From the NCBI GenBank assembly GCA_947496065.1, contig CANMBF010000005.1, positions 1 through 64,000 of the forward strand: 64,000 bases of DNA. The letters are read 5' to 3'. The DNA is from Bacteroidota bacterium. GTDB taxonomy: Bacteria; Bacteroidota; Bacteroidia; NS11-12g; UBA955. This document shows positions 1 to 64,000 of this stretch, piece after piece. Each line of letters opens with the position of its first letter. Position 1 is the first letter of the stretch. The notes under the pieces were generated by a model. The model was not told the origin of the DNA. It did not search any database and saw nothing but the letters and a program-made list of their open reading frames with translations. The position numbers were made by a program, and so were the translations under genes.

Positions 1-1079
1 TTTCAAGTAATGATAGCATTGTTGCCATTGGAGCTCCATGGGCAAAATATGGAAATGGGATTGCTTCAGGTCATGTGCGTGTCTTTAAATTTAAAAATTG
101 CCCCCCAGATACAACTACAGAAAATATTGTGGCATGTGGTTCTTATACCTGGAAAGATGGAAAAACATATACATCGAGTAATAAAAGTGCTTGCAGAAAC
201 TTGGTCAAAAAAAATGGCTGTGATTCTACTGTTAGATTGAATTTAACTTTGTTGTTCCCAAATGAAAGGCTTCTGCCAAAAATCTGTGCAGTGTCTGTCG
301 ATTCAGCTAGCGGTAAAAATGAAGTTATTTGGGAAAAATATGGACTAAACCGTGCGGTAAATTATAATATTTATAGAGAAAATAGCAGTAGTCAATTTAT
401 TAAAATAGGCATGGTCCATAAGGACAGTTTCAGTACTTTTATAGATACAGGTTCTAAGCCATTAACACAGGCCTATAAATATAAACTTACCATTACGGAT
501 AGTTGCAAGAATGAGACATCTATTGATTCATCATCCTTCCATAAAACAATTCATTTAACATCCAATATTGGGGTCAATGGGGAAGTCAATTTAATTTGGA
601 ATCTATATGAGGGTAAAGCCTATACGTCGCATGAAATTATCCGCAGTACCAATGGAGGAACATTTGTAAAAATTGGGCAGGTGGCAGCGGGCAATAATTC
701 TTTTAGTGATATTACCCCACCATCTGGCACTTTGGTTTATATCATACGTGTATCAAGCACGGCCTGCAGGCCGAGCAGGAGCAATTACAACGCAATAAGT
801 TCAAATCCTGTTTATGTGAGGTCAACTGCAATTATAACACATGAATCAAATAGATTTAGTTTAAAACCTAATCCTGCTTCAAATACACTGGAGATTAATA
901 GCTTGGATGAAATGACGCAAATTGAATTATTGGATCCAATGGGCAGAATTGTCTTTACAAAATTTGTATCTGAATATAATGCAAAGATTGATATCTCTTC
1001 CTTATGTACAGGCATATACCTAGTAAGGGTTACAGCCAATAACAAAATTTTCTATATACAGCGCTTAATAAAGGAATAG
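1..1079 (+). CDS. T9SS-secreted FG-GAP-type protein, 3' part only
   Basis: The reading frame is open from the left edge (first full codon at base 3), so the N-terminus lies outside the window. The first visible residues contain VAIGAP and SGHVRVF, typical of FG-GAP/integrin-alpha-like beta-propeller repeats. A Cys-containing linker and two fibronectin-III-like stretches follow (INRE-type strands around bases 340-520 and 580-800). The last 75 or so residues, with SLKPNPASNTLEI, LLDPMGRIV and GIYLVRV, form a type A T9SS C-terminal sorting domain, which directs transport across the outer membrane and is normally cleaved. The protein is therefore likely secreted or surface-attached; its substrate is unknown. 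No terminator is evident directly after the stop. Confidence 0.85.
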   Translation, partial: SSNDSIVAIGAPWAKYGNGIASGHVRVFKFKNCPPDTTTENIVACGSYTWKDGKTYTSSNKSACRNLVKKNGCDSTVRLNLTLLFPNERLLPKICAVSVDSASGKNEVIWEKYGLNRAVNYNIYRENSSSQFIKIGMVHKDSFSTFIDTGSKPLTQAYKYKLTITDSCKNETSIDSSSFHKTIHLTSNIGVNGEVNLIWNLYEGKAYTSHEIIRSTNGGTFVKIGQVAAGNNSFSDITPPSGTLVYIIRVSSTACRPSRSNYNAISSNPVYVRSTAIITHESNRFSLKPNPASNTLEINSLDEMTQIELLDPMGRIVFTKFVSEYNAKIDISSLCTGIYLVRVTANNKIFYIQRLIKE

Positions 1080-1238
1080 TTTTATCTGATAATTTAAAGC
1101 TACTCTTAATTAAAATTGCACCCTCCCTTTTGGATCATGAAATAACCCATCGTTTGAAAAAACATGAACTAATTAGTCCTACCTATCAGTAATTCCAGTG
1201 CTGAGCGGCCTTTTAATTTGCAATATTTTAAAAAAGAA

Positions 1239-1269
1239 TTTGCATAAGTAAAATAAAATTGTACTTTTG
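1239..1269 (+). promoter_or_regulatory. Bacteroidota promoter for the tRNA genes
   Basis: TTTG at 1239-1242 and TACTTTTG at 1262-1269, separated by 19 nt, fit the Bacteroidota sigma-A consensus TTG-N17-23-TAnnTTTG. The tRNA-Pro gene begins 24 nt after the -7 box. Confidence 0.75.
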
Positions 1270-1293
1270 CAGCCCAGTTCTTAAAACACACCT

Positions 1294-1367
1294 CGGGGTG
1301 TAGCGTAGCCCGGTATCGCGTCTGCTTTGGGAGCAGAAGGTCGTAGGTTCAAATCCTGCCACCCCGA
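1294..1367 (+). tRNA. tRNA-Pro (anticodon TGG)
   Basis: The cloverleaf can be folded by eye. The acceptor stem CGGGGTG (1294-1300) pairs with CACCCCG (1360-1366), discriminator A1367. The anticodon stem TCTGC/GCAGA encloses the loop TTTGGGA with anticodon TGG. The T-arm GTAGG-TTCAAAT-CCTGC is intact. CCA is not encoded, as is usual in this phylum. Confidence 0.95.
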
Positions 1368-1374
1368 CAAAGAA

Positions 1375-1406
1375 AATCCGTCCGCCAGTGGCGGTCGGAT
1401 TTTTTT
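1375..1406 (+). terminator. Hairpin terminator between the two tRNA genes
   Basis: AATCCG (1375-1380) pairs with CGGATT (1396-1401) and CCGCC (1382-1386) with GGCGG (1390-1394) around an AGT loop, interrupted by one T/T mismatch. A run of seven T follows. The tRNA-Arg begins only 16 nt further on with no full promoter of its own. Confidence 0.75.
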
Positions 1407-1422
1407 GATTTAAGTGCAAAAT

Positions 1423-1496
1423 GGTCCTATAGCTCAGCTGGATAGAGCAACAGATTTCTAATCTGTAGGTCACAGGTTCGAATCCTGTTGGGATCA
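1423..1496 (+). tRNA. tRNA-Arg (anticodon TCT)
   Basis: The acceptor stem GGTCCTA (1423-1429) pairs with TGGGATC (1489-1495) with two G-U pairs; discriminator A1496. The anticodon stem ACAGA/TCTGT holds the loop TTTCTAA with anticodon TCT, reading AGA/AGG. The D-arm (AGCTCAGCTGGATAGAGCA) and T-arm (ACAGG-TTCGAAT-CCTGT) are canonical. No encoded CCA. Confidence 0.95.
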
Positions 1497-1510
1497 CAAA
1501 CATTTATTAA

Positions 1511-1540
1511 AGACCTCCGCAAAAGCGGAGGTCTTTTTTT
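1511..1540 (+). terminator. Rho-independent terminator after tRNA-Arg
   Basis: A perfect 10-bp stem, AGACCTCCGC (1511-1520) with GCGGAGGTCT (1525-1534), encloses an AAAA loop and is followed by a T run. Confidence 0.9.
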
Positions 1541-1549
1541 ATGCTCCAA

Positions 1550-1782
1550 GAAATCATCAAGACCGAAGGTCTTGTATGATTTTGAAGGCGCATAAAAAAA
1601 TGACATTATGCAATAATGGCATTTAATAAATGTTTGTAGACGCCCTCTTTATGGGTCACGCAGTAATCCTGTATAGAAATCAACCGAGAAATCATCAAGG
1701 CCGAAGGACTTGTATGATTTTAAAGGGGCATAAAAAAATGACATTATGAAATAATGGCATTTAATAAATGTTTGTAGACGCC
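1550..1782. repeat. Two tandem copies of a 95-bp palindrome-rich repeat, period 138 bp
   Basis: Copy 1 (1550-1644) and copy 2 (1688-1782) are nearly identical over 95 bp. Each carries three palindromes. The first is a hairpin ATCAT-CAAGACC/GGTCTTG-ATGAT. The second is ATGACATTAT..ATAATGGCAT. The third is CATTTA-A-TAAATG. Copy 2 has one unpaired change in the first stem. The spacers after each copy are also related, with GGTCAC/GGATCAC and GTAATCCT in both. An inverted 16-bp match to the TTTAATAAATG segment lies right after tRNA-Arg (about 1496-1511). No ORF; it looks like a repeat of the REP/BIME kind. Function unknown. Confidence 0.8.
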
Positions 1783-1834
1783 ACCCCCGCGGATCACTAT
1801 AAGTAATCCTTACTAAAAATAATTTGCTATGCTT

Positions 1835-2866
1835 TTAAAACTTCATCCCCTCCAACACCTCACACAATTTGACAATATCCTCCATACTTTGATCCAAATG
1901 AAAGACAAAACGCATCAAATGTTTGCCCATGGATATGGCTTTTATGCCTTCGGCCGCCAAATGGTTTAACAATACACTCATCTCTAAGTGGGCTCTTATT
2001 TTTAAAATTAAAATATTCGTTTCAGCCGGTTGTATGCTTTCTACCCAACTTAAATTGCGCAATACTTGCTCTACTTGTTTTGCTTTTTGATGGTCTTCGG
2101 CCAAACGCTCGATATTGTTTTGCAATGCGTATAGCCCAGCTGCGGCTATAATTCCTGCTTGGCGCATGCCTCCTCCCATTGCTTTGCGAATTCTTTTCGC
2201 TTTGTAAATATGATCTTTTGTTCCTAATAAAAGTGAGCCTACTGGTGCTCCCAACCCCTTGCTTAAACAAATAGAAATGGTATCGAATAATTCACCGTAA
2301 GCTTTGGCCGATTCGCCTTTTGCCACCAAGGCATTGAATAAGCGCGCACCATCTAAATGAAAGGCCAAATTATTTTTTGTACAAACCGCTTTAATCGCTT
2401 TTAATTCACTGTAATCCCAACAAGCGCCACCGCCTTTGTTTACTGTATTTTCAATACACACCAAACTGCTGTGCGGAAAATGCACATTGTCATCATTAAT
2501 ATTTTGCAACACTTGTTCTGCAGTAAACAATCCTCTCTCGCTTTGAATCAATCGCACAGAGGCACCACTGTTAGCGGCAATGCCACCACCTTCGTATAAA
2601 TAAACATGTGACAATGCATCGCAAATTACTTCATCTGCTGGCTGTGTATGCAACTTAATACCTATTTGATTGGTTTGTGTACCGCTGCTGCAAAACAAAG
2701 CGGCCTCCATGCCAAACATTTCGACTGCAAAATCTTGCAGGGCATTAACACTTGGATCTTCGCCAAACACATCATCACCCAAAGGGGCATGAAACATTTT
2801 ATCTAACATTTCGGTACTCGGTTTGGTAACCGTATCGCTGCGCAAATCAATTATTTTATTGGTCAT
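1835..2866 (-). CDS. ltaE: Low-specificity L-threonine aldolase
   Basis: A PLP enzyme that cleaves L-threonine or allo-threonine to glycine and acetaldehyde in the cytoplasm. The 343-aa length matches the family. Seen directly: the N-terminal IDLRSDTVTKPS signature, GDDVFGEDPS near residues 30-39, the PLP-region LDGARLFNA around 171-180, and CLSKGLGAPVGS with the Schiff-base Lys at 203. A TAAGTTTG -7 box on the minus strand lies 11 nt before the ATG, giving a very short leader. It is transcribed alone, divergent from the lipoprotein gene at 2972. Function is secure from family knowledge; exact stereo-preference cannot be read from the sequence. Confidence 0.95.
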   Translation of the reverse strand: MTNKIIDLRSDTVTKPSTEMLDKMFHAPLGDDVFGEDPSVNALQDFAVEMFGMEAALFCSSGTQTNQIGIKLHTQPADEVICDALSHVYLYEGGGIAANSGASVRLIQSERGLFTAEQVLQNINDDNVHFPHSSLVCIENTVNKGGGACWDYSELKAIKAVCTKNNLAFHLDGARLFNALVAKGESAKAYGELFDTISICLSKGLGAPVGSLLLGTKDHIYKAKRIRKAMGGGMRQAGIIAAAGLYALQNNIERLAEDHQKAKQVEQVLRNLSWVESIQPAETNILILKIRAHLEMSVLLNHLAAEGIKAISMGKHLMRFVFHLDQSMEDIVKLCEVLEGMKF

Positions 2867-2877
2867 GACTAATGTTT

Positions 2878-2885
2878 CAAACTTA
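2878..2885 (-). promoter_or_regulatory. -7 box for ltaE
   Basis: Reading the minus strand gives TAAGTTTG, an exact TAnnTTTG match, ending 11 nt before the ltaE ATG. No convincing -33 TTG at the usual distance. Confidence 0.5.
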
Positions 2886-2971
2886 GCAAATTTTTTATAA
2901 AAAATGGGTCCATAACTTCTTTGAAACAGTCAACATGAAATTGCATGAAAGTTTACCTATTTTCGCAAGGC

Positions 2972-3766
2972 ATGAAATTATTTGTTTTTCTTTCCTCAAT
3001 CGCCCTTTGTGGTTGCATGTCTTTACCAATGGTCAACAGTGTTAAAGAACAACCTGAAGGAAAATACGAATACAGCTATTACAACAACCAACATCAAATA
3101 CTTTACAAAGTAACCAATGATGACAGCAACTTACATGTCATTCTCAATACTTCATCAGCAGCTTCTATTCTAAAGGTTTTAAAAACTGGCTTGACCATTT
3201 ATTTTGACGTTACAGGCAAAAAAAGACACGATGTATTTGTTCATTATCCTTACCAAATGACAAGCGATTTACAAAAAGAGACTTATACCAAAGATATTAA
3301 AGCAGAACCAAGTGCCAGAAGTTTGAATTACTATGTTTCACTAATACCTGCCGAACTTATTTACAGCGCCTATGCAAAAAACGAAGCCATTCATTTGCAA
3401 AATACAAATTCTGGCATTACCGATTCCATTACGGTTATCAAAGACAATGAAATTATCTATGAATTGTGCATACCATTAAATCGCATTACCATGAATGGGA
3501 AATATCCCTTAACGAATTTATCCATTGGTATTGTATCTGGTCAGTTTGATTTACCCAACAAAAATGAGTTGCCTTCTACACGAACTGGTGTATCAAGCGG
3601 CAATAATGCAGGTGGCATGGTAACCAACGCGCCTACGGGTGGCGGCATGGTGAACCAAGCAGCCAACGATGTGCCCAATAGCGCAGCCACAGATTACAAT
3701 CCAGATTTAGCCAATATGGCCATACCCATAGAATTTTGGTTTAAAGTGAGTTTATTTAAAAACTAA
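2972..3766 (+). CDS. Predicted lipoprotein of unknown function
   Basis: A 264-aa protein starting MKLFVFLSSIALCGC, a lipoprotein signal peptide with lipobox LCGC, so it is probably anchored in the periplasm or outer membrane. An in-frame ATG at 2945 would add nine residues. The 2972 start is preferred because a near-consensus box, TATTTTCG (2958-2965), ends six nt upstream. The body is rich in beta strands. Residues around 210-245 form a low-complexity Gly/Asn/Met stretch (GNNAGGMV, GGGMVNQ). No recognised domain. It converges on the Kor operon and shares the palindromic terminator at 3781. Confidence 0.75.
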   Translation: MKLFVFLSSIALCGCMSLPMVNSVKEQPEGKYEYSYYNNQHQILYKVTNDDSNLHVILNTSSAASILKVLKTGLTIYFDVTGKKRHDVFVHYPYQMTSDLQKETYTKDIKAEPSARSLNYYVSLIPAELIYSAYAKNEAIHLQNTNSGITDSITVIKDNEIIYELCIPLNRITMNGKYPLTNLSIGIVSGQFDLPNKNELPSTRTGVSSGNNAGGMVTNAPTGGGMVNQAANDVPNSAATDYNPDLANMAIPIEFWFKVSLFKN

Positions 3767-3780
3767 ATTGCATCTAAAAT

Positions 3781-3809
3781 AAAAAACATACCGATCGGTA
3801 TGTTTTTTT
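3781..3809. terminator. Bidirectional palindromic terminator
   Basis: A perfect 28-bp palindrome (3781-3808) with arms AAAAAACATACCGA and TCGGTATGTTTTTT. Each strand reads as a GC-containing stem followed by T residues, so it can end both the lipoprotein gene (+) and the Kor operon (-). Confidence 0.85.
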
Positions 3810-3830
3810 AAAGTCAATAACTTTGATTGA

Positions 3831-4883
3831 TTATCTCAAATCAGCATTAATATTTTTGAGTACCTCTGGACCAGGACAAAGCTCCTTTTCTGTGAGCGTA
3901 TTAAGCGGTCTGTCGGAGGTTTGAATCATCTCGTGTAAGTCGCCCGAATCTGGATCCATGTACAACAAACCCGTTAATATTTCATCTTTTTCTCTTGCAT
4001 TGTGAACCGCATTCATGGCCGACAATCTATTCAAAGGATCCCATTCCTGTGAGAGTTTATGCAACTTCAAATAGGTGCCATCATGCAGCTTTACCATCTT
4101 GCTATCGCCTTCGGTATATTCCGCTTTTATCTCACTCATCATGGGTACAAAATCGATGGTAGCAGTAGCCTCTACATGTTCGCGCACAAAGTCGTACGAC
4201 TTGGTTGAACCCACATTGTTATTAAATGTTACACAAGGTGAAATTACATTGATAAATGCAAAGCCAGGATGGTTCATTGCTGCTTTAATTAGGGGCACCA
4301 ATTGGGTTTTATCGCCCGAGAAACTTTGGGCCACAAAGGTGGCACCTAACTCGATGGCTAAACTGGCCAAATCAATTGATTGAAATAAATTGACATTGCC
4401 CGATTTATTTTTTGAACCACGGTCGGCTGTTGCTGAATCCTGTCCTTTGGTTAAACCATAACAACCGTTGTTCATCACAATGTAAACCATGTTTAAATTT
4501 CTGCGTATCACATGCACAAATTGACCCATGCCGATTGAAGCTGAATCACCATCACCAGACACACCGAAATAAATTAAATCGCGGTTGGCCATATTGGCAC
4601 CTGTTGCAACAGAAGGCATGCGACCATGCACACTGTTAAACCCATGCGAATTACTTAAAAAATAGGCCGGTGTTTTAGAAGAACAACCAATGCCCGAAAG
4701 TTTAGCCAATTTATGTGGCTCAATGTTCATTTCATAGGCTGCTTGCACAATGCCGGCGCTTATTGAATCGTGACCGCAACCAGCACATAAAGTTGACAAA
4801 GCACCTTCGTAATAACTGATGGTATAACCCAATTTATTTTTAGGCAATTCGGGGTGGCGAAATTTTGGACGTATATAAGTCAT
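3831..4883 (-). CDS. korB: 2-oxoacid:ferredoxin oxidoreductase, beta subunit
   Basis: The thiamine-diphosphate and iron-sulfur subunit of a CoA-dependent 2-oxoacid (likely 2-oxoglutarate) oxidoreductase, which passes electrons to ferredoxin. The 350-aa sequence has LCAGCGHDS at 32-40, a GIGCSSK Cys at 67, the ThDP motif GDGDSASIG at 110-118 continuing to NNGCYGLTKGQ at 138-148, and a further Cys in ISPCVTFNN. These Cys residues are the expected 4Fe-4S ligands of two-subunit Kor enzymes. It follows korA with a 9-bp gap and is the last gene of the operon. 2-oxoglutarate versus pyruvate specificity is inferred from the two-subunit form. Confidence 0.93.
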   Translation of the reverse strand: MTYIRPKFRHPELPKNKLGYTISYYEGALSTLCAGCGHDSISAGIVQAAYEMNIEPHKLAKLSGIGCSSKTPAYFLSNSHGFNSVHGRMPSVATGANMANRDLIYFGVSGDGDSASIGMGQFVHVIRRNLNMVYIVMNNGCYGLTKGQDSATADRGSKNKSGNVNLFQSIDLASLAIELGATFVAQSFSGDKTQLVPLIKAAMNHPGFAFINVISPCVTFNNNVGSTKSYDFVREHVEATATIDFVPMMSEIKAEYTEGDSKMVKLHDGTYLKLHKLSQEWDPLNRLSAMNAVHNAREKDEILTGLLYMDPDSGDLHEMIQTSDRPLNTLTEKELCPGPEVLKNINADLR

Positions 4884-4892
4884 AGGCCTTTA

Positions 4893-6710
4893 TTAGTTGT
4901 TTGGAAGGTTTAAATGTGAAGTAATTTGACGGGTAATTTGATCGGCCGTAATTGGCATACCATCGTAGTTTAAAACAGAAAAAAGTTTATCGGCATTAAT
5001 GCCCAATTCTATCATGATTAAACTGCGCATTTGCGCATCTCTGTTTTGTTCAATCACAAAAATCTGTTCGTGTGCATTGATAAAATCTTCGACATCACGG
5101 TTGAAAGGAAATGCTTTTAATCGCAGCGCATCTGTTTGAATATTCTGACTGCGCAAAATATCCATGGCTTCCTCAGAAGAAAATTGAGAGGTTCCAAAAA
5201 AGATTAAACAAATTTTAGAGTGGTTTTTTTCTTGGTACAATTGTGGTGCGTTCACATAGTCTTTAGCCGTTTCCCATTTCTTCATTAATCGGTCCATGTT
5301 GCGCTTGTATGCATCGCTACTTTCGGTATATACCGCATACTCATCACGCGAGGTGCCACGGGTAAAGAATGAGCCTTTTGAAGGATGTGTCCCAGGATAG
5401 GTTCTATAAGTGATACCATCGCCATCAACATCTAAATAACGACCGAATTTTTCTATTTTATCAAGTGCAGTTGCACTCAATACTTTTCCGCGTTTGTATT
5501 CTTTGTTTACATTCCATTCGAAGGGTGCAGAAACATGGTCGTTCATACCCAAATCCAAATCAGTCATGAGCATCACTGGCGTTTGCAACTCCTCGGCCAA
5601 ATCGAACGCATCGCTGGTCATTTCGAAACACTCTTTTGGTGTTGAAGGAAACAATAAAACATGTTTGGTATCGCCATGCGAAGCATAAGCCGCTTCGAGC
5701 ACATCGGATTGTTGCGTGCGGGTTGGCATACCGGTCGAAGGACCGCTTCTTTGCACATCAATTAAGACTGTTGGTATTTCGGCAAAATACGCCAAACCTA
5801 AAAACTCATTCATTAAAGAAAGTCCCGGACCGCTAGTGGCCGTAAATGATCTTGCACCATTCCAATTGGCACCAATCACCATACCGATGGCCGCTAATTC
5901 ATCCTCGGCTTGTATAATGGCTACGTTTCTTTTGCCAGTTACAGGATCAATTCTATACTCATCGGCATAACCCATGAAAGCTTCTACCACCGAGGTTGAA
6001 GGCGTTATCGGATACCATGCAGCCACAGTAGCCCCTGCATAAATAGCCCCTAATCCACAGGCCGAGTTGCCATCAATCATAATTTTATCGCCTATTAAAT
6101 CGCGTTTCTCAACATAAAAATTCAAAGGGTATTTAAAATTTTGATGCACATAATCAACGCCCATTTGCAAGGCTTTAATATTCGGTGCAATGAGTTTTTC
6201 TTTGCCTTTGAATTGTTCGCCTAATAAACTTTCGAATACAGAAAAATCAATATTGAGTAGTGCAGCTAATGCACCCACATAAATAATATTTTTAAAGAGT
6301 TGTCTTTGCCTTGCATCTGTAAAGGCTTCATTACACATTTCCATGAGTGGAATGCCAATATAATTAACGTCTTCGCGCATGTATTCGGCCTGTAATTTTT
6401 TAGAGCTATCGTATAAAAAATAGCCACCTGATTTCACACTGGCCACATCGGCTGTCATGCTTTGTGGATTTACGGCTACCATTAAGTCGATACCCTCTCT
6501 GCGACCGAGATACCCTTTTTCACTTATCCTCACTTCATACCATGTGGGCAAGCCTTGTATGTTAGAAGGAAAAATATTTTTGGGTGTTACAGGAATTCCC
6601 ATCCTGAAAATGGCTTTGCAAAACAAGTAATTCGCACTGGCCGAACCAGTGCCATTCACATTGGCAAATCTTACCACAAAATCGTTAATTCTATTTTCTT
6701 TTAAAGACAT
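4893..6710 (-). CDS. korA: 2-oxoacid:ferredoxin oxidoreductase, fused gamma-alpha subunit
   Basis: 605 aa. The N-terminal 180 or so residues form the gamma domain (VNGTGSASANYLF at 18-30), fused to the alpha pyrimidine-binding domain starting near 210. The alpha domain shows AAWYPITPSTSVVEAF (YPITPST at 233-239), QAEDELAAIGMVIGA, and TSGPGLSLMNEFLGLA. With KorB it decarboxylates a 2-oxoacid to acyl-CoA while reducing ferredoxin. Its ATG overlaps the 3' end of the upstream flavoprotein gene by 10 bp, indicating translational coupling. The gamma-alpha fusion is the normal arrangement for this enzyme type in Bacteroidota. Confidence 0.93.
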   Translation of the reverse strand: MSLKENRINDFVVRFANVNGTGSASANYLFCKAIFRMGIPVTPKNIFPSNIQGLPTWYEVRISEKGYLGRREGIDLMVAVNPQSMTADVASVKSGGYFLYDSSKKLQAEYMREDVNYIGIPLMEMCNEAFTDARQRQLFKNIIYVGALAALLNIDFSVFESLLGEQFKGKEKLIAPNIKALQMGVDYVHQNFKYPLNFYVEKRDLIGDKIMIDGNSACGLGAIYAGATVAAWYPITPSTSVVEAFMGYADEYRIDPVTGKRNVAIIQAEDELAAIGMVIGANWNGARSFTATSGPGLSLMNEFLGLAYFAEIPTVLIDVQRSGPSTGMPTRTQQSDVLEAAYASHGDTKHVLLFPSTPKECFEMTSDAFDLAEELQTPVMLMTDLDLGMNDHVSAPFEWNVNKEYKRGKVLSATALDKIEKFGRYLDVDGDGITYRTYPGTHPSKGSFFTRGTSRDEYAVYTESSDAYKRNMDRLMKKWETAKDYVNAPQLYQEKNHSKICLIFFGTSQFSSEEAMDILRSQNIQTDALRLKAFPFNRDVEDFINAHEQIFVIEQNRDAQMRSLIMIELGINADKLFSVLNYDGMPITADQITRQITSHLNLPNN

Positions 6711-8479
6711 CCTGTATGGGCTTTTGTTATGTTATAAAAAAATTTCTGCATGTCCCAAGCCGAAGTAGGGCAACGCTCGGCACATAAACCACAGTGCAGG
6801 CAAACATCTTCATCTTTTACCATCACACGTTGTGTTTTCAATGGACCCGAAACATATAAATCTTGACCCGTATTTAAAGCAGGTACTTTTAATTGACCTC
6901 TTAAGGTTGTCTCATCGGCATTGGTGGTAAACGTAATACATGCTGTTGGACAAATATCGACACAGGCATCGCACTCAATGCATTTATCATCTGTAAAAAC
7001 AGTTTGTGCATCGCAGTTTAAACAACGCTGTGCTTCCTTAAAACCCTCGCTTAAACTGTAGCCCAACTCCACTTCTTTTTTGCGATTGCTGAGTGTAACT
7101 TTCTTATCTGCCTGTGCAACAATGTATCGGTTATCCGTTACCACTTCGCTTTCGTATGCCCACTCATGCAAGCCCATTTTCTGACTTACCAAATTAACAT
7201 AAGGCGAAGGGCGATTGGTGAGGGCTTCGTTGCGGCACATTAAGTCAATAGAAATGGCGGCTTGGTGACCATGTGCTACTGCTGTGATCACATTCTTAGG
7301 CCCCCATGCAGCATCGCCACCAAAGAACACTTTAGGATGACTTGAACAAAATGTTTTTTCATCTACTACAGGCATGTTCCATTGGTCGAATTCAACCCCT
7401 GCATCGCGCTCTATCCATGGGAAACTATTTTCTTGACCAATGGCTACCAATACATCATCGGCTTCTATGAGCACATCGGGTTCGCCTGTTGGCACTAATT
7501 TTCTTTTTCCATTTTCAACAACGGCTTGTACTTTTTCAAATAGCATGCCTTTTAAAACTCCACCTTCGACTACAAAAGTTTTAGGCACATGGTTATCGAT
7601 AATTGGAATGTCTTCGTGTTGCGCATCTTCTTTCTCCCAAGGCGAGGCTTTCATTTCGGCAAAGGGACTGCGCACAACTACTTTTACTTGTTCGCCACCT
7701 AATCTGCGGGCGGTTCTGCAACAATCCATGGCGGTATTACCACCACCTAATACAATCACATTTTCTCCTATTTTACTGGTGTGTTCAAAAGCTACACTGG
7801 CTAGCCAATTAATCCCAATATGAATGTTCGCATCGGCCTCTTTTCTACCGGGTATTTCTAAGTCGCGGCCCTTAGGCGCACCCGTACCTACAAACACTGC
7901 ATCGTATTGATTGGCGAGAACTTCTTTTAAACTTTTTACATAGTGATTGAAGTGGGTATGAATGCCTAAATCCAAAATAAAATTCACCTCTTCATTCAAT
8001 ACGGTTTCGGGCAAACGGAAAGAAGGAATTTGACTGCGCATAAAACCACCGCCTAATTTTTGCTCATCGTATAAATGTATTTCATAACCCAGCGGGGCTA
8101 AGTCGCGGGCCAAAGTAAGTGCGGCAGGACCGGCACCTATTAATGCTACTTTTTTGCCATTGGGTTTAAATGGCCCTTGGGGCATGAGTTGTTTTACATC
8201 GCCTTTATTATCGGCTGCTACGCGTTTTAAACGACAGATAGCTACTGGCTCTTCCTCTACCCTTCCTCTGCGACAAGCGGGCTCGCAGGGTCGATCGCAG
8301 GTGCGACCCAATACACCTGGAAAAACATTTGAATCCCAATTGACCATATAGGCTTCGGTGTATTTTTCTTGGGCAATAAGGCGTATGTATTCTGGCACAG
8401 GGGTGTGAGCAGGACAAGCATACTGACAATCCACTACTTTGTGAAAGTATTCGGGGTCTTTAATATTGGTTGGCTCCAT
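6701..8479 (-). CDS. GltD-like NAD(P)H/FAD oxidoreductase with extra 4Fe-4S domain, Kor redox partner
   Basis: 592 aa from the ATG at 8479; a longer open frame to 8617 adds 46 residues with no family resemblance. N-terminal cysteines 18, 22, 61, 65, 69 and 82 form the iron-sulfur region of glutamate synthase small subunits (CDRPCEPACRRG). FAD motif VALIGAGPAALTLA at 111-124; NAD(P)H motif VIVLGGGNTAMDCC at 241-254. The C-terminus adds two ferredoxin clusters, CIECDACVDICP at 500-511 and CLHCGLCAERCP at 560-571. First gene of the operon with korAB. By inference it exchanges electrons between NAD(P)H and ferredoxin or the Kor complex. A true glutamate synthase role is unlikely because no large subunit is nearby. 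Confidence 0.85.
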   Translation of the reverse strand: MEPTNIKDPEYFHKVVDCQYACPAHTPVPEYIRLIAQEKYTEAYMVNWDSNVFPGVLGRTCDRPCEPACRRGRVEEEPVAICRLKRVAADNKGDVKQLMPQGPFKPNGKKVALIGAGPAALTLARDLAPLGYEIHLYDEQKLGGGFMRSQIPSFRLPETVLNEEVNFILDLGIHTHFNHYVKSLKEVLANQYDAVFVGTGAPKGRDLEIPGRKEADANIHIGINWLASVAFEHTSKIGENVIVLGGGNTAMDCCRTARRLGGEQVKVVVRSPFAEMKASPWEKEDAQHEDIPIIDNHVPKTFVVEGGVLKGMLFEKVQAVVENGKRKLVPTGEPDVLIEADDVLVAIGQENSFPWIERDAGVEFDQWNMPVVDEKTFCSSHPKVFFGGDAAWGPKNVITAVAHGHQAAISIDLMCRNEALTNRPSPYVNLVSQKMGLHEWAYESEVVTDNRYIVAQADKKVTLSNRKKEVELGYSLSEGFKEAQRCLNCDAQTVFTDDKCIECDACVDICPTACITFTTNADETTLRGQLKVPALNTGQDLYVSGPLKTQRVMVKDEDVCLHCGLCAERCPTSAWDMQKFFYNITKAHTGCL

Positions 8480-8797
8480 GGTTAAATCTTTTTCAAGTAC
8501 AATTAAAAATTGATGTATTAAAAAAATTCTCCCCCCTATTTCTGCACGCTTACTCTTTACAACAGGTGAAAGAAAATCGTTAACAATTTTGTAAAAATAG
8601 GATATTTTGATAAACAAAAAATAGAAAGGCGAAAAAAATATTAACAGGGCTGTGGAAGGGCTATTGCAATCCTAACCTTTAGATAGTCAAACTCTAAGAG
8701 AATCGCCATTGCAGATAGTCGCAATGCATTTTTTCGAAGCGAATGATAAAAATCAGACTTTGGAAAATGGACTTAATTTAATCGATAATTTGACTTT
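8480..8797. other. Intergenic stretch upstream of the Kor operon
   Basis: No credible ORF. A weak minus-strand -7 candidate (TATTTTTA, near 8600) may serve the Kor operon. A 6-bp hairpin CATTGC/GCAATG (8707-8726) followed by six T could be a plus-strand terminator, but no gene precedes it. Otherwise I see nothing. Confidence 0.4.
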
Positions 8798-9298
8798 GAC
8801 ACACCCAAAGTCTTCAGTGCGTTATGCCCACACCTACTAGCGCTTCGACTCCCGATAGTTATCGGGACAGCATGACTGAGGTTAGTTAAAACATCTTCTC
8901 AACCTTACACTTCGTCCTACTGAGCTAACTGCACTTCGTCCTACTGAGCTAACTACACTTCGTCCTACTGAGCTTGTCGAATGTATGGGCGAAGTGTTTC
9001 GAAGCCAAAAACCATCGACACACCCAAAGGCTTCCGTGCTTATGGTCTGCACTACTAGCGCTTCGACTCCCGATAGCTATCGGGACAGCATGACTGAGGC
9101 AGGTAATGTTATCTCGTTAGCACTGCACTTCGTCCTACTGAGCTAACTACACTTCGTCATACTGAGCTTGTCGAATGTATGGACGAAGTGTTCCGAAGCC
9201 AAGAACCATGGACACACCCAAAGGCTACAGTGCTTATGGGCTGACCTACTAGCGCTTCGACTCCCGATAGCTATCGGGACAGCATGACTAAAGTAGAC
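8798..9298. repeat. Tandem array of about 200-bp intergenic repeats with inner 24-bp units
   Basis: Three copies begin with GACACACCCAAAG at 8798, 9017 and 9211 (periods 219 and 194); the third is partial. Each contains GCGCTTCGACTCCCGATAG leading into the 16-bp palindrome CCCGATAGCTATCGGG (8851, one mismatch; 9069; 9263) and then GACAGCATGACT. Copies 1 and 2 also hold 24-bp units CACTTCGTCCTACTGAGCTA: three in copy 1 (8908, 8932, 8956) and two in copy 2 (9126, 9150), which accounts for the period difference. An inverted CGAAGTG closes each unit. This resembles REP-like palindromes common in Bacteroidota intergenic DNA. No ORF. Confidence 0.85.
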
Positions 9299-9398
9299 AA
9301 CAGCTTATCGATATTATTAGATACCAATTGGTGCATCAAAGTTCCTAATCTCTTGAAATTTATTTTGTATTTTTTGAAATTAATCTCATTTTCGAAAA

Positions 9399-9692
9399 AT
9401 GAAAATGATGTACGTATACATTTTAGAATGTTCCGATCATTCTTTCTATACTGGTGTGACGAATGACATTGGTAGACGAGTTGAGGAGCATCAAAGTGGC
9501 GAGAATAAAGAAGCTTACACATATTCAAGACGACCTGTTAAACTTGTTTATTCCGAATTTTTTATTGACCCAACAGATGCTATAAATTTTGAAAAACAAA
9601 TAAAAGGTTGGACTAGAAAAAAGAAAATTGCACTCATTAATGGGGACTTTAAAGAATTAGTGAGATTATCGAATGAAAAAAGAACCAAGTAA
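9399..9692 (+). CDS. Single-domain GIY-YIG nuclease family protein
   Basis: 97 aa. MYVYILECSDHSFYTGVT at the N-terminus is the GIY-YIG motif in its YVY..YTG form, followed by the conserved Arg in DIGRRVEEH and the Glu region FEKQIKGWTRKKK. This is the small stand-alone family (UPF0213/YhbQ type) whose cellular role is not established; nuclease activity is inferred from the family. It lies directly after the repeat array, with TATTTTTTG 21 nt upstream as a loose promoter candidate. These genes are often mobile and sit in variable spots, which fits this location. Confidence 0.88.
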   Translation: MKMMYVYILECSDHSFYTGVTNDIGRRVEEHQSGENKEAYTYSRRPVKLVYSEFFIDPTDAINFEKQIKGWTRKKKIALINGDFKELVRLSNEKRTK

Positions 9693-9706
9693 CTAAACGA
9701 TTCCCC

Positions 9707-11218
9707 TCAATTCTTCTTTTTAATGTCTTCGAAAGCGCTGTATTCAGCATAATTCCAAGACAGCCAATTTTTATTCTCCCACTTCGATATAAAACGTATT
9801 TTCTTAGACTCTATTTTACTTCTATAATCTACAACATCCATTGCCTTGCCATCGAAAGGAAACTTTTCCAGTTGAACATGCTGTATTCGTTTCAATTCTT
9901 CTTCAGATTTGTTTAAGATTGGCAATGTTTTATCAGATAGGGTGGTCAAATATTCTAAATGCAGAAAAGCTGTTTGATAATGATTGAAATTATATTTGGC
10001 AATAATTGAATCCCAATTGAGTAATGAGGAAATGACTAATAGCCAATATACAAATGCCGTATTTTTTCTTATCAAATAATAAGATGACTGACGCTTATTA
10101 ATTTTTAAATAGATAATGTAAAGACCATAAATGACAGCCATTAAAAAAATAATGACCCCTATCCTTTTATACGCTAATGCAAAATATTCAATGTATCTAA
10201 AATTACGTATGGCAACTGAAATTGCTAAAAGAGCATTCTGGGCTAGCCATAGTATTGCAAGTTGCTTAAGTAGAGTGTTGGAATAATAAAAGTTTAAATT
10301 CCTTCTAAAAAAATACAAGACTAATAGAATTGAAATAATCAATGATGCAATCAACAAATACGTTCCATCGTGTACAAATTGTTTGAGGTACTGCCCTTTC
10401 CATTCGAAGTTAAACCACACCCAATACACGTCAATAGTATTGACAACTGCGAGAATTAAATTCAAAATTACAAACAAGAACACCCCCGCCTTATATTCAT
10501 ATTTTAAGCCAATTAAATTAAAACCGGAACTGCTTTTTTTCCGACTTCTAAGTAGTTCGTTTGAAGCATTCTCATCGGCTTGAACAATTTCTATTTTAGC
10601 CTTCTTAAAGAAGTATAAATTACTAATCAAAAGACACAATAAGAAAAAAGGCAAAACGAATAAATCAATTTTATTCAAAAGCGCGTTCAACCAAGGTCCA
10701 ATGCTATTTGACAACTTTTGCAATAATTGATCAAACACAGGGTTTGCATTTTTATACAAAACAACAAAGAGTAAAATTATAAATATCGGCACAGTATAGA
10801 TGCGCGATTTCCATAAATAAACCATTAATTTTCTACCCTTAAAGTTTGAATTATTAATAGTCGCCAAAAATTCTTTCTGAGATAAAATCAAATTAAAAAA
10901 AGCCAAACGAATGACTGAAACCAATGATTTAAGCATAGTATATATTAAAACTCCAGTAAACAAAAAGAGTGAAATAAAATTCATTATATAGACAAAGTTG
11001 GAATGAACAATTACAGTAAAAATACCAGTCAATAGCAAGGAAAAGCCTATCCATTTTTCATGAAAATTTTTAAAACTAAATTGATTTGTAAACTTTAGCC
11101 AACATACCAAAACTACTTCAGCAATCAATACATTTAAACCCCAGTATTGCTTGTAAAACAGGGTTGTTATCAAAATGGCATAAAGAACTGTGTTTAAAAC
11201 ATATTTTTTTTCTTGCAT
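9707..11218 (-). CDS. Multi-pass membrane protein, DUF4173-like
   Basis: 503 aa with roughly ten to twelve hydrophobic segments across residues 8-400, for example NTVLYAILITTLFY at the start and IGVIIFLMAVIYGLYIIYL late. A hydrophilic C-terminal region of about 110 residues follows. The layout resembles the DUF4153/DUF4173 membrane family, with a cluster of TM helices and a conserved WVWF-type stretch, but I assign it from general resemblance only. No enzymatic motif seen. Transcribed alone, converging on the GIY-YIG gene with a 14-bp gap. Confidence 0.65.
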   Translation of the reverse strand: MQEKKYVLNTVLYAILITTLFYKQYWGLNVLIAEVVLVCWLKFTNQFSFKNFHEKWIGFSLLLTGIFTVIVHSNFVYIMNFISLFLFTGVLIYTMLKSLVSVIRLAFFNLILSQKEFLATINNSNFKGRKLMVYLWKSRIYTVPIFIILLFVVLYKNANPVFDQLLQKLSNSIGPWLNALLNKIDLFVLPFFLLCLLISNLYFFKKAKIEIVQADENASNELLRSRKKSSSGFNLIGLKYEYKAGVFLFVILNLILAVVNTIDVYWVWFNFEWKGQYLKQFVHDGTYLLIASLIISILLVLYFFRRNLNFYYSNTLLKQLAILWLAQNALLAISVAIRNFRYIEYFALAYKRIGVIIFLMAVIYGLYIIYLKINKRQSSYYLIRKNTAFVYWLLVISSLLNWDSIIAKYNFNHYQTAFLHLEYLTTLSDKTLPILNKSEEELKRIQHVQLEKFPFDGKAMDVVDYRSKIESKKIRFISKWENKNWLSWNYAEYSAFEDIKKKN

Positions 11219-11309
11219 TCTATTATTTGTTTAAGCCTTCGAAACGCAATTTGAATGTAAATATTTTATACATGTTAAATTAATGATAAGTAATATTCCA
11301 AATTATCTA

Positions 11310-12035
11310 TCACTCCACTAACAAAGGCTGCAACTGCTGCAAATCTTCTACCATTGGCCTTGCGAGTGTATGCACTTCCACACCTTGTTTTAATACAGTA
11401 CGACTCAGTTGTGCTTTTTTCCAATGTTGCTCGCCACGGTATAAAAAGAATTTACTCATGGGATAATGGAATTTAAAACAACCTTGGTAATCGATGCCCA
11501 TTAAACGGTAAGGAATGCTGTGATCGCTTTTCAAACAAGTATTTATAGCTTTTGTAAAAACAGTAGGACCCGTCATGCAATGCACATCATTTGGATAACG
11601 ATTGCTCCTTAAATTATCGAGCATTAAATCCATGGCTTTCTTTAAAAAAGGATGACCAGCAGCAAACACCATGGCCCATTGCACACAAATACCAGGGTGA
11701 CTTTCCATGGCAATCAATGCTTCGTCATTCTCCCTTATAAACGTATGAAAAGGGGCAATGGCTAAACTATCAATATCTAAATAAATACCACCCCTTTTAT
11801 ACAAAATGGCATATCTAAAAAAATCGGCCTTAGCGGCTCCTATATCAATTTTCTGATATAAGCTAAGCACTTCATGATTATACGCAGTAGCAATAAAATG
11901 TTCAATGCGTTCGTCATCATAAAATTCATATTGGTAGTCAGGATTTTTTTTCTTTAAACGTGCAATGTGCCATTGTGTGACAAGTGGTAAATCAGCGGTT
12001 CGAAACGTTTGATAAATGATTTTTGGAATAGACAT
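11310..12035 (-). CDS. Glycosyltransferase with DXD sugar-binding motif (GT32/OCH1-like)
   Basis: 241 aa beginning with IPKIIYQTF, the typical opening of capsular/mannosyltransferase GT32 proteins. The conserved core is KADFFRYAILYKRGGIYLD followed by the DXD motif in LDIDS, which binds the nucleotide-sugar/metal. It transfers a sugar to an unknown acceptor in surface polysaccharide or lipid. No signal peptide or TM segment, so it acts at the cytoplasmic side. It stands alone between the DUF4173 gene and a 305-bp gap, with no glycan operon around it, so its pathway cannot be inferred. Confidence 0.85.
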   Translation of the reverse strand: MSIPKIIYQTFRTADLPLVTQWHIARLKKKNPDYQYEFYDDERIEHFIATAYNHEVLSLYQKIDIGAAKADFFRYAILYKRGGIYLDIDSLAIAPFHTFIRENDEALIAMESHPGICVQWAMVFAAGHPFLKKAMDLMLDNLRSNRYPNDVHCMTGPTVFTKAINTCLKSDHSIPYRLMGIDYQGCFKFHYPMSKFFLYRGEQHWKKAQLSRTVLKQGVEVHTLARPMVEDLQQLQPLLVE

Positions 12036-12285
12036 AAGGTATAAAGATTAAACAAGTGGAGTGGTTAGTTTCAAAAAGCTTGGCAGAGAAAAATAGCCTA
12101 ATGAATTCAATGCATCGTATCAAATATTCGCTGTTCATATGTGTAGAAAACGAAGGCTTCAAAACGAATATTGCAATCCTGAAAATCTATGACAATAAAA
12201 TGACTTAATAGTTCAAAAAGCAGATGTGTAATTTTAGGCTTTCTACACTTAAGGCCCTAATAATTTACCGGATAGAAATTACAAC
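12036..12285. other. Intergenic stretch without recognised features
   Basis: AT-rich DNA upstream of the GT32 gene and downstream of the large T9SS gene. I see no ORF, repeat or clear promoter match; it ends at the terminator at 12286. Confidence 0.4.
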
Positions 12286-12320
12286 AAAAAAACCTCCGAT
12301 GATGCATCGGAGGTTTTTTT
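12286..12320 (-). terminator. Terminator of the large T9SS gene
   Basis: AAAAAAACCTCCGAT and ATCGGAGGTTTTTTT pair around GATGC, a strong stem with T runs on both strands, 20 nt past the stop of the 1626-aa gene. Only the minus strand has a gene leading into it. Confidence 0.9.
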
Positions 12321-12340
12321 CAATCAATCAATTTAAGATC

Positions 12341-15300
12341 TTATTGTTTTATCAATTTTAAAATTTGCAATTGTTGGCTGCTTGTTACTTTAACAAAATA
12401 TATTCCAATTGCTTGATTGCTTAAATCAATTGTGAAAGCATTGCCATTTAACTGAATGGTTGAAATGATTTGGCCCATTGCATTGGCAACTTCAATAGAT
12501 GTTAAGTTTTCTGCAGCCTCTATAATAACTATGCCAGTTGTCGGATTTGGCAAGGCAAATAAACCTTTTATATATCCAATGGAATGAATCCCTAGGATGT
12601 TAAAGTTTTTTGTGGCACAATTTGTACAACCTGCGGCAGAAGTGGCACATAACTGAATTGTGTAACTACCATCGTTGGCAAACTGATGTGAAGGGTTTTG
12701 CGAAAGCGAAGTATCACCATCACCAAATTCCCAACGCCATTTAGCAATTGTACCATTTACTATGCTTGAAGAATCAGATAAATCTATACTGCGATTACCC
12801 TTTATAGAACCTCCAAAATTAATAACTGGCAATGGATTGATGACTACAGATTGTGAGGTGGTATCCACACAATTTGCGGCATTACGCGCAATTAAAAACA
12901 CTTTATAAGTGTTTGCATTTACATAGATATGTGTTGGATTAACAACAGTTGAAGCACCTCCATCTCCAAACAACCATTCATAGGTAGTAGCGCCTGTGCT
13001 TGCATCCTTAAAACTTGTAGCACTCCCTTTACAAGCGCCTCCATTAATATTAAATGCAGCAGTTGGGCGATCGTTAATGGTAACATTGTACTTAACAGTA
13101 TCTTTACATGTAGAGGCATTTGTTTCTATCACTTCGACATATCCTACCCCAGCAGTTTGCCAATTAACACTTAAAGCATTTGTATTTTGACCAGCCACAA
13201 TCGAGCCCCCAGATAGATTCCATTTATAGGTATTTCCTGCGTTTAACTTGGTTGAATAATTCAATGCCTCCCCTTTACAAACCGAACTCTTTCCTGTAAT
13301 GGTAGGGGTTGGCACCGCTAATAAATTTACCTTCACTGTATCGCGCGCCTTACAACCTGTTGAAGTGATGGTTACTTGTAAAAAATAGGTTGTTGTAAAA
13401 TTCGGAACAACATTCGGATTAGCAACTGAAGAGGTGTAACCCGTAGGTTGACTGGTCCAACTATAAGTGTTGCCTGCAATGGCAGTCTTTCCAATATTAA
13501 CAATCGCACCAGGACAAACAAATGCATCGGAACCTGCATTGGCAATTGGTTTCGGATTAACAGTTATTTTAATGGTATCTTTATTAATACAACCAAAGGC
13601 TACATTGGTCACTTCATATACATAAGAAGTAGTTGTGCTAGGCTTCACATAAATTTGCGCATTGGTACTAATTAAACCATTGGACATGGTTAACCATCGG
13701 TATGTAAAGCCAGATCCACCACTTGACCCTATTAATAACGAATCGCCCAAACAAAGGGCTTGATCTGCGCCAGCATTGGCAACTGGCAATGCGCGAATAC
13801 TTCGATTCAATACGATTGAATCATTGAAACCAATGGCATCTTGACTGCCATTCGGCAAATTACTTTTAACAATAAATTTCGGATTGGTTAAACCCATAAA
13901 ATTAAATGTCCCTATCACAATAGTGTCTGACTCAAAACTTGCCAATGATCCTTTAAAGGCATATGGTTTCTGTGTAAGCCCATTAATTGACCAAGTAAGC
14001 GATGCGTTTTTCAATGTATCATTGCCCGTATTTTTAATCACTACCTCTACATCTAATAACCCAGCACAGGTGCCTGCAACAGGCTTAGTTAAACTGATAA
14101 TACCCGCGTCATTTTTCGACAATTTAAATTCATCAAATCCTATATCTGGTGTTGTAGTATTTCTGATTTCATTGTCTACATCTTTGGCAATGCCTATTAT
14201 TGGCGTACCTGCACGTTTCAACAAAGGATTTAGGATATGCAAATCAGTACCCGATTTAAACATAGGATTGACAGAGAGTGAGTTTAAATCTTTACCAGTA
14301 AAACCTGAAAGGGTTGAAAGATTGCTATAGGCAGAAACCCAATAGGCAAACTGCGTACCATTGGCAAAGAAGTTATTATTATTGCTTGCACTAACATGTG
14401 AATTAGCTGTAATGTGAACCACTTTCCCCTCCTCCATAACAATGTTGTTATTTTTCAAAACTGTATTGGTACTGGCGCCTGCATTTGTTTGAATGCCGCT
14501 ATTGGCAGTAAAATTACCACTAAAATACATGGAATTAAATACCACATTCACATAATCATTAGAGGTAAGTGAAATGCCTCGTCCGTTTGGTTTCACAATA
14601 CTGTTGTTGGCAATATTTGTAGGTGCAACTGCTGTTGCATTACAACTGTTTAGCCATATGGCATTCGCAGTATTATTATCTTTGAAATAATTACCTTGAA
14701 CCATTAAATTCTTATCACAGTCTAATAAGTACAAATCACTCGTGCCTGTGTCTGCAACATTAACACTGAGGAAGGTATTGCCATTCACAATTGCGCTGTC
14801 ATTAAAATTCAACTGCACAGCATTTTTCAATGCTCCCTCAAACGTATTGCCTTCTATAACAGTTCCTACCTCGCGAGCGGCAATAGTTCCAACATAGAAC
14901 ATACTTTGATGACCGTACTTGATGGCATTGTTTCTAAACACATTGTAATCATCTTTTCCTTGGTCCGACCAAATATTAATCGCATTTGTATTCGCAGTAG
15001 CTAAATTCAATCCTAACATTCTACAATTTGTAAATGTATTGTGTGTTGAACCATTTAAAATATGAATGACCTGTGCATAGATATTTGTTCCTGTTCGTTC
15101 AAACGTAATACCCTTGAATGTCACATAATCGGCACCACGCAGTTGCAATACCGCGTTATTGGTACCGTTGGCAATCGTAGATGCCAAACTTATTTTCACC
15201 TTCGTGCTGTCTTTGCTAATACTTTGAAATACGACAGGACTATTAACACCCATACCTGGCAATTGGGCAATTCCCAATTGTTCATTGAAGGTGCCATTAT

Positions 15301-17221
15301 ACACATTAAACGTAACTGCGCCACAAATGCCACGCTCTGTCATGGCTGTAATGGCTTGACTAAAAGATTTATAATTGGCAATATTGGTATCGCCTATGGT
15401 ATAGGCACCCGACATGGCCGCATACTTGGTTTGTTTTAATGTATCATTGATATTTTTACCATCTGCAGAACCATTGGGTAAGCGCGTCCAAATTCTAAAA
15501 TTATAAGCTGTATTACCTGCAAATGTATAAGCACCCAAATTGATAGTAGACGAGGAAGCACCCGGCGCTAATTTACCTGTCCATGAAGTCCCAGTTTGGG
15601 TTGTGCCATTCACACTCCAACCAATTTGTATGCTCTTTAAAGTATCTATACCATAGTTTTGGAATCGCACTTTTACATTTTGTTTTCCTGCGCAAAACAA
15701 GGCAGGACTATCAATCGCAGAGACCCCTGCATCGAGCGTAATTGGAAAAAACTCATCAGAACCAATATCAGGTGTCGATGAATTTCTAGTCTCATTATCT
15801 ATATCAAATAGTATTTTAGGATAAGGCATTGCTTTGCCATTAATGGCAATATTAGAAACATGCAAATCGCTGTTGCTTACAAAACCTGGATCTAAACCTA
15901 AACAATTAGTACCTTTACCTGAGCCCGATTGAAAACCTGAAAGTGTTGTGTATTTAACCGTGTTCCAATAAACTGAATAAGTACCTGCACTATAAATATT
16001 GTTGTAATCAAAACTATCTACATTGGCATAGTTGGTTCCATCTCTAACATCTACAGCATAACCAGCTCCTTTGTTCACTAAATTATTATTGACTAAATTT
16101 AAATTGGAATTGGTATAGCTGCCATAATATTGATAGTATGCGGCACCCTCTGCCAAGGAATTATTAATGAGTACATTGTTAAAAAAGAAATTTAGGTAAT
16201 AACAATTGTAAACAGCCAAGCCAGTACAACTGCCTGTGCCACCAGAATTATAGATAGCATTATTGTATATCATCGTTGGCGCTGCTGCACTGCTTGTATT
16301 ACTTGCAATTACCAAAGCTCTGCATACTTGCGAATTCACTGCGGTCATGGAGACCTTGTTATTCGCAATTACCAAACCAGGTGAAACTTCAACACGTATG
16401 GCATAAGATGTATAATGGCCGCTACCTGCACCAAAATCGCCCATGTTAAATGTGTTCCCTTTAATTAACAAGGTCGTTTGGCTGGTAGTATAAATACCCG
16501 AAGAGCCACTGGTATCGATTAAATTGTTGAGATACGTTGCCCCAACACATGAGTTGGCATTGTAAATCCCATTATATCCATACAATAAACGGTTGCGATC
16601 GAACACTGTACTATCGGCATTGCCAGTATAATAAACACATGAGCCAATACCGTAAGAAAATCCAAGCGAAGAGCTACTTGGCATTTTGCGTCCTTTAAAC
16701 AAACAGTTAATAAATTTATTATTATCTGCATCACCCCCTAACTGCATTACTGTGCAATAGGTATTTGTGCCAGTTCGCTCTAACCCTATTCGCTGAAATG
16801 TTATATAATCGGCCCCATTTAAATACAAAACATAATCATCTGTTGAACTGGTGCCAGAGGCGTATTGCAATTTGCATTTTGAACTATCACCCTTGGCCGA
16901 TTTAAAAGTAATTGTATTTGCATTAGATGCGCCCGTAATGCTAGTAATGGTTACATTTGTATTGGCATAAACGGTATCATATACCGTAATAACAACCGCA
17001 CCACTTACACCAGAACCTTGCGCATTACCGCCATCCGTTCGCGAACCACTCACTAAATCGCCAACTGCAGAAACCCAATCCTTATAATTGGAATTACTTG
17101 CAGCTTTGGTTGGATTAATGGTGTAATTGCCGTTGAGTTGTGCAAAGAGCGTGCTAGAAAAAAGCAATGTTGCTGAAACGCACACGAAAAGTATGCATTT
17201 AGTTTTTAGATACCTTTTCAT
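12341..17221 (-). CDS. 1626-aa T9SS-secreted protein with duplicated beta-helix modules and PKD domains
   Basis: Signal peptide (residues 1-27, ending TLFAQ). Module 1: right-handed beta-helix, about 30-490, with NGADYITFQRIGLERTGTN, ending in a CARDB-like domain (497-600). Module 2 repeats the same order at about 604-1036 (RGADYVTFKGITFERTGTN) and 1037-1145. The joints are alike: DIDNETRNSSTPDIGSDEF and DVDNEIRNTTTPDIGFDEF. Three Ig/PKD-like domains follow to about 1382, then two PKD domains with FGDGG (1418-1422) and FGDGD (1499-1503). Residues 1550-1626 (ALPNPTTGIV, GIYFVKV, LKLIKQ) are a type A sorting domain. Likely a cell-surface adhesin or glycan-binding protein; no catalytic site is identifiable. 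Monocistronic. Confidence 0.9.
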   Translation of the reverse strand: MKRYLKTKCILFVCVSATLLFSSTLFAQLNGNYTINPTKAASNSNYKDWVSAVGDLVSGSRTDGGNAQGSGVSGAVVITVYDTVYANTNVTITSITGASNANTITFKSAKGDSSKCKLQYASGTSSTDDYVLYLNGADYITFQRIGLERTGTNTYCTVMQLGGDADNNKFINCLFKGRKMPSSSSLGFSYGIGSCVYYTGNADSTVFDRNRLLYGYNGIYNANSCVGATYLNNLIDTSGSSGIYTTSQTTLLIKGNTFNMGDFGAGSGHYTSYAIRVEVSPGLVIANNKVSMTAVNSQVCRALVIASNTSSAAAPTMIYNNAIYNSGGTGSCTGLAVYNCYYLNFFFNNVLINNSLAEGAAYYQYYGSYTNSNLNLVNNNLVNKGAGYAVDVRDGTNYANVDSFDYNNIYSAGTYSVYWNTVKYTTLSGFQSGSGKGTNCLGLDPGFVSNSDLHVSNIAINGKAMPYPKILFDIDNETRNSSTPDIGSDEFFPITLDAGVSAIDSPALFCAGKQNVKVRFQNYGIDTLKSIQIGWSVNGTTQTGTSWTGKLAPGASSSTINLGAYTFAGNTAYNFRIWTRLPNGSADGKNINDTLKQTKYAAMSGAYTIGDTNIANYKSFSQAITAMTERGICGAVTFNVYNGTFNEQLGIAQLPGMGVNSPVVFQSISKDSTKVKISLASTIANGTNNAVLQLRGADYVTFKGITFERTGTNIYAQVIHILNGSTHNTFTNCRMLGLNLATANTNAINIWSDQGKDDYNVFRNNAIKYGHQSMFYVGTIAAREVGTVIEGNTFEGALKNAVQLNFNDSAIVNGNTFLSVNVADTGTSDLYLLDCDKNLMVQGNYFKDNNTANAIWLNSCNATAVAPTNIANNSIVKPNGRGISLTSNDYVNVVFNSMYFSGNFTANSGIQTNAGASTNTVLKNNNIVMEEGKVVHITANSHVSASNNNNFFANGTQFAYWVSAYSNLSTLSGFTGKDLNSLSVNPMFKSGTDLHILNPLLKRAGTPIIGIAKDVDNEIRNTTTPDIGFDEFKLSKNDAGIISLTKPVAGTCAGLLDVEVVIKNTGNDTLKNASLTWSINGLTQKPYAFKGSLASFESDTIVIGTFNFMGLTNPKFIVKSNLPNGSQDAIGFNDSIVLNRSIRALPVANAGADQALCLGDSLLIGSSGGSGFTYRWLTMSNGLISTNAQIYVKPSTTTSYVYEVTNVAFGCINKDTIKITVNPKPIANAGSDAFVCPGAIVNIGKTAIAGNTYSWTSQPTGYTSSVANPNVVPNFTTTYFLQVTITSTGCKARDTVKVNLLAVPTPTITGKSSVCKGEALNYSTKLNAGNTYKWNLSGGSIVAGQNTNALSVNWQTAGVGYVEVIETNASTCKDTVKYNVTINDRPTAAFNINGGACKGSATSFKDASTGATTYEWLFGDGGASTVVNPTHIYVNANTYKVFLIARNAANCVDTTSQSVVINPLPVINFGGSIKGNRSIDLSDSSSIVNGTIAKWRWEFGDGDTSLSQNPSHQFANDGSYTIQLCATSAAGCTNCATKNFNILGIHSIGYIKGLFALPNPTTGIVIIEAAENLTSIEVANAMGQIISTIQLNGNAFTIDLSNQAIGIYFVKVTSSQQLQILKLIKQ

Positions 17222-17679
17222 GATAATTGAATTTTTAAATTGTATAAAGTTTATTCGATATACAATTTTAAGAATAAATTAAGGAATTGGTTCGAAAGTC
17301 ACATAAATGTGCATTACTTTCTATAAAAAAGAAATCAATATTAACTTTCGTTCATTAAAAATGAACGAGAAAGAAAATGAAATACGATAAATTAATTTCA
17401 ACACACATTGGATTAAGAAATGTAAGGCAAAGCTGATCGATCCATGTCCTTAATTGCCTCTACAATCTGATTGACTTGCCGTTTAACAATGCGGTTGACA
17501 TTTCTTTTAAAATGACATAAATTTAGATAGATTATGGCATAATGGACGGCCAAACCACTAAAAAATATGCCTTTCTACATTTTTCAACTGATACATATTC
17601 AGCCCTCAACTATTTTTTTTCTTTGACCGTTTCCCTTTTTACAATTCATCGTATTAAACAATAAAAATATTTAATTATT
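17222..17679. other. Divergent intergenic region with two inverted repeats
   Basis: 458 bp between the large T9SS gene and the DUF4139 gene. It holds ATTGTAT (17239-17245) facing ATACAAT (17260-17266), and a hairpin CGTTCATT-AAA-AATGAACG (17349-17367) extended by weaker pairs. Neither is followed by a T run suited to termination. No ORF of note, and no clean TAnnTTTG box for either gene. Confidence 0.45.
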
Positions 17680-19368
17680 ATGAGACTTATTGCTTTAATC
17701 ATCTGCCTTTGTTTGACACAAACACTCCACACACAAACCGCTAAAACCATTAAACCAAAACCCAACAAAGCCATAGTTTATCTTACAGGCGCTGAAATTG
17801 GATACCTTGAAACCCTCTCGCTTCCGGCAGGCAGCAATGAAATTATTATAGAAGGTGTTTCTCCCTATGTCGATGAGAATACCATCTCTGCTTTTTTCAA
17901 AGGTGGCCTTGTGATAGACACCAAAAAATCCTTGCGCTATCCCGAGCCTCCCAAAAACCCAGCACTCGAAGACAAATACGGCAAATACATCGCCCGTATT
18001 AACGACTCGCTTGATGAGTTGGTTTATTTTATAAAAGATTGCACCAATAAACAAGGCAGCTACCAAAAAGAACGAAATCTATTGCTCAACAATCGTCTGA
18101 TGCGCGGTGAGTTTGCGCGCGATTCTATTGCATTGCTTAAATCTTCGCTCGATTTATTGCGTCTGCGCCTTACCAATATTGATGAAGAAGAATTAATGCA
18201 AGAACGCAAACTCAATAAACATTATAAACTACAAGCTAAGCTTAATGAGCGCAAGATCTATTACCAATTGTTGCAAAGTGAAGGCACCCCGATTATCAAC
18301 CCTGATATCTACAATCCCATTTATCAAATTATCGTAACCATCGAAAACGAAGTTGCGGTAACTGGCACCTTGAGCTTAAAATATTACGTTGCCCAAGCTG
18401 GCTGGATGCCCATATACGATATCCAAGCGACATCGGGAAAAGAAAAAATACAATTAATATACCGTGCCCAAGTGTATCAAAATACTGGCTTAGATTGGAA
18501 AGATGTGGCTTTAACACTCTCAACAAGCAATCCTGCCATTGGCAACACCAAACCTCTGCTTAGCGAGTGGAATTTATACTTTGGTTATCCTGAAAGTTAT
18601 ATTGATAAAATGAACAAAGCCAAAACACCTGCTGCCGCCAATTACAACAACATGAATTACAAATCACTTGAGAAAAAATCACTCCACCTAGAATCGAATG
18701 CTGACATGATGGACGATGCTGGCGTACCTGCAGTGCCAATATTTACAGTGGATGATAATTTCCTTAGAACTGAATACGACATTAAAACCCGCTACTCTAT
18801 TGCAAGCGATAACAAGGCCCACAATGTAATCATTAACAATGTAGAAGTGCCAGTCGACTTAGCTTATATGGCCGTACCTAAACTCGACAAGGATGCATTT
18901 CTGATGGGCAAAGTGGTGAATTGGGAAGACCTCAACCTGATTCCTGGTGCCGCCAAAATATATTTCGATGATTCTTACATAGGCACAACTACTATCGATC
19001 CTGTAAGCACCAAAGACACCTTATACATTAATCTTGGTCGCGACAGATCCATTATTGTTAAACGTCAAAATGTAAAAGAAAAATGCAAAGAGCAATTGGT
19101 AGGTGAATTTAAAATGGTTTCAAAAACCATTGAAATTACAGTGCGCAATACCAAAGCCATTGGTCTCGCATTCGAAATAGAGGACCAAATCCCAATCACC
19201 ATCGACCCAGCCATTAAAATTACTTTAGGTGATAACGATGGGGCCATCTATAATGAGGTAACAGGTAAACTCACATGGAAAATAAATATCAAACCCAAAG
19301 ACACCAAAAAGATACGGTTCACGTATGAAGTGAAATACCCTAAAGATAAGTTCGTTCAAGGTCTATAG
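17680..19368 (+). CDS. DUF4139 family exported protein (mucoidy inhibitor MuiA-like)
   Basis: 562 aa with a signal peptide (MRLIALIICLCLTQTLHTQT). The N-terminal domain (about 25-90) has AIVYLTGAEI and LPAGSNEIIIEGVSPYVDE, as in DUF4140. A charged coiled-coil-like segment (about 95-205) follows, then the DUF4139 beta domain with YYVAQAGWMPIYDIQATS and YQNTGLDWKDVALTLSTSNP. The family is widespread, periplasmic or outer membrane, with no agreed biochemical role; the MuiA name comes from a mucoidy phenotype. Transcribed alone, convergent with the LRR gene and ending at a shared terminator. Confidence 0.88.
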   Translation: MRLIALIICLCLTQTLHTQTAKTIKPKPNKAIVYLTGAEIGYLETLSLPAGSNEIIIEGVSPYVDENTISAFFKGGLVIDTKKSLRYPEPPKNPALEDKYGKYIARINDSLDELVYFIKDCTNKQGSYQKERNLLLNNRLMRGEFARDSIALLKSSLDLLRLRLTNIDEEELMQERKLNKHYKLQAKLNERKIYYQLLQSEGTPIINPDIYNPIYQIIVTIENEVAVTGTLSLKYYVAQAGWMPIYDIQATSGKEKIQLIYRAQVYQNTGLDWKDVALTLSTSNPAIGNTKPLLSEWNLYFGYPESYIDKMNKAKTPAAANYNNMNYKSLEKKSLHLESNADMMDDAGVPAVPIFTVDDNFLRTEYDIKTRYSIASDNKAHNVIINNVEVPVDLAYMAVPKLDKDAFLMGKVVNWEDLNLIPGAAKIYFDDSYIGTTTIDPVSTKDTLYINLGRDRSIIVKRQNVKEKCKEQLVGEFKMVSKTIEITVRNTKAIGLAFEIEDQIPITIDPAIKITLGDNDGAIYNEVTGKLTWKINIKPKDTKKIRFTYEVKYPKDKFVQGL

Positions 19369-19377
19369 ATTGGAAAG

Positions 19378-19407
19378 AAAGCCCCTTTTTAAGGGGCCTT
19401 TTTTTGC
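19378..19407. terminator. Terminator shared by the DUF4139 and LRR genes
   Basis: AAGCCCCTT and AAGGGGCCTT form a GC stem around TTT, followed by a run of T on the plus strand and flanked by A residues that read as T on the minus strand. It lies between two convergent stops. Confidence 0.8.
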
Positions 19408-19408
19408 A

Positions 19409-21823
19409 TTATCTGACGTAATAATTAAAACCTTCGATGGTTTTAAGTTTTACCTTAATTTTATTGAGCTTGATATACGTTAAAGAGTTGTTGACCAAAT
19501 TGGCAGCCACAATATCACTCTTATTCGCAAAATAAATATCGCCACTATAATCAGTCGCAAAGATTAATTGACAAGTACTAGGTGTTAAAGCAAGGTTTTT
19601 TAAATCCAATGGAATAACGGTTTGGTATCTGCTATCGATCATAAACAATTGTTTTACATCAATTGGAATACCGGTCTCGTCGGTGTACTGCGCAATAATG
19701 TTGGTATTAAATTCAACTGGCTTCAACTTAAAAAGACTGAAGGTACCCAATTGATTTAATCTTATTTCAGCAGTCAAACCATTGCGCTCATTGGTCTTTA
19801 CTTTTTCACCTATAAAATTGAGATACTCATTGTAGCGAATAACATTGTTTTCATTAAAACTCGCATTGCGCTGTTGGAGCACATGTAAATATTTTTTATA
19901 AATATTATAGAATTTCTTGATGTGCTTTTTAAGGGTTTTATCATCTTCGGCATCGCTTATAAAAGCTGTTAATTTTTTATACCCATCGGCATACTTTAAC
20001 AAAATGGTAACGTTAGATTGTCCCAATTTATAATCCAAGCGAACATCTTGGTATTTGTAATCTTTAATAAAATTATCGGTTAACTCGCGCTTGTCTTCAG
20101 GATTTGTTTTTACATTAAAATTAATATTCTTTAAACATATTAACTCAGAAAATATTTGTTGCTCTGTTCGATCAATCAACTTAAAATATTGACGTTCCTT
20201 GTTTCTTTTTTTAGGGGTTACTTTTTGCAACTTCACCAGGGCTTTTCCTTTTTTAACACGTAGTCCTTTTAATCGGCCAGATTTATTATAATCCTTTATC
20301 CAATTGCGATCGAGATTGCTATACAAACCATTTTGATTAAACAACAATTGCAAATCATTCAAACGGTCGTTTAAAAAATAATTCTCCCCAGATTGAAAAC
20401 GTGTTTGAAATGAAGCTGTATCAAATAACACATAATTTACCGCTGTGTTTTGATTTTCAATTTTGTAAAAATCGATGGGTTCGAGTGTACTACTAAACAC
20501 CATATTATACATGTCCAAATCTTGCCAGGTATAGCTTTCGTAATCATAAAAATAATCCAAAGTACTATCCCTACTCACAGGGAGTATGGCCTTGATTTGA
20601 TAATTCGGTTTTAAGCTCACTTCGCTTGTTGCGGTAGTGGCTTGCACATTAAACAAATATTTATTGTTATAAAATGCTTGTCCAACTTTTAAATTCACGC
20701 CTCCAAATAGCAAATCTGAAGTTGACACCAATTCACAAACTTTAACATAAATAGGCTCCGTAACAGATTCGCTGTTCAATGCCGAAAAACTATTTTGAGC
20801 AATGATTAAACGCAAACCAGATTTGGTTGTAATAACCGCGTGTTTGGTTGGATCAATCTTAAAAATTTCCTCCTTGGGTTTGATATCATTGAAAGGATAT
20901 TTAAATTCAGCAGGCATGGTAAAATTAGGATTGAATTCTTTGCGAAAAGGAATAAAAAATTTCTCTTCACCTTCAACCAATTCATCTACCGCTGTTTCTT
21001 TTTTCTCAACATATACTTGTCCCTTGTATAATTTTTCTAAATAGGCTGTTTCAAATGCTGCTAACTCGGCACCGTTCGACATGTAATGCACCGTAATGCC
21101 TGACATTAAATCATCGGCCAATGAAAAGGTAAGGACCACTTTCTCATCGCTCAAATCTTCAAGACCAACGTTAGAAAAAACAGATAAATTATCGTAGATT
21201 ATTAAATCGCTCAAGAACCTAAGACCATTTAAATTTTTAGGCAAATCGGTAATGCGATCGACACTTATACCCAAATTGCGCAACATTGGATTGGGTTTAA
21301 TTTGTTCGACCATATCCGTCAACGTTTTTGGTAAAAAATCTCCAATTAAATGCAATTCTTTGAGGCCATTTAAATACTTCAATTCTACCACCGACTCAGG
21401 CTTTCCGTAGATATACAAATAAAGCACTTGTAATTTTTTAAGGGTCTTCAAACTCTCTAGCTGTGCCAGTTTACTCTCATCTAAACTTAAATGCAATATC
21501 TCTACTTCCTCGCAGGAATCGAAGGTGTGTAAATTCAAATCACCCCTGTAATTTTTTAAGTTGAGTTCATTGAGCTCATAAAAATCTTTGGTCTTATCGA
21601 GAATGGCTTTTAAATTCACTTGCGACTCTATCTTTAAACCACTCACAAAATTAAATTCGCTGGCTTGCGTTATGAATGCATTTGCATCTTTAGCATTTGC
21701 AATATTGAGTTTATCAAAACGAAAACGCTTAACATCGCCAATGCTATAATAGTCGCTTAATTGGGCTTGAAGGCTTAATAAACTAAAGAAGAAGAAAATG
21801 AATACACTGTGTTTTTTGATCAT
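19409..21823 (-). CDS. Exported leucine-rich-repeat-like protein, unknown function
   Basis: 804 aa with a signal peptide (hydrophobic FIFFFFSLLSLQAQ). Residues about 75-235 show irregular LRR-like units: ELNELNLKNYRGDLNL, LEILHLS-type strands, LKTLKKLQVLYLYIYG, LNGLKELHLIGDFLPKTL and LNGLRFLSDLIIY. The remaining 550 residues have no motif I recognise and are rich in Lys, Asp and Tyr. The start codon overlaps the yigZ stop by 4 bp (ATGA), so it is probably translated with yigZ. Extracellular or periplasmic location is inferred. No sorting domain at the C-terminus (ends GFNYYVR). Confidence 0.7.
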   Translation of the reverse strand: MIKKHSVFIFFFFSLLSLQAQLSDYYSIGDVKRFRFDKLNIANAKDANAFITQASEFNFVSGLKIESQVNLKAILDKTKDFYELNELNLKNYRGDLNLHTFDSCEEVEILHLSLDESKLAQLESLKTLKKLQVLYLYIYGKPESVVELKYLNGLKELHLIGDFLPKTLTDMVEQIKPNPMLRNLGISVDRITDLPKNLNGLRFLSDLIIYDNLSVFSNVGLEDLSDEKVVLTFSLADDLMSGITVHYMSNGAELAAFETAYLEKLYKGQVYVEKKETAVDELVEGEEKFFIPFRKEFNPNFTMPAEFKYPFNDIKPKEEIFKIDPTKHAVITTKSGLRLIIAQNSFSALNSESVTEPIYVKVCELVSTSDLLFGGVNLKVGQAFYNNKYLFNVQATTATSEVSLKPNYQIKAILPVSRDSTLDYFYDYESYTWQDLDMYNMVFSSTLEPIDFYKIENQNTAVNYVLFDTASFQTRFQSGENYFLNDRLNDLQLLFNQNGLYSNLDRNWIKDYNKSGRLKGLRVKKGKALVKLQKVTPKKRNKERQYFKLIDRTEQQIFSELICLKNINFNVKTNPEDKRELTDNFIKDYKYQDVRLDYKLGQSNVTILLKYADGYKKLTAFISDAEDDKTLKKHIKKFYNIYKKYLHVLQQRNASFNENNVIRYNEYLNFIGEKVKTNERNGLTAEIRLNQLGTFSLFKLKPVEFNTNIIAQYTDETGIPIDVKQLFMIDSRYQTVIPLDLKNLALTPSTCQLIFATDYSGDIYFANKSDIVAANLVNNSLTYIKLNKIKVKLKTIEGFNYYVR

Positions 21824-22434
21824 GCTATCCCTAAATATTTAAGTTGTATTTTAAAGTTTAATTTTATCTGCGTTTTAAATGCTTCGCTTTGTTGCAAAGG
21901 TATTTTAATTTCAGCAGAAAAAGCTTGCTCAGAGCTATTAACGACAATCACTGTACTATATTGTTTACACAATTTGTAAATCTCGTTCTCTAAGCCAAAT
22001 TCACAACTCAATAGATAAACCTCCAGAATTTTCTTTTCTATTATTTTACAGTCTGCCAAACACTCCGCTGCCGCTGCTCCGTATGCCTCTATTAAACCAG
22101 GTACACCAAGCAGCGTACCTCCAAAATAGCGAACTACTACAACTAAAACATTAACCAATTGCAAACGCTGTATTTGACGGTAAATGGGTTTGCCTGCTGT
22201 ATTGGCAGGCTCGCCATCGTCGTTGGCGCGGTAGTTCTGTTGATCGTAGCCCAAAACCCAAGCGTAGCAATGGTGTGTGGCATCTGGATATTTTTTCCTT
22301 AAATCCGCAAGACAAGTCTTTATTTCATTCTCGCTTTTAACAGGAAAAGCGAAGGCTAAAAATTTACTGCCCTTACTTTTTAGAGCATGTTCTTTAGGTG
22401 CTTCAATGACAAAATAACTATCTGAAAACAACAT
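21820..22434 (-). CDS. yigZ: YigZ/IMPACT family protein
   Basis: 204 aa. Conserved family features: SKFLAFAFPV, ATHHCYAWVLG, the RANDDGEPANTAGKPIY signature near residues 70-85, and NVLVVVVRYFGGTLLGVPGLIEAYG. The C-terminal domain is ferredoxin-like (DUF1949). The biochemical function of bacterial YigZ is not settled; eukaryotic IMPACT binds GCN1. It is in an operon with ribD (1-bp gap upstream) and the LRR gene downstream (4-bp overlap). Confidence 0.93.
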   Translation of the reverse strand: MLFSDSYFVIEAPKEHALKSKGSKFLAFAFPVKSENEIKTCLADLRKKYPDATHHCYAWVLGYDQQNYRANDDGEPANTAGKPIYRQIQRLQLVNVLVVVVRYFGGTLLGVPGLIEAYGAAAAECLADCKIIEKKILEVYLLSCEFGLENEIYKLCKQYSTVIVVNSSEQAFSAEIKIPLQQSEAFKTQIKLNFKIQLKYLGIA

Positions 22435-22435
22435 C

Positions 22436-23452
22436 CTATTTACGTTGATAAATGGATAAAATATCTTCGCCTAAATCTTCTGTTATCGGAGCATTCAGAG
22501 GATTCAGGGGGGCAGGCAATCCCGTTTCAAAACATAGTAACTTTGACTTAATAACCCTTATTTCATCATATAAATTGGCATCTAAAAACGATTGCAAAAA
22601 TTGCGCACCTCCTTCTATTACAACACTCAAAATGTTTTGCTCAAAAAGCACCTTTAAAAGAGGCTTTGGATCTGTCGAATCAACCTTAATGTATTCAACC
22701 AAACCATCTGTTTCATTCTTAACAGTGTTGATAATAATTGTGGGTTGCGATTGATCATAGAATTTCAATGCCTTGCTAACTGATTTCAATTCAGCATCCA
22801 CTGCAATTCTAGTGGGATGATGGCCTTCAACCAAACGCACATTGAGCGCAGGATTATCAATTATCAAAGTATTGGTCCCAATCATAAATGCTGTTTCTTC
22901 GCTTCGCCAAAGGTGCAGGCGTTGTTGAGCCACTGTGCCACTTATCTGTTTCTTTTCACCCGCCATAAAACCATTATGGGTTTCGGCCCATTTTAAAATA
23001 ATATAAGGCCGCTGCTTTTGATGAAAGGTGATAAATCTTTTATTCAGTTCCATGCATTCGTTTTCCAATACGCCAACAAGCACTTCAATACCTGCCAATT
23101 TAAGCTTCTCTTTGCCCTTACCCGCAACTTGGGCATGTGGATCTAAACAACCAACCACCACTTGCTTAACCTTATACTGAACCAATAAATCTGCACATGG
23201 CGGTGTTTTGCCAAAATGTGCACATGGCTCGAGCGAAACATAAACAGTGGATCGACTTAACATAGCTTTATCTTCCACAGATTGAATGGCATTGACTTCG
23301 GCATGTGCACCTCCATAGTGCATATGATAACCTTCGCCAATTATTTTACCATCTACCACAATGACACAGCCCACCATGGGATTGGGTGCAACATTTGCAG
23401 CGCCCAATTGTGCCAATTGTAGGCATCTTTGCATAAAATATTCGTGAGGCAT
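22436..23452 (-). CDS. ribD: Bifunctional riboflavin deaminase/reductase
   Basis: 338 aa from the ATG at 23452; the frame is open to 23536 but the extra residues do not resemble RibD and would overlap the promoter. The N-terminal deaminase has the zinc site HAE (50-52) and PCAHFGKTPPC (Cys 77 and 86). The C-terminal reductase follows PYIILKWAET. It carries out the second and third steps of riboflavin synthesis: deamination of the pyrimidinone and reduction of the ribose. First gene of the ribD-yigZ-LRR operon, divergent from prmC. No FMN riboswitch is visible; the 10-nt distance from the -7 box leaves no room for one. Confidence 0.95.
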   Translation of the reverse strand: MPHEYFMQRCLQLAQLGAANVAPNPMVGCVIVVDGKIIGEGYHMHYGGAHAEVNAIQSVEDKAMLSRSTVYVSLEPCAHFGKTPPCADLLVQYKVKQVVVGCLDPHAQVAGKGKEKLKLAGIEVLVGVLENECMELNKRFITFHQKQRPYIILKWAETHNGFMAGEKKQISGTVAQQRLHLWRSEETAFMIGTNTLIIDNPALNVRLVEGHHPTRIAVDAELKSVSKALKFYDQSQPTIIINTVKNETDGLVEYIKVDSTDPKPLLKVLFEQNILSVVIEGGAQFLQSFLDANLYDEIRVIKSKLLCFETGLPAPLNPLNAPITEDLGEDILSIYQRK

Positions 23453-23462
23453 TGTAATGTTA

Positions 23463-23496
23463 CAAAAATACTTAATTTTTGTATGTCCCTTACCAA
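23463..23496 (-). promoter_or_regulatory. Promoter of the ribD operon
   Basis: On the minus strand, TTG (23494-23496) and TATTTTTG (23463-23470) are 23 nt apart, matching the Bacteroidota consensus. The box ends 10 nt before the ribD ATG, so the leader is only a few nt. It overlaps the 5' region of the divergent prmC gene. Confidence 0.65.
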
Positions 23497-23505
23497 GTAA
23501 ATATT

Positions 23506-24339
23506 TTGACCAATAAAGAAGCTTTTCAATATGCACTCCATAGTTTAAAATCCTCTATGGACGAGGAAGAGGCAAATGCCATTGTAAAGTACCTTTTTCT
23601 TGAACAATATAATTTGAGCAAAACCGTCTTATTAACCCACGAAACGCTACCATTCGAACAACTCACAGATTTAGACGCAACATTAACGCGCCTAAAAAAC
23701 AATGAACCGTTACAATATATTTTAGGAACCGCTTACTTTAATGGCTTGAAAATAATGGTTAATCCTGCAGTCTTAATTCCGAGACCCGAAACCGAAGAAT
23801 TAATTGCATTGGCAAAACCTTATATCTCAGATACACCTTGCATTATTGCAGACATTTGCACAGGAAGCGGCTGCATCGCCCTTGCAATGCGTCAATGGTT
23901 TCCGAAACATAAGATAATCGCAACAGATCTATCTGAGGCCGCCATTGCAACTGCCAAATCGAGCGAGTTAAACCTTTTCGATACGGCTGCGATTCAGTTT
24001 AATGTACATGACATCCTTACACAAACATGGGCTTACGAAAAACCTCAAATTGTGTTATGTAATCCCCCTTACATCAGCCGATCTGAAGGCATTAATATGT
24101 CACCGAACGTAATGCTTCATGAACCGCACCTTGCCTTGTTTGTCGACCATCCCGATGCATTGTTATTTTACAAATCACTTATTCAAACATTTTTACCAGG
24201 TGCCTTTCCGAGCCTCTTTTTTGAGATGAATCCGAATTATATTGAAGCACTAAAACACTATTGCAATTTGCACCAATTGAATTGCGAAATTCACTTAGAT
24301 ATGCAAGGCAAGGAAAGATTTGCGATAATTTCTAAATGA
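23506..24339 (+). CDS. prmC: Peptide chain release factor N5-glutamine methyltransferase
   Basis: Methylates the GGQ glutamine of release factors RF1 and RF2. SAM motif DICTGSGCIALA and catalytic NPPYIS (Asn at residue 186). The N-terminal helical domain aligns from KEAFQYALHSL, so the first ATG at 23557 would cut into it. The frame offers only TTG codons at 23479 and 23506. I choose 23506 because it gives MTNKEAFQ, the expected opening, and because 23479 overlaps a possible -7 box. 277 aa. Divergent from ribD with a short shared regulatory region. Confidence 0.9.
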   Translation: MTNKEAFQYALHSLKSSMDEEEANAIVKYLFLEQYNLSKTVLLTHETLPFEQLTDLDATLTRLKNNEPLQYILGTAYFNGLKIMVNPAVLIPRPETEELIALAKPYISDTPCIIADICTGSGCIALAMRQWFPKHKIIATDLSEAAIATAKSSELNLFDTAAIQFNVHDILTQTWAYEKPQIVLCNPPYISRSEGINMSPNVMLHEPHLALFVDHPDALLFYKSLIQTFLPGAFPSLFFEMNPNYIEALKHYCNLHQLNCEIHLDMQGKERFAIISK

Positions 24340-24353
24340 ATGAATTAAAGTTA

Positions 24354-24361
24354 TAAATTTG
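24354..24361 (+). promoter_or_regulatory. -7 box for the small membrane protein gene
   Basis: TAAATTTG, an exact TAnnTTTG match, ending nine nt before the ATG at 24371. No -33 TTG at normal distance. Confidence 0.45.
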
Positions 24362-24370
24362 CCGCACCAT

Positions 24371-24793
24371 ATGCAGCATTTATTTGCCATTAACAGAAAC
24401 AAAGCAGAAGCACCGGCAATTGCCACTTTTTTTATTGTGGCCATGTTTTCATCCATTGCCTTTTATCCAACTTTTTTATGGGGTTCTTTTTTACTATTCC
24501 CATTATTAGCCATCATTTATTTAATTTTAAGAAAATTAAAAATCAGTTATTTCAAACGCCAATGTTTCATTTTTATTGATGATTCAGGAATTAAATATTG
24601 CTTGCACATCTACCAACGCCCCGTTTTTATTGCTTGGGGACAAATTGCAAGAATCAATTACCAATTGTATGAAACGAATATCCAAATTGCATCAACTGGC
24701 GAAGTTATCAGCATACAAGTAGGCTACCTTCAAAATTCAGAAGATTTTGAAACAATGAAAGGCATTTTAGATGCCAAAATGCTAACTAAATAA
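24371..24793 (+). CDS. Small membrane protein, possibly PH-like/YcxB-type
   Basis: 140 aa. Two adjacent hydrophobic segments (IATFFIVAMFSSIAFYPTFL and WGSFLLFPLLAIIYLIL, residues about 15-52) are followed by a cytoplasmic beta-rich domain with FIFIDDSGIKYCLHIY and VFIAWGQIARINYQLY. This resembles the small bacterial PH-like (YcxB) proteins, but I cannot confirm it. The TTG at 24359 would add four residues; ATG 24371 is chosen because TAAATTTG (24354-24361) overlaps the TTG. It converges on rlmD with a 3-bp gap. Confidence 0.65.
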   Translation: MQHLFAINRNKAEAPAIATFFIVAMFSSIAFYPTFLWGSFLLFPLLAIIYLILRKLKISYFKRQCFIFIDDSGIKYCLHIYQRPVFIAWGQIARINYQLYETNIQIASTGEVISIQVGYLQNSEDFETMKGILDAKMLTK

Positions 24794-24796
24794 AAT

Positions 24797-26197
24797 TTAT
24801 TTCAGGCTTAATAATGCCACATTTTCTACGTGGTGGGTATGCGGAAACATATCTACTGGCTGCACTTTTACAACATCATACAATTCAGAAAGCAAAGCGA
24901 TATCGCGTGCTTGTGTCGCTGTATTACAACTAACATACACAATGCGTTGTGGCTTTAATGCAATGATCTTATGCACCACTTCTGGATGCATACCATCGCG
25001 CGGTGGGTCTGTAATTATAACATCGGGGGCGCCATGTTTTGCGATCAGTTCATCATTCAAAACCAATTTCATATCGCCTGCATAAAAATGAACATTGTCA
25101 ACTTGGTTGACTATCGCATTGTCTTTTGCATCGAGTATTGCAGCATCCACATATTCGATACCCACTACCTGTTTGCACATGGCTGCAACAAATAACGCAA
25201 TGGTGCCAGTACCGGTATACAAATCATAAACATTTTCGTGAGGTTTTAAATCGGCAAATTCACGCGTAATCTGATACAATTTCAGAGCCTGATCGGTATT
25301 GGTTTGAAAAAAAGATTGCGGGCGAATTTTAAATTTCAAATTTTCAAACTGCTCCGTTAAAAAAGCTTGGCCTATGACATTGTGCACCGTTAATTCTGTC
25401 CATGTATCATTCTGTTTTGCATTCACCACATAATTCCATGAAACCACTTCTGGAAATAAATTAGACATATAAGCAAACAAGCCTTTTAAATCATCCGAAT
25501 GATCGGCTGTTACAATCAATACGACCAACCATTCATTTTTGCTATTGTTTCTAATGACCACATTTCTCAACCAACCGCTTTGTTGGCGAATATCAAAAAA
25601 TGCAAACCCCTTATCTACCGAATAGTCTTTTAAGGCCGTTCTGATTTTATTAGCTGTTTCGGGAATCAGATAACAATGGTCGATGTCCAATACCTTATCA
25701 AACATGCCCGGAATATGAAAACCAAGTGCAGGCAAACCCTTCGGATTCTCCTTATCAAAAAACTCTTCCCAAGCTTTGTTGCTAAAGGTAAATTCTACCT
25801 TGTTTCTGTAATTAAAGTTTTGTTTACAGCCTTCAATCGGCAAATAGTTACCGACCTCTACTTTGGCAATTCTTTGCAAATCATTCTTTACTTGTGCAGC
25901 CTTGAATTCTAGCTGCGTATCGTACCCAACATGCTGCCATTTACAACCACCACATTTTGTAAAGTGACTGCATTGAGGCGTCACACGTAAATCTGATGGC
26001 TTCACCAATTCAGTCATTCTTGCCTCCGAAAAAGAGGTTTTTTGTTTCGTGATTTGTACATTCACAATATCACCCGGTGCCGCATAAGGGATAAAGATAA
26101 CTTTGCCTTCATGTTTGGCAATGGCCTTACCTTCTGAAGCAATGCCACTCACCTCAATTTGCTCTAAAGCAGGATACTTTTTTTTCTTAAATCGCAT
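24797..26197 (-). CDS. rlmD: 23S rRNA (uracil-5-)-methyltransferase RlmD/RumA family
   Basis: 466 aa. An N-terminal TRAM domain (residues 10-65: ISSEG-like start, GKVIFIPYAAPGD) is followed by the 4Fe-4S cysteines C76, C82 and C85 (QCSHFTKCGGCKWQH) plus a fourth in DHCYLI. The SAM-binding motif is DLYTGTGTIALF. The catalytic Cys sits in VYVSCNTATQARD, with ITDPPRDGMH before it. The C-terminal base is in FPHTHHVE. It methylates a uridine in 23S rRNA or, in some bacteria, tRNA U54; the exact target is inferred. Genes on both sides are unrelated in function. Confidence 0.93.
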   Translation of the reverse strand: MRFKKKKYPALEQIEVSGIASEGKAIAKHEGKVIFIPYAAPGDIVNVQITKQKTSFSEARMTELVKPSDLRVTPQCSHFTKCGGCKWQHVGYDTQLEFKAAQVKNDLQRIAKVEVGNYLPIEGCKQNFNYRNKVEFTFSNKAWEEFFDKENPKGLPALGFHIPGMFDKVLDIDHCYLIPETANKIRTALKDYSVDKGFAFFDIRQQSGWLRNVVIRNNSKNEWLVVLIVTADHSDDLKGLFAYMSNLFPEVVSWNYVVNAKQNDTWTELTVHNVIGQAFLTEQFENLKFKIRPQSFFQTNTDQALKLYQITREFADLKPHENVYDLYTGTGTIALFVAAMCKQVVGIEYVDAAILDAKDNAIVNQVDNVHFYAGDMKLVLNDELIAKHGAPDVIITDPPRDGMHPEVVHKIIALKPQRIVYVSCNTATQARDIALLSELYDVVKVQPVDMFPHTHHVENVALLSLK

Positions 26198-26212
26198 GTT
26201 CTATTGAGACAA

Positions 26213-26251
26213 TAAAAAGCCCTCTTATTTAACAATAAAAGGGCCTTTTTC
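26213..26251 (-). terminator. Terminator of the thioredoxin-like gene
   Basis: AAAAAGCCCTCTT faces AAAAGGGCCTTTTT across an AT-rich loop; one C is bulged. The minus strand reads GGGC followed by TTTTT. It separates the thioredoxin-like gene from rlmD downstream. Confidence 0.7.
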
Positions 26252-26260
26252 ATTGAACTA

Positions 26261-26866
26261 TTATTTGGTAATCCAGGTATTTAAAATATCATTAAAACCT
26301 GTTGGTTCTCTGTAGCCAGGATATGCAGACGCTTTTGAATTATCCGCTAATTCTTTCCAAAAAAAAGTTGTAGGATAGCCTGAATTTCTACCCCCATTAT
26401 TCAACATTGAAAGGAATGCATCTGAACTCAATTCTTGGTCGTTGATTTTATGAATTGCCGCGTTCTCTGGATTGAATTTTACAGCAACAAAATACTGATT
26501 CATTTTAAGAATAATGTCCATATTGGTATAGGTTTCCTTGTCCATTACCTTGCACCAATAACACCAATCAGTGTAAACATCAACTACTAAAATTTTATGT
26601 TCTTTTTTTGCTTTTGCGTAACCTTCTGTTGGACTGTACCACACCAAAACAGAATCGTTATGAACAACCACCGGCGCTGCAATTGGCTTTGGTTTTGTTA
26701 CAGTTGCTTTCTGATTAGGTTTCGGTTTTGATGCTGCTGTTTTTGGCTTTGGTTTGGGTGCAGTTGTAGCTGGTTTAGGTTTTGGCTGTAACGATTGACT
26801 TGCCATTAGTATGCCTGAGGCAACTACTAAAACAAGGAACGATAAATATATAGATTTGCTCATCAT
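26261..26866 (-). CDS. Exported thioredoxin-fold protein with Pro-Lys linker
   Basis: 201 aa with a signal peptide or anchor at residues 1-24. Residues 27-65 hold repeated PKPKP motifs (about six), a rigid cationic linker. The thioredoxin fold follows with active site DWCYWCKVM (CYWC). Its surroundings (HKILVVDVYTDWC, KFNPENAA, GYPTTFFW with the cis-Pro) match the DUF255/thioredoxin-like family. Likely a periplasmic disulfide or reductant protein; its partner is unknown. A TATATTTG -7 box (26887-26894, minus) lies upstream. Transcribed alone. Confidence 0.82.
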   Translation of the reverse strand: MMSKSIYLSFLVLVVASGILMASQSLQPKPKPATTAPKPKPKTAASKPKPNQKATVTKPKPIAAPVVVHNDSVLVWYSPTEGYAKAKKEHKILVVDVYTDWCYWCKVMDKETYTNMDIILKMNQYFVAVKFNPENAAIHKINDQELSSDAFLSMLNNGGRNSGYPTTFFWKELADNSKASAYPGYREPTGFNDILNTWITK

Positions 26867-26886
26867 TGAATGCTTTTAACTTCATA

Positions 26887-26894
26887 CAAATATA
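26887..26894 (-). promoter_or_regulatory. -7 box for the thioredoxin-like gene
   Basis: The minus strand reads TATATTTG (TAnnTTTG), 20 nt before the ATG. The only TTG is 14 nt further upstream, closer than usual. Confidence 0.5.
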
Positions 26895-26946
26895 ATCAAA
26901 AAAAACTCCAATATTCTTTCATTTATGGAATTCATCGAATAATTAG

Positions 26947-26954
26947 TAATTTTG
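26947..26954 (+). promoter_or_regulatory. -7 box touching the DUF421 start codon
   Basis: TAATTTTG, an exact TAnnTTTG match, ends immediately before ATG 26955; the next in-frame ATG is 26961. Transcription from this box would begin at about 26960. Confidence 0.5.
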
Positions 26955-27482
26955 ATGGGTATGAATTTAATGGCCTTCCCAACCGACATCGTGATTAGAA
27001 CCACTTCTGTGTATCTTTTTTTAATCATAGGACTGCTATTGTTTGGCAAAAAGGAACTATCTCAATTGAGCATTACCGATCTTGTTTTTATATTACTGAT
27101 TAGCAACTCTGTTCAGAACGCAATGGTTGGCAGCGACTCAAGTTTAGAAGGCGGTTTAATCGCAGCAAGTTTTTTATTTATTCTCAATTTTATTTTTAGA
27201 CGTTTGAATTTCAAATTCAAATTTTTTAGAAAAATATTGGAAGGCGAACCCATCGTACTTATTTATGAAGGTAAATTGATCGATAAAAATATTGCCAAAC
27301 AACAAATCACCCACGAAGAAATCATGTCTGCCATTCGCGAACACGGCTTAAAAACGCCAGAAGATGTCAATTTAAGTATGTTAGAAATTGATGGGAGTAT
27401 CAGTATTATTTCCTATTACGACGAGAAAAAAACACAATTTTTTAGAAAGCGTAAACAAAAGTTTACGAAAAAAGTGCAATAA
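26955..27482 (+). CDS. DUF421 (YetF-like) membrane protein
   Basis: 175 aa. Three hydrophobic N-terminal segments (TSVYLFLIIGLLLFG, ITDLVFILLISNSVQ, GGLIAASFLFILNFIF), then the cytoplasmic DUF421 domain with GEPIVLIYEGKLIDKN, EEIMSAIREHGLKTPEDV and LEIDGSISII. The family is known from Bacillus YetF-type spore and membrane proteins; molecular function is not established. The start at 26955 directly follows the -7 box, so the true initiation codon may be ATG 26961 on a leaderless message. Convergent with the B12/GTPase gene. Confidence 0.88.
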   Translation: MGMNLMAFPTDIVIRTTSVYLFLIIGLLLFGKKELSQLSITDLVFILLISNSVQNAMVGSDSSLEGGLIAASFLFILNFIFRRLNFKFKFFRKILEGEPIVLIYEGKLIDKNIAKQQITHEEIMSAIREHGLKTPEDVNLSMLEIDGSISIISYYDEKKTQFFRKRKQKFTKKVQ

Positions 27483-27490
27483 TTCAGGGT

Positions 27491-28906
27491 TTAAGATTTA
27501 CTTTCTATGATGCGTTTAGCGCCATCTAATTGGTACATTTTCTGCGCAATGTCTGCTTGCTCATCGGCCCATTTATTATACTTGCGAATAGTATCGCTGA
27601 TTTCACTTAAGTAACGGTTGCGGGATGGTGGGATAATAAATACCTTTTCACTCATTTCATCGCTTGCTTTAAAATGCGACATAAAAACAGACCCTGTCTT
27701 GGTATCCAAAGTATCTATAATCGTGCGGTACAATGTATTCATGCCTGGATCATTAAACTGACTAGCAATGGTGCCAAATACAGGCATTGTCTCTGGATCC
27801 GATTCAAATAATTTATGATTGCGTTGGTATTGTTTTTTTACATCCCTTACAGCATCTGCAGCACCTTTTTTATCGAATTTATTAACAGCAATAATATCCG
27901 CAAAATCCAACATGTCAATTTTCTCTAATTGTGTAGCAGCACCATATTCAGGTGTCATCACATAAAGGGTTGCATCACTGTGGTCGGTTATCTCTGTATC
28001 GCTCTGACCAATACCGCTGGTTTCTAATAAAATCAAATCGTATTGGGCCGCTTTTAGAATTAACAAGGCATCGTCCACATGCTTGCTCAAAGCCAAATTG
28101 CTTTGACGGGTCGCCAATGAGCGCATGTATACACGGGCGTTTTTAATACTGTTCATGCGAATTCTATCGCCCAATAAGGCTCCACCTGTTTTGCGCTTAC
28201 TTGGATCAACAGAAATAATACCAATGGTTTTATCTTTAAAATCGAATAAGAATCTGCGAACAAATTCATCGACTAAACTGCTTTTACCTGCACCACCCGT
28301 ACCTGTAATACCCATTACTGGCACCTTTTTTTGATTGGCCAATTGGCTCAATTCTTCGCGGTATTTTACAAATGCATCAGGATAATTCTCAGCACAAGAA
28401 ATCAATTCCGCAATGGCTTTTGGATTTCTTTCGGCAATATGCTTTAAATCTGGTTTTACATCTTTGCCAGTTGGATAATCCGATTGTCTCACCAAATCAT
28501 TGATCATACCTTGCAAACCCATCGCTCTGCCATCATCTGGATGGTAAATTCTTGCAATTCCATAGGCTTGTAAGTCGGCTATCTCTTCAGGTAAAATCGT
28601 ACCACCACCACCTGCAAAAATTTTAATATGACCTGCGCCTTTCTGTTGTAACAAATCATACATGTATTTAAAATATTCGTTGTGACCACCTTGGTAACTG
28701 GTCATGGCGATAGAATTGGCATCTTCTTGTATCGCAGTATCTACAACCTCTTCGGCTGTTCGATCGTGTCCCAAATGAATGACCTCGCAACCTGTTGCTT
28801 GGATAATTCTGCGCATTACATTAATGGCAGCATCGTGCCCATCGAATAAAGATGCAGCCGTTACAATTCTTACTTTATTTTGAGGTTGATATACACTTAC
28901 TTCCAT
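27491..28906 (-). CDS. B12-binding plus MeaB-type GTPase protein, IcmF N-terminal half
   Basis: 471 aa. Residues 10-135 are a cobalamin-binding domain with [15 protein letters not shown] (His 24 as the cobalt ligand) and [13 protein letters not shown]. Residues 195-420 are a MeaB/ArgK G-domain: [17 protein letters not shown] (199-215), [29 protein letters not shown] and NKFDKKGA. This order is that of IcmF, the fused isobutyryl-CoA mutase, which in full length is about 1100 aa. Here the protein stops in the linker (AKRIIESKS) and lacks the substrate-binding mutase barrel. It may work with a separately encoded mutase as B12 carrier and chaperone. An intact stop and terminal position next to a convergent gene argue against a sequencing frameshift inside the window. 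Confidence 0.85.
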
Positions 28907-28932
28907 GGGTTGCTTCGTCTAATTTTAAGACA

Positions 28933-28940
28933 ACAAAACT
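28933..28940 (-). promoter_or_regulatory. -7 box for the B12/GTPase gene
   Basis: The minus strand reads TAGTTTTG (TAnnTTTG), 26 nt before the ATG. No -33 TTG at the usual spacing. Confidence 0.5.
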
Positions 28941-28974
28941 ACAAAAAAAAAATTAATTTCTTTGCGCCACCTCT

Positions 28975-29559
28975 TTAGCCATTGAAAACAGCCAATTCCT
29001 GAATAAATTTTGAAACAGGAAAACCCATCACATTGTAATAACACCCTTCGATTTTTTGAATGCCTACATACCCAATAAACTCTTGAATACCGTAGGCGCC
29101 CGCCTTATCTAAAGGTTGATAATGCGCAAGGTAATAGTCTATCATTTCATCTGAAATAATATTGAAATACACGTGACTTTCGTCATAGAACAAATGGCTT
29201 TTTTGATAACTGCGAACGCATACCGCAGTATAAACCGTATGCATTTTGCCGGAAATTTTCTGCAACATGCGTTTAGCCTCTGCCATATCGAGAGGCTTAT
29301 TAAGCACTTCGTCGGCTAACCAAACCACCGTGTCGGCTGCAACGAGTAACTCATTCTCCAGCACTATTGGTGCGTAGGCCAAGTTCTTTTTTTGAGCTAA
29401 GTACATCGGAATTTCATGTGCTTTTAATTCGGTATCGAAATTTTCTTCTACATCAATTTTGATGAGTTCAGTTTCAAAACCACTATGACTTAAAAGCATT
29501 TGTCTGCGCGGACTCTGAGACGCTAATAAGATTTTATATTTAAAAAAAGGGGGTAACAT
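28975..29559 (-). CDS. maf: Maf family nucleoside triphosphate pyrophosphatase
   Basis: 194 aa. ILLASQSPRRQMLLSHSGF at the N-terminus is the Maf signature. The catalytic region VAADTVVWL, KPLDMAEAKRMLQKISGK and DKAGAYGIQEF is intact. Family members hydrolyse dTTP/UTP and modified nucleotides and have been linked to septum formation. It lies 3 bp downstream of the UbiA gene, in one operon. Confidence 0.94.
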   Translation of the reverse strand: MLPPFFKYKILLASQSPRRQMLLSHSGFETELIKIDVEENFDTELKAHEIPMYLAQKKNLAYAPIVLENELLVAADTVVWLADEVLNKPLDMAEAKRMLQKISGKMHTVYTAVCVRSYQKSHLFYDESHVYFNIISDEMIDYYLAHYQPLDKAGAYGIQEFIGYVGIQKIEGCYYNVMGFPVSKFIQELAVFNG

Positions 29560-29562
29560 GTT

Positions 29563-30411
29563 TTAACTAAAAATTAAATTGATAACACCCACCACCATAA
29601 TATACTTCATCAATTTACTCGACTCTAAATACGCTTCTTTGTGTTTCGCGTTGGCCACATGGTTGATAAAGTAAAACAAAGAAAGTGTAATCAAACCCAT
29701 GATTAATGAACTGGTGCGCATGCCTATGCCCCAGGCCAAAACAGAATACAAACCAGATAATAAAATTTGCATGCCCAATAAAACATATAGAAACACTTTA
29801 GCGCCGCGCTCGCCCATTAAAATTGGGTATGTATGATAACCTGCTGCTTTATCGCCTTCAATGTCTTGCAAGTCCTTCACGATTTCGCGAATTAAACTGG
29901 TAAAAAAAGCAAATAAAATATAGCCTGTAAAATTCAACATGCCCGAACGGGTTTCGAACGAGGCGATGAGTAAACAAGAAGCCACCACTGCGGCACTGCA
30001 AAGCGCAACAAATAAATTGCCAATCAAAGGCAGAGCTTTAAACTTAAGCGCATAAAGGGCCAATAACAAAGTGATACTGATGTTAATATTAAAGTATGTA
30101 AAACTGAAACGCCATGAGATCAACAAAGAAATAATGGCAAGCACAGCATACAATACCCATGCTTGTAATTTTGTAATCGTTTTACCAACTGTAACCCTCT
30201 CTGGTTTATTAATGCTATCTGTTAAAGTGTCGTAAATATCATTGATGACATAGCCTGCCGCAGCTGTTAGCACGGCTGGTAAAATTAACAACAAGGCATT
30301 GAACCAATAATCTACTGCATTCTCATCTTTAAACTTGTATAACACAATGAACATCGTCAATGCAACGATTAAAAGATTCACTGGTCGAACAATCTTTATT
30401 TTCTTTATCAC
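29563..30411 (-). CDS. UbiA-family prenyltransferase, possibly geranylgeranylglycerol-phosphate type
   Basis: 282 aa, eight or nine TM segments. First Asp-rich motif GYVINDIYDTLTDSINKP and second KDLQDIEGDKAAGYHTYP, both Mg-prenyl-diphosphate sites. The protein opens VIKKIKIVRPVNLLI, so GTG at 30411 is preferred. The alternative TTG at 30444 adds eleven poorly matching residues and lies in the -33 element. CACTTTTG (30416-30423, minus) with TTG (30442-30444) 18 nt away puts the transcription start at the GTG. Bacteroidota relatives next to maf are often named GGGP synthase-like transferases; the acceptor cannot be read here. Confidence 0.85.
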   Translation of the reverse strand: MIKKIKIVRPVNLLIVALTMFIVLYKFKDENAVDYWFNALLLILPAVLTAAAGYVINDIYDTLTDSINKPERVTVGKTITKLQAWVLYAVLAIISLLISWRFSFTYFNINISITLLLALYALKFKALPLIGNLFVALCSAAVVASCLLIASFETRSGMLNFTGYILFAFFTSLIREIVKDLQDIEGDKAAGYHTYPILMGERGAKVFLYVLLGMQILLSGLYSVLAWGIGMRTSSLIMGLITLSLFYFINHVANAKHKEAYLESSKLMKYIMVVGVINLIFS

Positions 30412-30415
30412 CTTA

Positions 30416-30444
30416 CAAAAGTGCAGATAAATTTTATTTTGCAA
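30416..30444 (-). promoter_or_regulatory. Promoter of the ubiA-maf operon, leaderless candidate
   Basis: On the minus strand, TTG (30442-30444), 18 nt, CACTTTTG (30416-30423; one mismatch to TAnnTTTG). The box ends four nt before the GTG start at 30411. Confidence 0.5.
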
Positions 30445-30462
30445 TTAATTATCTTCGCACAT

Positions 30463-31095
30463 ATGTTAAAAACCAATTGGTGGCTCGTACCCTGTTTATA
30501 CCTCATCTCAATTTGGTTGGTTTTTGTACTGCAACATCACAACGATTTCACCAATACGTTGGCCTTGTACCCGCGGGATAAAGGACATTTATTAGGCATC
30601 CTTACTACTGTGTTTTTGCACGATGATTTATTGCACATTGCTTCAAATTCACTGCCTTTAATTGTTGGCATGTTGAGTCTCTATTATTTTTATAATGATA
30701 TCGCTATTAAAGTTACGCTTATCTGCCATGTCGCCACAGGTATTTTGATTTGGATTTTTGCACGACCGGCCTATCATATTGGCGCCAGTGGCATGGTGTA
30801 TGCGTTGGTTGTTTTTCTGCTCAGTAGTGGCTTTATTAGAAACAATAAACAACTGAAATTTTTAGCGCTTGCGGTCTTGAGTATACAAAGTGGTTTAATT
30901 TGGGGCGTTATACCCCAAGGCAATAACATCAGTTGGGAAAGCCATTTAATGGGTGCGCTAGTTGGCCTTATTACAGCCATTATCTATAGAAACCAAGGAC
31001 CTCCGCCCGATAAAAAGTTTCAATGGAACGAAGAACCCCACCCGCACCATCAGCATGATGAGTACGAGAAATTCGGGCATCACCACCATTCCTAA
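30463..31095 (+). CDS. Rhomboid family intramembrane serine protease
   Basis: 210 aa with about six TM segments. The catalytic Ser is in HIGASGMVYAL (Ser 109) and the catalytic His in SWESHLMGALVG (His 161). The loop motif HDDLLHIASNSLPL is also conserved. It cleaves membrane proteins within the bilayer; substrate unknown. The C-terminal 25 residues form a His-rich cytoplasmic tail (PHPHHQHDEYEKFGHHHHS). A GTG at 30421 is in frame but ATG 30463 gives the expected start. The stop is 1 bp from that of the convergent DUF1573 gene. Confidence 0.92.
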   Translation: MLKTNWWLVPCLYLISIWLVFVLQHHNDFTNTLALYPRDKGHLLGILTTVFLHDDLLHIASNSLPLIVGMLSLYYFYNDIAIKVTLICHVATGILIWIFARPAYHIGASGMVYALVVFLLSSGFIRNNKQLKFLALAVLSIQSGLIWGVIPQGNNISWESHLMGALVGLITAIIYRNQGPPPDKKFQWNEEPHPHHQHDEYEKFGHHHHS

Positions 31096-31096
31096 T

Positions 31097-31552
31097 TTAA
31101 TGCTTTTTTGAGGCCCCTTTTTTCTTGGGTGATTTTTTCTTGCTTTGTTGACCTCTTTGTATGGGCGATTTTTTGATAATCGTGGCCTTAAAACGCGCAT
31201 AATTTTCAGGAGCATTCGAAATAATAATAACTTCTTTCACTACATCGTGGCCACCCCATCCAACACTTAAAAACTCAACATGTATCACACCGCGTTCACC
31301 TGGCTTAATAGCGCTCTTGGTAAATGAAGGATGTGTACATCCACAAGCAGGCCAAGCTTGTTTAATAATTAAATCGGCTGTACCAACATTCGTAAAATTA
31401 AAATCATAACGCACGGTATCACCTTCTTGAACAATGCCAAAATCCGCAGTATCCTTATCGAATTTAATTACCGGAAAACCTTCCGTTTGCGCTTTGGTTG
31501 CGAATGAAAAGCAAAGTAGAAAATAAAATAAAAGGCTTCTTTTGTCGAACAT
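31097..31552 (-). CDS. Exported DUF1573 protein with Lys-rich tail
   Basis: 151 aa with a signal peptide (FYFLLCFSFATKAQ). The DUF1573 domain (IKFDKDTADFGIVQEGD, YDFNFTNVGTADLIIKQAWPACGC, IKPGERGVIHVEF) is a small Ig-like fold common in secreted Bacteroidota proteins. The last 25 residues are very basic (QQSKKKSPKKKGASKKH). The TTG nine nt upstream is less likely than ATG 31552. It lies divergent from the M13 gene, with only 38 nt between starts. Confidence 0.88.
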   Translation of the reverse strand: MFDKRSLLFYFLLCFSFATKAQTEGFPVIKFDKDTADFGIVQEGDTVRYDFNFTNVGTADLIIKQAWPACGCTHPSFTKSAIKPGERGVIHVEFLSVGWGGHDVVKEVIIISNAPENYARFKATIIKKSPIQRGQQSKKKSPKKKGASKKH

Positions 31553-31590
31553 CTTGTTCAAATTTACTAAAAAAAACTTATTCTTGCTTC

Positions 31591-33648
31591 ATGATTTTAA
31601 ATTACACCAAAATTTTAGTGGCTGCCACTGTTGCAACAACTATTATGAGCTGCAATAACGCACCAAAAACCATGCAAGAATCTAAAGAAAAAGTAATTCC
31701 AGCGTTCGATACAACATCGCTCGACAAAACGGTGCGCCCTCAAGATGATTTTGACGGTTATGCCAATGGTAACTGGAAAAAATTAAATCCTATTCCTGCA
31801 ACCGATGGTACATGGGGTGCTTTCCATATCATCGATAAAGAAAATAGCGAGGTTAAACTCAAAGGCATTATCGATGAGGTTCTAAAAATCAAAGAAGCGA
31901 AAGAAGGCAGCGATGAGCAAAAAATTGGTGACATGTACCGCTCTTACATGGATACTTTACAAATAGAAAAACTAGGTTTATCTCCACTTAAAACCTATAT
32001 CGATAAAATTGATAAAATTGCCAACCTTACCGATTGGATGGCTGTGAATGGCGAACTACAAATGATAGGTGTAAGTTCTGTCATGGGTATTTATGTTGAT
32101 GCCGACGACCGTAACAGCAAAATGAATGCTGTTAAATGGGTTCAAAACGGCTTGAGTTTAAATGAAAAAAGCTATTACAGCGGTAACGATGAACGCATGA
32201 AAATGATTCGCACTGAATTCGTAAAACACGTTGACAATACTTTTAATTTAACAGGCAAAGCAACACCAGAAGCAGGTGAAATAATCTTGAATTTTGAAAC
32301 CAGTTTAGCAAAAATACAATTGAGCAATGTTGAACTGCGCGACCCAATTAAAACGTATAACAAAATTAGTACGGCCGATTTAAAAACATTGTCGAAAAAT
32401 GCAGATTGGGCTTTGTTCTCTAGCAAACAAAACATCGTAAGTGACACCATCATTGTACAAAACAAAAAGTATTTTACCGATGTAAATACCTTGTTGACCC
32501 GCACCGATATTAATACACTTAAATTGTATACCTACTACAAATTAATCAATGCCTTTGGTTACTATCTACCAAAAAATATCAAAGTAGAACGCTTTAATTT
32601 TTATGGCACCACCATGGCGGGTATCAAAGAGCAAAAGAAAAGAGCCATTCAGGCCATCGATGTAACCGAAGGGGTCGGCAATGGCAACATCATCGGTCGT
32701 TTATATGTCAAGCAATTCTTCCCAGAATCTTCTAAAAAGAAAATGGTTGAAATGATAGAAAATGTAAGAACCGTTTATGGCGAAAGAATCGATCAATTAA
32801 CTTGGATGACCGATAGCACGAAATTAATGGCCAAGAAAAAATTGTCAACCTTTACTTATAAAATTGGTTATCCTGACAAATGGGAAGACTATTCTAATAT
32901 CACAGTTAAACCAAATGCTTTGATTGAAAACATTATTGCCAATACCCTTTGGAACCACAATAAAATGTTAAGTGATATTGGCCAACCAGTTGACAAAGAA
33001 CGATGGGGCTTTTCGCCACAAACTGTGAATGCCTATTACAATCCATTGAACAACGAAGTGGTATTCCCTGCAGGTATTTTACAAGCGCCATTCTTCAATC
33101 CGAATGCCGACGATGCCATTAATTACGGCGGCATTATTGCAGTGATTGGTCACGAGTTTACCCATGGTTTCGACGACCAAGGTGCACAATATGATGAGGT
33201 CGGTAACCTTCGCAATTGGTGGAGCGAACAAGACCTTGCCAATTTCCAAGGCTTAAGTAAAAGTTACATCAATTACTTTGGTGCTTTTGAACCAATCAAA
33301 GGGGTTCACATTAATGGTGAATTAACCATAGGCGAAAACATTGCAGATCTTGGCGGTTTAACATTGGCCTACAACGCTTTGCTGCGTTCATTAAAAGGCA
33401 AACCTGAGCCAGCGAAAATAGATGGCTTTACTTGGCAACAACGTTTCTTTTTAAGTTGGGCCCAAGTATGGCACAACAATATTAAAGACGAAGAATTGAG
33501 AAACAGATTGCAAACCGATCCACACTCACCAGCGCGTTACCGAATTAACGGACCATTGAAACATTTACAAGAATTCTATGATGCATTCGGAGTGAAAGAA
33601 GGCGATGCCATGTGGATTCCAGTAAGCGAAAGAGTTAAAATCTGGTAA
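31591..33648 (+). CDS. M13 family metallopeptidase (PepO/neprilysin-like), lipoprotein
   Basis: 685 aa. The start at 31591 gives a lipoprotein signal peptide with lipobox IMSC (Cys 21); the frame upstream overlaps DUF1573 and lacks family similarity. Mature part: DDFDGYANGNW at the start of M13 proteins, zinc site VIGHEFTHGFDDQG (HEFTH 521-525), the third ligand in GENIADLGG (E582, D586), NAYYNPLNNEVVFPAGIL and the C-terminal HSPARYRING. It cleaves peptides at hydrophobic residues in the periplasm or outer leaflet. Monocistronic or co-transcribed with the deacetylase 31 bp downstream. Confidence 0.95.
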   Translation: MILNYTKILVAATVATTIMSCNNAPKTMQESKEKVIPAFDTTSLDKTVRPQDDFDGYANGNWKKLNPIPATDGTWGAFHIIDKENSEVKLKGIIDEVLKIKEAKEGSDEQKIGDMYRSYMDTLQIEKLGLSPLKTYIDKIDKIANLTDWMAVNGELQMIGVSSVMGIYVDADDRNSKMNAVKWVQNGLSLNEKSYYSGNDERMKMIRTEFVKHVDNTFNLTGKATPEAGEIILNFETSLAKIQLSNVELRDPIKTYNKISTADLKTLSKNADWALFSSKQNIVSDTIIVQNKKYFTDVNTLLTRTDINTLKLYTYYKLINAFGYYLPKNIKVERFNFYGTTMAGIKEQKKRAIQAIDVTEGVGNGNIIGRLYVKQFFPESSKKKMVEMIENVRTVYGERIDQLTWMTDSTKLMAKKKLSTFTYKIGYPDKWEDYSNITVKPNALIENIIANTLWNHNKMLSDIGQPVDKERWGFSPQTVNAYYNPLNNEVVFPAGILQAPFFNPNADDAINYGGIIAVIGHEFTHGFDDQGAQYDEVGNLRNWWSEQDLANFQGLSKSYINYFGAFEPIKGVHINGELTIGENIADLGGLTLAYNALLRSLKGKPEPAKIDGFTWQQRFFLSWAQVWHNNIKDEELRNRLQTDPHSPARYRINGPLKHLQEFYDAFGVKEGDAMWIPVSERVKIW

Positions 33649-33679
33649 GCACAAAACTTCATCTACCACCTACTTTTAA

Positions 33680-34291
33680 ATGCTTTGGTACCAATCTATA
33701 CCGCACTGGTTTCAACAATTGTTCGGTCGATTTACCTGGCATATTCCCAATCAAAACAAGACTGTATATCTTACTTTTGATGATGGTCCGCACCCTGAAA
33801 TTACCCCATGGGTACTGAAGGAATTAGCTCAATTTAATTACAAAGCCACCTTTTTTTGTGTAGGTGATAATGTCAGACAATTTCCCGAAACTTATCATGC
33901 CATTTTAAATGCGCAACATAAAACAGGCAACCATACCATGCACCACATGAAAGGTTGGAGCAGCGATGACAACAAATACTTAGACAATATAAAATCATGT
34001 GCGCAATACATTAACAGCAATTTATTTCGCCCACCTTATGGCCGCATCAAACGCTCGCAAGCAACAGTCATTGAAAAAGATTATCAAATCATCATGTGGA
34101 GTTTGTTGTCATGCGATTTTGAAAAAAACTTAAATACAGTGGACGCATTAAAAGGTTTAAAAAGAAATACAAAAGCGGGCAGCATTGTTGTGTTTCACGA
34201 TTCGGTGAAAGCAGAGAAAAACCTTAAGACAATGTTACCATTGTATTTACAATTTCTTAATCAAAATGGCTTTACTTGCAAAGTTATATGA
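33680..34291 (+). CDS. Polysaccharide deacetylase (NodB homology domain)
   Basis: 203 aa. Motif 1 TFDDGPHPEITPWVL with catalytic Asp, motif 2 GNHTMHHMKGW with metal His residues, motif 3 RPPYGRIK, and VVFHDSVKAEKNLK near the C-terminus. It removes acetyl groups from N-acetylated sugars such as peptidoglycan or an exopolysaccharide. No clear signal peptide, which is unusual for the family; it may act at the inner membrane. It overlaps the GT2 gene by 4 bp (ATGA), implying joint function in making or modifying one polysaccharide. Confidence 0.92.
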   Translation: MLWYQSIPHWFQQLFGRFTWHIPNQNKTVYLTFDDGPHPEITPWVLKELAQFNYKATFFCVGDNVRQFPETYHAILNAQHKTGNHTMHHMKGWSSDDNKYLDNIKSCAQYINSNLFRPPYGRIKRSQATVIEKDYQIIMWSLLSCDFEKNLNTVDALKGLKRNTKAGSIVVFHDSVKAEKNLKTMLPLYLQFLNQNGFTCKVI

Positions 34292-35400
34292 GTTATTTCT
34301 GTGGTCTGCTGATATTGATTTGTTTGGTCTATATTCTGATTCAAATCTTCTATCTTTTTTTACTTTTAAAAACGCGTTCTGAATCGCATGCGGTATTGAA
34401 TGAATATCCGCAAATAAGTATTCTAGTAGCTGCGCGAAATGAGGAAAACAATATCTTGCATTGCCTACAAAGTTTAGCGCAACTCGATTATCCAAAGGAT
34501 AAAATTGAAATATTAATTGGCAACGATTCAAGTACCGATAACACTGCGGCCATTATTGAAACGTTTATTGCCCAACATTCCCAATTCAAATGCATTCACT
34601 TAACAGGTGATGAATTCCCTCAAACCAAAGGAAAGGCAAGAGTACTAGCGGTTTTAGCCAAAGCAGCCAAAGGCGAAGTGCTAATGATTACTGATGCTGA
34701 TATTCTGGTGAACCCACAATGGGCTAAGGGCATGACCCATGCATTAATTGCATCGAAAAGCGGTTTGGTAGCAGGCGTTACGAATATTAAAGCGCACAAT
34801 TTATTTACCAGTTTTCAGCAAGTCGATTGGTTGTATTTCATGGGTATTTTTTACGCTTTTTCTTCCATCAAAAAACCCATATCGGCAGTTGGAAATAACA
34901 TGGCCTTTTTGAAAAAGGCGTATGATGAAACTGGCGGTTATGAGAACATACCCTTTAGCATCACCGAAGATTATGCCTTATTCAAAGCTATACGCAGCAA
35001 GGGTTATAGTACAATGCAATTAATGAATAAGGAAACCTTATTGTATTCAAAACCCATTGATACTTTTAGTGGTTTAATGCGCCAAAGAAAACGCTGGTTG
35101 GTAGGTGGCCATGATTTACCGACTTATTATCAATTAATGATTTCAATTTTTGGCGCTTGGTACATTGCCTTGCCTATTTTATTGTTCACCAATTATTGGC
35201 TATTGGCCATTGGCATGCTGGTATTCAAAGATTTCATACAACTGTTTCAAATCATGAACATCAATAAAAAATTGAATTTAAAAATAGAACATCCGATGGC
35301 TGTTTTATTTTACGATGTGTATTTGTTTTTAATCATTCCAGCCACTTTGTTTTTCTTTTTCATGCCAGGTAAAACCGTTTGGAAAGGCAGGAAATATTAG
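34288..35400 (+). CDS. Membrane glycosyltransferase family 2
   Basis: 370 aa. An N-terminal TM helix (LLILICLVYILIQIFYLFLLL) is followed by a GT-A domain: ISILVAARNEENNILHCLQSL, GNDSSTDNTA, ITDADILVNP and the QRKRWLVGG motif of processive transferases. At the C-terminus, two or three TM segments (WYIALPILLFTNYW, FYDVYLFLIIPATLF). The start at 34288 overlaps the deacetylase stop; the TTG at 34276 is less likely. With the deacetylase it resembles small exopolysaccharide synthase/deacetylase pairs such as IcaA/IcaB; the sugar made is unknown. Confidence 0.9.
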   Translation: MSYFCGLLILICLVYILIQIFYLFLLLKTRSESHAVLNEYPQISILVAARNEENNILHCLQSLAQLDYPKDKIEILIGNDSSTDNTAAIIETFIAQHSQFKCIHLTGDEFPQTKGKARVLAVLAKAAKGEVLMITDADILVNPQWAKGMTHALIASKSGLVAGVTNIKAHNLFTSFQQVDWLYFMGIFYAFSSIKKPISAVGNNMAFLKKAYDETGGYENIPFSITEDYALFKAIRSKGYSTMQLMNKETLLYSKPIDTFSGLMRQRKRWLVGGHDLPTYYQLMISIFGAWYIALPILLFTNYWLLAIGMLVFKDFIQLFQIMNINKKLNLKIEHPMAVLFYDVYLFLIIPATLFFFFMPGKTVWKGRKY

Positions 35401-35449
35401 AACTTTCCTTGTTTTATTGATTTCAACTATTCTAAAAAACTAGAATGGC

Positions 35450-36052
35450 TTAATGGATCCTATCGCCCCTCAATTCAAGGCTGCGCATGATATCGGCTTC
35501 CATTAATAGAAATTCTTCCCAACGTTTCATGACGTATTCAGCAGGTAAAACAGTTTTTGCCAAATGTATAAATACATGGTAATGCCCTGCCTCGCTTTCC
35601 ATAAATTCTCTGTAAAAAGCTTTCAGTCCTTCGTCTTGTATATGCAAACTCAACAATCTAAACCGCTCGCAACTTCTGGCTTCAATCATTGCGCTTATCA
35701 GCAATTTCTCTACCATGACTTCTTTGGGTTTCAATCCCATTTTTTCTAAGGCAAATAATTTCTTTACATAGTCGTCTTTGCGAGGAGAGAGTAATTTTAG
35801 GTTTCGTTTTTTCAATTCCTCTATCACCATGCGAAAGTGGGCCCATTCTTCTTCAACAATGGGGGTTACCTTATCGATTATCCCATCTACATAAGCGTAT
35901 TTAACAATCAGTGAAATGCCCGTAGTGGCCGCCTTTTGCTCGCACCAAGCGTGGTCGCTTAAGATTTCCTCTATGTTCATCTCAGCAATGTTCACCCAAC
36001 GCGGGTCGGTAGCCATTTGCAGACCAAGTTTTGTTTTTTGATTCTCTTGCAT
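35450..36052 (-). CDS. miaE: tRNA-(ms2io6A)-hydroxylase
   Basis: 200 aa diiron enzyme that hydroxylates 2-methylthio-N6-isopentenyladenosine at tRNA position 37. Carboxylate/His ligands are seen in ILSDHAWCEQKAA, VEEEWAHFRMV, IEARSCERFRLL and ESEAGHYHVFI. The ATG overlaps the stop of the MFS transporter by one base (TGATG), so it is translated from the same mRNA. The substrates for this step (MiaA, MiaB products) must come from elsewhere in the genome. Confidence 0.94.
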   Translation of the reverse strand: MQENQKTKLGLQMATDPRWVNIAEMNIEEILSDHAWCEQKAATTGISLIVKYAYVDGIIDKVTPIVEEEWAHFRMVIEELKKRNLKLLSPRKDDYVKKLFALEKMGLKPKEVMVEKLLISAMIEARSCERFRLLSLHIQDEGLKAFYREFMESEAGHYHVFIHLAKTVLPAEYVMKRWEEFLLMEADIMRSLELRGDRIH

Positions 36053-37284
36053 CAGTTAATTTCGTGGTAATCCAAATCCTTACTAAAGGTTTCCTTCGTA
36101 AAATAAATGGCCAATAACGAAATACCCAAACAAATGCCGCCAACAATAAAGGCAGCCGATTGGTGGCTCATGCTTTCTTCAAGAGACTTATAACTTAAGG
36201 TAATGGGCACTACCAAGCCTCTTACAAAATTAGGCGCTGTATTGGTAACAGTACTTCTAATGTTGGTACCAAAACTCTCTGAAGCCACTTGCACAAACAA
36301 GGCCCAAAAGCCTGTTCCGAAGCCCAACAAGAAAGTAATCAATCTAAAATGCCCAATATTCATAGAAGGTGTGGTCAAATAATAAAAAATAACCAAGGCC
36401 GAGATGCCCATATAAATTAAAATGACTTTTCGTCGGCTCTTTAATAGTTGACTTAATAAACCGCATAACAAATCACCAGCTGATAAACCTAAGTAGGCAT
36501 ACATAACCGCTTGCCCTACCATTTTTTCTTTAGGAAAGCCATCCGATAATACTACAAAATCGGGTGAAAGATTAATTAATACGGCGATCATAAACCAAAT
36601 AGGCAAACCAATTAAAATACAATTGATGTATTTAATAAAAGTCGATCGTTTTTTAAATAGCATAAAAAGATTGCCACTTTGCACATTAGCCGCAGCCTTT
36701 ACAATTTTAAACATGCCCGATTCTAAAGCACCTGCTCTTAATGCTAGCAAGGCTAATCCTAGTCCGCCGCCTATAAAATAAGAGGTTTGCCAGGCAAACC
36801 TACCGCCTATTTGCGAGGCCACAACGGCCCCTAAGGCGCCAAATGAAACGATAATCATGGTACCGATACCGCGCTTATCTTTGTGCAAGGTTTCGCTTAC
36901 AAGGGTAATACCTGCACCCAATTCTCCCGCTAAACCTACACCTGCGATAAATCTACAGATAATGTATTGTGGCATATTTTGAACCATGCCATTGGCAATA
37001 TTGGCTAGCGAATACATGAGTATGGAGCCAAACAAAACAGAAATTCTTCCTTTTTTATCGCCCAAAATACCCCAAATAAGGCCACCCAGCATCATGCCAA
37101 ACATTTGCCAATTAAAAAGAATATGTTCCGAAGCTTTATATTCAGCACCAACAATACCAATACTTTTTAAACTTTCTACTTTAACAACATTGTAAAGAAT
37201 TAAATCATAAATATCGACAAAATAACCTAAGGCCGCAATTACGACGATCCAATAGACATTTCTAGGGTTTTCAGACTGATGCAT
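36052..37284 (-). CDS. MFS transporter
   Basis: 410 aa, twelve TM segments in two bundles. Signatures: GYFVDIYDLILYN in TM1, the loop motif GDKKGRISVLFG between TM2 and TM3, and RFIAGVGLAGELGAGITLVSE in TM4. The pattern fits metabolite or sugar transporters of the aromatic acid/sugar families, but the substrate cannot be told. Start chosen at ATG 37284, because TAGTTTTG on the minus strand (37290-37297) ends five nt upstream and the longer frame adds unrelated residues. First gene of the operon with miaE, divergent from rpmB. Confidence 0.9.
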   Translation of the reverse strand: MHQSENPRNVYWIVVIAALGYFVDIYDLILYNVVKVESLKSIGIVGAEYKASEHILFNWQMFGMMLGGLIWGILGDKKGRISVLFGSILMYSLANIANGMVQNMPQYIICRFIAGVGLAGELGAGITLVSETLHKDKRGIGTMIIVSFGALGAVVASQIGGRFAWQTSYFIGGGLGLALLALRAGALESGMFKIVKAAANVQSGNLFMLFKKRSTFIKYINCILIGLPIWFMIAVLINLSPDFVVLSDGFPKEKMVGQAVMYAYLGLSAGDLLCGLLSQLLKSRRKVILIYMGISALVIFYYLTTPSMNIGHFRLITFLLGFGTGFWALFVQVASESFGTNIRSTVTNTAPNFVRGLVVPITLSYKSLEESMSHQSAAFIVGGICLGISLLAIYFTKETFSKDLDYHEIN

Positions 37285-37289
37285 GGCCA

Positions 37290-37297
37290 CAAAACTA
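37290..37297 (-). promoter_or_regulatory. -7 box for the MFS-miaE operon, leaderless candidate
   Basis: The minus strand reads TAGTTTTG (TAnnTTTG), ending five nt before the ATG at 37284. A TTG 26 nt further upstream is slightly too distant. Confidence 0.5.
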
Positions 37298-37347
37298 TCA
37301 ATTTTATTGGGAAAATGAAGCCTCAAAAAAAATATTTTCAAAAGGGC

Positions 37348-37379
37348 TTGGTTATTTAATAAGATTTTCCCTACTTTTG
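37348..37379 (+). promoter_or_regulatory. Promoter of the rpmB-rpmG operon
   Basis: TTG (37348-37350), 21 nt, TACTTTTG (37372-37379): full match to the Bacteroidota consensus, 21 nt before the rpmB ATG. Confidence 0.8.
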
Positions 37380-37400
37380 CAGTCCCAAAAAATTTAAATC

Positions 37401-37634
37401 ATGTCACGTATTTGTGATCTAACAGGAAAAAAAGCATTAGCGGGTAACAACGTATCGCATAGTAATCATAAAACTAAGCGTAGATTCCATGTAAATTTAC
37501 AGGAAAAACGTTTCTTTATCCCAGAAACTGGTGAATGGATCAGATTAAAAGTATCTACATCTGCCATCAGAACTATCAATAAAATTGGTATCACCGAGGC
37601 CTTAAACAGAGTATTCAAGAAAGGAAGCATATAA
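37401..37634 (+). CDS. rpmB: 50S ribosomal protein L28
   Basis: 77 aa. [19 protein letters not shown] at the N-terminus and [14 protein letters not shown] are standard L28. Only one Cys is present, so this is the zinc-free form. First of three short genes spaced 1-9 bp apart and ending at a strong terminator. Confidence 0.97.
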
Positions 37635-37635
37635 T

Positions 37636-37818
37636 ATGGCAAAGAGAGGTAATCGCATACAAGTAATATTGGAGTGTACAGAACAAAAAAATTCTAGTGT
37701 AGCTGGCATGAGCCGTTATATCACTACCAAAAATAAAAAAACAACCACTGAGAGAATTGAATTGAAAAAATACAATCCTTTTATGAAAAAAGTTACTTTA
37801 CACAAAGAAATTAAATAA
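37636..37818 (+). CDS. rpmG: 50S ribosomal protein L33
   Basis: 60 aa. [32 protein letters not shown] and [10 protein letters not shown] are typical L33. It lacks the two CxxC pairs, so it is the zinc-independent form. Starts 1 bp after rpmB. Confidence 0.97.
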
Positions 37819-37827
37819 TAATTAATC

Positions 37828-37980
37828 ATGGCAAAGAAAGTTGTTGCAACATTAAAGACTGCTGGCGAAGGCAAAGATTTCGTAAAAGTATTCAAAGCTG
37901 TAAAGTCCAAAAACGGAGCCTACTCATTTAAAGAAGAAATAGTATCTGGAGAAGATGCCAAGACTTACTTTAAAAAATAA
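37828..37980 (+). CDS. DUF4295 small protein
   Basis: 50 aa (MAKKVVATLKTAGEGKDF to DAKTYFKK), very basic. This tiny gene follows rpmG in most Bacteroidota and is called DUF4295; a ribosome-associated role is suspected from its place and charge but is not shown. It is the last gene of the operon. Confidence 0.88.
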   Translation: MAKKVVATLKTAGEGKDFVKVFKAVKSKNGAYSFKEEIVSGEDAKTYFKK

Positions 37981-38000
37981 TAAAACTCATTTATAAATTG

Positions 38001-38025
38001 AGCCCCCGGAAACGGGGGCTTTTTT
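38001..38025 (+). terminator. Terminator of the rpmB-rpmG-DUF4295 operon
   Basis: AGCCCCCG and CGGGGGCT form a perfect 8-bp GC stem with a GAAA tetraloop, then five T. Confidence 0.95.
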
Positions 38026-38044
38026 ATTCAAAATACATTCAGAG

Positions 38045-39010
38045 ATGGCTATTTTTAACTTTTTTAAAAAAGACCAATCAAAACAGGACAACCTGCCAAA
38101 AGAGGAAGCCTTAGATAAAACTAAAGCCTCCTTTTTTAGTAAAATATCAAAAGCCATTGCGGGCAAAACAAGCCTCGATGCATCCTTTCTCGATGAATTG
38201 GAAGAAATTTTAGTAAGTAGTGATGTTGGCATAGATACCACTGTCAAAATTATTGAACGCATTGAAAAACGCGTGGCCCGTGATAAGTACATTAACACCT
38301 CTGAACTCAGTACAATTCTCAGAGATGAAATTACCCTTCTACTGACTGAAAACAAAACAACACCCGATATCGATTTTGATTTAACCAACTTACCAAAGCC
38401 TTATGTGCTGATGGTAGTAGGTGTAAATGGTGTTGGCAAAACAACCACCATCGGTAAACTAGCCAATGCTTTTACACAGCATGGCAAAAAAGTATTATTA
38501 GCGGCAGGCGATACTTTCAGAGCTGGTGCGGTCGACCAATTAGAAATATGGAGTCAACGCGTTGGTTGCGACTTTTATTCCAATGGTATGAATACCGACC
38601 CCTCTGCCGTTGCCTACGATGCCGTTAAAAAAGGTAAAGAAGGCGATTACGATATTGTAATTTTAGATACTGCCGGTCGTTTGCATAATAAAGTTAATTT
38701 AATGAACGAACTAAGTAAAATCAAACGTGTGATGGCCAAAGTAATTGACTATGCGCCCAACGATGTCATGCTAGTGCTCGATGCCTCTACCGGTCAGAAT
38801 GCATTTGAACAAGCCAAACATTTTACGGCTGCTACAGAAGTTACCTCTCTGGCACTTACCAAACTCGATGGCACTGCCAAAGGCGGTGTTGTGCTTGGGG
38901 TAAGTCATCAATTTAAAATCCCAGTAAGGTATATTGGCGTTGGCGAAGGCATTAATGATATTAAATTATTTGATGCAACCGATTTTGTGCACACCCTTTT
39001 TGACAACTAA
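38045..39010 (+). CDS. ftsY: Signal recognition particle receptor FtsY
   Basis: 321 aa. A helical N domain is followed by the SRP-type GTPase: G1 VVGVNGVGKTTTIGKLA, DTFRAGAVDQL, G3 LDTAGRLHNKVNLM, G4 TKLDGTAKGG and the closing VGEGINDIKLFDA. It docks ribosome-nascent chain complexes with the SecYEG translocon. The acidic A domain of E. coli FtsY is nearly absent, which is common in this phylum. It heads the ftsY-rimO-bshC run with 3-bp gaps. Confidence 0.97.
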   Translation: MAIFNFFKKDQSKQDNLPKEEALDKTKASFFSKISKAIAGKTSLDASFLDELEEILVSSDVGIDTTVKIIERIEKRVARDKYINTSELSTILRDEITLLLTENKTTPDIDFDLTNLPKPYVLMVVGVNGVGKTTTIGKLANAFTQHGKKVLLAAGDTFRAGAVDQLEIWSQRVGCDFYSNGMNTDPSAVAYDAVKKGKEGDYDIVILDTAGRLHNKVNLMNELSKIKRVMAKVIDYAPNDVMLVLDASTGQNAFEQAKHFTAATEVTSLALTKLDGTAKGGVVLGVSHQFKIPVRYIGVGEGINDIKLFDATDFVHTLFDN

Positions 39011-39013
39011 AAC

Positions 39014-40327
39014 ATGAGAACTAAATCATTAAAGCCCAATAAAATTAATATTATAACCTTAGGTTGTAGTAAAAACTTGGTAGACAGTGAAGTTTTATTA
39101 AGTCAGCTCAAAGGCAATGAAATTGACGCCACCCACGAATCTGAAAAGAATGATGCCAATATTATTGTTGTCAATACTTGCGGATTTATTGATAATGCCA
39201 AACAAGAAAGCATCGATACTATCTTACAATATGTAGATGAAAAAGAGGCTGGCCGCATAGATAAACTCTATGTCACCGGTTGCCTTTCGCACCGTTATAA
39301 AGATGAGTTAGATAGCGAAATTCCACAAGTAGATGCCTGGTTTGGCACTTTAGAATTGCCCAACTTATTAAGAACTTTAGGAGCCGATTATAAACATGAA
39401 TTGATTGGAGAGCGTTTAATTACAACCCCTCAACACTATGCGTATTTAAAAATTAGCGAAGGTTGTAACCGTCCCTGTTCATTCTGCGCTATTCCATTGA
39501 TGCGTGGCAAACACGTAAGTAAAAGCATTGAACAAATTGTATTAGAAGCGAAAAACTTAGTAAAGAACGGCACAAAAGAAATTATGCTCATTGCACAAGA
39601 CAGCACCTATTATGGTATTGATTTGTATGGTGAACGCCGATTGGCCGAACTCCTAGAAAACCTAGCAAAAGTAGACGGATTGGAATGGATCCGTTTGCAC
39701 TACGCCTACCCATCTCAATTCCCTGAGGAGATATTGCCAATCATGGCAGCAAATGACAATATTTGCAAATACCTTGACATACCAGTGCAACATATTTCAG
39801 ACAATGTACTGAAAATTATGAGACGCGGTATCACCAAAAGAAGAACGTACGAAGTCCTCAATAAAATAAAAGAACAAGTGCCCGGCATCACCTTGCGCAC
39901 CACCATTTTGGTTGGTCACCCCGGTGAAACAGAAGCCGATTTCGAAGAATTGAAGCAATTTGTGCTCGATTTTCAATTCGATCGTTTGGGTGTGTTCACA
40001 TACTCGCACGAAGAAAATACACATGCCCACTCATTAGAAGATGATATACCTGCAGAGGTTAAACAAAAACGCGCTGAAGAATTAATGGCTTTGCAAGAAG
40101 ACATTTCAATTCAAAAAAACAAAGCCAAAATTGGCAAAACCCTAAAAGTAATATTCGACCGCAAAGAGGGCAATTATTTTATTGGTCGTACCGAAGCCGA
40201 TTCTCCCGAGGTAGATAATGAAGTTTTGGTTGAAGCCACGAATGCTTTTGTGCGTTTGGGCGATTTTGCAAATGTTAAAATTACACAGGCCGAATCTTTT
40301 GATTTGATCGGTGAAGTAGCACAATAA
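39014..40327 (+). CDS. rimO: Ribosomal protein S12 methylthiotransferase
   Basis: 437 aa. The UPF0004 domain has cysteines in LGCSKNLVDSE, VNTCGFIDNA and VTGCLSHRY. The radical-SAM motif is CNRPCSFCAIPLMRG, and a TRAM domain closes the protein. It adds a methylthio group to Asp of ribosomal protein S12. The FIDNAKQESIDTI and LRTLGADY-type sequence separates RimO from MiaB. Gap to ftsY 3 bp, to bshC 3 bp. Confidence 0.95.
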   Translation: MRTKSLKPNKINIITLGCSKNLVDSEVLLSQLKGNEIDATHESEKNDANIIVVNTCGFIDNAKQESIDTILQYVDEKEAGRIDKLYVTGCLSHRYKDELDSEIPQVDAWFGTLELPNLLRTLGADYKHELIGERLITTPQHYAYLKISEGCNRPCSFCAIPLMRGKHVSKSIEQIVLEAKNLVKNGTKEIMLIAQDSTYYGIDLYGERRLAELLENLAKVDGLEWIRLHYAYPSQFPEEILPIMAANDNICKYLDIPVQHISDNVLKIMRRGITKRRTYEVLNKIKEQVPGITLRTTILVGHPGETEADFEELKQFVLDFQFDRLGVFTYSHEENTHAHSLEDDIPAEVKQKRAEELMALQEDISIQKNKAKIGKTLKVIFDRKEGNYFIGRTEADSPEVDNEVLVEATNAFVRLGDFANVKITQAESFDLIGEVAQ

Positions 40328-40330
40328 GCA

Positions 40331-41920
40331 ATGAAAGAAATTGATTTAACAGCATTAGGCATGCTTTCTTCGAGCACCAAAGCTATCGTAAATAACGAAA
40401 CCCGTTTAACCGATTTAATTGGCGAGGCCCATGGTTTTATTAACTTAGCGCAGGCCATTGCAGGCAAGGCCAATTTCCCAATTGAAAAACGACAAGACTT
40501 GGTGAGGGTGCTTAAAACTGATTATGAAAACTACGGCATCCATCAGCATGCGCTTGTTAATGCTAATATCGATGCCCTATTAGATACTAATACTTATACT
40601 GTAACAACTGGGCAACAGTTGCATTTATTTTTGGGACCTGCCTTCATGGTGTATAAATTAATCTCCTGTATTAAGGCCGCTGAGCACTATCAGCAGATTT
40701 ACCCAGATAAGAAATTTGTCCCTGTATTTTGGTTGGCCTCCGAAGACCACGACTTTGATGAAATAAAAAATACACCACTATTCGGCACTCAATATCCTTG
40801 GGAAACCAATCAAACAGGCGCATGTGGAAGATTTCATTTAAACGATATTGATAGTGTTATTGAACCCTTAAATAAAAAATTGGCGAACGATTCAAAAGCA
40901 CTCACTGTTTTGGATACTTTTTTCCAGATTTATAAAACATCGAAGACCTTATCTGAGGCTACCATAAAATTATGTCATCAACTTTTTGCCGATTATGGGC
41001 TAATTTGTTTGGATGGAGATAATCCTATATTGAAGGCACATTTTAAAACCATTCTAAAAGCTGAATTACTTGAACGTAAAAGCGAACAATGTTTCAATGC
41101 TTTTAGTCAGAAATTAAGCGATAATCAACTTAGTTTACAATTAAAAAGTCGCCCCATCAACCTATTTTACTTAAAGAATAACCTAAGGGCACGAATTGAA
41201 AAGGATGACCAAACGTATAAGGTTATTGACACCAATTTACAATTTACAGAAGAAGAACTTGTTACGGAAATAGAAAGACATCCAGAATGTTTTAGTCCAA
41301 ATGCGGTGTTGCGTCCACTTTATCAAGAATGTATACTCCCAAATGTTGCCTACATTGGTGGAAATGCCGAAATAAATTATTGGTTGCAACTGACCGAAAT
41401 TTTTGAATTATATCAGGTTGAAGCACCTTATTTGGTTTTAAGGCAGAGTGTTTGGCTTATAAAACCCAAACAAGATGAATGGCTAGAAGGCCATAAGATT
41501 AGCTTCCAACAGTTATTCAATTTGAAGAGTGAAAAAGATAAATTAACATTTTTTTCGGCGAAAGAATCTGCAAGCGATTTAGAAGGGATGATGCGTGAAT
41601 TTTCAAATTTGAAGGAACAAATTCTCAACTATGCAAATATTGAAAAATTGCCGAATATCAAGTTTCTAATTGAAGGTGGCAAGGCCTACGAAAAGGTTTT
41701 AAAAGACCTCATCAAATCGGATGTCCAAAACCAACTAGAGAAAAACGAAGGTTTGCTAAATAAAATAGAACAAATTCAAAGTGAAGGGTTTAGTATTCAG
41801 AATGTCCAAGAGAGGACCATTTACTCACTCGCATTTTTGATAAATTACCCCAATTTCATACATAATTGCTTTTCAAGTGTCTATTACAAGCCCGGCAGTG
41901 GTTTTTTTTTAAATAACTAA
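40331..41920 (+). CDS. bshC: Bacillithiol biosynthesis cysteine-adding enzyme
   Basis: 529 aa. VTTGQQLHLFLGPAFMVYK and PVFWLASEDHDFDEIKN are BshC signatures, and ECILPNVAYIGGNAEINYW is typical of the C-terminal half. It joins cysteine to glucosaminyl-malate in the last step of bacillithiol synthesis. BshA and BshB must be elsewhere. Last in the ftsY-rimO-bshC run. Confidence 0.93.
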   Translation: MKEIDLTALGMLSSSTKAIVNNETRLTDLIGEAHGFINLAQAIAGKANFPIEKRQDLVRVLKTDYENYGIHQHALVNANIDALLDTNTYTVTTGQQLHLFLGPAFMVYKLISCIKAAEHYQQIYPDKKFVPVFWLASEDHDFDEIKNTPLFGTQYPWETNQTGACGRFHLNDIDSVIEPLNKKLANDSKALTVLDTFFQIYKTSKTLSEATIKLCHQLFADYGLICLDGDNPILKAHFKTILKAELLERKSEQCFNAFSQKLSDNQLSLQLKSRPINLFYLKNNLRARIEKDDQTYKVIDTNLQFTEEELVTEIERHPECFSPNAVLRPLYQECILPNVAYIGGNAEINYWLQLTEIFELYQVEAPYLVLRQSVWLIKPKQDEWLEGHKISFQQLFNLKSEKDKLTFFSAKESASDLEGMMREFSNLKEQILNYANIEKLPNIKFLIEGGKAYEKVLKDLIKSDVQNQLEKNEGLLNKIEQIQSEGFSIQNVQERTIYSLAFLINYPNFIHNCFSSVYYKPGSGFFLNN

Positions 41921-41987
41921 TTCACTTGTATTCAAGTAATTAACATATGTTACCCACAGGCAAAGCATTAAATTTATGTTAATTGTT

Positions 41988-42018
41988 TTGTTTATTGCCT
42001 TATCTAAACCTACTTTTG
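41988..42018 (+). promoter_or_regulatory. Promoter of the OmpA-like gene
   Basis: TTG (41988-41990), 20 nt, TACTTTTG (42011-42018): full consensus, leaving a leader of about 20 nt before the ATG at 42046. Confidence 0.8.
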
Positions 42019-42045
42019 CAATGTTTAAGTAAGTAAATCACAAGA

Positions 42046-43566
42046 ATGAAAACAATAAAATTAGCATTTTTAACCCTAAGTATTTTAGCTTCAGCTTTCA
42101 ACATGAAGGCTCAAGACCCTGTAAATCCAAGACAAGATCCGAACAAAACTTGGAAGAGACATTCAACTGCTACCAAAAAATGGACTGATGGTGCTTTAAA
42201 CAAAAACTCTGATTCAGGTCAGTATTTGTCTTCAGCCTATTTCCAAGACAGAAGAGCAAAAAAATGGACTGTGGGTTTAATGGCTGGAACATCATTATTT
42301 TATGGCGATGCAGATAAAAAACAATTAGGTTTTGATTTCGCTCCATTTATCAAATATTCAATCTCTCAAACTTTAGCTTTAAGGGCTGAATATAACATAG
42401 CCACTTTAAAAGGACAAAGAGATTATCAAAATCCAACTTTATTTAAAGACAACTTTAAATTTAAAAGCAATGTCCAAGATTGGAACATTCAAATGCATAT
42501 TACTTTAGGTAATATCTCTTTCCTACGTCCATTGCGTAAAACACAAATGTATACTTTCGTAGGTATTGGTCAAGGTAGCTTTAAATCTAAAGCAGATTTT
42601 ATTGATCAAAGATTATTCCTTGGCGATTACTACTTAACCTCATACTTCGGTCAAGGTACTAATAACCCTAACTTAGGAAAAGCAGTTACTGAGAAATACG
42701 AAGGTCGTCACATGATTGTACCAATCGGTCTTGGATTTAAGCATTACTTAAGCAAAAAATTCGATTTAGGCGTTGAATATAGACATACATGGTTGAGAAG
42801 CGATGATATTGATGTATACAATACTGCCATTTGGCAAAACAGATGGTGGGATTCTTACGGTTACCTTCGTGCAACCTTAGGTTTCAAATTTGGAGCTAAA
42901 AACCCTCAACACTATGATTGGTTAAGTCCAGTTGAATCAATCTATGATCAAATGGCTGATGTTAAAAAGAAAACAGATTGTTTGGGTAAAGATGATGACA
43001 ATGATCACGTATCAAATTGCTTCGACCAAGAAAATGATACCCCAGATAGCTGTATGGTATATGGTAATGGTATGGCTGTTGATACTGACAGAGATGGTAT
43101 TCCAGATTGCAAAGACAAAGAAATTACTGAATATGGTGCTACTGTTGACGAAAACGGTGTAGCTGTTGATAGCGATGGTGATGGTGTTTCTGATTTCAGA
43201 GACAGAGAGTTAAACTCTTCACCAGGTGCATTGGTTGATAGAAATGGTATTGAAATTAAATTGTGTTGCAATTGCGATAACGTAATGTTCCCAGCAATTA
43301 CTATCACCAAAAATTGCTTAACTAATGAAACTAAAATGATTCTTTATCAAATTGCTGATAAAATGAAACAATGCCCTGACAAGAAAATTGTAATCAATGG
43401 ACCAGCAGGTAAGAGTTCAAAATACAATGCAAGTGGTAACACTAAATGTATGGATGAGATCATTAAATTCTTAAACGAAAAATTTGGTATCTCTCGCGAC
43501 AGAATCATTACTAACTACAGCGGTGGAACTGAGCAAAAAAATACCATTGAAATTAAAATTCAATAA
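42046..43566 (+). CDS. OmpA-like outer membrane barrel with TSP3 repeats
   Basis: 506 aa with a signal peptide (LAFLTLSILASAFNMKAQ). Residues about 75-290 alternate hydrophobic strands rich in Tyr/Phe/Gly, consistent with an eight-stranded beta-barrel. Acidic calcium-binding thrombospondin-type repeats follow: DDDNDHVSNCFD, VDTDRDGIPDCKD, VDSDGDGVSDFRD. The last 100 or so residues align in position with an OmpA C-terminal domain. They lack the usual TD..G and N..LS..RA motifs, though, so peptidoglycan binding is uncertain. Several Cys pairs (CCNCDN) are unusual. Strong promoter and terminator suggest an abundant monocistronic protein. Confidence 0.8.
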   Translation: MKTIKLAFLTLSILASAFNMKAQDPVNPRQDPNKTWKRHSTATKKWTDGALNKNSDSGQYLSSAYFQDRRAKKWTVGLMAGTSLFYGDADKKQLGFDFAPFIKYSISQTLALRAEYNIATLKGQRDYQNPTLFKDNFKFKSNVQDWNIQMHITLGNISFLRPLRKTQMYTFVGIGQGSFKSKADFIDQRLFLGDYYLTSYFGQGTNNPNLGKAVTEKYEGRHMIVPIGLGFKHYLSKKFDLGVEYRHTWLRSDDIDVYNTAIWQNRWWDSYGYLRATLGFKFGAKNPQHYDWLSPVESIYDQMADVKKKTDCLGKDDDNDHVSNCFDQENDTPDSCMVYGNGMAVDTDRDGIPDCKDKEITEYGATVDENGVAVDSDGDGVSDFRDRELNSSPGALVDRNGIEIKLCCNCDNVMFPAITITKNCLTNETKMILYQIADKMKQCPDKKIVINGPAGKSSKYNASGNTKCMDEIIKFLNEKFGISRDRIITNYSGGTEQKNTIEIKIQ

Positions 43567-43580
43567 TTAGATATTTATTA

Positions 43581-43610
43581 AAAAGAGCCCCGTTAATCGG
43601 GGCTTTTTTT
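43581..43610 (+). terminator. Terminator of the OmpA-like gene
   Basis: AGCCCCG (43586-43592) pairs with CGGGGCT (43598-43604) around TTAAT, preceded by A residues and followed by at least six T. Confidence 0.93.
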
Positions 43611-43670
43611 ATGTCCAATATTTTTTACAGATCACTAAAAGTATACTGCTCTTTATCTCGCAAATGGCAT

Positions 43671-43678
43671 TATATTTG
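43671..43678 (+). promoter_or_regulatory. -7 box for the MlaD gene
   Basis: TATATTTG (TAnnTTTG), 21 nt before the ATG at 43700. No -33 TTG at the usual distance. Confidence 0.5.
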
Positions 43679-43699
43679 TAGAATATTCATCCAAATTGC

Positions 43700-44668
43700 A
43701 TGTCTTTTAAAGTCTCAAATGAAACCAAAGTTGGTGCGCTCACAACCATTGCAATTACCTTCTTGGTACTGGGGTATAATTTTATGTCTGGTCGTGGTAG
43801 CTTATTTTCAAAAAGTCACACCTTAAATGCGATACTGCCCGATGTTACAGAAATCAGTAATTCTACACCTGTGCTCTACAATGGATACAAGGTAGGCAAT
43901 GTTACAAACATTGAAATGAATCAAGCAGAAGGCAATTTTAAAGTATCTTTTGACATATCCGAAGATATTGATATACCAGCCAATTCGAGTGTTAAAGTAG
44001 TAGCTGCCCTATTAGGTGGTAAATCCTTGTTATTAACCAAAGGCAACGATAAAAAATTAGTAACTTTTGGCTCTACCCTTATTACAGTAAAAGATACTGG
44101 TCTATTAGAATCTGTTGGACTAGTTGTAAAACCATTAACGACTAAGATTAATAGCATTGTAAACTCATTAGACAGCTTGCTGTCGAACGGTGAACTTAAC
44201 CATTCTATTCGATCTTTGAATGCTTCGCTTAAGTCATTCGCTCGAACAAGTGATAATGCTTCCTTAATGATGGAACAAACACTTCCTAAACTCAACAATA
44301 TTCTAAGCAATGTTGAAAGCATTTCATTGAATCTCAAAAACAATAACGAGAAAATAAGCTTAATCATTGCCAATTTACAAACCACCTCCGATAATTTGGC
44401 AGCTTCTAAAATAAAAGAAACGGTCGATAATGCCAATAATATTTTAGGTCAAGTAGGCATTGTGATGGAGAAAATTAACAAGGGCGAAGGCAGTATTGGT
44501 TTATTGGTGAATGATAAACAATTATACATGAATTTGAATAAAACTGCGCTCGATCTTGATGCAATTTTAAAAGATTTGAATCAATTTCCAGCCAAATACA
44601 TTCCCATTCCGTTTACCAAAAAACAACGTAAAAAAGCCATTTCTGCTAGCAATAAATCTAAAAAATAA
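43700..44668 (+). CDS. MCE/MlaD family lipid transport protein
   Basis: 322 aa. One N-terminal TM helix (ALTTIAITFLVLGYNFM) is followed by an MCE domain (LNAILPDVTEISNSTPVLYNGYKVGNVTNI; about residues 38-115). A long helical region holds Asn/Ser/Leu heptads (SLNASLKSFARTS, LNNILSNVESISLNLK). This matches the substrate-binding MlaD subunit that carries phospholipids between membranes. MlaE and MlaF partners are not next to it; it is a single gene here. Ends in a basic tail (KKQRKKAISASNKSKK). Confidence 0.9.
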   Translation: MSFKVSNETKVGALTTIAITFLVLGYNFMSGRGSLFSKSHTLNAILPDVTEISNSTPVLYNGYKVGNVTNIEMNQAEGNFKVSFDISEDIDIPANSSVKVVAALLGGKSLLLTKGNDKKLVTFGSTLITVKDTGLLESVGLVVKPLTTKINSIVNSLDSLLSNGELNHSIRSLNASLKSFARTSDNASLMMEQTLPKLNNILSNVESISLNLKNNNEKISLIIANLQTTSDNLAASKIKETVDNANNILGQVGIVMEKINKGEGSIGLLVNDKQLYMNLNKTALDLDAILKDLNQFPAKYIPIPFTKKQRKKAISASNKSKK

Positions 44669-44784
44669 TGTTGGTGCCTGCCAAATATTATTTGTAATAC
44701 CCAAAATATATATTATTATTGCAACACTTAAGTGGATCAGTGCAATTCGCAATTAATATATTCTGCTTAAGTCCCCCCCAGAAT

Positions 44785-44792
44785 TATTTTTG
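44785..44792 (+). promoter_or_regulatory. -7 box candidate for rho
   Basis: TATTTTTG (TAnnTTTG), 49 nt before the rho ATG. No good -33 TTG. The 173-bp upstream region has no other clear structure. Confidence 0.4.
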
Positions 44793-44841
44793 ATTACCAA
44801 TTTTTAGAAACCATATTTATTTTATTTAATCCAACCAAAAA

Positions 44842-46641
44842 ATGGAGCGCAACGAACTATTAGCCAAATCCGAAGAAGAATTGAAAGTGATTGGCAATGC
44901 AATCGGGGTAGAAAAGTCCCTTGAAATGAACAAAGAGCAATTAATTGAAGCCATTGTTTTACTTGATAAAGGTGGGAGTAATGACGAACAAAAGCCTAAA
45001 AAACCAAGGATTTCAAAACCTAAAATACCCATTGCAAAAACAAACGATAATCAAAATGAGCGTTTAGATAATAAGGCCAATAACCAAAATAAAAATATAG
45101 AATTATCGAGCTCGATTAACGATGAAATTGCTCAGTTTGAGCAACCGATAATTGAAATCAATGAAATTGAAAATATTGTAATTAAATATAGTACTGAAGC
45201 CCCAATTGAAATTGATAGCACTGTTACCAATAATGAAATTGTTTTAACTGCAGATGAGGTTAAGCCAATAGAGCCAGCACCGCCAAAACAACATCATCAC
45301 AATCACCCGAACAACCATCAAAAGGAGCACCCTAACAAAGAAAATAACAGAGAGCACCCTGCGAACAATCAAAACAATAACCAAAACAATAATCCCAACA
45401 GCAACAACAACCCTAATAACAATAGTGAAGAGCACAAGCAAAGACAGCTAGAGCGCGAAAGACAAGAGAAAGAGCGCCAAGAAAGAGAAGCAGCTAAAAG
45501 AGATCGCTTGCAACAGTTATTGGATTTAGAGGGCGTAATTACAACACAAGGTGTTTTGGAGATTGTACCGGATGGATTTGGCTTTTTGCGCTCTCCAGAT
45601 TACAGTTACCAAGCATCACCTGATGATGTATACCTCGCACCGAACCAAATCCGTTCAAATGGACTGAAAACAGGTGATACTATTTTATGTTCCATACGTC
45701 CACCAAAAGAAGGCGAAAAATATTTTGCGATGGTAAAGGTTGAGCGCATTAATGGAAAAACAATTGAAGAAATAAGAGACCGTGTGAGTTTCGAGCATTT
45801 AACCCCTTTATTTCCCTCCGAAAAACTTAATTTAGTTGATAAACGCGATAATTACAGTACGCGTATTATAGATCTTGTTTCACCGATAGGTAAAGGCCAA
45901 AGAGGGCTCATTGTAGCGCAACCCAAAACAGGTAAAACACAATTACTTAAAAGCCTTGCCAACGCTATAGCTACTAATCATCCGGAGGTTTACATGATTA
46001 TATTGTTAATTGATGAACGCCCTGAAGAGGTCACAGACATGGCCCGAAGCGTAAAAGCAGAAGTTGTAGCGAGTACATTCGATGAACCTGCAGACAAGCA
46101 TGTTAAATTGGCCAATATTGTTTTAGAAAAAGCGAAAAGATTAACAGAAACTGGCCACGATGTGGTAATACTACTTGATTCCATTACCCGTTTGGCTAGA
46201 GCCTATAATACAGTGCAGCCAGCCTCAGGTAAAATATTGTCTGGGGGCGTTGATGCCAATGCTTTACAGAAACCAAAACGTTTCTTTGGTGCAGCTCGTA
46301 ATATTGAAAATGGTGGCTCACTAACCATTATCGCCACAGCGTTAACAGAAACTGGTAGTAAAATGGATGAAGTTATTTTTGAAGAATTCAAAGGTACTGG
46401 TAACATGGAATTACAATTAGATCGCAAATTGAGTAATAAACGTATTTATCCTGCAATTGATATTGTAGCCTCTAGCACGCGTAGAGAAGACATGTTGCTC
46501 GATAAGAGCACACTACAAAAAATGTGGGTTCTTCGCAATCACTTAGCCGACATGAACAGTGAAGAAGCCATGAAAACCATGATGAAGTACATGGAAGGCA
46601 CTAAAGACAACAATGAGTTTTTAGTGAGCATGAATGGTTAA
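44842..46641 (+). CDS. rho: Transcription termination factor Rho with Asn-rich insertion
   Basis: 599 aa against about 420 in E. coli. Residues 1-42 are the Rho N-terminal helical domain. Residues 45-228 form a predicted disordered insertion. Its 150-195 part is Asn/His-rich (21 Asn), and its 196-225 part is a charged Arg/Glu/Gln segment ([18 protein letters not shown]). The RNA-binding fold follows ([15 protein letters not shown], 237-251). The ATPase core is intact: [15 protein letters not shown] (Walker A), [24 protein letters not shown] and [20 protein letters not shown]. It terminates transcription as a hexamer. Bacteroides Rho carries a comparable disordered insertion reported to drive phase separation. 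Confidence 0.96.
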
Positions 46642-46718
46642 ATGTTATCAAATAATAACTTGATTATCAAATAAATACGATTTGGATAAAATTTTAATAA
46701 ATTATTCATTAAAAAACA

Positions 46719-46726
46719 TACTTTTG
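46719..46726 (+). promoter_or_regulatory. -7 box for the DUF2795 gene
   Basis: TACTTTTG, the preferred form of the Bacteroidota box, 20 nt before the ATG at 46747. No TTG at the usual distance upstream. Confidence 0.6.
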
Positions 46727-46746
46727 CAAAATAATAGATTTATAAA

Positions 46747-46968
46747 ATGTATTGGACATTAGAATTAGTATCATATTTAGATGATGCACCGTGGCCTGCC
46801 ACAAAAGACGAGCTAATAGATTATGCGATTCGTTCAGGAGCTCCTATGGAAGTTGTTGAGAATTTGCAGGAACTAGAAGACGATGGTGAACCTTATGAAA
46901 CCATTGAAGAAATTTGGGGTGATTATCCGATGGATGATGACTACTTCTTTCACGAAGATGAACATTAA
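46747..46968 (+). CDS. DUF2795 family small acidic protein
   Basis: 73 aa, strongly acidic. WTLELVSYLDDAPWPATKDELIDYAIRSGAP and VVENLQELEDDGEPYETIEEIW match the DUF2795 family, whose function is unknown. Single gene with its own -7 box. Convergent with the 396-aa unknown gene with a 6-bp gap. Confidence 0.85.
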   Translation: MYWTLELVSYLDDAPWPATKDELIDYAIRSGAPMEVVENLQELEDDGEPYETIEEIWGDYPMDDDYFFHEDEH

Positions 46969-46974
46969 TTTGTT

Positions 46975-48165
46975 CTATCCGAAAAAAGCCTTTTGACGAG
47001 TAGCAGTAGCATTTACTGCCAATTCTAGGCGTTTTTCTGGCACTTCAAGTTGAATTGTTGGTTTTGTAACCATTCGGTTCCAATCAGGTATTTGTGTATT
47101 GAAAGACACATTGCTAAATGATTGTAAGCGATTTGTTCTCGCGGCATTTGCCTTGATATAGGCATACCATCCATCCTCTTTTATGACCACATCTACCAAT
47201 TCAGTTTTGTACCAATTCTGAACAGTTAAATTTACCTTCTCTACCGAAAGTTTATAATTAATATCTTCTGAACTAATAAAACCTTTTCTTAATAATACTT
47301 TATTTAACTGTAGACTGTAATCTTCTGTATTCACAGTAATTCCTTCACATACGAAACCAGAGCAATACAAATAGTTATTAGCAATTTTTTGCAATGGCTC
47401 TAAAGTATCAAATTTTATTTCAGCACGGTAAAGCAATTTTAATTCTATTTCTAAGGCTTTACAAGCCTCGTGCATGAATGTAACGATTGATTTGATACTA
47501 GCATCAACTTGGCGACTTTCTTTGTTCCAATGGTGAAAGAAATAATATTCTACATTGATCAAAGCAGAGGCATCACCATATATTTTCCATAATTGGTAAT
47601 TGAACCATAAAATCAATTGGCGTTGACCATTAAAACTAAAATTATTGAGCGTGTGCCATTCACAAAAACGAACCAAGGCCGTTTCTAAATCATTGCTTGC
47701 TTTGGATGGTGTTAATTGCCACTGCGAAAACAATTGGGTTAGATGTGTGGGGCACTTCTGTTTATTAACTACCGGAGTTGAAAACAAATCGAAAGCATTC
47801 ACTTCTTCGACCTTCTCTGATAATAAATTCTCGTAAACAGAAACATTGGTGCTTAAAGTTCTTAACTCTTCAAAATGATTCACCGTTTCTAAATATTGCT
47901 CAGTCTCTTTTTTTAGTAAAATATTGCGACTTTGTTTGGAATCAAAATATTCTTGTAACAACAAGACATCAATATTGGAATTTACAATGCAAGCATACCA
48001 AGCGGCTTTTTCCTTCATCGATTTATGAAGGCGCTTATTTTTGACAAGTTCGCTAACTGGTAAATTTTTAAATATAACGGAGAGGGCTGATAAAGCAGAA
48101 TTTAATTCTTCAATTGCAGCGATGCCATTTTTATTTAATTCAATATGTGAGATTTCCTGAGACAT
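46975..48165 (-). CDS. Unknown cytoplasmic protein
   Basis: 396 aa from ATG 48165 (an in-frame ATG at 48189 adds eight residues). No signal peptide, no TM segment and no motif I recognise. Largely helical by composition. The N-terminal third contains AALNS-type helices and a KSMKEKAAWYACIVNSNIDV stretch. The middle has ETALVRFCEWHTLNNFSFNGQ and NVEYYFFHHWNKESRQ. The end is basic with LELAVNATATRQKAFFG. It is a single gene between DUF2795 and hflX. I cannot assign a function. Confidence 0.7.
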   Translation of the reverse strand: MSQEISHIELNKNGIAAIEELNSALSALSVIFKNLPVSELVKNKRLHKSMKEKAAWYACIVNSNIDVLLLQEYFDSKQSRNILLKKETEQYLETVNHFEELRTLSTNVSVYENLLSEKVEEVNAFDLFSTPVVNKQKCPTHLTQLFSQWQLTPSKASNDLETALVRFCEWHTLNNFSFNGQRQLILWFNYQLWKIYGDASALINVEYYFFHHWNKESRQVDASIKSIVTFMHEACKALEIELKLLYRAEIKFDTLEPLQKIANNYLYCSGFVCEGITVNTEDYSLQLNKVLLRKGFISSEDINYKLSVEKVNLTVQNWYKTELVDVVIKEDGWYAYIKANAARTNRLQSFSNVSFNTQIPDWNRMVTKPTIQLEVPEKRLELAVNATATRQKAFFG

Positions 48166-48354
48166 TTTAACGAGTACAAAGTAAATCAATGTTTAATTGG
48201 ATAGATACTTTAAACATTAGTGGCGCAGTGGCTTTATACACACTTAACAATTTAATTATATAGCAATAACGACAAAACCACTGATAACAAAGGATTCAGA
48301 AGGTGTATACTATTTTACTCACCCTAAAAAACTAGCGGAAAACCCGTAAAGTAA

Positions 48355-49500
48355 TTAATGAATAAATGCCAATATTTGACGCTTTAATTGGTCAATATTT
48401 GTTTTTTGGGTTGCAGAAATAAACACCACTGGCGCATGTTCCTTGCTTATCCAACTATTCTCAAATTCATTTAAGTCGGTTTCAGGATTCGCTTTTAAAT
48501 AGTCATCGACCTTATTAAAAACCAACAATACAGGTTTATCTTTAATGCCAATTTCAAATAATGTAAGCTTTACTAAATCCAATTGGCTCTCGAATTCTGG
48601 GTGCGAAACATCGACCACATGGAGCAATAAATCAGCCTCCGTTGCTTCGGCCAAGGTGCTTTTAAAACTTTCAATTAATAGGGTTGGTAATTTGCGGATG
48701 AACCCTACCGTATCGCTCAGTAAGAAAGGCACAAAAACACCAGGTTCTTCAGGGTCTTCGAACACCACTTTTCTAACCGTTGAATCGAGTGTTGCAAACA
48801 ATTTATTCTCCGCTAAAATTCCCGCATTGCTCAATAAATTCATGATGGTGCTTTTACCAACATTGGTGTAGCCCACCAAAGCAACGCGTTTTTTGTCTGT
48901 GCGACTTTGACGCTGCACTTTATTTTGTTTTTCGATAAGTGCTAAACGCTCTTGCATTTTTGTAATGTTCGAACGGATCACACGCCTATCTGTTTCAATT
49001 TCAGTTTCACCCGGACCTTTCATGCCAATACCGCCTTTTTGCTTTGATAAGTGGGTCCACATATTGGTTAAGCGCGGCAATAAATACTGGTTCTGCGCCA
49101 ATTCAACTTGTGTTTTGGCCTGCGCTGTTTTCGCATTTTTCGAAAAAATATCCAAAATCAACATGCTGCGATCTAATATTTTTACCTCCTTAAAATGTTT
49201 TTCTAAATTTCGAATTTGAGAAGGACTCAATTCATCATCGAACACTACCATATCAACTTCTTGTATAGTTACCAAGGCGACCAATTCTTCGAGTTTACCT
49301 TCACCTAGAAAAGTACGTGGATTGGGATAATCTAAACTTTGGGTAATTCTGCCGTGTGTGGTGGCACCAGCAGTATGTACCAATGACTCAAGTTCATCGA
49401 GGTATTCCTTTACTTTTTCTTTGCGCTCGTGCTTGTATTGTATGCCTACCAAAACTGCTTTTTCAGTTTTTAGCGCATTATAAAAATAGTCGGGTTTCAA
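48355..49500 (-). CDS. hflX: Ribosome-associated GTPase HflX
   Basis: 381 aa. N-terminal HflX domain (ILDRSMLILDIFSKNAKTAQAKTQVELAQ), then GGIGMKGPGETEIETDRR, G1 GYTNVGKSTIMNLL, G3 DTVGFIRKLPTLLIESFKSTL and G4 NKVDDYL. It splits stalled ribosomes under stress. The only possible start is TTG at 49500: no ATG precedes the conserved region, and an in-frame TAA lies 12 nt upstream. The residues it gives (MKPDYFYNALKTEKAVLVG) fit the family. Single gene with a clear promoter. Confidence 0.95.
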   Translation of the reverse strand: MKPDYFYNALKTEKAVLVGIQYKHERKEKVKEYLDELESLVHTAGATTHGRITQSLDYPNPRTFLGEGKLEELVALVTIQEVDMVVFDDELSPSQIRNLEKHFKEVKILDRSMLILDIFSKNAKTAQAKTQVELAQNQYLLPRLTNMWTHLSKQKGGIGMKGPGETEIETDRRVIRSNITKMQERLALIEKQNKVQRQSRTDKKRVALVGYTNVGKSTIMNLLSNAGILAENKLFATLDSTVRKVVFEDPEEPGVFVPFLLSDTVGFIRKLPTLLIESFKSTLAEATEADLLLHVVDVSHPEFESQLDLVKLTLFEIGIKDKPVLLVFNKVDDYLKANPETDLNEFENSWISKEHAPVVFISATQKTNIDQLKRQILAFIH

Positions 49501-49538
49501 TGCTTTTAATTATTTGGAGAATTGTTGAAAATTTTGTG

Positions 49539-49570
49539 TTTGTAAAACACTAGCAAACATACTAATTTAG
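49539..49570 (+). promoter_or_regulatory. Promoter candidate of the secreted protein at 49593, overlapping the hflX promoter
   Basis: TTTG (49539-49542), 20 nt, TAATTTAG (49563-49570; one mismatch). It overlaps the divergent hflX promoter on the other strand. Confidence 0.4.
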
Positions 49571-49583
49571 CCATGTATTTCAA
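49554..49583 (-). promoter_or_regulatory. Promoter of hflX
   Basis: Minus strand: TTG (49581-49583), 19 nt, TATGTTTG (49554-49561), a full consensus, giving a leader of about 45 nt. Confidence 0.7.
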
Positions 49584-49592
49584 CGCAATTTC

Positions 49593-51065
49593 ATGTTTAA
49601 AATTAAGCCTTTTGTTTTTTCAATGTATCCCTTACTCTTAGCATTGGTATTACTAACATGCAAGGGCCTTAATGCCCAACAAATTATATGGGCGCAGTTA
49701 AATAACATTGATAAAAAAACAGATTTTACAAAAGTTATTGGTCAAAATAAACACGGGGTCTATGTTTTGAAACACAAAAACAGCACTTTTAGAAAATACT
49801 TTATCATTGAAAGATTTGATAAACGCATGAATCTAATGCGCAGTAAAATCATTAAAATACCCAATGCCGAATTACAAAAAATTGTAGTGCTTGAAAATGA
49901 CATTGTCTTTTTTACCAAAGTGTTTGACAAGGGTTACACAAGCTCTTTACATGTGCAACATTTAGACACCAATTTAAACATCGATTTACCTACTGTTATT
50001 GCCGCTGAGTGCGATTTGCCAAATGCAAATTCTGATTTCAAAATAGAATACAACGAAAATAGAAAACAATTCCTAACTTGGTATTTAACCGAACAAAATA
50101 ACACCTTTGAAATTAACCTTTGCACGCTCAATAATTTTAAGAAAGGGCCCACTAAAAAAATCGAAATTGCGAAAGGGGCATTTGATATCGATTTTCTAAA
50201 AGCAGCAATCGATGTGTCGGGAAATTTTTTCGGAATCTACACGGAGTCTAAAAATTCAAAAGCCAGTAAAGCGGCTGATTTTCAAACCCACTTGTTGTGT
50301 ATTAACGTTACCGATGGCTTGATAAAAAATATTTTAATTCACAATCCCGAGGAGTATATCACTTATGCTGATTTATGTTTTAATTCATCGAAAAATACTA
50401 TGATTGCCTCTGGCTTTTATGGCAAAAATACGGATGATGAAGTCGCAGGTTATTTTAGCATTCAAATAGATACCAAAGACTTTGCCTTTATTAGCAATGT
50501 TCAAAATCCCATTAATCGAAAAACAGTTTCAGATATTATCGGTATAAAGGCAGAAGCACGTGGTGATTATTTGAGCAAATTCAAAATTCGCAAAACAATT
50601 CCCAAAACAGATGGTGGTCAAATTATTATTGCAGAAAGAAGCTTTATTACCAATCAAAGTGACGTCTTTTATGTGAACGGTATTGCCCAAACTAGCTATT
50701 CTAAAATCTTTAACAACGATGAAGTCCTGATCCTTTCAATTGATAGCAATGGGGCCTTATTATGGGATGAAATTGTTTTTAAAAACCAACTCTCTACAAA
50801 CGATGGCGGCTACAACAATGGCATTGTTATTATGATAAACGAGGATAATTTTAATATCATTTACAATGACAAACTGAATGCCAATGCAGATGTCATACAA
50901 GTAACCTTTAATGAAAAAGGAGAACGCATAAAGAAAATATTAATTAATAGCGACCAATATTACGCATTGGTAATACCGTCAGAATACAATCAGGTAACTT
51001 CTAATAGTGCTGTGTTGCCAATTAATCAAAACCGCGACTATACCTATATCAAACTACTCTATTGA
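49593..51065 (+). CDS. Secreted protein of unknown function
   Basis: 490 aa with a signal peptide (MYPLLLALVLLTCKGLNAQ). The mature part is beta-rich with repeating HxxD/NxxI-type strands (VYVLKHKNSTFRKYFII, LHVQHLDTNLNI, LILSIDSNGALLWDEIVF), which could form a beta-propeller. No sorting domain; it ends DYTYIKLLY. The TGA stop overlaps the TTG start of the DUF6427 gene by three bases, so the two are likely translated together. A periplasmic or outer membrane location is inferred from the signal peptide alone. Confidence 0.75.
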   Translation: MFKIKPFVFSMYPLLLALVLLTCKGLNAQQIIWAQLNNIDKKTDFTKVIGQNKHGVYVLKHKNSTFRKYFIIERFDKRMNLMRSKIIKIPNAELQKIVVLENDIVFFTKVFDKGYTSSLHVQHLDTNLNIDLPTVIAAECDLPNANSDFKIEYNENRKQFLTWYLTEQNNTFEINLCTLNNFKKGPTKKIEIAKGAFDIDFLKAAIDVSGNFFGIYTESKNSKASKAADFQTHLLCINVTDGLIKNILIHNPEEYITYADLCFNSSKNTMIASGFYGKNTDDEVAGYFSIQIDTKDFAFISNVQNPINRKTVSDIIGIKAEARGDYLSKFKIRKTIPKTDGGQIIIAERSFITNQSDVFYVNGIAQTSYSKIFNNDEVLILSIDSNGALLWDEIVFKNQLSTNDGGYNNGIVIMINEDNFNIIYNDKLNANADVIQVTFNEKGERIKKILINSDQYYALVIPSEYNQVTSNSAVLPINQNRDYTYIKLLY

Positions 51066-52039
51066 TCAGATTATTCACCAATACCTTTAACCAAACCATT
51101 TTTGGTCTTGTTCTGTTTACAATTCTAATCAGAAGTTTTGGCTACTATACGCCCTATGTCAATACTACCCAAGCAGTGGATATTAGCTATTTGGCCCACT
51201 TCTTTAATATCCTCAACAGTACCCCTAATAAAAGTTTTTTTCTATCTTCACTAATGGTATTGCTTTCGGCCTTGGCGCTGAACAATGTATGTATTAAACA
51301 CGAATTGGTGTTTATCCCATCTTTTCTTCCGGCTTATTTTTATGCACTATTGAACAGTTTGTTTCCCGATCAGTTTTATGCTGGACCCACTGTTTTTGTT
51401 AATTTTTTTATCATTCTATCGATTGATGCGCTGTTGAATTTATACCGATCCGAACGACCAAGCAATGCCATTTTTTTAGCATCGGTATTGGCCGGGGTAA
51501 GTGCTTTACTTAACATCTCCTACCTCGCCTTTTTTATTTTTGTAATTATCGGACTTAATGTTTTTCGCCCATTTAATTTCAGAGAAAATATTGCTGCATT
51601 AATTGGTTTCTTGATTCCCATATACATGGGTACTGTCCTTAATTATTTAATCAACAATACCTTTTTACCTGGCCATATTTTCTTTCCAGATTATGGCAAT
51701 ATCAATACACAAGGATGGGCCATTCAATCGGCCTTACCTGCCGTTTTAGTGGTAGGTCTTTTTGCCATTCTAAGAATGTATAAGAATTATTTTAGAAACA
51801 CCACCAAGTCGAAACGAGCGATTCAAATGTTAATGATATTAACCCTTATCTCTTTGGTATTAATGGTTACAGGAAAACAAAATCCAAGGCAAGAATTTAC
51901 TTTTTTAAGCATTCCCTTGTCCATTTATTTTGCCTTTTATTTTAGCAATTACACTTTTAATTGGCAGAAGGAGGTGATTAATCTTATTTTATTAATCACT
52001 ATTATATTCTTTCAGTACCGTGTTTACTTGGGCCTATAA
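51062..52039 (+). CDS. DUF6427-like membrane protein
   Basis: 325 aa with about ten hydrophobic segments, for example TIFGLVLFTILIRSFGY, FLIPIYMGTVLNYLI and MLMILTLISLVLMV. Length and opening (MIRLFTNTFNQTIFGLV) fit the DUF6427 family of Bacteroidota; the assignment is from memory of the family. The start is TTG in the TTGA overlap with the previous stop; no ATG is present in the first part. It overlaps the convergent glutathione peroxidase gene by six bases. Confidence 0.7.
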   Translation: MIRLFTNTFNQTIFGLVLFTILIRSFGYYTPYVNTTQAVDISYLAHFFNILNSTPNKSFFLSSLMVLLSALALNNVCIKHELVFIPSFLPAYFYALLNSLFPDQFYAGPTVFVNFFIILSIDALLNLYRSERPSNAIFLASVLAGVSALLNISYLAFFIFVIIGLNVFRPFNFRENIAALIGFLIPIYMGTVLNYLINNTFLPGHIFFPDYGNINTQGWAIQSALPAVLVVGLFAILRMYKNYFRNTTKSKRAIQMLMILTLISLVLMVTGKQNPRQEFTFLSIPLSIYFAFYFSNYTFNWQKEVINLILLITIIFFQYRVYLGL

Positions 52040-52615
52040 GCCAAGGGCTTTCAAGAAATCCGCATCCATCGGTTTGGTGCCTGAACCAAAATAGTTCAAT
52101 AGTTTGCCTTCAGGACTGATAATAAATTTATTAAAATTCCATTTCACATCGAAGTCGCCAGCACCATTTTTACTTTTCTGTGTCAACCATTGGTAAAGCG
52201 GGTGTTGTTTGCTGCCTTTCACATCAATTTTTTCGGTTAACTGAAAAGTAACACCAAAAATTTTCTGGCAGAAAGCACCAATTTCAGCAGCCGTACCAGG
52301 TTCTTGCCCTCCAAATTGATTGCATGGACAACCCAAAACCACGATGTTTTGGTTTTTGTATTTTTCGTGAAAAGCTTGTAAGTCTTTGTACTGTGGTGTA
52401 TAACCACATTGGCTTGCAGTATTTACGACCACAAGGTATTTGCCTTTATAGTCTGATAAGTTAAGTTTAGTGTTGCCCTCTAAAGATTGGATACTAATAT
52501 CGTATAAAGAGGTCGTTGGTTGAACCTGTTCAGCGTTTTCAACTTTTTTTGATTTGCCAACGAAACATGAGGTAAGAAGTGTGATGATGCCCATAAATGT
52601 GAAAATGTATTTCAT
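52034..52615 (-). CDS. Glutathione peroxidase family lipoprotein
   Basis: 193 aa from ATG 52615 (the open frame to 52876 does not resemble the family). Lipobox LTSC at Cys 17 predicts a membrane-anchored periplasmic enzyme. The catalytic Cys is in VVVNTASQCGYTPQY (Cys 70); the partner residues are in NQFGGQEPG (Gln 104) and KWNFNKF (Trp 159). Such Cys-type enzymes usually use thioredoxin. Unusual: the segment before NQFGG reads GCPC, with an extra Cys (96 and 98) instead of the usual FPC. A TATTTTTG box sits just upstream. Confidence 0.92.
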   Translation of the reverse strand: MKYIFTFMGIITLLTSCFVGKSKKVENAEQVQPTTSLYDISIQSLEGNTKLNLSDYKGKYLVVVNTASQCGYTPQYKDLQAFHEKYKNQNIVVLGCPCNQFGGQEPGTAAEIGAFCQKIFGVTFQLTEKIDVKGSKQHPLYQWLTQKSKNGAGDFDVKWNFNKFIISPEGKLLNYFGSGTKPMDADFLKALGL

Positions 52616-52625
52616 ATTGTAGAAA

Positions 52626-52633
52626 CAAAAATA
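52626..52633 (-). promoter_or_regulatory. -7 box for the glutathione peroxidase gene
   Basis: The minus strand reads TATTTTTG (TAnnTTTG), 10 nt before the ATG at 52615, another very short leader. Confidence 0.5.
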
Positions 52634-52657
52634 AACTAATTGTGTTTTAACTACTGT

Positions 52658-53098
52658 ATGGAATACAACGAAGTTATTAAAATCGACCCACTTAAAAAAG
52701 ATGCCCTCTACCAAGGTGAGGATAAATTTTCGCCTATTCCACTCACCGTTTCTTCGCCCAAAATCAATCCAATTGATAAGCGCTTGGTGAAAGCCACTGC
52801 CTTTGAAACCATGCAGTACCAGGCCAATCAACAAATTGCCATGCTTAAGAAGCAAGCAGATTTGATTATGCAACAAGCCAAAGAGATTGAAGACCGTTTA
52901 ATTATTTCTCAAAAAATTTACGAGGCCGATTTAAATTTCGAACCTGTCATAGGCACCACTTACCATGTTTATGAAAAAAGAGAAAAGGCGGTTTTATCTA
53001 TCGTTGCGCCTAACGAATGGGGCAAGAAACTGCCTTACGACAAGCATGTTTGCTCGGCCACCCTACTGGCGGATAAAAGTTGGCAGTTGGTGAAATAA
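52658..53098 (+). CDS. DUF2452 family protein
   Basis: 146 aa from ATG 52658. The conserved core is NPIDKRLVKATAFETMQYQANQQIAML followed by a helical stretch and GTTYHVYEKREKAVLSIVAPNEWG. DUF2452 is a small cytoplasmic family of unknown function found in Bacteroidota. No signal peptide. Divergent from the peroxidase gene, with 42 bp between starts. Monocistronic. Confidence 0.85.
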   Translation: MEYNEVIKIDPLKKDALYQGEDKFSPIPLTVSSPKINPIDKRLVKATAFETMQYQANQQIAMLKKQADLIMQQAKEIEDRLIISQKIYEADLNFEPVIGTTYHVYEKREKAVLSIVAPNEWGKKLPYDKHVCSATLLADKSWQLVK

Positions 53099-53292
53099 GA
53101 AATGCATAAACCAAAACATGAAAATAAATTATTTGTATTTTCCTGCTTTGTATGGCCATGCAGGCCTGCTTAAAAAAATACTCTGACTTAAAAATTAATT
53201 TTAGTCTCTTATCTATTAAGTAGTTAAAAACTATTTTGCCTATAGAAACAATATCGCATGGCATTGAATGTATATACTGTAAAATGAAGTGT

Positions 53293-53832
53293 ATGAATAA
53301 ATTATTATTAGTCGTTTGCGTAATGACTGTTTCGATGGCAAAAGCTCAAATTATTAGTGGTGGCTTGTTCAGAAATCAAATGCTAAATTCAAACATGGGC
53401 AATATTTCTAGTCAAGGTTTTGAAGTAAGCAATACACATTATTTTTTTACTTTGAATGCTGGTATTGGGTTTGGCAAAACCGATAAAATAAAAATGAATA
53501 CAACACAATTTGGCATTGATTTTACGCCCTTTGGTTTTCACCATGCCTATTATAGACATAAATTTTCACCAAGTATTGGTTTTCAAGTGAATAGTAATAG
53601 GCTAGAAAAGTTATACGCCACCAATTTTGAACTTCCACAAAACACCTTTACAAAAAACACAAAATGCGATTTGAGTCTTGGTTTTAAATTAAGTCACAAC
53701 CGTGTCATTGGCTCTGCCAATTATTTGATGGGCCAGCAAGAAAGCAGTTTAACTGTTAGACTAGCCTATATAATTGCGGTTACACACAAATGCTTAAAGA
53801 AACATTTGGTGCCACTAGAGTTAGGTTTTTAA
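53293..53832 (+). CDS. Small secreted beta-rich protein, unknown
   Basis: 179 aa from ATG 53293 with a signal peptide (LLLVVCVMTVSMAKAQ). The mature part alternates Phe/Tyr/Gly strands (FFTLNAGIGFGKTD, FGIDFTPFGFHHAYYRH, SPSIGFQVNS, DLSLGFKLSHN, SLTVRLAYII), compatible with a small outer membrane beta-barrel. No named family recognised. The frame upstream to 53236 is open but adds a non-signal sequence. It is the first of three small exported genes in a row, each with its own gap and no shared operon structure. Confidence 0.65.
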   Translation: MNKLLLVVCVMTVSMAKAQIISGGLFRNQMLNSNMGNISSQGFEVSNTHYFFTLNAGIGFGKTDKIKMNTTQFGIDFTPFGFHHAYYRHKFSPSIGFQVNSNRLEKLYATNFELPQNTFTKNTKCDLSLGFKLSHNRVIGSANYLMGQQESSLTVRLAYIIAVTHKCLKKHLVPLELGF

Positions 53833-53945
53833 GTAAAAAATAAATAGATTTAATAAAAATAGGATTTAAAATTCGCATAATGAAAGATAATTGATGAAAA
53901 AATATTTTTTCAATTAAACTCATAAAAATATTCGTTATTTACAAA

Positions 53946-54317
53946 ATGAAAAAGCCAATTCTTGTCCTTTTCGCAATTATAGCGATGTCTGCTTTGTATG
54001 CATTTACCAATAGCTTAAATGAAAACAATAATTCTGCCGAAGAAATGGCAATTAAGAAGACCCCAACCGCAGATGAGGCCTGGTACATTTGTGCCAATTG
54101 CTGCAAAACAAAAAAGGCCACTGCCGCACCTTGGGAAAATGGTTGTAAAAAAGGCTCGAGTGAAATGCATAACTATTGGTTTTGTGGTAAAGCAGGTGAT
54201 TATAATTATACCTGCCGTAATTGCGATGCAGAGGTTTACTTAAAATCAAGTACAAGTCCAAGCGCATCAACCTGCTGTGGCACCAATAAGGGCACTCACA
54301 CTTGGTACCATCGTTAG
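53946..54317 (+). CDS. Small secreted cysteine-rich protein, unknown
   Basis: 123 aa. Signal peptide ILVLFAIIAMSALYAF (cleavage near residue 20). The mature part has about ten Cys in the pattern CANCC, GCK, FCG, CRNC and CC, with many aromatic residues (WYICANCC, NYWFCGKAGDYNYTCRNC, HTWYHR). The CxxC/CC spacing could bind a metal or form disulfides. No family known to me. A 16-bp palindrome GAAAAAATATTTTTTC lies upstream at about 53897-53912. Confidence 0.65.
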   Translation: MKKPILVLFAIIAMSALYAFTNSLNENNNSAEEMAIKKTPTADEAWYICANCCKTKKATAAPWENGCKKGSSEMHNYWFCGKAGDYNYTCRNCDAEVYLKSSTSPSASTCCGTNKGTHTWYHR

Positions 54318-54348
54318 TAATAAGCCAAATTAATTTAAAAAAAACAAT

Positions 54349-54834
54349 ATGAAATATAAAATCCTACTCACAACACTCCTATTTACTTGCCTTTTTGCTA
54401 AGGCGCAAACAAAAATTCACCAAGGTGATGGCACCTATTCCTCAAACAAAGTGCTCTTTACCATCGATGGTGTTAAAGTAAGAGAAGGCAATGGTACATA
54501 TTCTTCAAATAAAGTGCTTTACACTTTTGATGGCACCAAATTCAGACAAGGCGATGGTACCTATTCCTCCAATACAGTGCTTTTAACAATTGATGGTGTA
54601 AAAATTCGACAAGGCGATGGCACCTACTCCTCCAATAAAGTGCTCTACACCATTGATGGCAATAAGATTAGACAAGGCGATGGCACCTATTCCTCTAATA
54701 AAGTATTGTACACCATTGATGGCAATAAAATTCGAGAAGGCGATGGCACCTACTCTTCAAATAAAGTACTCTATACCATTGATGGCAGTCTGTCCATCAC
54801 AAAAATCGCCTGCTTGCTCTTTTATATTCTTTAA
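54349..54834 (+). CDS. Secreted protein of six 21-residue tandem repeats
   Basis: 161 aa. Signal peptide ILLTTLLFTCLFAKAQ. From residue 24 six repeats follow with consensus RQGDGTYSSNKVLYTIDGNKI (residues 24-149, bases 54418-54795). A short hydrophobic tail then ends the protein (LSITKIACLLFYIL). Repeats 4 and 5 are identical in protein but differ at several third positions, so they are old enough to have drifted yet are held by selection. The composition resembles small repeat proteins of Bacteroidota sometimes called 5-fold beta-flower; I cannot confirm that. Location is exported; function unknown. Confidence 0.75.
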   Translation: MKYKILLTTLLFTCLFAKAQTKIHQGDGTYSSNKVLFTIDGVKVREGNGTYSSNKVLYTFDGTKFRQGDGTYSSNTVLLTIDGVKIRQGDGTYSSNKVLYTIDGNKIRQGDGTYSSNKVLYTIDGNKIREGDGTYSSNKVLYTIDGSLSITKIACLLFYIL

Positions 54835-54934
54835 GCTATTGCATTTCAATTCAAATGGACATGTAAATTCTATCTGATACTTTTCATTTGTTCCCCGTAA
54901 AAATTTGAATTTACAAATGAATACCAAAATATAC

Positions 54935-54973
54935 TATAGAGAAAATGGAATAATTTATTTCATTTTCTCTATA
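54935..54973. other. 17-bp inverted repeat upstream of the M1 aminopeptidase gene
   Basis: TATAGAGAAAATG (54935-54947) and CATTTTCTCTATA (54961-54973) are perfect inverted copies; four more inner pairs leave a 5-nt loop. No T run follows, so it is a poor terminator. It ends 26 nt before the -7 box of the peptidase gene and may be a regulatory hairpin or operator. Confidence 0.6.
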
Positions 54974-54998
54974 ATATTAACAAATTAATACAATCCCC

Positions 54999-55006
54999 TA
55001 TTTTTG
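54999..55006 (+). promoter_or_regulatory. -7 box for the M1 aminopeptidase gene
   Basis: TATTTTTG (TAnnTTTG), 19 nt before the ATG at 55026. No -33 TTG at the usual spacing. Confidence 0.5.
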
Positions 55007-55025
55007 CCTAAAAAATAGTTTATTC

Positions 55026-57458
55026 ATGAAATCAATTTTTACACTTGTATTGGCCTTGTTCGCGCTTTCAAGTTATGCGCAGCTAGATGGCACTCATATT
55101 CATTATTTGGCAGATCCTGAAGGGGCCGAACGTCCACACAGCATCGACATTACCCACATGAAATTAGAAGTTTCATTTGTGCCTACCGAAGGCAAAGTCA
55201 TAGGCCGAGTAACCCATGAATTTACAACCATTCAAAATGGCATCGACACTTTGTTTTTCGACGGACCTGGCATTAATATATTGGCCGCTCAACTCGACAA
55301 CCAAGACTTAAGTTTTTATACCAATGCAGAAGGTGTAGTGGTAAAATTCAAAAAGAAAATGAATTGGGACGAGAAACACAGCATCACCTTTAGCTATAAT
55401 GCAACCCCTAAAAGAGGTATTTATTTTATCGGCTGGAATGAGCCTGAAAACTATGGCACAGCTGATATTACGTATATCCGTAAACAAATATGGACCCAAG
55501 GTCAAGGTACCGATAACCGCTACTGGATACCCATGTACGATTGTTTAAATGACAAATTTATTACCGAGACTGTTGTTACCATTGACACCAAATACAAAGT
55601 ATTGTCGAACGGAAAACGTTTGAACGTTGAACAAAATACCAATGGTACCACGACTTGGCACTATACCATGGAGAAACCACATGCAGGTTACTTATTGATG
55701 TTGGGCATTGGCAATTATAATATTAAAGAGAGTAGAACAAAACGCGGTACATTGGTTCAATTTTGGTATTATCCAGAATTTAAAGATCGTGTTGAACTTA
55801 CAAGCTTGCACACCGAACGCATGATTGAATTGTTGGAAGAAACCACTGGCACGCCATACGCTTGGGGCAGTACGTATGCGCAAATTATGGTTCAGAACTT
55901 CCTCTATGGCGCAATGGAAAATACCGGCGCTACCGTCTTTGGCGATTTTTTTACAGTAGATGCTAGAGCCTTTAAAGACAGAAATTACATGGGTGTGAAT
56001 TGCCATGAATTAACCCACCAATGGTTTGGTGATTTGGTAACTGCCAGAGGCACTGCCGACCACTGGCTGCAAGAAAGTTTTGCCACCTTTTTTCCTAAAT
56101 TATTTTTTAAAGAATTGGATGGCTATGATGCCTACCAATGGTCGTTAAGAGGCGAATACAATGCCGCCTTGGCGCAAAGTGAAATTGACAATTATCCAGT
56201 AAGACATACAAGAGCTGGCAGCAGCAGACACTATCCAAAAGGAAGCGCTGTTTTGAGCATGTTGCATTACCAATTAGGCGATGATAATTTTACCCGTTTT
56301 ATTCAACATTATTTAGCGGTGAACGGCTATAAAAATGTAGAGACTTGGGATTTTCAAAAAGCTTTGAAAGACAAATTGGGTATGAACTACGATTGGTTTT
56401 TTGATGAGTGGATTCACCGCGGTGGCGAGCCTCATTACAAGGTTAATTACAGATCAGAAAAATATGCCACCTACTTTAGTGTGCAACAAACACATAAAAC
56501 CGATGGCCATATTCGCTATTTTAAAATGCCAATGGTATTTGCCTTGTATTTTAAGAATGGCAATGTTTATAGAGACACCATCATGGTGATGGATTCGGCT
56601 TCACAAGTGATTCGCATACCAAATAAAAATGGTGAAGAAATTGCTTTTGCGCTCATTGATGAAGAAAGCAGAGTGATGAAAAAAATGGATTTCAAAAAAG
56701 AGAAGGAAGAATTAATGGCCCAAGCAGCGAATGCCAAATTCATGATCGATCGCTACGATGCCATTGTCGGATTAAGTACCACCCCCCTAGCTGAAAAAAC
56801 AGCCTTTTTACAGGCCCGTTATGCAGCCGAAAAACACTTTGGGATTCGCGCAGAGATTGCGAAACAATTGGCCAACCAAAAATCATTGAACAAATGGTAT
56901 GGTAGCAATATCGTAAAAGACCGCGCAGAAGTTAAGAATGCCTTTATGGCGGCCGACACAATTGTGACAGAACAACAATCCCTTTTTGCTTTGTTGTTGC
57001 AAGATAGCAGCTATGCAGTGGTTGAAAATGCTTTAGATAAGTTAATGAAGTGTAAAGACATTGCTGATAAAGAAAAACAAAAATACTTGGCCACTATCAG
57101 TAATGTGTATGGCTTAAACAACAATGTGCGTACTAAATATTTAGAATATTGCTTGCTATATAATACGAACATCGATGCGAAAGCTGAGTTAACTAAACTT
57201 TGCGGTCCAACTTACGAATTCAGAACAAGAGTAAATGCGGCCAATGCATTGAAAAGACAAAAGGTCTGCGATGAAGCGATTGTAAGAAATTTAATCAAAG
57301 CTGCACTGACATACAATGGAAGACTCTCTGGCCCATGTGGCGATGTGTTAAAAGCATTCAAAAAGGATGCAACCTTTAATGCCATGATTCAAAAATATAT
57401 TAGTAGCTTAACTTCTGAAGAGCAAGAGCGTTTGAAAAAGGCTGAGATCAAAGACTAA
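55026..57458 (+). CDS. M1 family aminopeptidase, exported
   Basis: 810 aa with a signal peptide (FTLVLALFALSSYAQ). The N-terminal beta domain (about 40-230) is followed by the exopeptidase motif GAMENTGATVFGD (295-307) and the zinc site HELTHQWFGDLVTA with HELTH 327-331 and E350 (HExxH-x18-E). FDEWIHRGGEP marks the end of the catalytic domain, and a helical C-terminal domain follows. It removes N-terminal residues from peptides in the periplasm or outside. Possibly supplied by the nearby M13 peptidase. Single gene with -7 box and terminator. Confidence 0.95.
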   Translation: MKSIFTLVLALFALSSYAQLDGTHIHYLADPEGAERPHSIDITHMKLEVSFVPTEGKVIGRVTHEFTTIQNGIDTLFFDGPGINILAAQLDNQDLSFYTNAEGVVVKFKKKMNWDEKHSITFSYNATPKRGIYFIGWNEPENYGTADITYIRKQIWTQGQGTDNRYWIPMYDCLNDKFITETVVTIDTKYKVLSNGKRLNVEQNTNGTTTWHYTMEKPHAGYLLMLGIGNYNIKESRTKRGTLVQFWYYPEFKDRVELTSLHTERMIELLEETTGTPYAWGSTYAQIMVQNFLYGAMENTGATVFGDFFTVDARAFKDRNYMGVNCHELTHQWFGDLVTARGTADHWLQESFATFFPKLFFKELDGYDAYQWSLRGEYNAALAQSEIDNYPVRHTRAGSSRHYPKGSAVLSMLHYQLGDDNFTRFIQHYLAVNGYKNVETWDFQKALKDKLGMNYDWFFDEWIHRGGEPHYKVNYRSEKYATYFSVQQTHKTDGHIRYFKMPMVFALYFKNGNVYRDTIMVMDSASQVIRIPNKNGEEIAFALIDEESRVMKKMDFKKEKEELMAQAANAKFMIDRYDAIVGLSTTPLAEKTAFLQARYAAEKHFGIRAEIAKQLANQKSLNKWYGSNIVKDRAEVKNAFMAADTIVTEQQSLFALLLQDSSYAVVENALDKLMKCKDIADKEKQKYLATISNVYGLNNNVRTKYLEYCLLYNTNIDAKAELTKLCGPTYEFRTRVNAANALKRQKVCDEAIVRNLIKAALTYNGRLSGPCGDVLKAFKKDATFNAMIQKYISSLTSEEQERLKKAEIKD

Positions 57459-57480
57459 ATTCAATACTTAAGTGGATATT

Positions 57481-57510
57481 AAAAAAGGGGGTTTTTCAAC
57501 CCCTTTTTTA
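57481..57510 (+). terminator. Terminator of the M1 aminopeptidase gene
   Basis: AAAAAAGGGG pairs with CCCCTTTTTT around a short loop with one bulged G, ending in a T run, 22 nt after the stop. Confidence 0.85.
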
Positions 57511-57537
57511 AAACATGATAGGAATCAAGTAAATAAA

Positions 57538-57565
57538 TTTAGAAATTATTTAGAAATATTCTAAA
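57538..57565 (+). promoter_or_regulatory. Candidate metal-responsive operator of feoAB
   Basis: A perfect inverted repeat TTTAGAA-ATA-TTCTAAA (57549-57565) lies 16 nt before the feoA ATG. A third half-site TTTAGAA (57538-57544) is 11 bp upstream, one helical turn. The TTAG..CTAA form is that of DtxR/MntR-type sites. A weak -7 element (CTAAATTG, 57561-57568) overlaps the right arm, so binding would block transcription. The regulator is inferred, not visible here. Confidence 0.6.
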
Positions 57566-57581
57566 TTGCGGCCCTATTTCA

Positions 57582-57803
57582 ATGACAGCAGCCGATTTAA
57601 AAAAAGGAGAGCGCGCAATTATCACAGAAGTGATATACTGCGATTTGCAATGCAAGTTGCTTGAAATGGGCTGTTATTGTGGCAAGGACATTGAAATGTT
57701 ATACAAAGCGCCTTTTGGCGATCCCATTGCATTTGACATTGACGGGTACACTTTAGGATTGAGAAAAGAAGAGGCCCTTAAATTGATTGTTGAACTTAAA
57801 TAA
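57582..57803 (+). CDS. feoA: Ferrous iron transport protein A
   Basis: 73 aa SH3-like domain: MTAADLKKGERAIITEV, LLEMGCYCGKDIEMLYKAPFGDPIAFDIDG and YTLGLRKEEALKLI. FeoA is a small cytoplasmic partner that supports FeoB. First gene of a two-gene operon; feoB begins right after its stop. Confidence 0.93.
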   Translation: MTAADLKKGERAIITEVIYCDLQCKLLEMGCYCGKDIEMLYKAPFGDPIAFDIDGYTLGLRKEEALKLIVELK

Positions 57804-57804
57804 T

Positions 57805-59865
57805 TTGGACGAACTACCCCTTCATATTGTTTTAGTAGGCAATCCGAACACTGGCAAAACCACATTATTTAATACACTTACTGGGCAAAATCAAAAAGTT
57901 AGCAACCTGCCTGGTACCACTATCGAAGAGAAAAAAGGTTTCTTTGATTACGATGGTGTACATGTTAATATCACCGATTTGCCTGGTACCTACAGTTTGT
58001 ATCCGAATGGTGAAGACGAGCAAATAACAACGCAATTTTTACTTCAGCATTCAGACAATAAAATAGATGCGATTGTATTTGTAGCCGATGCGAGCAACCT
58101 CGAGCGAAATTTATTGTTGTATACGCAAATAGCCGATCTTGGCGTTCCTACCATTATTGCACTCAACATGCTCGATGTATTAGAACAAAAACATATTGCC
58201 ATCGATCTTGGAAAATTATCAGTTGAATTACAAGCTCTAATTTCACCAATCAACGCGCGCAATGGCAATGGCATTAAGCAATTAAAAAATACCATCCTCA
58301 AAACAAAGCTGGCTGTACAACGCAATTTTTTTAGTCCCACGGAGGAGCAAAAAAAGCTAATTGCTTTGCAAACAACTGAAGAAACCGACTATACGCGATG
58401 GCATATTATTTTCAATCAGTTTAAATACAATAAAATTGAAGGAGAAGCCCGCCAACAGTTTGAAGCTATTGTACCTTTCAGTGATAAAATAATTGCAGAG
58501 GAAACCTCTAAAAGGTTCTCCATCATTCATCCCATCGTTGAAAAAGTAACCCTTAAAAATACTGCCAAAGAAAAAACATTGACCCAAAAAATCGATGCAA
58601 TTCTACTTCATCCAGTATGGGGCTTTCTTATTTTTTTTACGACCCTATTCTTAATTTTTCAATCCATTTTCCGATTGGCAGAAATTCCAAAAGGTTGGAT
58701 TGAAGACCTGTTTTCGTGGGTAACTGTAATACTAAAAAACAACTTAACAGATAATACCTTCAGTCAGTTGTTGTGCGATGGCATACTGCCGGGTTTAGCT
58801 GGTGTAATGGTGTTTTTACCGCAAATCATTATTCTGTTTTTTATATTGGCCTTGTTAGAGGATAGTGGTTATATGACCAGGGTGAGTTTTATTACCGACC
58901 GTTTAATGCGCAAATTTGGCTTGAATGGTAAATCTGTTATTCCATTAATTGGTAGCATGGCCTGCGCCATCCCATCGATTATGGCCACCCGCAATATTGA
59001 AAATAAAAAAGACCGTCTCATCACAATACTAGTGACTCCATTAATGAGTTGTTCTGCCCGCTTACCTGTTTATACTTTATTAGCCGGCCTATTATTCATC
59101 GAACAAAACAATGCCATTATTGATTTGAGAGGCCTTCTGATTTTAGGCATGTACATTATTGGATTTGTGGTGGCCTTATTATTTGCCTTTCTTTTCAAAC
59201 TCATTTTAAAACAAAAACAACGCAGTTTTTTTGTACTTGAATTGCCTGATTACAGGTTGCCAAAATGGAAAAACATCTCCATTACTTTAAAATTAAAAAT
59301 CAAAGATTTTGTATTTAATGCTGGTAAAATTATTTTAATAGTGAGTGTCATTTTATGGTTTTTAGCGAGCCACGGACCCGCAAAAAAATTCGAGGCCATT
59401 AATCAAAAATACACCAACTATACTTTGGCAGACCGTGCGTTAAAAATCCAATCAGAGCGTTTAGAAGCAAGTTATGCAGGTAGCCTTGGCAAGACCATAG
59501 AACCCGCCATTAAACCGCTCGGATACGATTGGAAAATAGGCATTGCATTGATTACAAGTTTTGCGGCTCGCGAGGTATTTGTAGGGACTGTTGCTACCAT
59601 TTACTCAGTGGGCAATGCCGATGACGAATCGGCCATTACAGCTACACTCTCTAAACAAACCAATGGCGAAACTGGCGAAAAAACCTATACCATCGCAGTG
59701 GTATTATCGCTCTTAATGTTTTATGCTTTTGCCATGCAATGCATCAGCACCATGGCGGTTACTTATAGAGAAACCAAGTCTATTAAATGGCCCATCATAC
59801 AATTCTTATACATGAGTGGATTTGCTTATTTGTTAAGCTTTATTGTGTACCAACTTTTTAAATAG
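57805..59865 (+). CDS. feoB: Ferrous iron transport protein B
   Basis: 686 aa. The start is TTG at 57805, directly after the feoA stop; it gives MDELPLHIVLVGNPNTGKT. A TTG at 57787 inside feoA is possible, but no ATG is available. N-terminal G domain: G1 GNPNTGKTTLFNTLTG, G3 DLPGTYSL, G4 NMLD. A transporter domain follows with two gate regions: VMVFLPQIIILFFILALLEDSGYM with GLNGKSVIPLIGSMACAIP, and SFAAREVFVGTVATIYSV. It imports Fe2+ across the inner membrane. Short C-terminus ending in a TM segment. Confidence 0.95.
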   Translation: MDELPLHIVLVGNPNTGKTTLFNTLTGQNQKVSNLPGTTIEEKKGFFDYDGVHVNITDLPGTYSLYPNGEDEQITTQFLLQHSDNKIDAIVFVADASNLERNLLLYTQIADLGVPTIIALNMLDVLEQKHIAIDLGKLSVELQALISPINARNGNGIKQLKNTILKTKLAVQRNFFSPTEEQKKLIALQTTEETDYTRWHIIFNQFKYNKIEGEARQQFEAIVPFSDKIIAEETSKRFSIIHPIVEKVTLKNTAKEKTLTQKIDAILLHPVWGFLIFFTTLFLIFQSIFRLAEIPKGWIEDLFSWVTVILKNNLTDNTFSQLLCDGILPGLAGVMVFLPQIIILFFILALLEDSGYMTRVSFITDRLMRKFGLNGKSVIPLIGSMACAIPSIMATRNIENKKDRLITILVTPLMSCSARLPVYTLLAGLLFIEQNNAIIDLRGLLILGMYIIGFVVALLFAFLFKLILKQKQRSFFVLELPDYRLPKWKNISITLKLKIKDFVFNAGKIILIVSVILWFLASHGPAKKFEAINQKYTNYTLADRALKIQSERLEASYAGSLGKTIEPAIKPLGYDWKIGIALITSFAAREVFVGTVATIYSVGNADDESAITATLSKQTNGETGEKTYTIAVVLSLLMFYAFAMQCISTMAVTYRETKSIKWPIIQFLYMSGFAYLLSFIVYQLFK

Positions 59866-60807
59866 TTATACAAGGTATCTGTATTTCATGATTGGATACC
59901 AAACAACAGAAAACAGCAAATCAAAATGAGCGATCTTCTTAAAAAAAGAGAGGCGAGTGAACAAAAGTAAGCGATAGTAATGCACCATTAAACGGTTGTC
60001 TTTTGTTTTAATTGTACTTAAAACCTTTTTTATATTGTTGGCTTCCGACCACTTTACTTTATTAAACTTGTAGAGAAAATTTTGAAAAACTTTTTTCTGA
60101 ATGGGCGCTAAATCAAGGTTCATATCTTTCCATTTTAAATCCCAAAGTAAATTGAGTTTTGTTTCAAAATCGTATTTTTCTAATTTTTTTTCCAGATTTC
60201 TTGACAGGGGCATGTGATACTTATTTAAAAAAGCAGGCACATTTGAAAAATTTTTAGTTTTAGATAAACGGTACCACAATTCATAATCTTCCATATAATC
60301 GAATTGAGGGTTGTAAAAAATGCTTTCCGCAACATAAAAATTCTTACTTAAAATACTTGGCTGTACCATGCAGTTTTTAAACCACAGATGGGCTTTGATT
60401 AAATGGCTTTTGGTTGGTAATTTTTTAAACGCGATAATCTTGCTATCTGTTGTAATCCATGTACCTACCACATCAATTTCAGGATGCTTTTCAAGGAATT
60501 CCATTTGTTTTTCAATTCTATCCTTGCCCATCAAATCATCGGCATCTAACCAGGCAATAAATTCGCCCTTTGCTTCCTTTAATAAACGGTTTCTAGAATT
60601 TGCAATGCCTAAATTTTGTTCATGGTTAATGACTCTAATCTTCCCAAATTTATTAATTTCAGTCGCAGTATAATCAATCGAACCATCATTTAATACCAAG
60701 ATTTCAATATTGGTATAGGTTTGATTCATACAACTTTTAATTGCGATAGCAACTGTTCTATCGGCATTGAATGCTGGAATCAGAATTGAGACGAGTGGTT
60801 GCTGCAT
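59866..60807 (-). CDS. Glycosyltransferase family 2
   Basis: 313 aa from ATG 60807. VSILIPAFNADRTVAIAIKSCMNQTY, LNDGSIDYT and IAWLDADDLMGKDRI (metal-binding DADD) are GT2 hallmarks. The C-terminal part is basic. The start overlaps the end of the upstream GT4 gene by 28 bp, so both act in one operon. It ends next to the convergent feoB stop with no gap. Acceptor and sugar unknown. Confidence 0.92.
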   Translation of the reverse strand: MQQPLVSILIPAFNADRTVAIAIKSCMNQTYTNIEILVLNDGSIDYTATEINKFGKIRVINHEQNLGIANSRNRLLKEAKGEFIAWLDADDLMGKDRIEKQMEFLEKHPEIDVVGTWITTDSKIIAFKKLPTKSHLIKAHLWFKNCMVQPSILSKNFYVAESIFYNPQFDYMEDYELWYRLSKTKNFSNVPAFLNKYHMPLSRNLEKKLEKYDFETKLNLLWDLKWKDMNLDLAPIQKKVFQNFLYKFNKVKWSEANNIKKVLSTIKTKDNRLMVHYYRLLLFTRLSFFKKIAHFDLLFSVVWYPIMKYRYLV

Positions 60808-61763
60808 ACTATTTCTAAATAGTTTGAGGTGTTTGACAAGTCGTATCTTTCGAAAAAATCTTGGTCGGGTAAAACCCATACTCCACCTTCAATGCAATTA
60901 TAAGCTTCTTCAATTGAATTTACAATTGCGCTGTTACTTTCTTTCAATAAATCGCCCAAACCGCCACGTTTATAACCAACGACTGGCGTATTAACCAACA
61001 GACTTTCATGTGCAATTCTGTTCCAACCTTCATTTAAACGAATCAGTGCCAGAGTGCAAGTTGCTTTTGACATAGCTTCGAGGTAAAATGAGTGGGTTGG
61101 AAAATAAACAATTTCATAATTACCATTATACGGTTTAACCTCAGAAATATCGAGGGTTGCAAAATAACAATGGTAGTTTTTTTCGTTTAAAGATTTTGCC
61201 AAATCTGCAATTAAAGGATCATTTTTAGTGCTGTATTGTCCCAAAAAAACAGTGCGTTCTTTTTCAACTTTTCTATAAATTCCATAGGCTTTCACATCAA
61301 AAAAATTGGGAAATAAATACGTATGAGCGATGCACTTTTCGTTTTTAAAATAATCGACCCAATAGGGTGCCACTGCAATCACTTTAAAACGCTTGTTTTC
61401 TGCTCGAGACAATAGTTTGAATAACCATTGATAATAGATTCCTAACAGACGCGACTTATTATCGGTAGAATCAAAATTATGCAACACGATCCAAACCTCG
61501 TTTTTAGTAAACCAATTCCTAAGAATGGCCGATAACCCTGTCCTTGCTGTCACGATATTGATATTGGCATTGCTTTTAAAATACGCCCAAAACATTAAAT
61601 CGAGATAACCCAAAAGCGATTTAAACAAGCGAGGCCTTCTAATCAATTGTCCATTCACTTCGCTGCTCCCCGACTTAAAAGCACGCAAAGCATCAAACAA
61701 ACATTTTTCATGTCTATAGCCACCTGTTTTTACAACACCATAACTGATATAATTAATTTGCAT
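60780..61763 (-). CDS. Glycosyltransferase, GT4-like
   Basis: 327 aa from ATG 61763. N-terminal IVTARTGLSAILRNWF and VWIVLHNFDSTDN. C-terminal Rossmann domain with VFLGQYSTKNDPLIADLAKSL, LEAMSKATCTLALIRLNEGWNRIAHESLLVNTPVVGYKRGG (the E-x7-E-like donor-binding region) and LLKESNSAIVNSIEEA. It resembles the retaining GT-B family. First gene of the pair with the GT2 gene, divergent from gpmI. Likely involved in a cell-surface glycan; no other glycan genes are adjacent. Confidence 0.8.
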   Translation of the reverse strand: MQINYISYGVVKTGGYRHEKCLFDALRAFKSGSSEVNGQLIRRPRLFKSLLGYLDLMFWAYFKSNANINIVTARTGLSAILRNWFTKNEVWIVLHNFDSTDNKSRLLGIYYQWLFKLLSRAENKRFKVIAVAPYWVDYFKNEKCIAHTYLFPNFFDVKAYGIYRKVEKERTVFLGQYSTKNDPLIADLAKSLNEKNYHCYFATLDISEVKPYNGNYEIVYFPTHSFYLEAMSKATCTLALIRLNEGWNRIAHESLLVNTPVVGYKRGGLGDLLKESNSAIVNSIEEAYNCIEGGVWVLPDQDFFERYDLSNTSNYLEIVCSNHSSQF

Positions 61764-61895
61764 GGACTTCAATTCAACTGCCACCGATACAAATTTGCGA
61801 TATTTATGGCATTCGCATCATATTCCTTATTCACAAATTTTGTAAACGTATAAAAAAGTACATATTATGGCGTCCTAACTTTCATCATTTTAAGG

Positions 61896-61924
61896 TTGAA
61901 CTATTTTCCAAATCATTACCTTTG
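61896..61924 (+). promoter_or_regulatory. Promoter of gpmI, leaderless candidate
   Basis: TTG (61896-61898), 18 nt, TACCTTTG (61917-61924): full consensus. The box ends four nt before the gpmI ATG at 61929, so transcription likely starts on or next to the A of the ATG. Confidence 0.75.
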
Positions 61925-61928
61925 CACT

Positions 61929-63455
61929 ATGCAAAAAAAGCAAAAGGCTTTCCTGATGATTTTAGATGGCTGGGGCATTGGCAAAAAAGATTTTACCGAT
62001 GCTATCTACAACGCCAATACACCCTATATAGATTCTTTATACCAAACGGCACCAAATACAACGCTTACGACTTTCGGCAATGCCGTAGGCTTGCCTGTTG
62101 GTCAAATGGGCAATAGCGAAGTTGGCCACATGAACCTTGGTGCTGGCAGAATTGTATGGCAACAATTGGCTTTAATTAACAAACAATTTGAAGATGGTTC
62201 TGCTGCAAAAAACGATACTTTAGAAAGCATTTCAAACTATTGTACTCAAAATAATAAACCCATGCACCTAATTGGTTTAGTGAGCAATGGTGGTGTGCAC
62301 AGCAGTTTAGAACACTTGATTCAGCTTTGCAAAATATTTACTGAAAAAGGTATAAAGGAAATCTATATACATGCTTTTACTGATGGAAGAGATACCGATC
62401 CTCGCAGTGGTAAAAACTTTATTAGCGAATTAGAAACCCGCATCGCCAGTACCAATGCAAAAATCGCTTCGATCATTGGCCGCTACTACGGCATGGACCG
62501 CGACAAACGTTGGGAACGCACTGCTTTGGCTTATCATTTAATGATCAATGGACAAGGCGAACATTACAACACTGCAAGCGAAGCCATTGATGCCAATTAC
62601 AAAGCAGGCTTGACAGATGAATTTGTAAAAGGATCGCTTATTTGCGATTCCAACGGTAACCCTATGGCGCAAATAAAAAATGGTGATGCCGTTTTTTGTT
62701 TTAATTTTAGAACGGATAGAGGTCGCCAAATCTCGCAAGTCTTAACCCAAATAGATGTGCCAGAGCAGCAGATGAAAACCATGGACATTAACTACACCAC
62801 CATGACCGAGTACGACGAAACGTACAAGGGCGTTAACATTGTTTTCAAATCGCAACACACCCATAATACACTAGGTGAAATTTTAAGTAACAATGGATAT
62901 ACGCAATTGCGTTCAGCAGAAACAGAAAAATATCCGCATGTTACTTTCTTTTTTTCAGGCGGTAGAGAACAGGCCTTTGAAGGTGAAACAAGAATAATGG
63001 AACCTTCACCAAAAGTACCCACTTACGATTTACAACCTGAAATGAGTGCAATGCCGCTAACTGAAAAAATATTGTCAGCCATTGAAAGCGAAGCCCATGA
63101 TTTTATTTGTTTGAATTTTGCCAATACCGATATGGTGGGTCATACTGGTGTTTGGGAAGCCATTGTCAAAGCGGCTGAAACCGTAGATGCTTGTGTGAAA
63201 AGAATTGTTGAAAAAGGCTTAGCACATGGCTATCAATTTATCATATTGGCCGACCATGGCAATGCCGATGAAGCGAAGAACCCTGACGGCACACCTAACA
63301 CTGCACACAGCATGAATCCTGTGCCTTGCTTTATCATTAGCGACAAGTGCACTCGCATTCCTAACCAAGGTAAATTAGCAGATGTAGCACCTACAATTTT
63401 AAAACTATTAGGTCTCGAAAAACCTGCTGAAATGGATGGCGACTATTTATTTTAA
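61929..63455 (+). CDS. gpmI: Phosphoglycerate mutase (2,3-bisphosphoglycerate-independent)
   Basis: 508 aa from ATG 61929; the longer frame to 61896 overlaps the promoter. LMILDGWGIGKKD, catalytic Ser 63 in GQMGNSEVGHMNLGAG, HAFTDGRDTDPRSG, GRYYGMDRDKRWER, FNFRTDRGRQIS and LADHGNADEAKN are all intact. It converts 3- to 2-phosphoglycerate in glycolysis and gluconeogenesis using two Mn ions. The downstream lipoprotein starts 12 bp later. Confidence 0.97.
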   Translation: MQKKQKAFLMILDGWGIGKKDFTDAIYNANTPYIDSLYQTAPNTTLTTFGNAVGLPVGQMGNSEVGHMNLGAGRIVWQQLALINKQFEDGSAAKNDTLESISNYCTQNNKPMHLIGLVSNGGVHSSLEHLIQLCKIFTEKGIKEIYIHAFTDGRDTDPRSGKNFISELETRIASTNAKIASIIGRYYGMDRDKRWERTALAYHLMINGQGEHYNTASEAIDANYKAGLTDEFVKGSLICDSNGNPMAQIKNGDAVFCFNFRTDRGRQISQVLTQIDVPEQQMKTMDINYTTMTEYDETYKGVNIVFKSQHTHNTLGEILSNNGYTQLRSAETEKYPHVTFFFSGGREQAFEGETRIMEPSPKVPTYDLQPEMSAMPLTEKILSAIESEAHDFICLNFANTDMVGHTGVWEAIVKAAETVDACVKRIVEKGLAHGYQFIILADHGNADEAKNPDGTPNTAHSMNPVPCFIISDKCTRIPNQGKLADVAPTILKLLGLEKPAEMDGDYLF

Positions 63456-63467
63456 AAAATCAAAGCA

Positions 63468-64000
63468 TTGAATTTACACTTTTCTCCTAAAAAGCTACCG
63501 AACACCCTTTTCATCATTACCATGATGGCTCTGTTTGCTTGTCAAAACAAAGTAAAACAACCTTTGAAGCCAATCAATGTATTTGACTTCCAAGCGTTTT
63601 TTAATTCTGAAATCAAACTATTAAACGACCAACACTTGAGCTTAACAAGGACCATTGTCGACAAAGAAAATGTTTTTTCGAATAACGAAAAACAACCCAA
63701 TTGGGCGAAAGAATTATTGGTGTTTAAATCGTTTTCCTTTATAAAACCGCAACAACGCGACCAATACGAAGTAGATACTTTAAGGTCAGAAAATGGCATC
63801 GTATTTATCACCTATAGCGCCAATAACCCAAGCCTTCAATTGCAGTTGGCCGAAGTAATGTACACCCCTGATAAAACCATCGAAAAAATAACTTTGGTAG
63901 TAAAATCTAACAGCAAAATAAGCGCGAATGATTTAACGTTAACCTATCTCCCGCAAAAGGGATATGGTATCAAAGGGGATGTCAACTCACGTGTTGCAGG
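63468..64000 (+). CDS. Predicted lipoprotein, 5' part only
   Basis: The open frame runs to the right edge, giving at least 177 codons. It starts at TTG 63468 (MNLHFSPKKLPNTLFII, then MMALFAC), a lipoprotein signal peptide with basic n-region and lipobox LFAC. The first ATG at about 63522 would leave only MMALFAC and so is unlikely. The mature part shows no recognised domain (INVFDFQAFFNSEIKLL). It is 12 bp after gpmI and probably in the same operon. Confidence 0.7.
   Translation, partial: MNLHFSPKKLPNTLFIITMMALFACQNKVKQPLKPINVFDFQAFFNSEIKLLNDQHLSLTRTIVDKENVFSNNEKQPNWAKELLVFKSFSFIKPQQRDQYEVDTLRSENGIVFITYSANNPSLQLQLAEVMYTPDKTIEKITLVVKSNSKISANDLTLTYLPQKGYGIKGDVNSRVA

Follow-up and report, generated by a model that had tools for sequence, protein, structure and literature searches.

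Which regulator controls the iron-uptake operon feoAB in this Bacteroidota genome, and through which site? The question was raised by a sequence-only reading of the window (the whole stretch of 64,000 nucleotides analysed here), which described a three-half-site inverted repeat over the feoAB promoter, expected feo to be iron-regulated, and favoured a DtxR/MntR-type repressor over Fur. We compared the region before feoA across the genomes of the family, searched for the regulator genes, and assign the predicted operator to Fur rather than DtxR.

The palindrome before feoA and its conservation

The feoA gene (57582-57803, plus strand, ATG at 57582) encodes a protein of 73 aa that matches PF04023 FeoA with 59.2 bits (cut-off 23). 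On the same strand feoB spans 57805-59865, starting with TTG at 57805 or 57787, and its product matches TIGR00437 feoB with 505.8 bits (cut-off 315.65; frame checked). Direct reading of the sequence places a TTTAGAA half-site at 57549-57555 and its inverted form TTCTAAA at 57559-57565, the left and right arms of a palindrome, and another TTTAGAA at 57538-57544, all three where the sequence-only reading had located them. The palindrome had been taken as 7-3-7; the repeat is real, but a 9-1-9 palindrome with a 7-1-7 core describes it better. Comparison of feoA upstream regions gave a conserved unit of 19 bp, the 9-1-9 palindrome ATTTAGAATnATTCTAAAT. The window carries it as the candidate Fur box ATTTAGAAATATTCTAAAT (57548-57566, unstranded, core at 57550-57564), which agrees with the conserved unit at 17 of the 18 fixed positions and, in its core TTAGAAA-T-ATTCTAA, at 13 of the 14 core positions. 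A 7-1-7 core is the layout of Fur-family boxes.

The window has a single copy of the exact 17-mer TTTAGAAnnnTTCTAAA, and the 2.9-Mb genome has no other. The window as a whole contains 18 perfect 7-3-7 palindromes of any sequence, against 8.4 ± 2.7 in 40 shuffles; when the 123-bp intergenic region was shuffled 5000 times, such a palindrome arose in 274 of the shuffles. With up to three mismatches, the pattern of the sequence-only reading has 27 sites in the window (14.8 expected); a scan of the whole genome, with up to two mismatches, returned 79 sites and the reversed control 84, so the pattern is not enriched there. As 7-base palindromes are not rare in this AT-rich window, the case for the site rests on the comparison between genomes: a function is argued from its conservation, not from the improbability of the palindrome. 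Perfect inverted repeats of 7 bases were also counted over the whole window; for loop lengths of 3, 5, 6 and 7 they reach about 1.7-2.4 times their frequency in shuffles.

FeoA was found in 65 of the 70 family genomes. The upstream set consisted of up to 170 bp before feoA at 66 non-redundant places, namely 63 family genomes, one second copy and two outside loci. L001, L004, L036-L039 and L042, which were duplicates or other than feoA, were left out of the counts, as was L050 with just 32 bases, and the feoA match of G063, at a contig start, lies outside the set. With one to three mismatches, ATTTAGAATnATTCTAAAT precedes feoA in 50 of the 63 family genomes. Counted by region, 52 of the 66 carry it (36 with one, 12 with two and 4 with three mismatches), always 12-28 bp before the feoA start, and each of these 52 matches was equalled by at most 0.5% of 200 shuffles. 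The consensus was derived from the same upstream regions, so the counts measure conservation and cannot serve as an independent prediction. All 16 genomes of the window's genus with a readable feoA upstream have ATTTAGAAATATTCTAAAT or a close variant, and ATTTAAAATCATTCTAAAT is the form of the box in genera g6, g13 and most of g14. The box is absent from 14 of the 66 regions (seven in g11, three in g10, one each in g5, g7 and g12, and the second feoA of G013); 13 of the 63 genomes with feoA have no box, though Fur is present in the good genomes of the family. The DNA just upstream of the box differs even among the nearest five genomes. It is this conservation in sequence and place across the upstream regions that defines the site as a 9-1-9 palindrome with a 7-1-7 core.

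Fur and its rivals

The window's genome, a MAG that is 96.6% complete, has a single Fur-family gene (PF01475, 95.4 bits, cut-off 23.1), located next to a gene that, judged by eye, encodes adenylosuccinate synthetase. The protein is 170 aa long and has the HDH motif. No match to PF01325 was found in this genome, with a control that was positive in 13 of 14 genomes, Bacteroides included. PF02742 gave no match in it either, with a control positive in 11 of 14 genomes; Bacteroides was not among these, so the PF01325 search carries the weight. Given the 96.6% completeness, the lack of a dtxR or mntR gene falls short of certainty. Among the 42 good family genomes, PF01475 is present in all and PF01325 in 18.

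The closest published counterpart is in Riemerella anatipestifer, with ATTTAGAATTATTCTAAAT as its predicted 19-bp Fur box and with fragments of four promoters shifted by purified Fur (PMC5609570). The window site is identical to this box at 18 of 19 positions, the comparison being with the published predicted box and not with the letters of the R. anatipestifer feoAB region. The abstract of the same paper prints a different, E. coli-like box, its Table 5 does not include feoAB, and its discussion, where it deals with iron starvation, lists feoA and feoB as genes 'induced by iron' (PMC5609570). A full-text literature search for the 19-mer returned PMC5609570 alone. In R. anatipestifer, feoA and feoB were up about 5-fold with a chelator and 4-5-fold in a fur mutant, the feoAB promoter region contained a predicted Fur box, and feoAB also rose under Mn, Zn and Cu stress (PMC10434265). 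The two systems are alike in the 19-bp palindrome within the feoAB promoter region, and the genome studied here has one Fur-family regulator. They differ in that binding and derepression were measured in R. anatipestifer and are predicted for the present site, and in that the window locus has an extra half-site and a second dyad upstream of the box.

Classical Fur/PerR boxes of Bacillus subtilis, TGATAATnATTATCA and TTATAATnATTATAA, are 7-1-7 boxes. The window site shares this layout and the AAT-n-ATT centre, but has G/C at the fourth core position and ATTTAG/CTAAAT as outer bases. Its TTAG and CTAA ends are superficially like those of DtxR boxes, which is a point for a DtxR/MntR-type regulator, yet the DtxR/IdeR box, TTAGGTTAGCCTAACCTAA, has other spacing and a richer G+C centre (compared by eye with the consensus). 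The site does not resemble the E. coli-type Fur box, which may be why the sequence-only reading leaned to DtxR.

A DtxR/MntR-type repressor that binds the TTAG..CTAA pattern would also be in keeping with the MntR of Porphyromonas gingivalis (PMC4222909) and with the PF01325 proteins of 26 of the 70 family genomes, one of them the near relative G009, which has the same site. We nevertheless rejected this assignment and consider it highly unlikely, since no such regulator was detected in the window's genome, 18 of the 31 good genomes with the box show no PF01325 match (hand tally), and the site is nearly identical to the published Fur box. The single Fur-family protein might instead be a PerR-like peroxide sensor or work with manganese, so that feoAB would answer oxidative stress or manganese rather than iron alone. 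Its best PDB match is indeed PerR (2fe3, 5.5e-17), just ahead of Fur entries, and it reaches no NCBIfam equivalog cut-off, so the score does not settle Fur against PerR. However, its KVLEF segment aligns with KIVDF of PerR 2fe3, and Glu in place of the Asp of PerR is Fur-like; this residue favours Fur. The dependence of R. anatipestifer feoAB on iron and fur also speaks against a PerR or manganese role, even though other metals raise feoAB there (PMC10434265), and we regard such a role as improbable. As for a chance palindrome in AT-rich DNA, the 18 perfect palindromes of the window speak for it, but a box held in place and sequence before feoA in most of the family, next to DNA that varies among the nearest five genomes, leaves it hardly any probability.

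We therefore name Fur, the ferric uptake regulator, as the very probable owner of the predicted operator at 57548-57566. An iron-responsive operator over the feoAB promoter, the part of the earlier proposal that stands, is well supported by the comparison of sequences; its DtxR/MntR part is unsupported. The site is best explained as a feoAB Fur box, a known kind in a new instance. For this organism we infer the binding of Fur, its metal and the repression. With enough Fe(II), a Fur dimer would bind the palindrome, cover the promoter spacer and run into the -7 element, which would deny RNA polymerase access to the feoAB promoter; under iron shortage, Fur would be released and feoAB transcribed.

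Third half-site, promoter and second dyad

The third half-site, TTTAGAA at 57538-57544 on the plus strand, lies 11 bp upstream of the left arm of the box, about where a -33 element would be. Of the 16 genus genomes in which we read the region before feoA, it is kept in the five nearest (the window's included, and G006 with one changed base) and is missing from the remaining 11. The three-half-site repeat of the sequence-only reading is thus present in full, but its third member is conserved only locally. Read in a shifted 7-1-7 register, the third half-site reaches 9 of the 14 core positions and 4.5 bits, which is weak for another complete Fur site, a reading that we rejected. The whole triple repeat could also be one operator for two cooperating dimers, with an essential third half-site. 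The 11-bp repetition of TTTAGAA and its retention in the five nearest genomes fit this arrangement, whereas the weak score and the genus genomes that have the box without the third half-site argue against it, and we think it unlikely.

At all 27 places in g6, g13 and g14, the right arm of the box runs into a TAnnTTTG, and a TTG is found 19-20 bp before this element; among the g9 promoters, TAnnTTTG is present in 3/3 and TTG in 2/3. These are the -33/-7 elements of the Bacteroidota promoter consensus, so that in the sister genera the box occupies the spacer of what is a textbook promoter for Bacteroidota. Neither element was found in any of the 16 genomes of the window's genus (g1) or in the single g4 genome. 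As the sequence-only reading had noted, the site sits over a weak -7 element, TAAATTGC (57562-57569, plus strand), which overlaps the right arm, and in the window's genus the box appears to fill the spacer of a decayed promoter. A sigma-70 scan of 57300-57700 gave two weak matches against 1.4 expected. Further upstream, after the M1 peptidase gene, is a terminator-like hairpin, GGGG-TTTTTCAA-CCCC (57488-57503, unstranded; a scan gives a 6-pair stem on the minus strand), which is kept in G013 and G017 and lost in G006 and G009. The window also contains, at 54349-54834, a 161-aa open reading frame made of repeats of about 20 residues (GDGTYSSNKVLYTIDGxKIR).

A second dyad, ATGATAGGAATCAA (57515-57528, unstranded), lies upstream of the box; the nearest genomes differ in its centre but share its arms. 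By sequence alone it is not unusual, as ATGATnnnnATCAT with one mismatch has 4 sites in the window against 5.5 expected. The corresponding pattern TGnYnnnnRTCA resembles a Crp/Fnr site. Among representatives of g1, g4 and g9, the genera covered by this test, the pattern, which was picked post hoc, is present in 11 of 16 at up to 60 bp before the box, against a mean of 0.21 and a maximum of 3 in 500 shuffles; by genus these are 9/13 in g1, 0/1 in g4 and 2/2 in g9. A looser form gave 11 (shuffle mean 0.92, maximum 6), and the strict TGA-N6-TCA gave 5 of 16 (shuffle mean 0.2, maximum 2). Depending on the lineage, the dyad is 7, 19 or 29-30 bp from the box, i.e., shifted by about one helical turn. 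Three Crp-HTH proteins are encoded in the genome, none of which has an FNR-like cysteine cluster by eye. A tentative proposal, which we hold to be possible though on balance doubtful, is that feoAB of this genus has two inputs: Fur would repress, a Crp/Fnr-type activator at 57515-57528 would be needed because the -33/-7 elements have decayed, and the third TTTAGAA, where the -33 element used to be, would act as a helper half-site specific to the lineage. That the second dyad activates feoAB is a guess. The dyad and the lost promoter consensus in the same genus offer a testable example of a promoter that turns over while its iron-uptake operon is conserved.

Possible further sites in the genus

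We searched the 17 genus genomes for the core TTAGAATnATTCTAA with up to one mismatch and found 78 sites, against 28 for a reversed, equally palindromic control. In the window's genome alone there were 4 sites and 2 control sites, and no excess over the control was seen in G009 (5 and 5) or G019 (7 and 7). A full-length nfu locus was available from 16 of the 17 genomes, and the core precedes nfu in 12 of these 16; the four without it include three of the window's nearest relatives. Among the loci read, the core also precedes TonB receptor genes (L141/L182, Pfam; L176 and L188, by eye), cytochrome c genes (L151, Pfam; L184, by eye) and COX2 (L138, Pfam). The sites of L183, L185, L187 and L189 fall inside genes and look like chance.

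The sites were also turned into a sequence model (A1, R1), with the window site in the training set. The model ranked this training site first in its own genome (E 0.0058), and its next matches lie before genes for aconitase (E 0.076), for a multihaem cytochrome c (E 0.29) and for nfu (E 0.70). These remaining sites, at E 0.076 or worse, are mixed with intragenic ones, so none stands alone. Together the sites may sketch an iron regulon, which shows more clearly across the genus than within a single genome. One putative Fur-box word appears to hold across much of a Bacteroidota family, in agreement with the box studied in Riemerella, and could serve to trace iron regulons in genomes of this sort.

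Some individual sites are recorded here. The Fur-box-like site of the aconitase gene is 38 bp before it (L121 1501-1523; G000:C1:194408-194430), and a perfect TTAGAATTATTCTAA lies 4 bp before the start of the Nfu-type Fe-S scaffold gene (L191 1501-1515; G000:C18:46728-46742). In two genus genomes, a perfect 23-bp TTATTTAGAATAATTCTAAATAA is located before a gene for a LuxR-type regulator (L139 1501-1523, by eye; L143 1501-1523, Pfam), and a weaker box precedes the same gene in L140.
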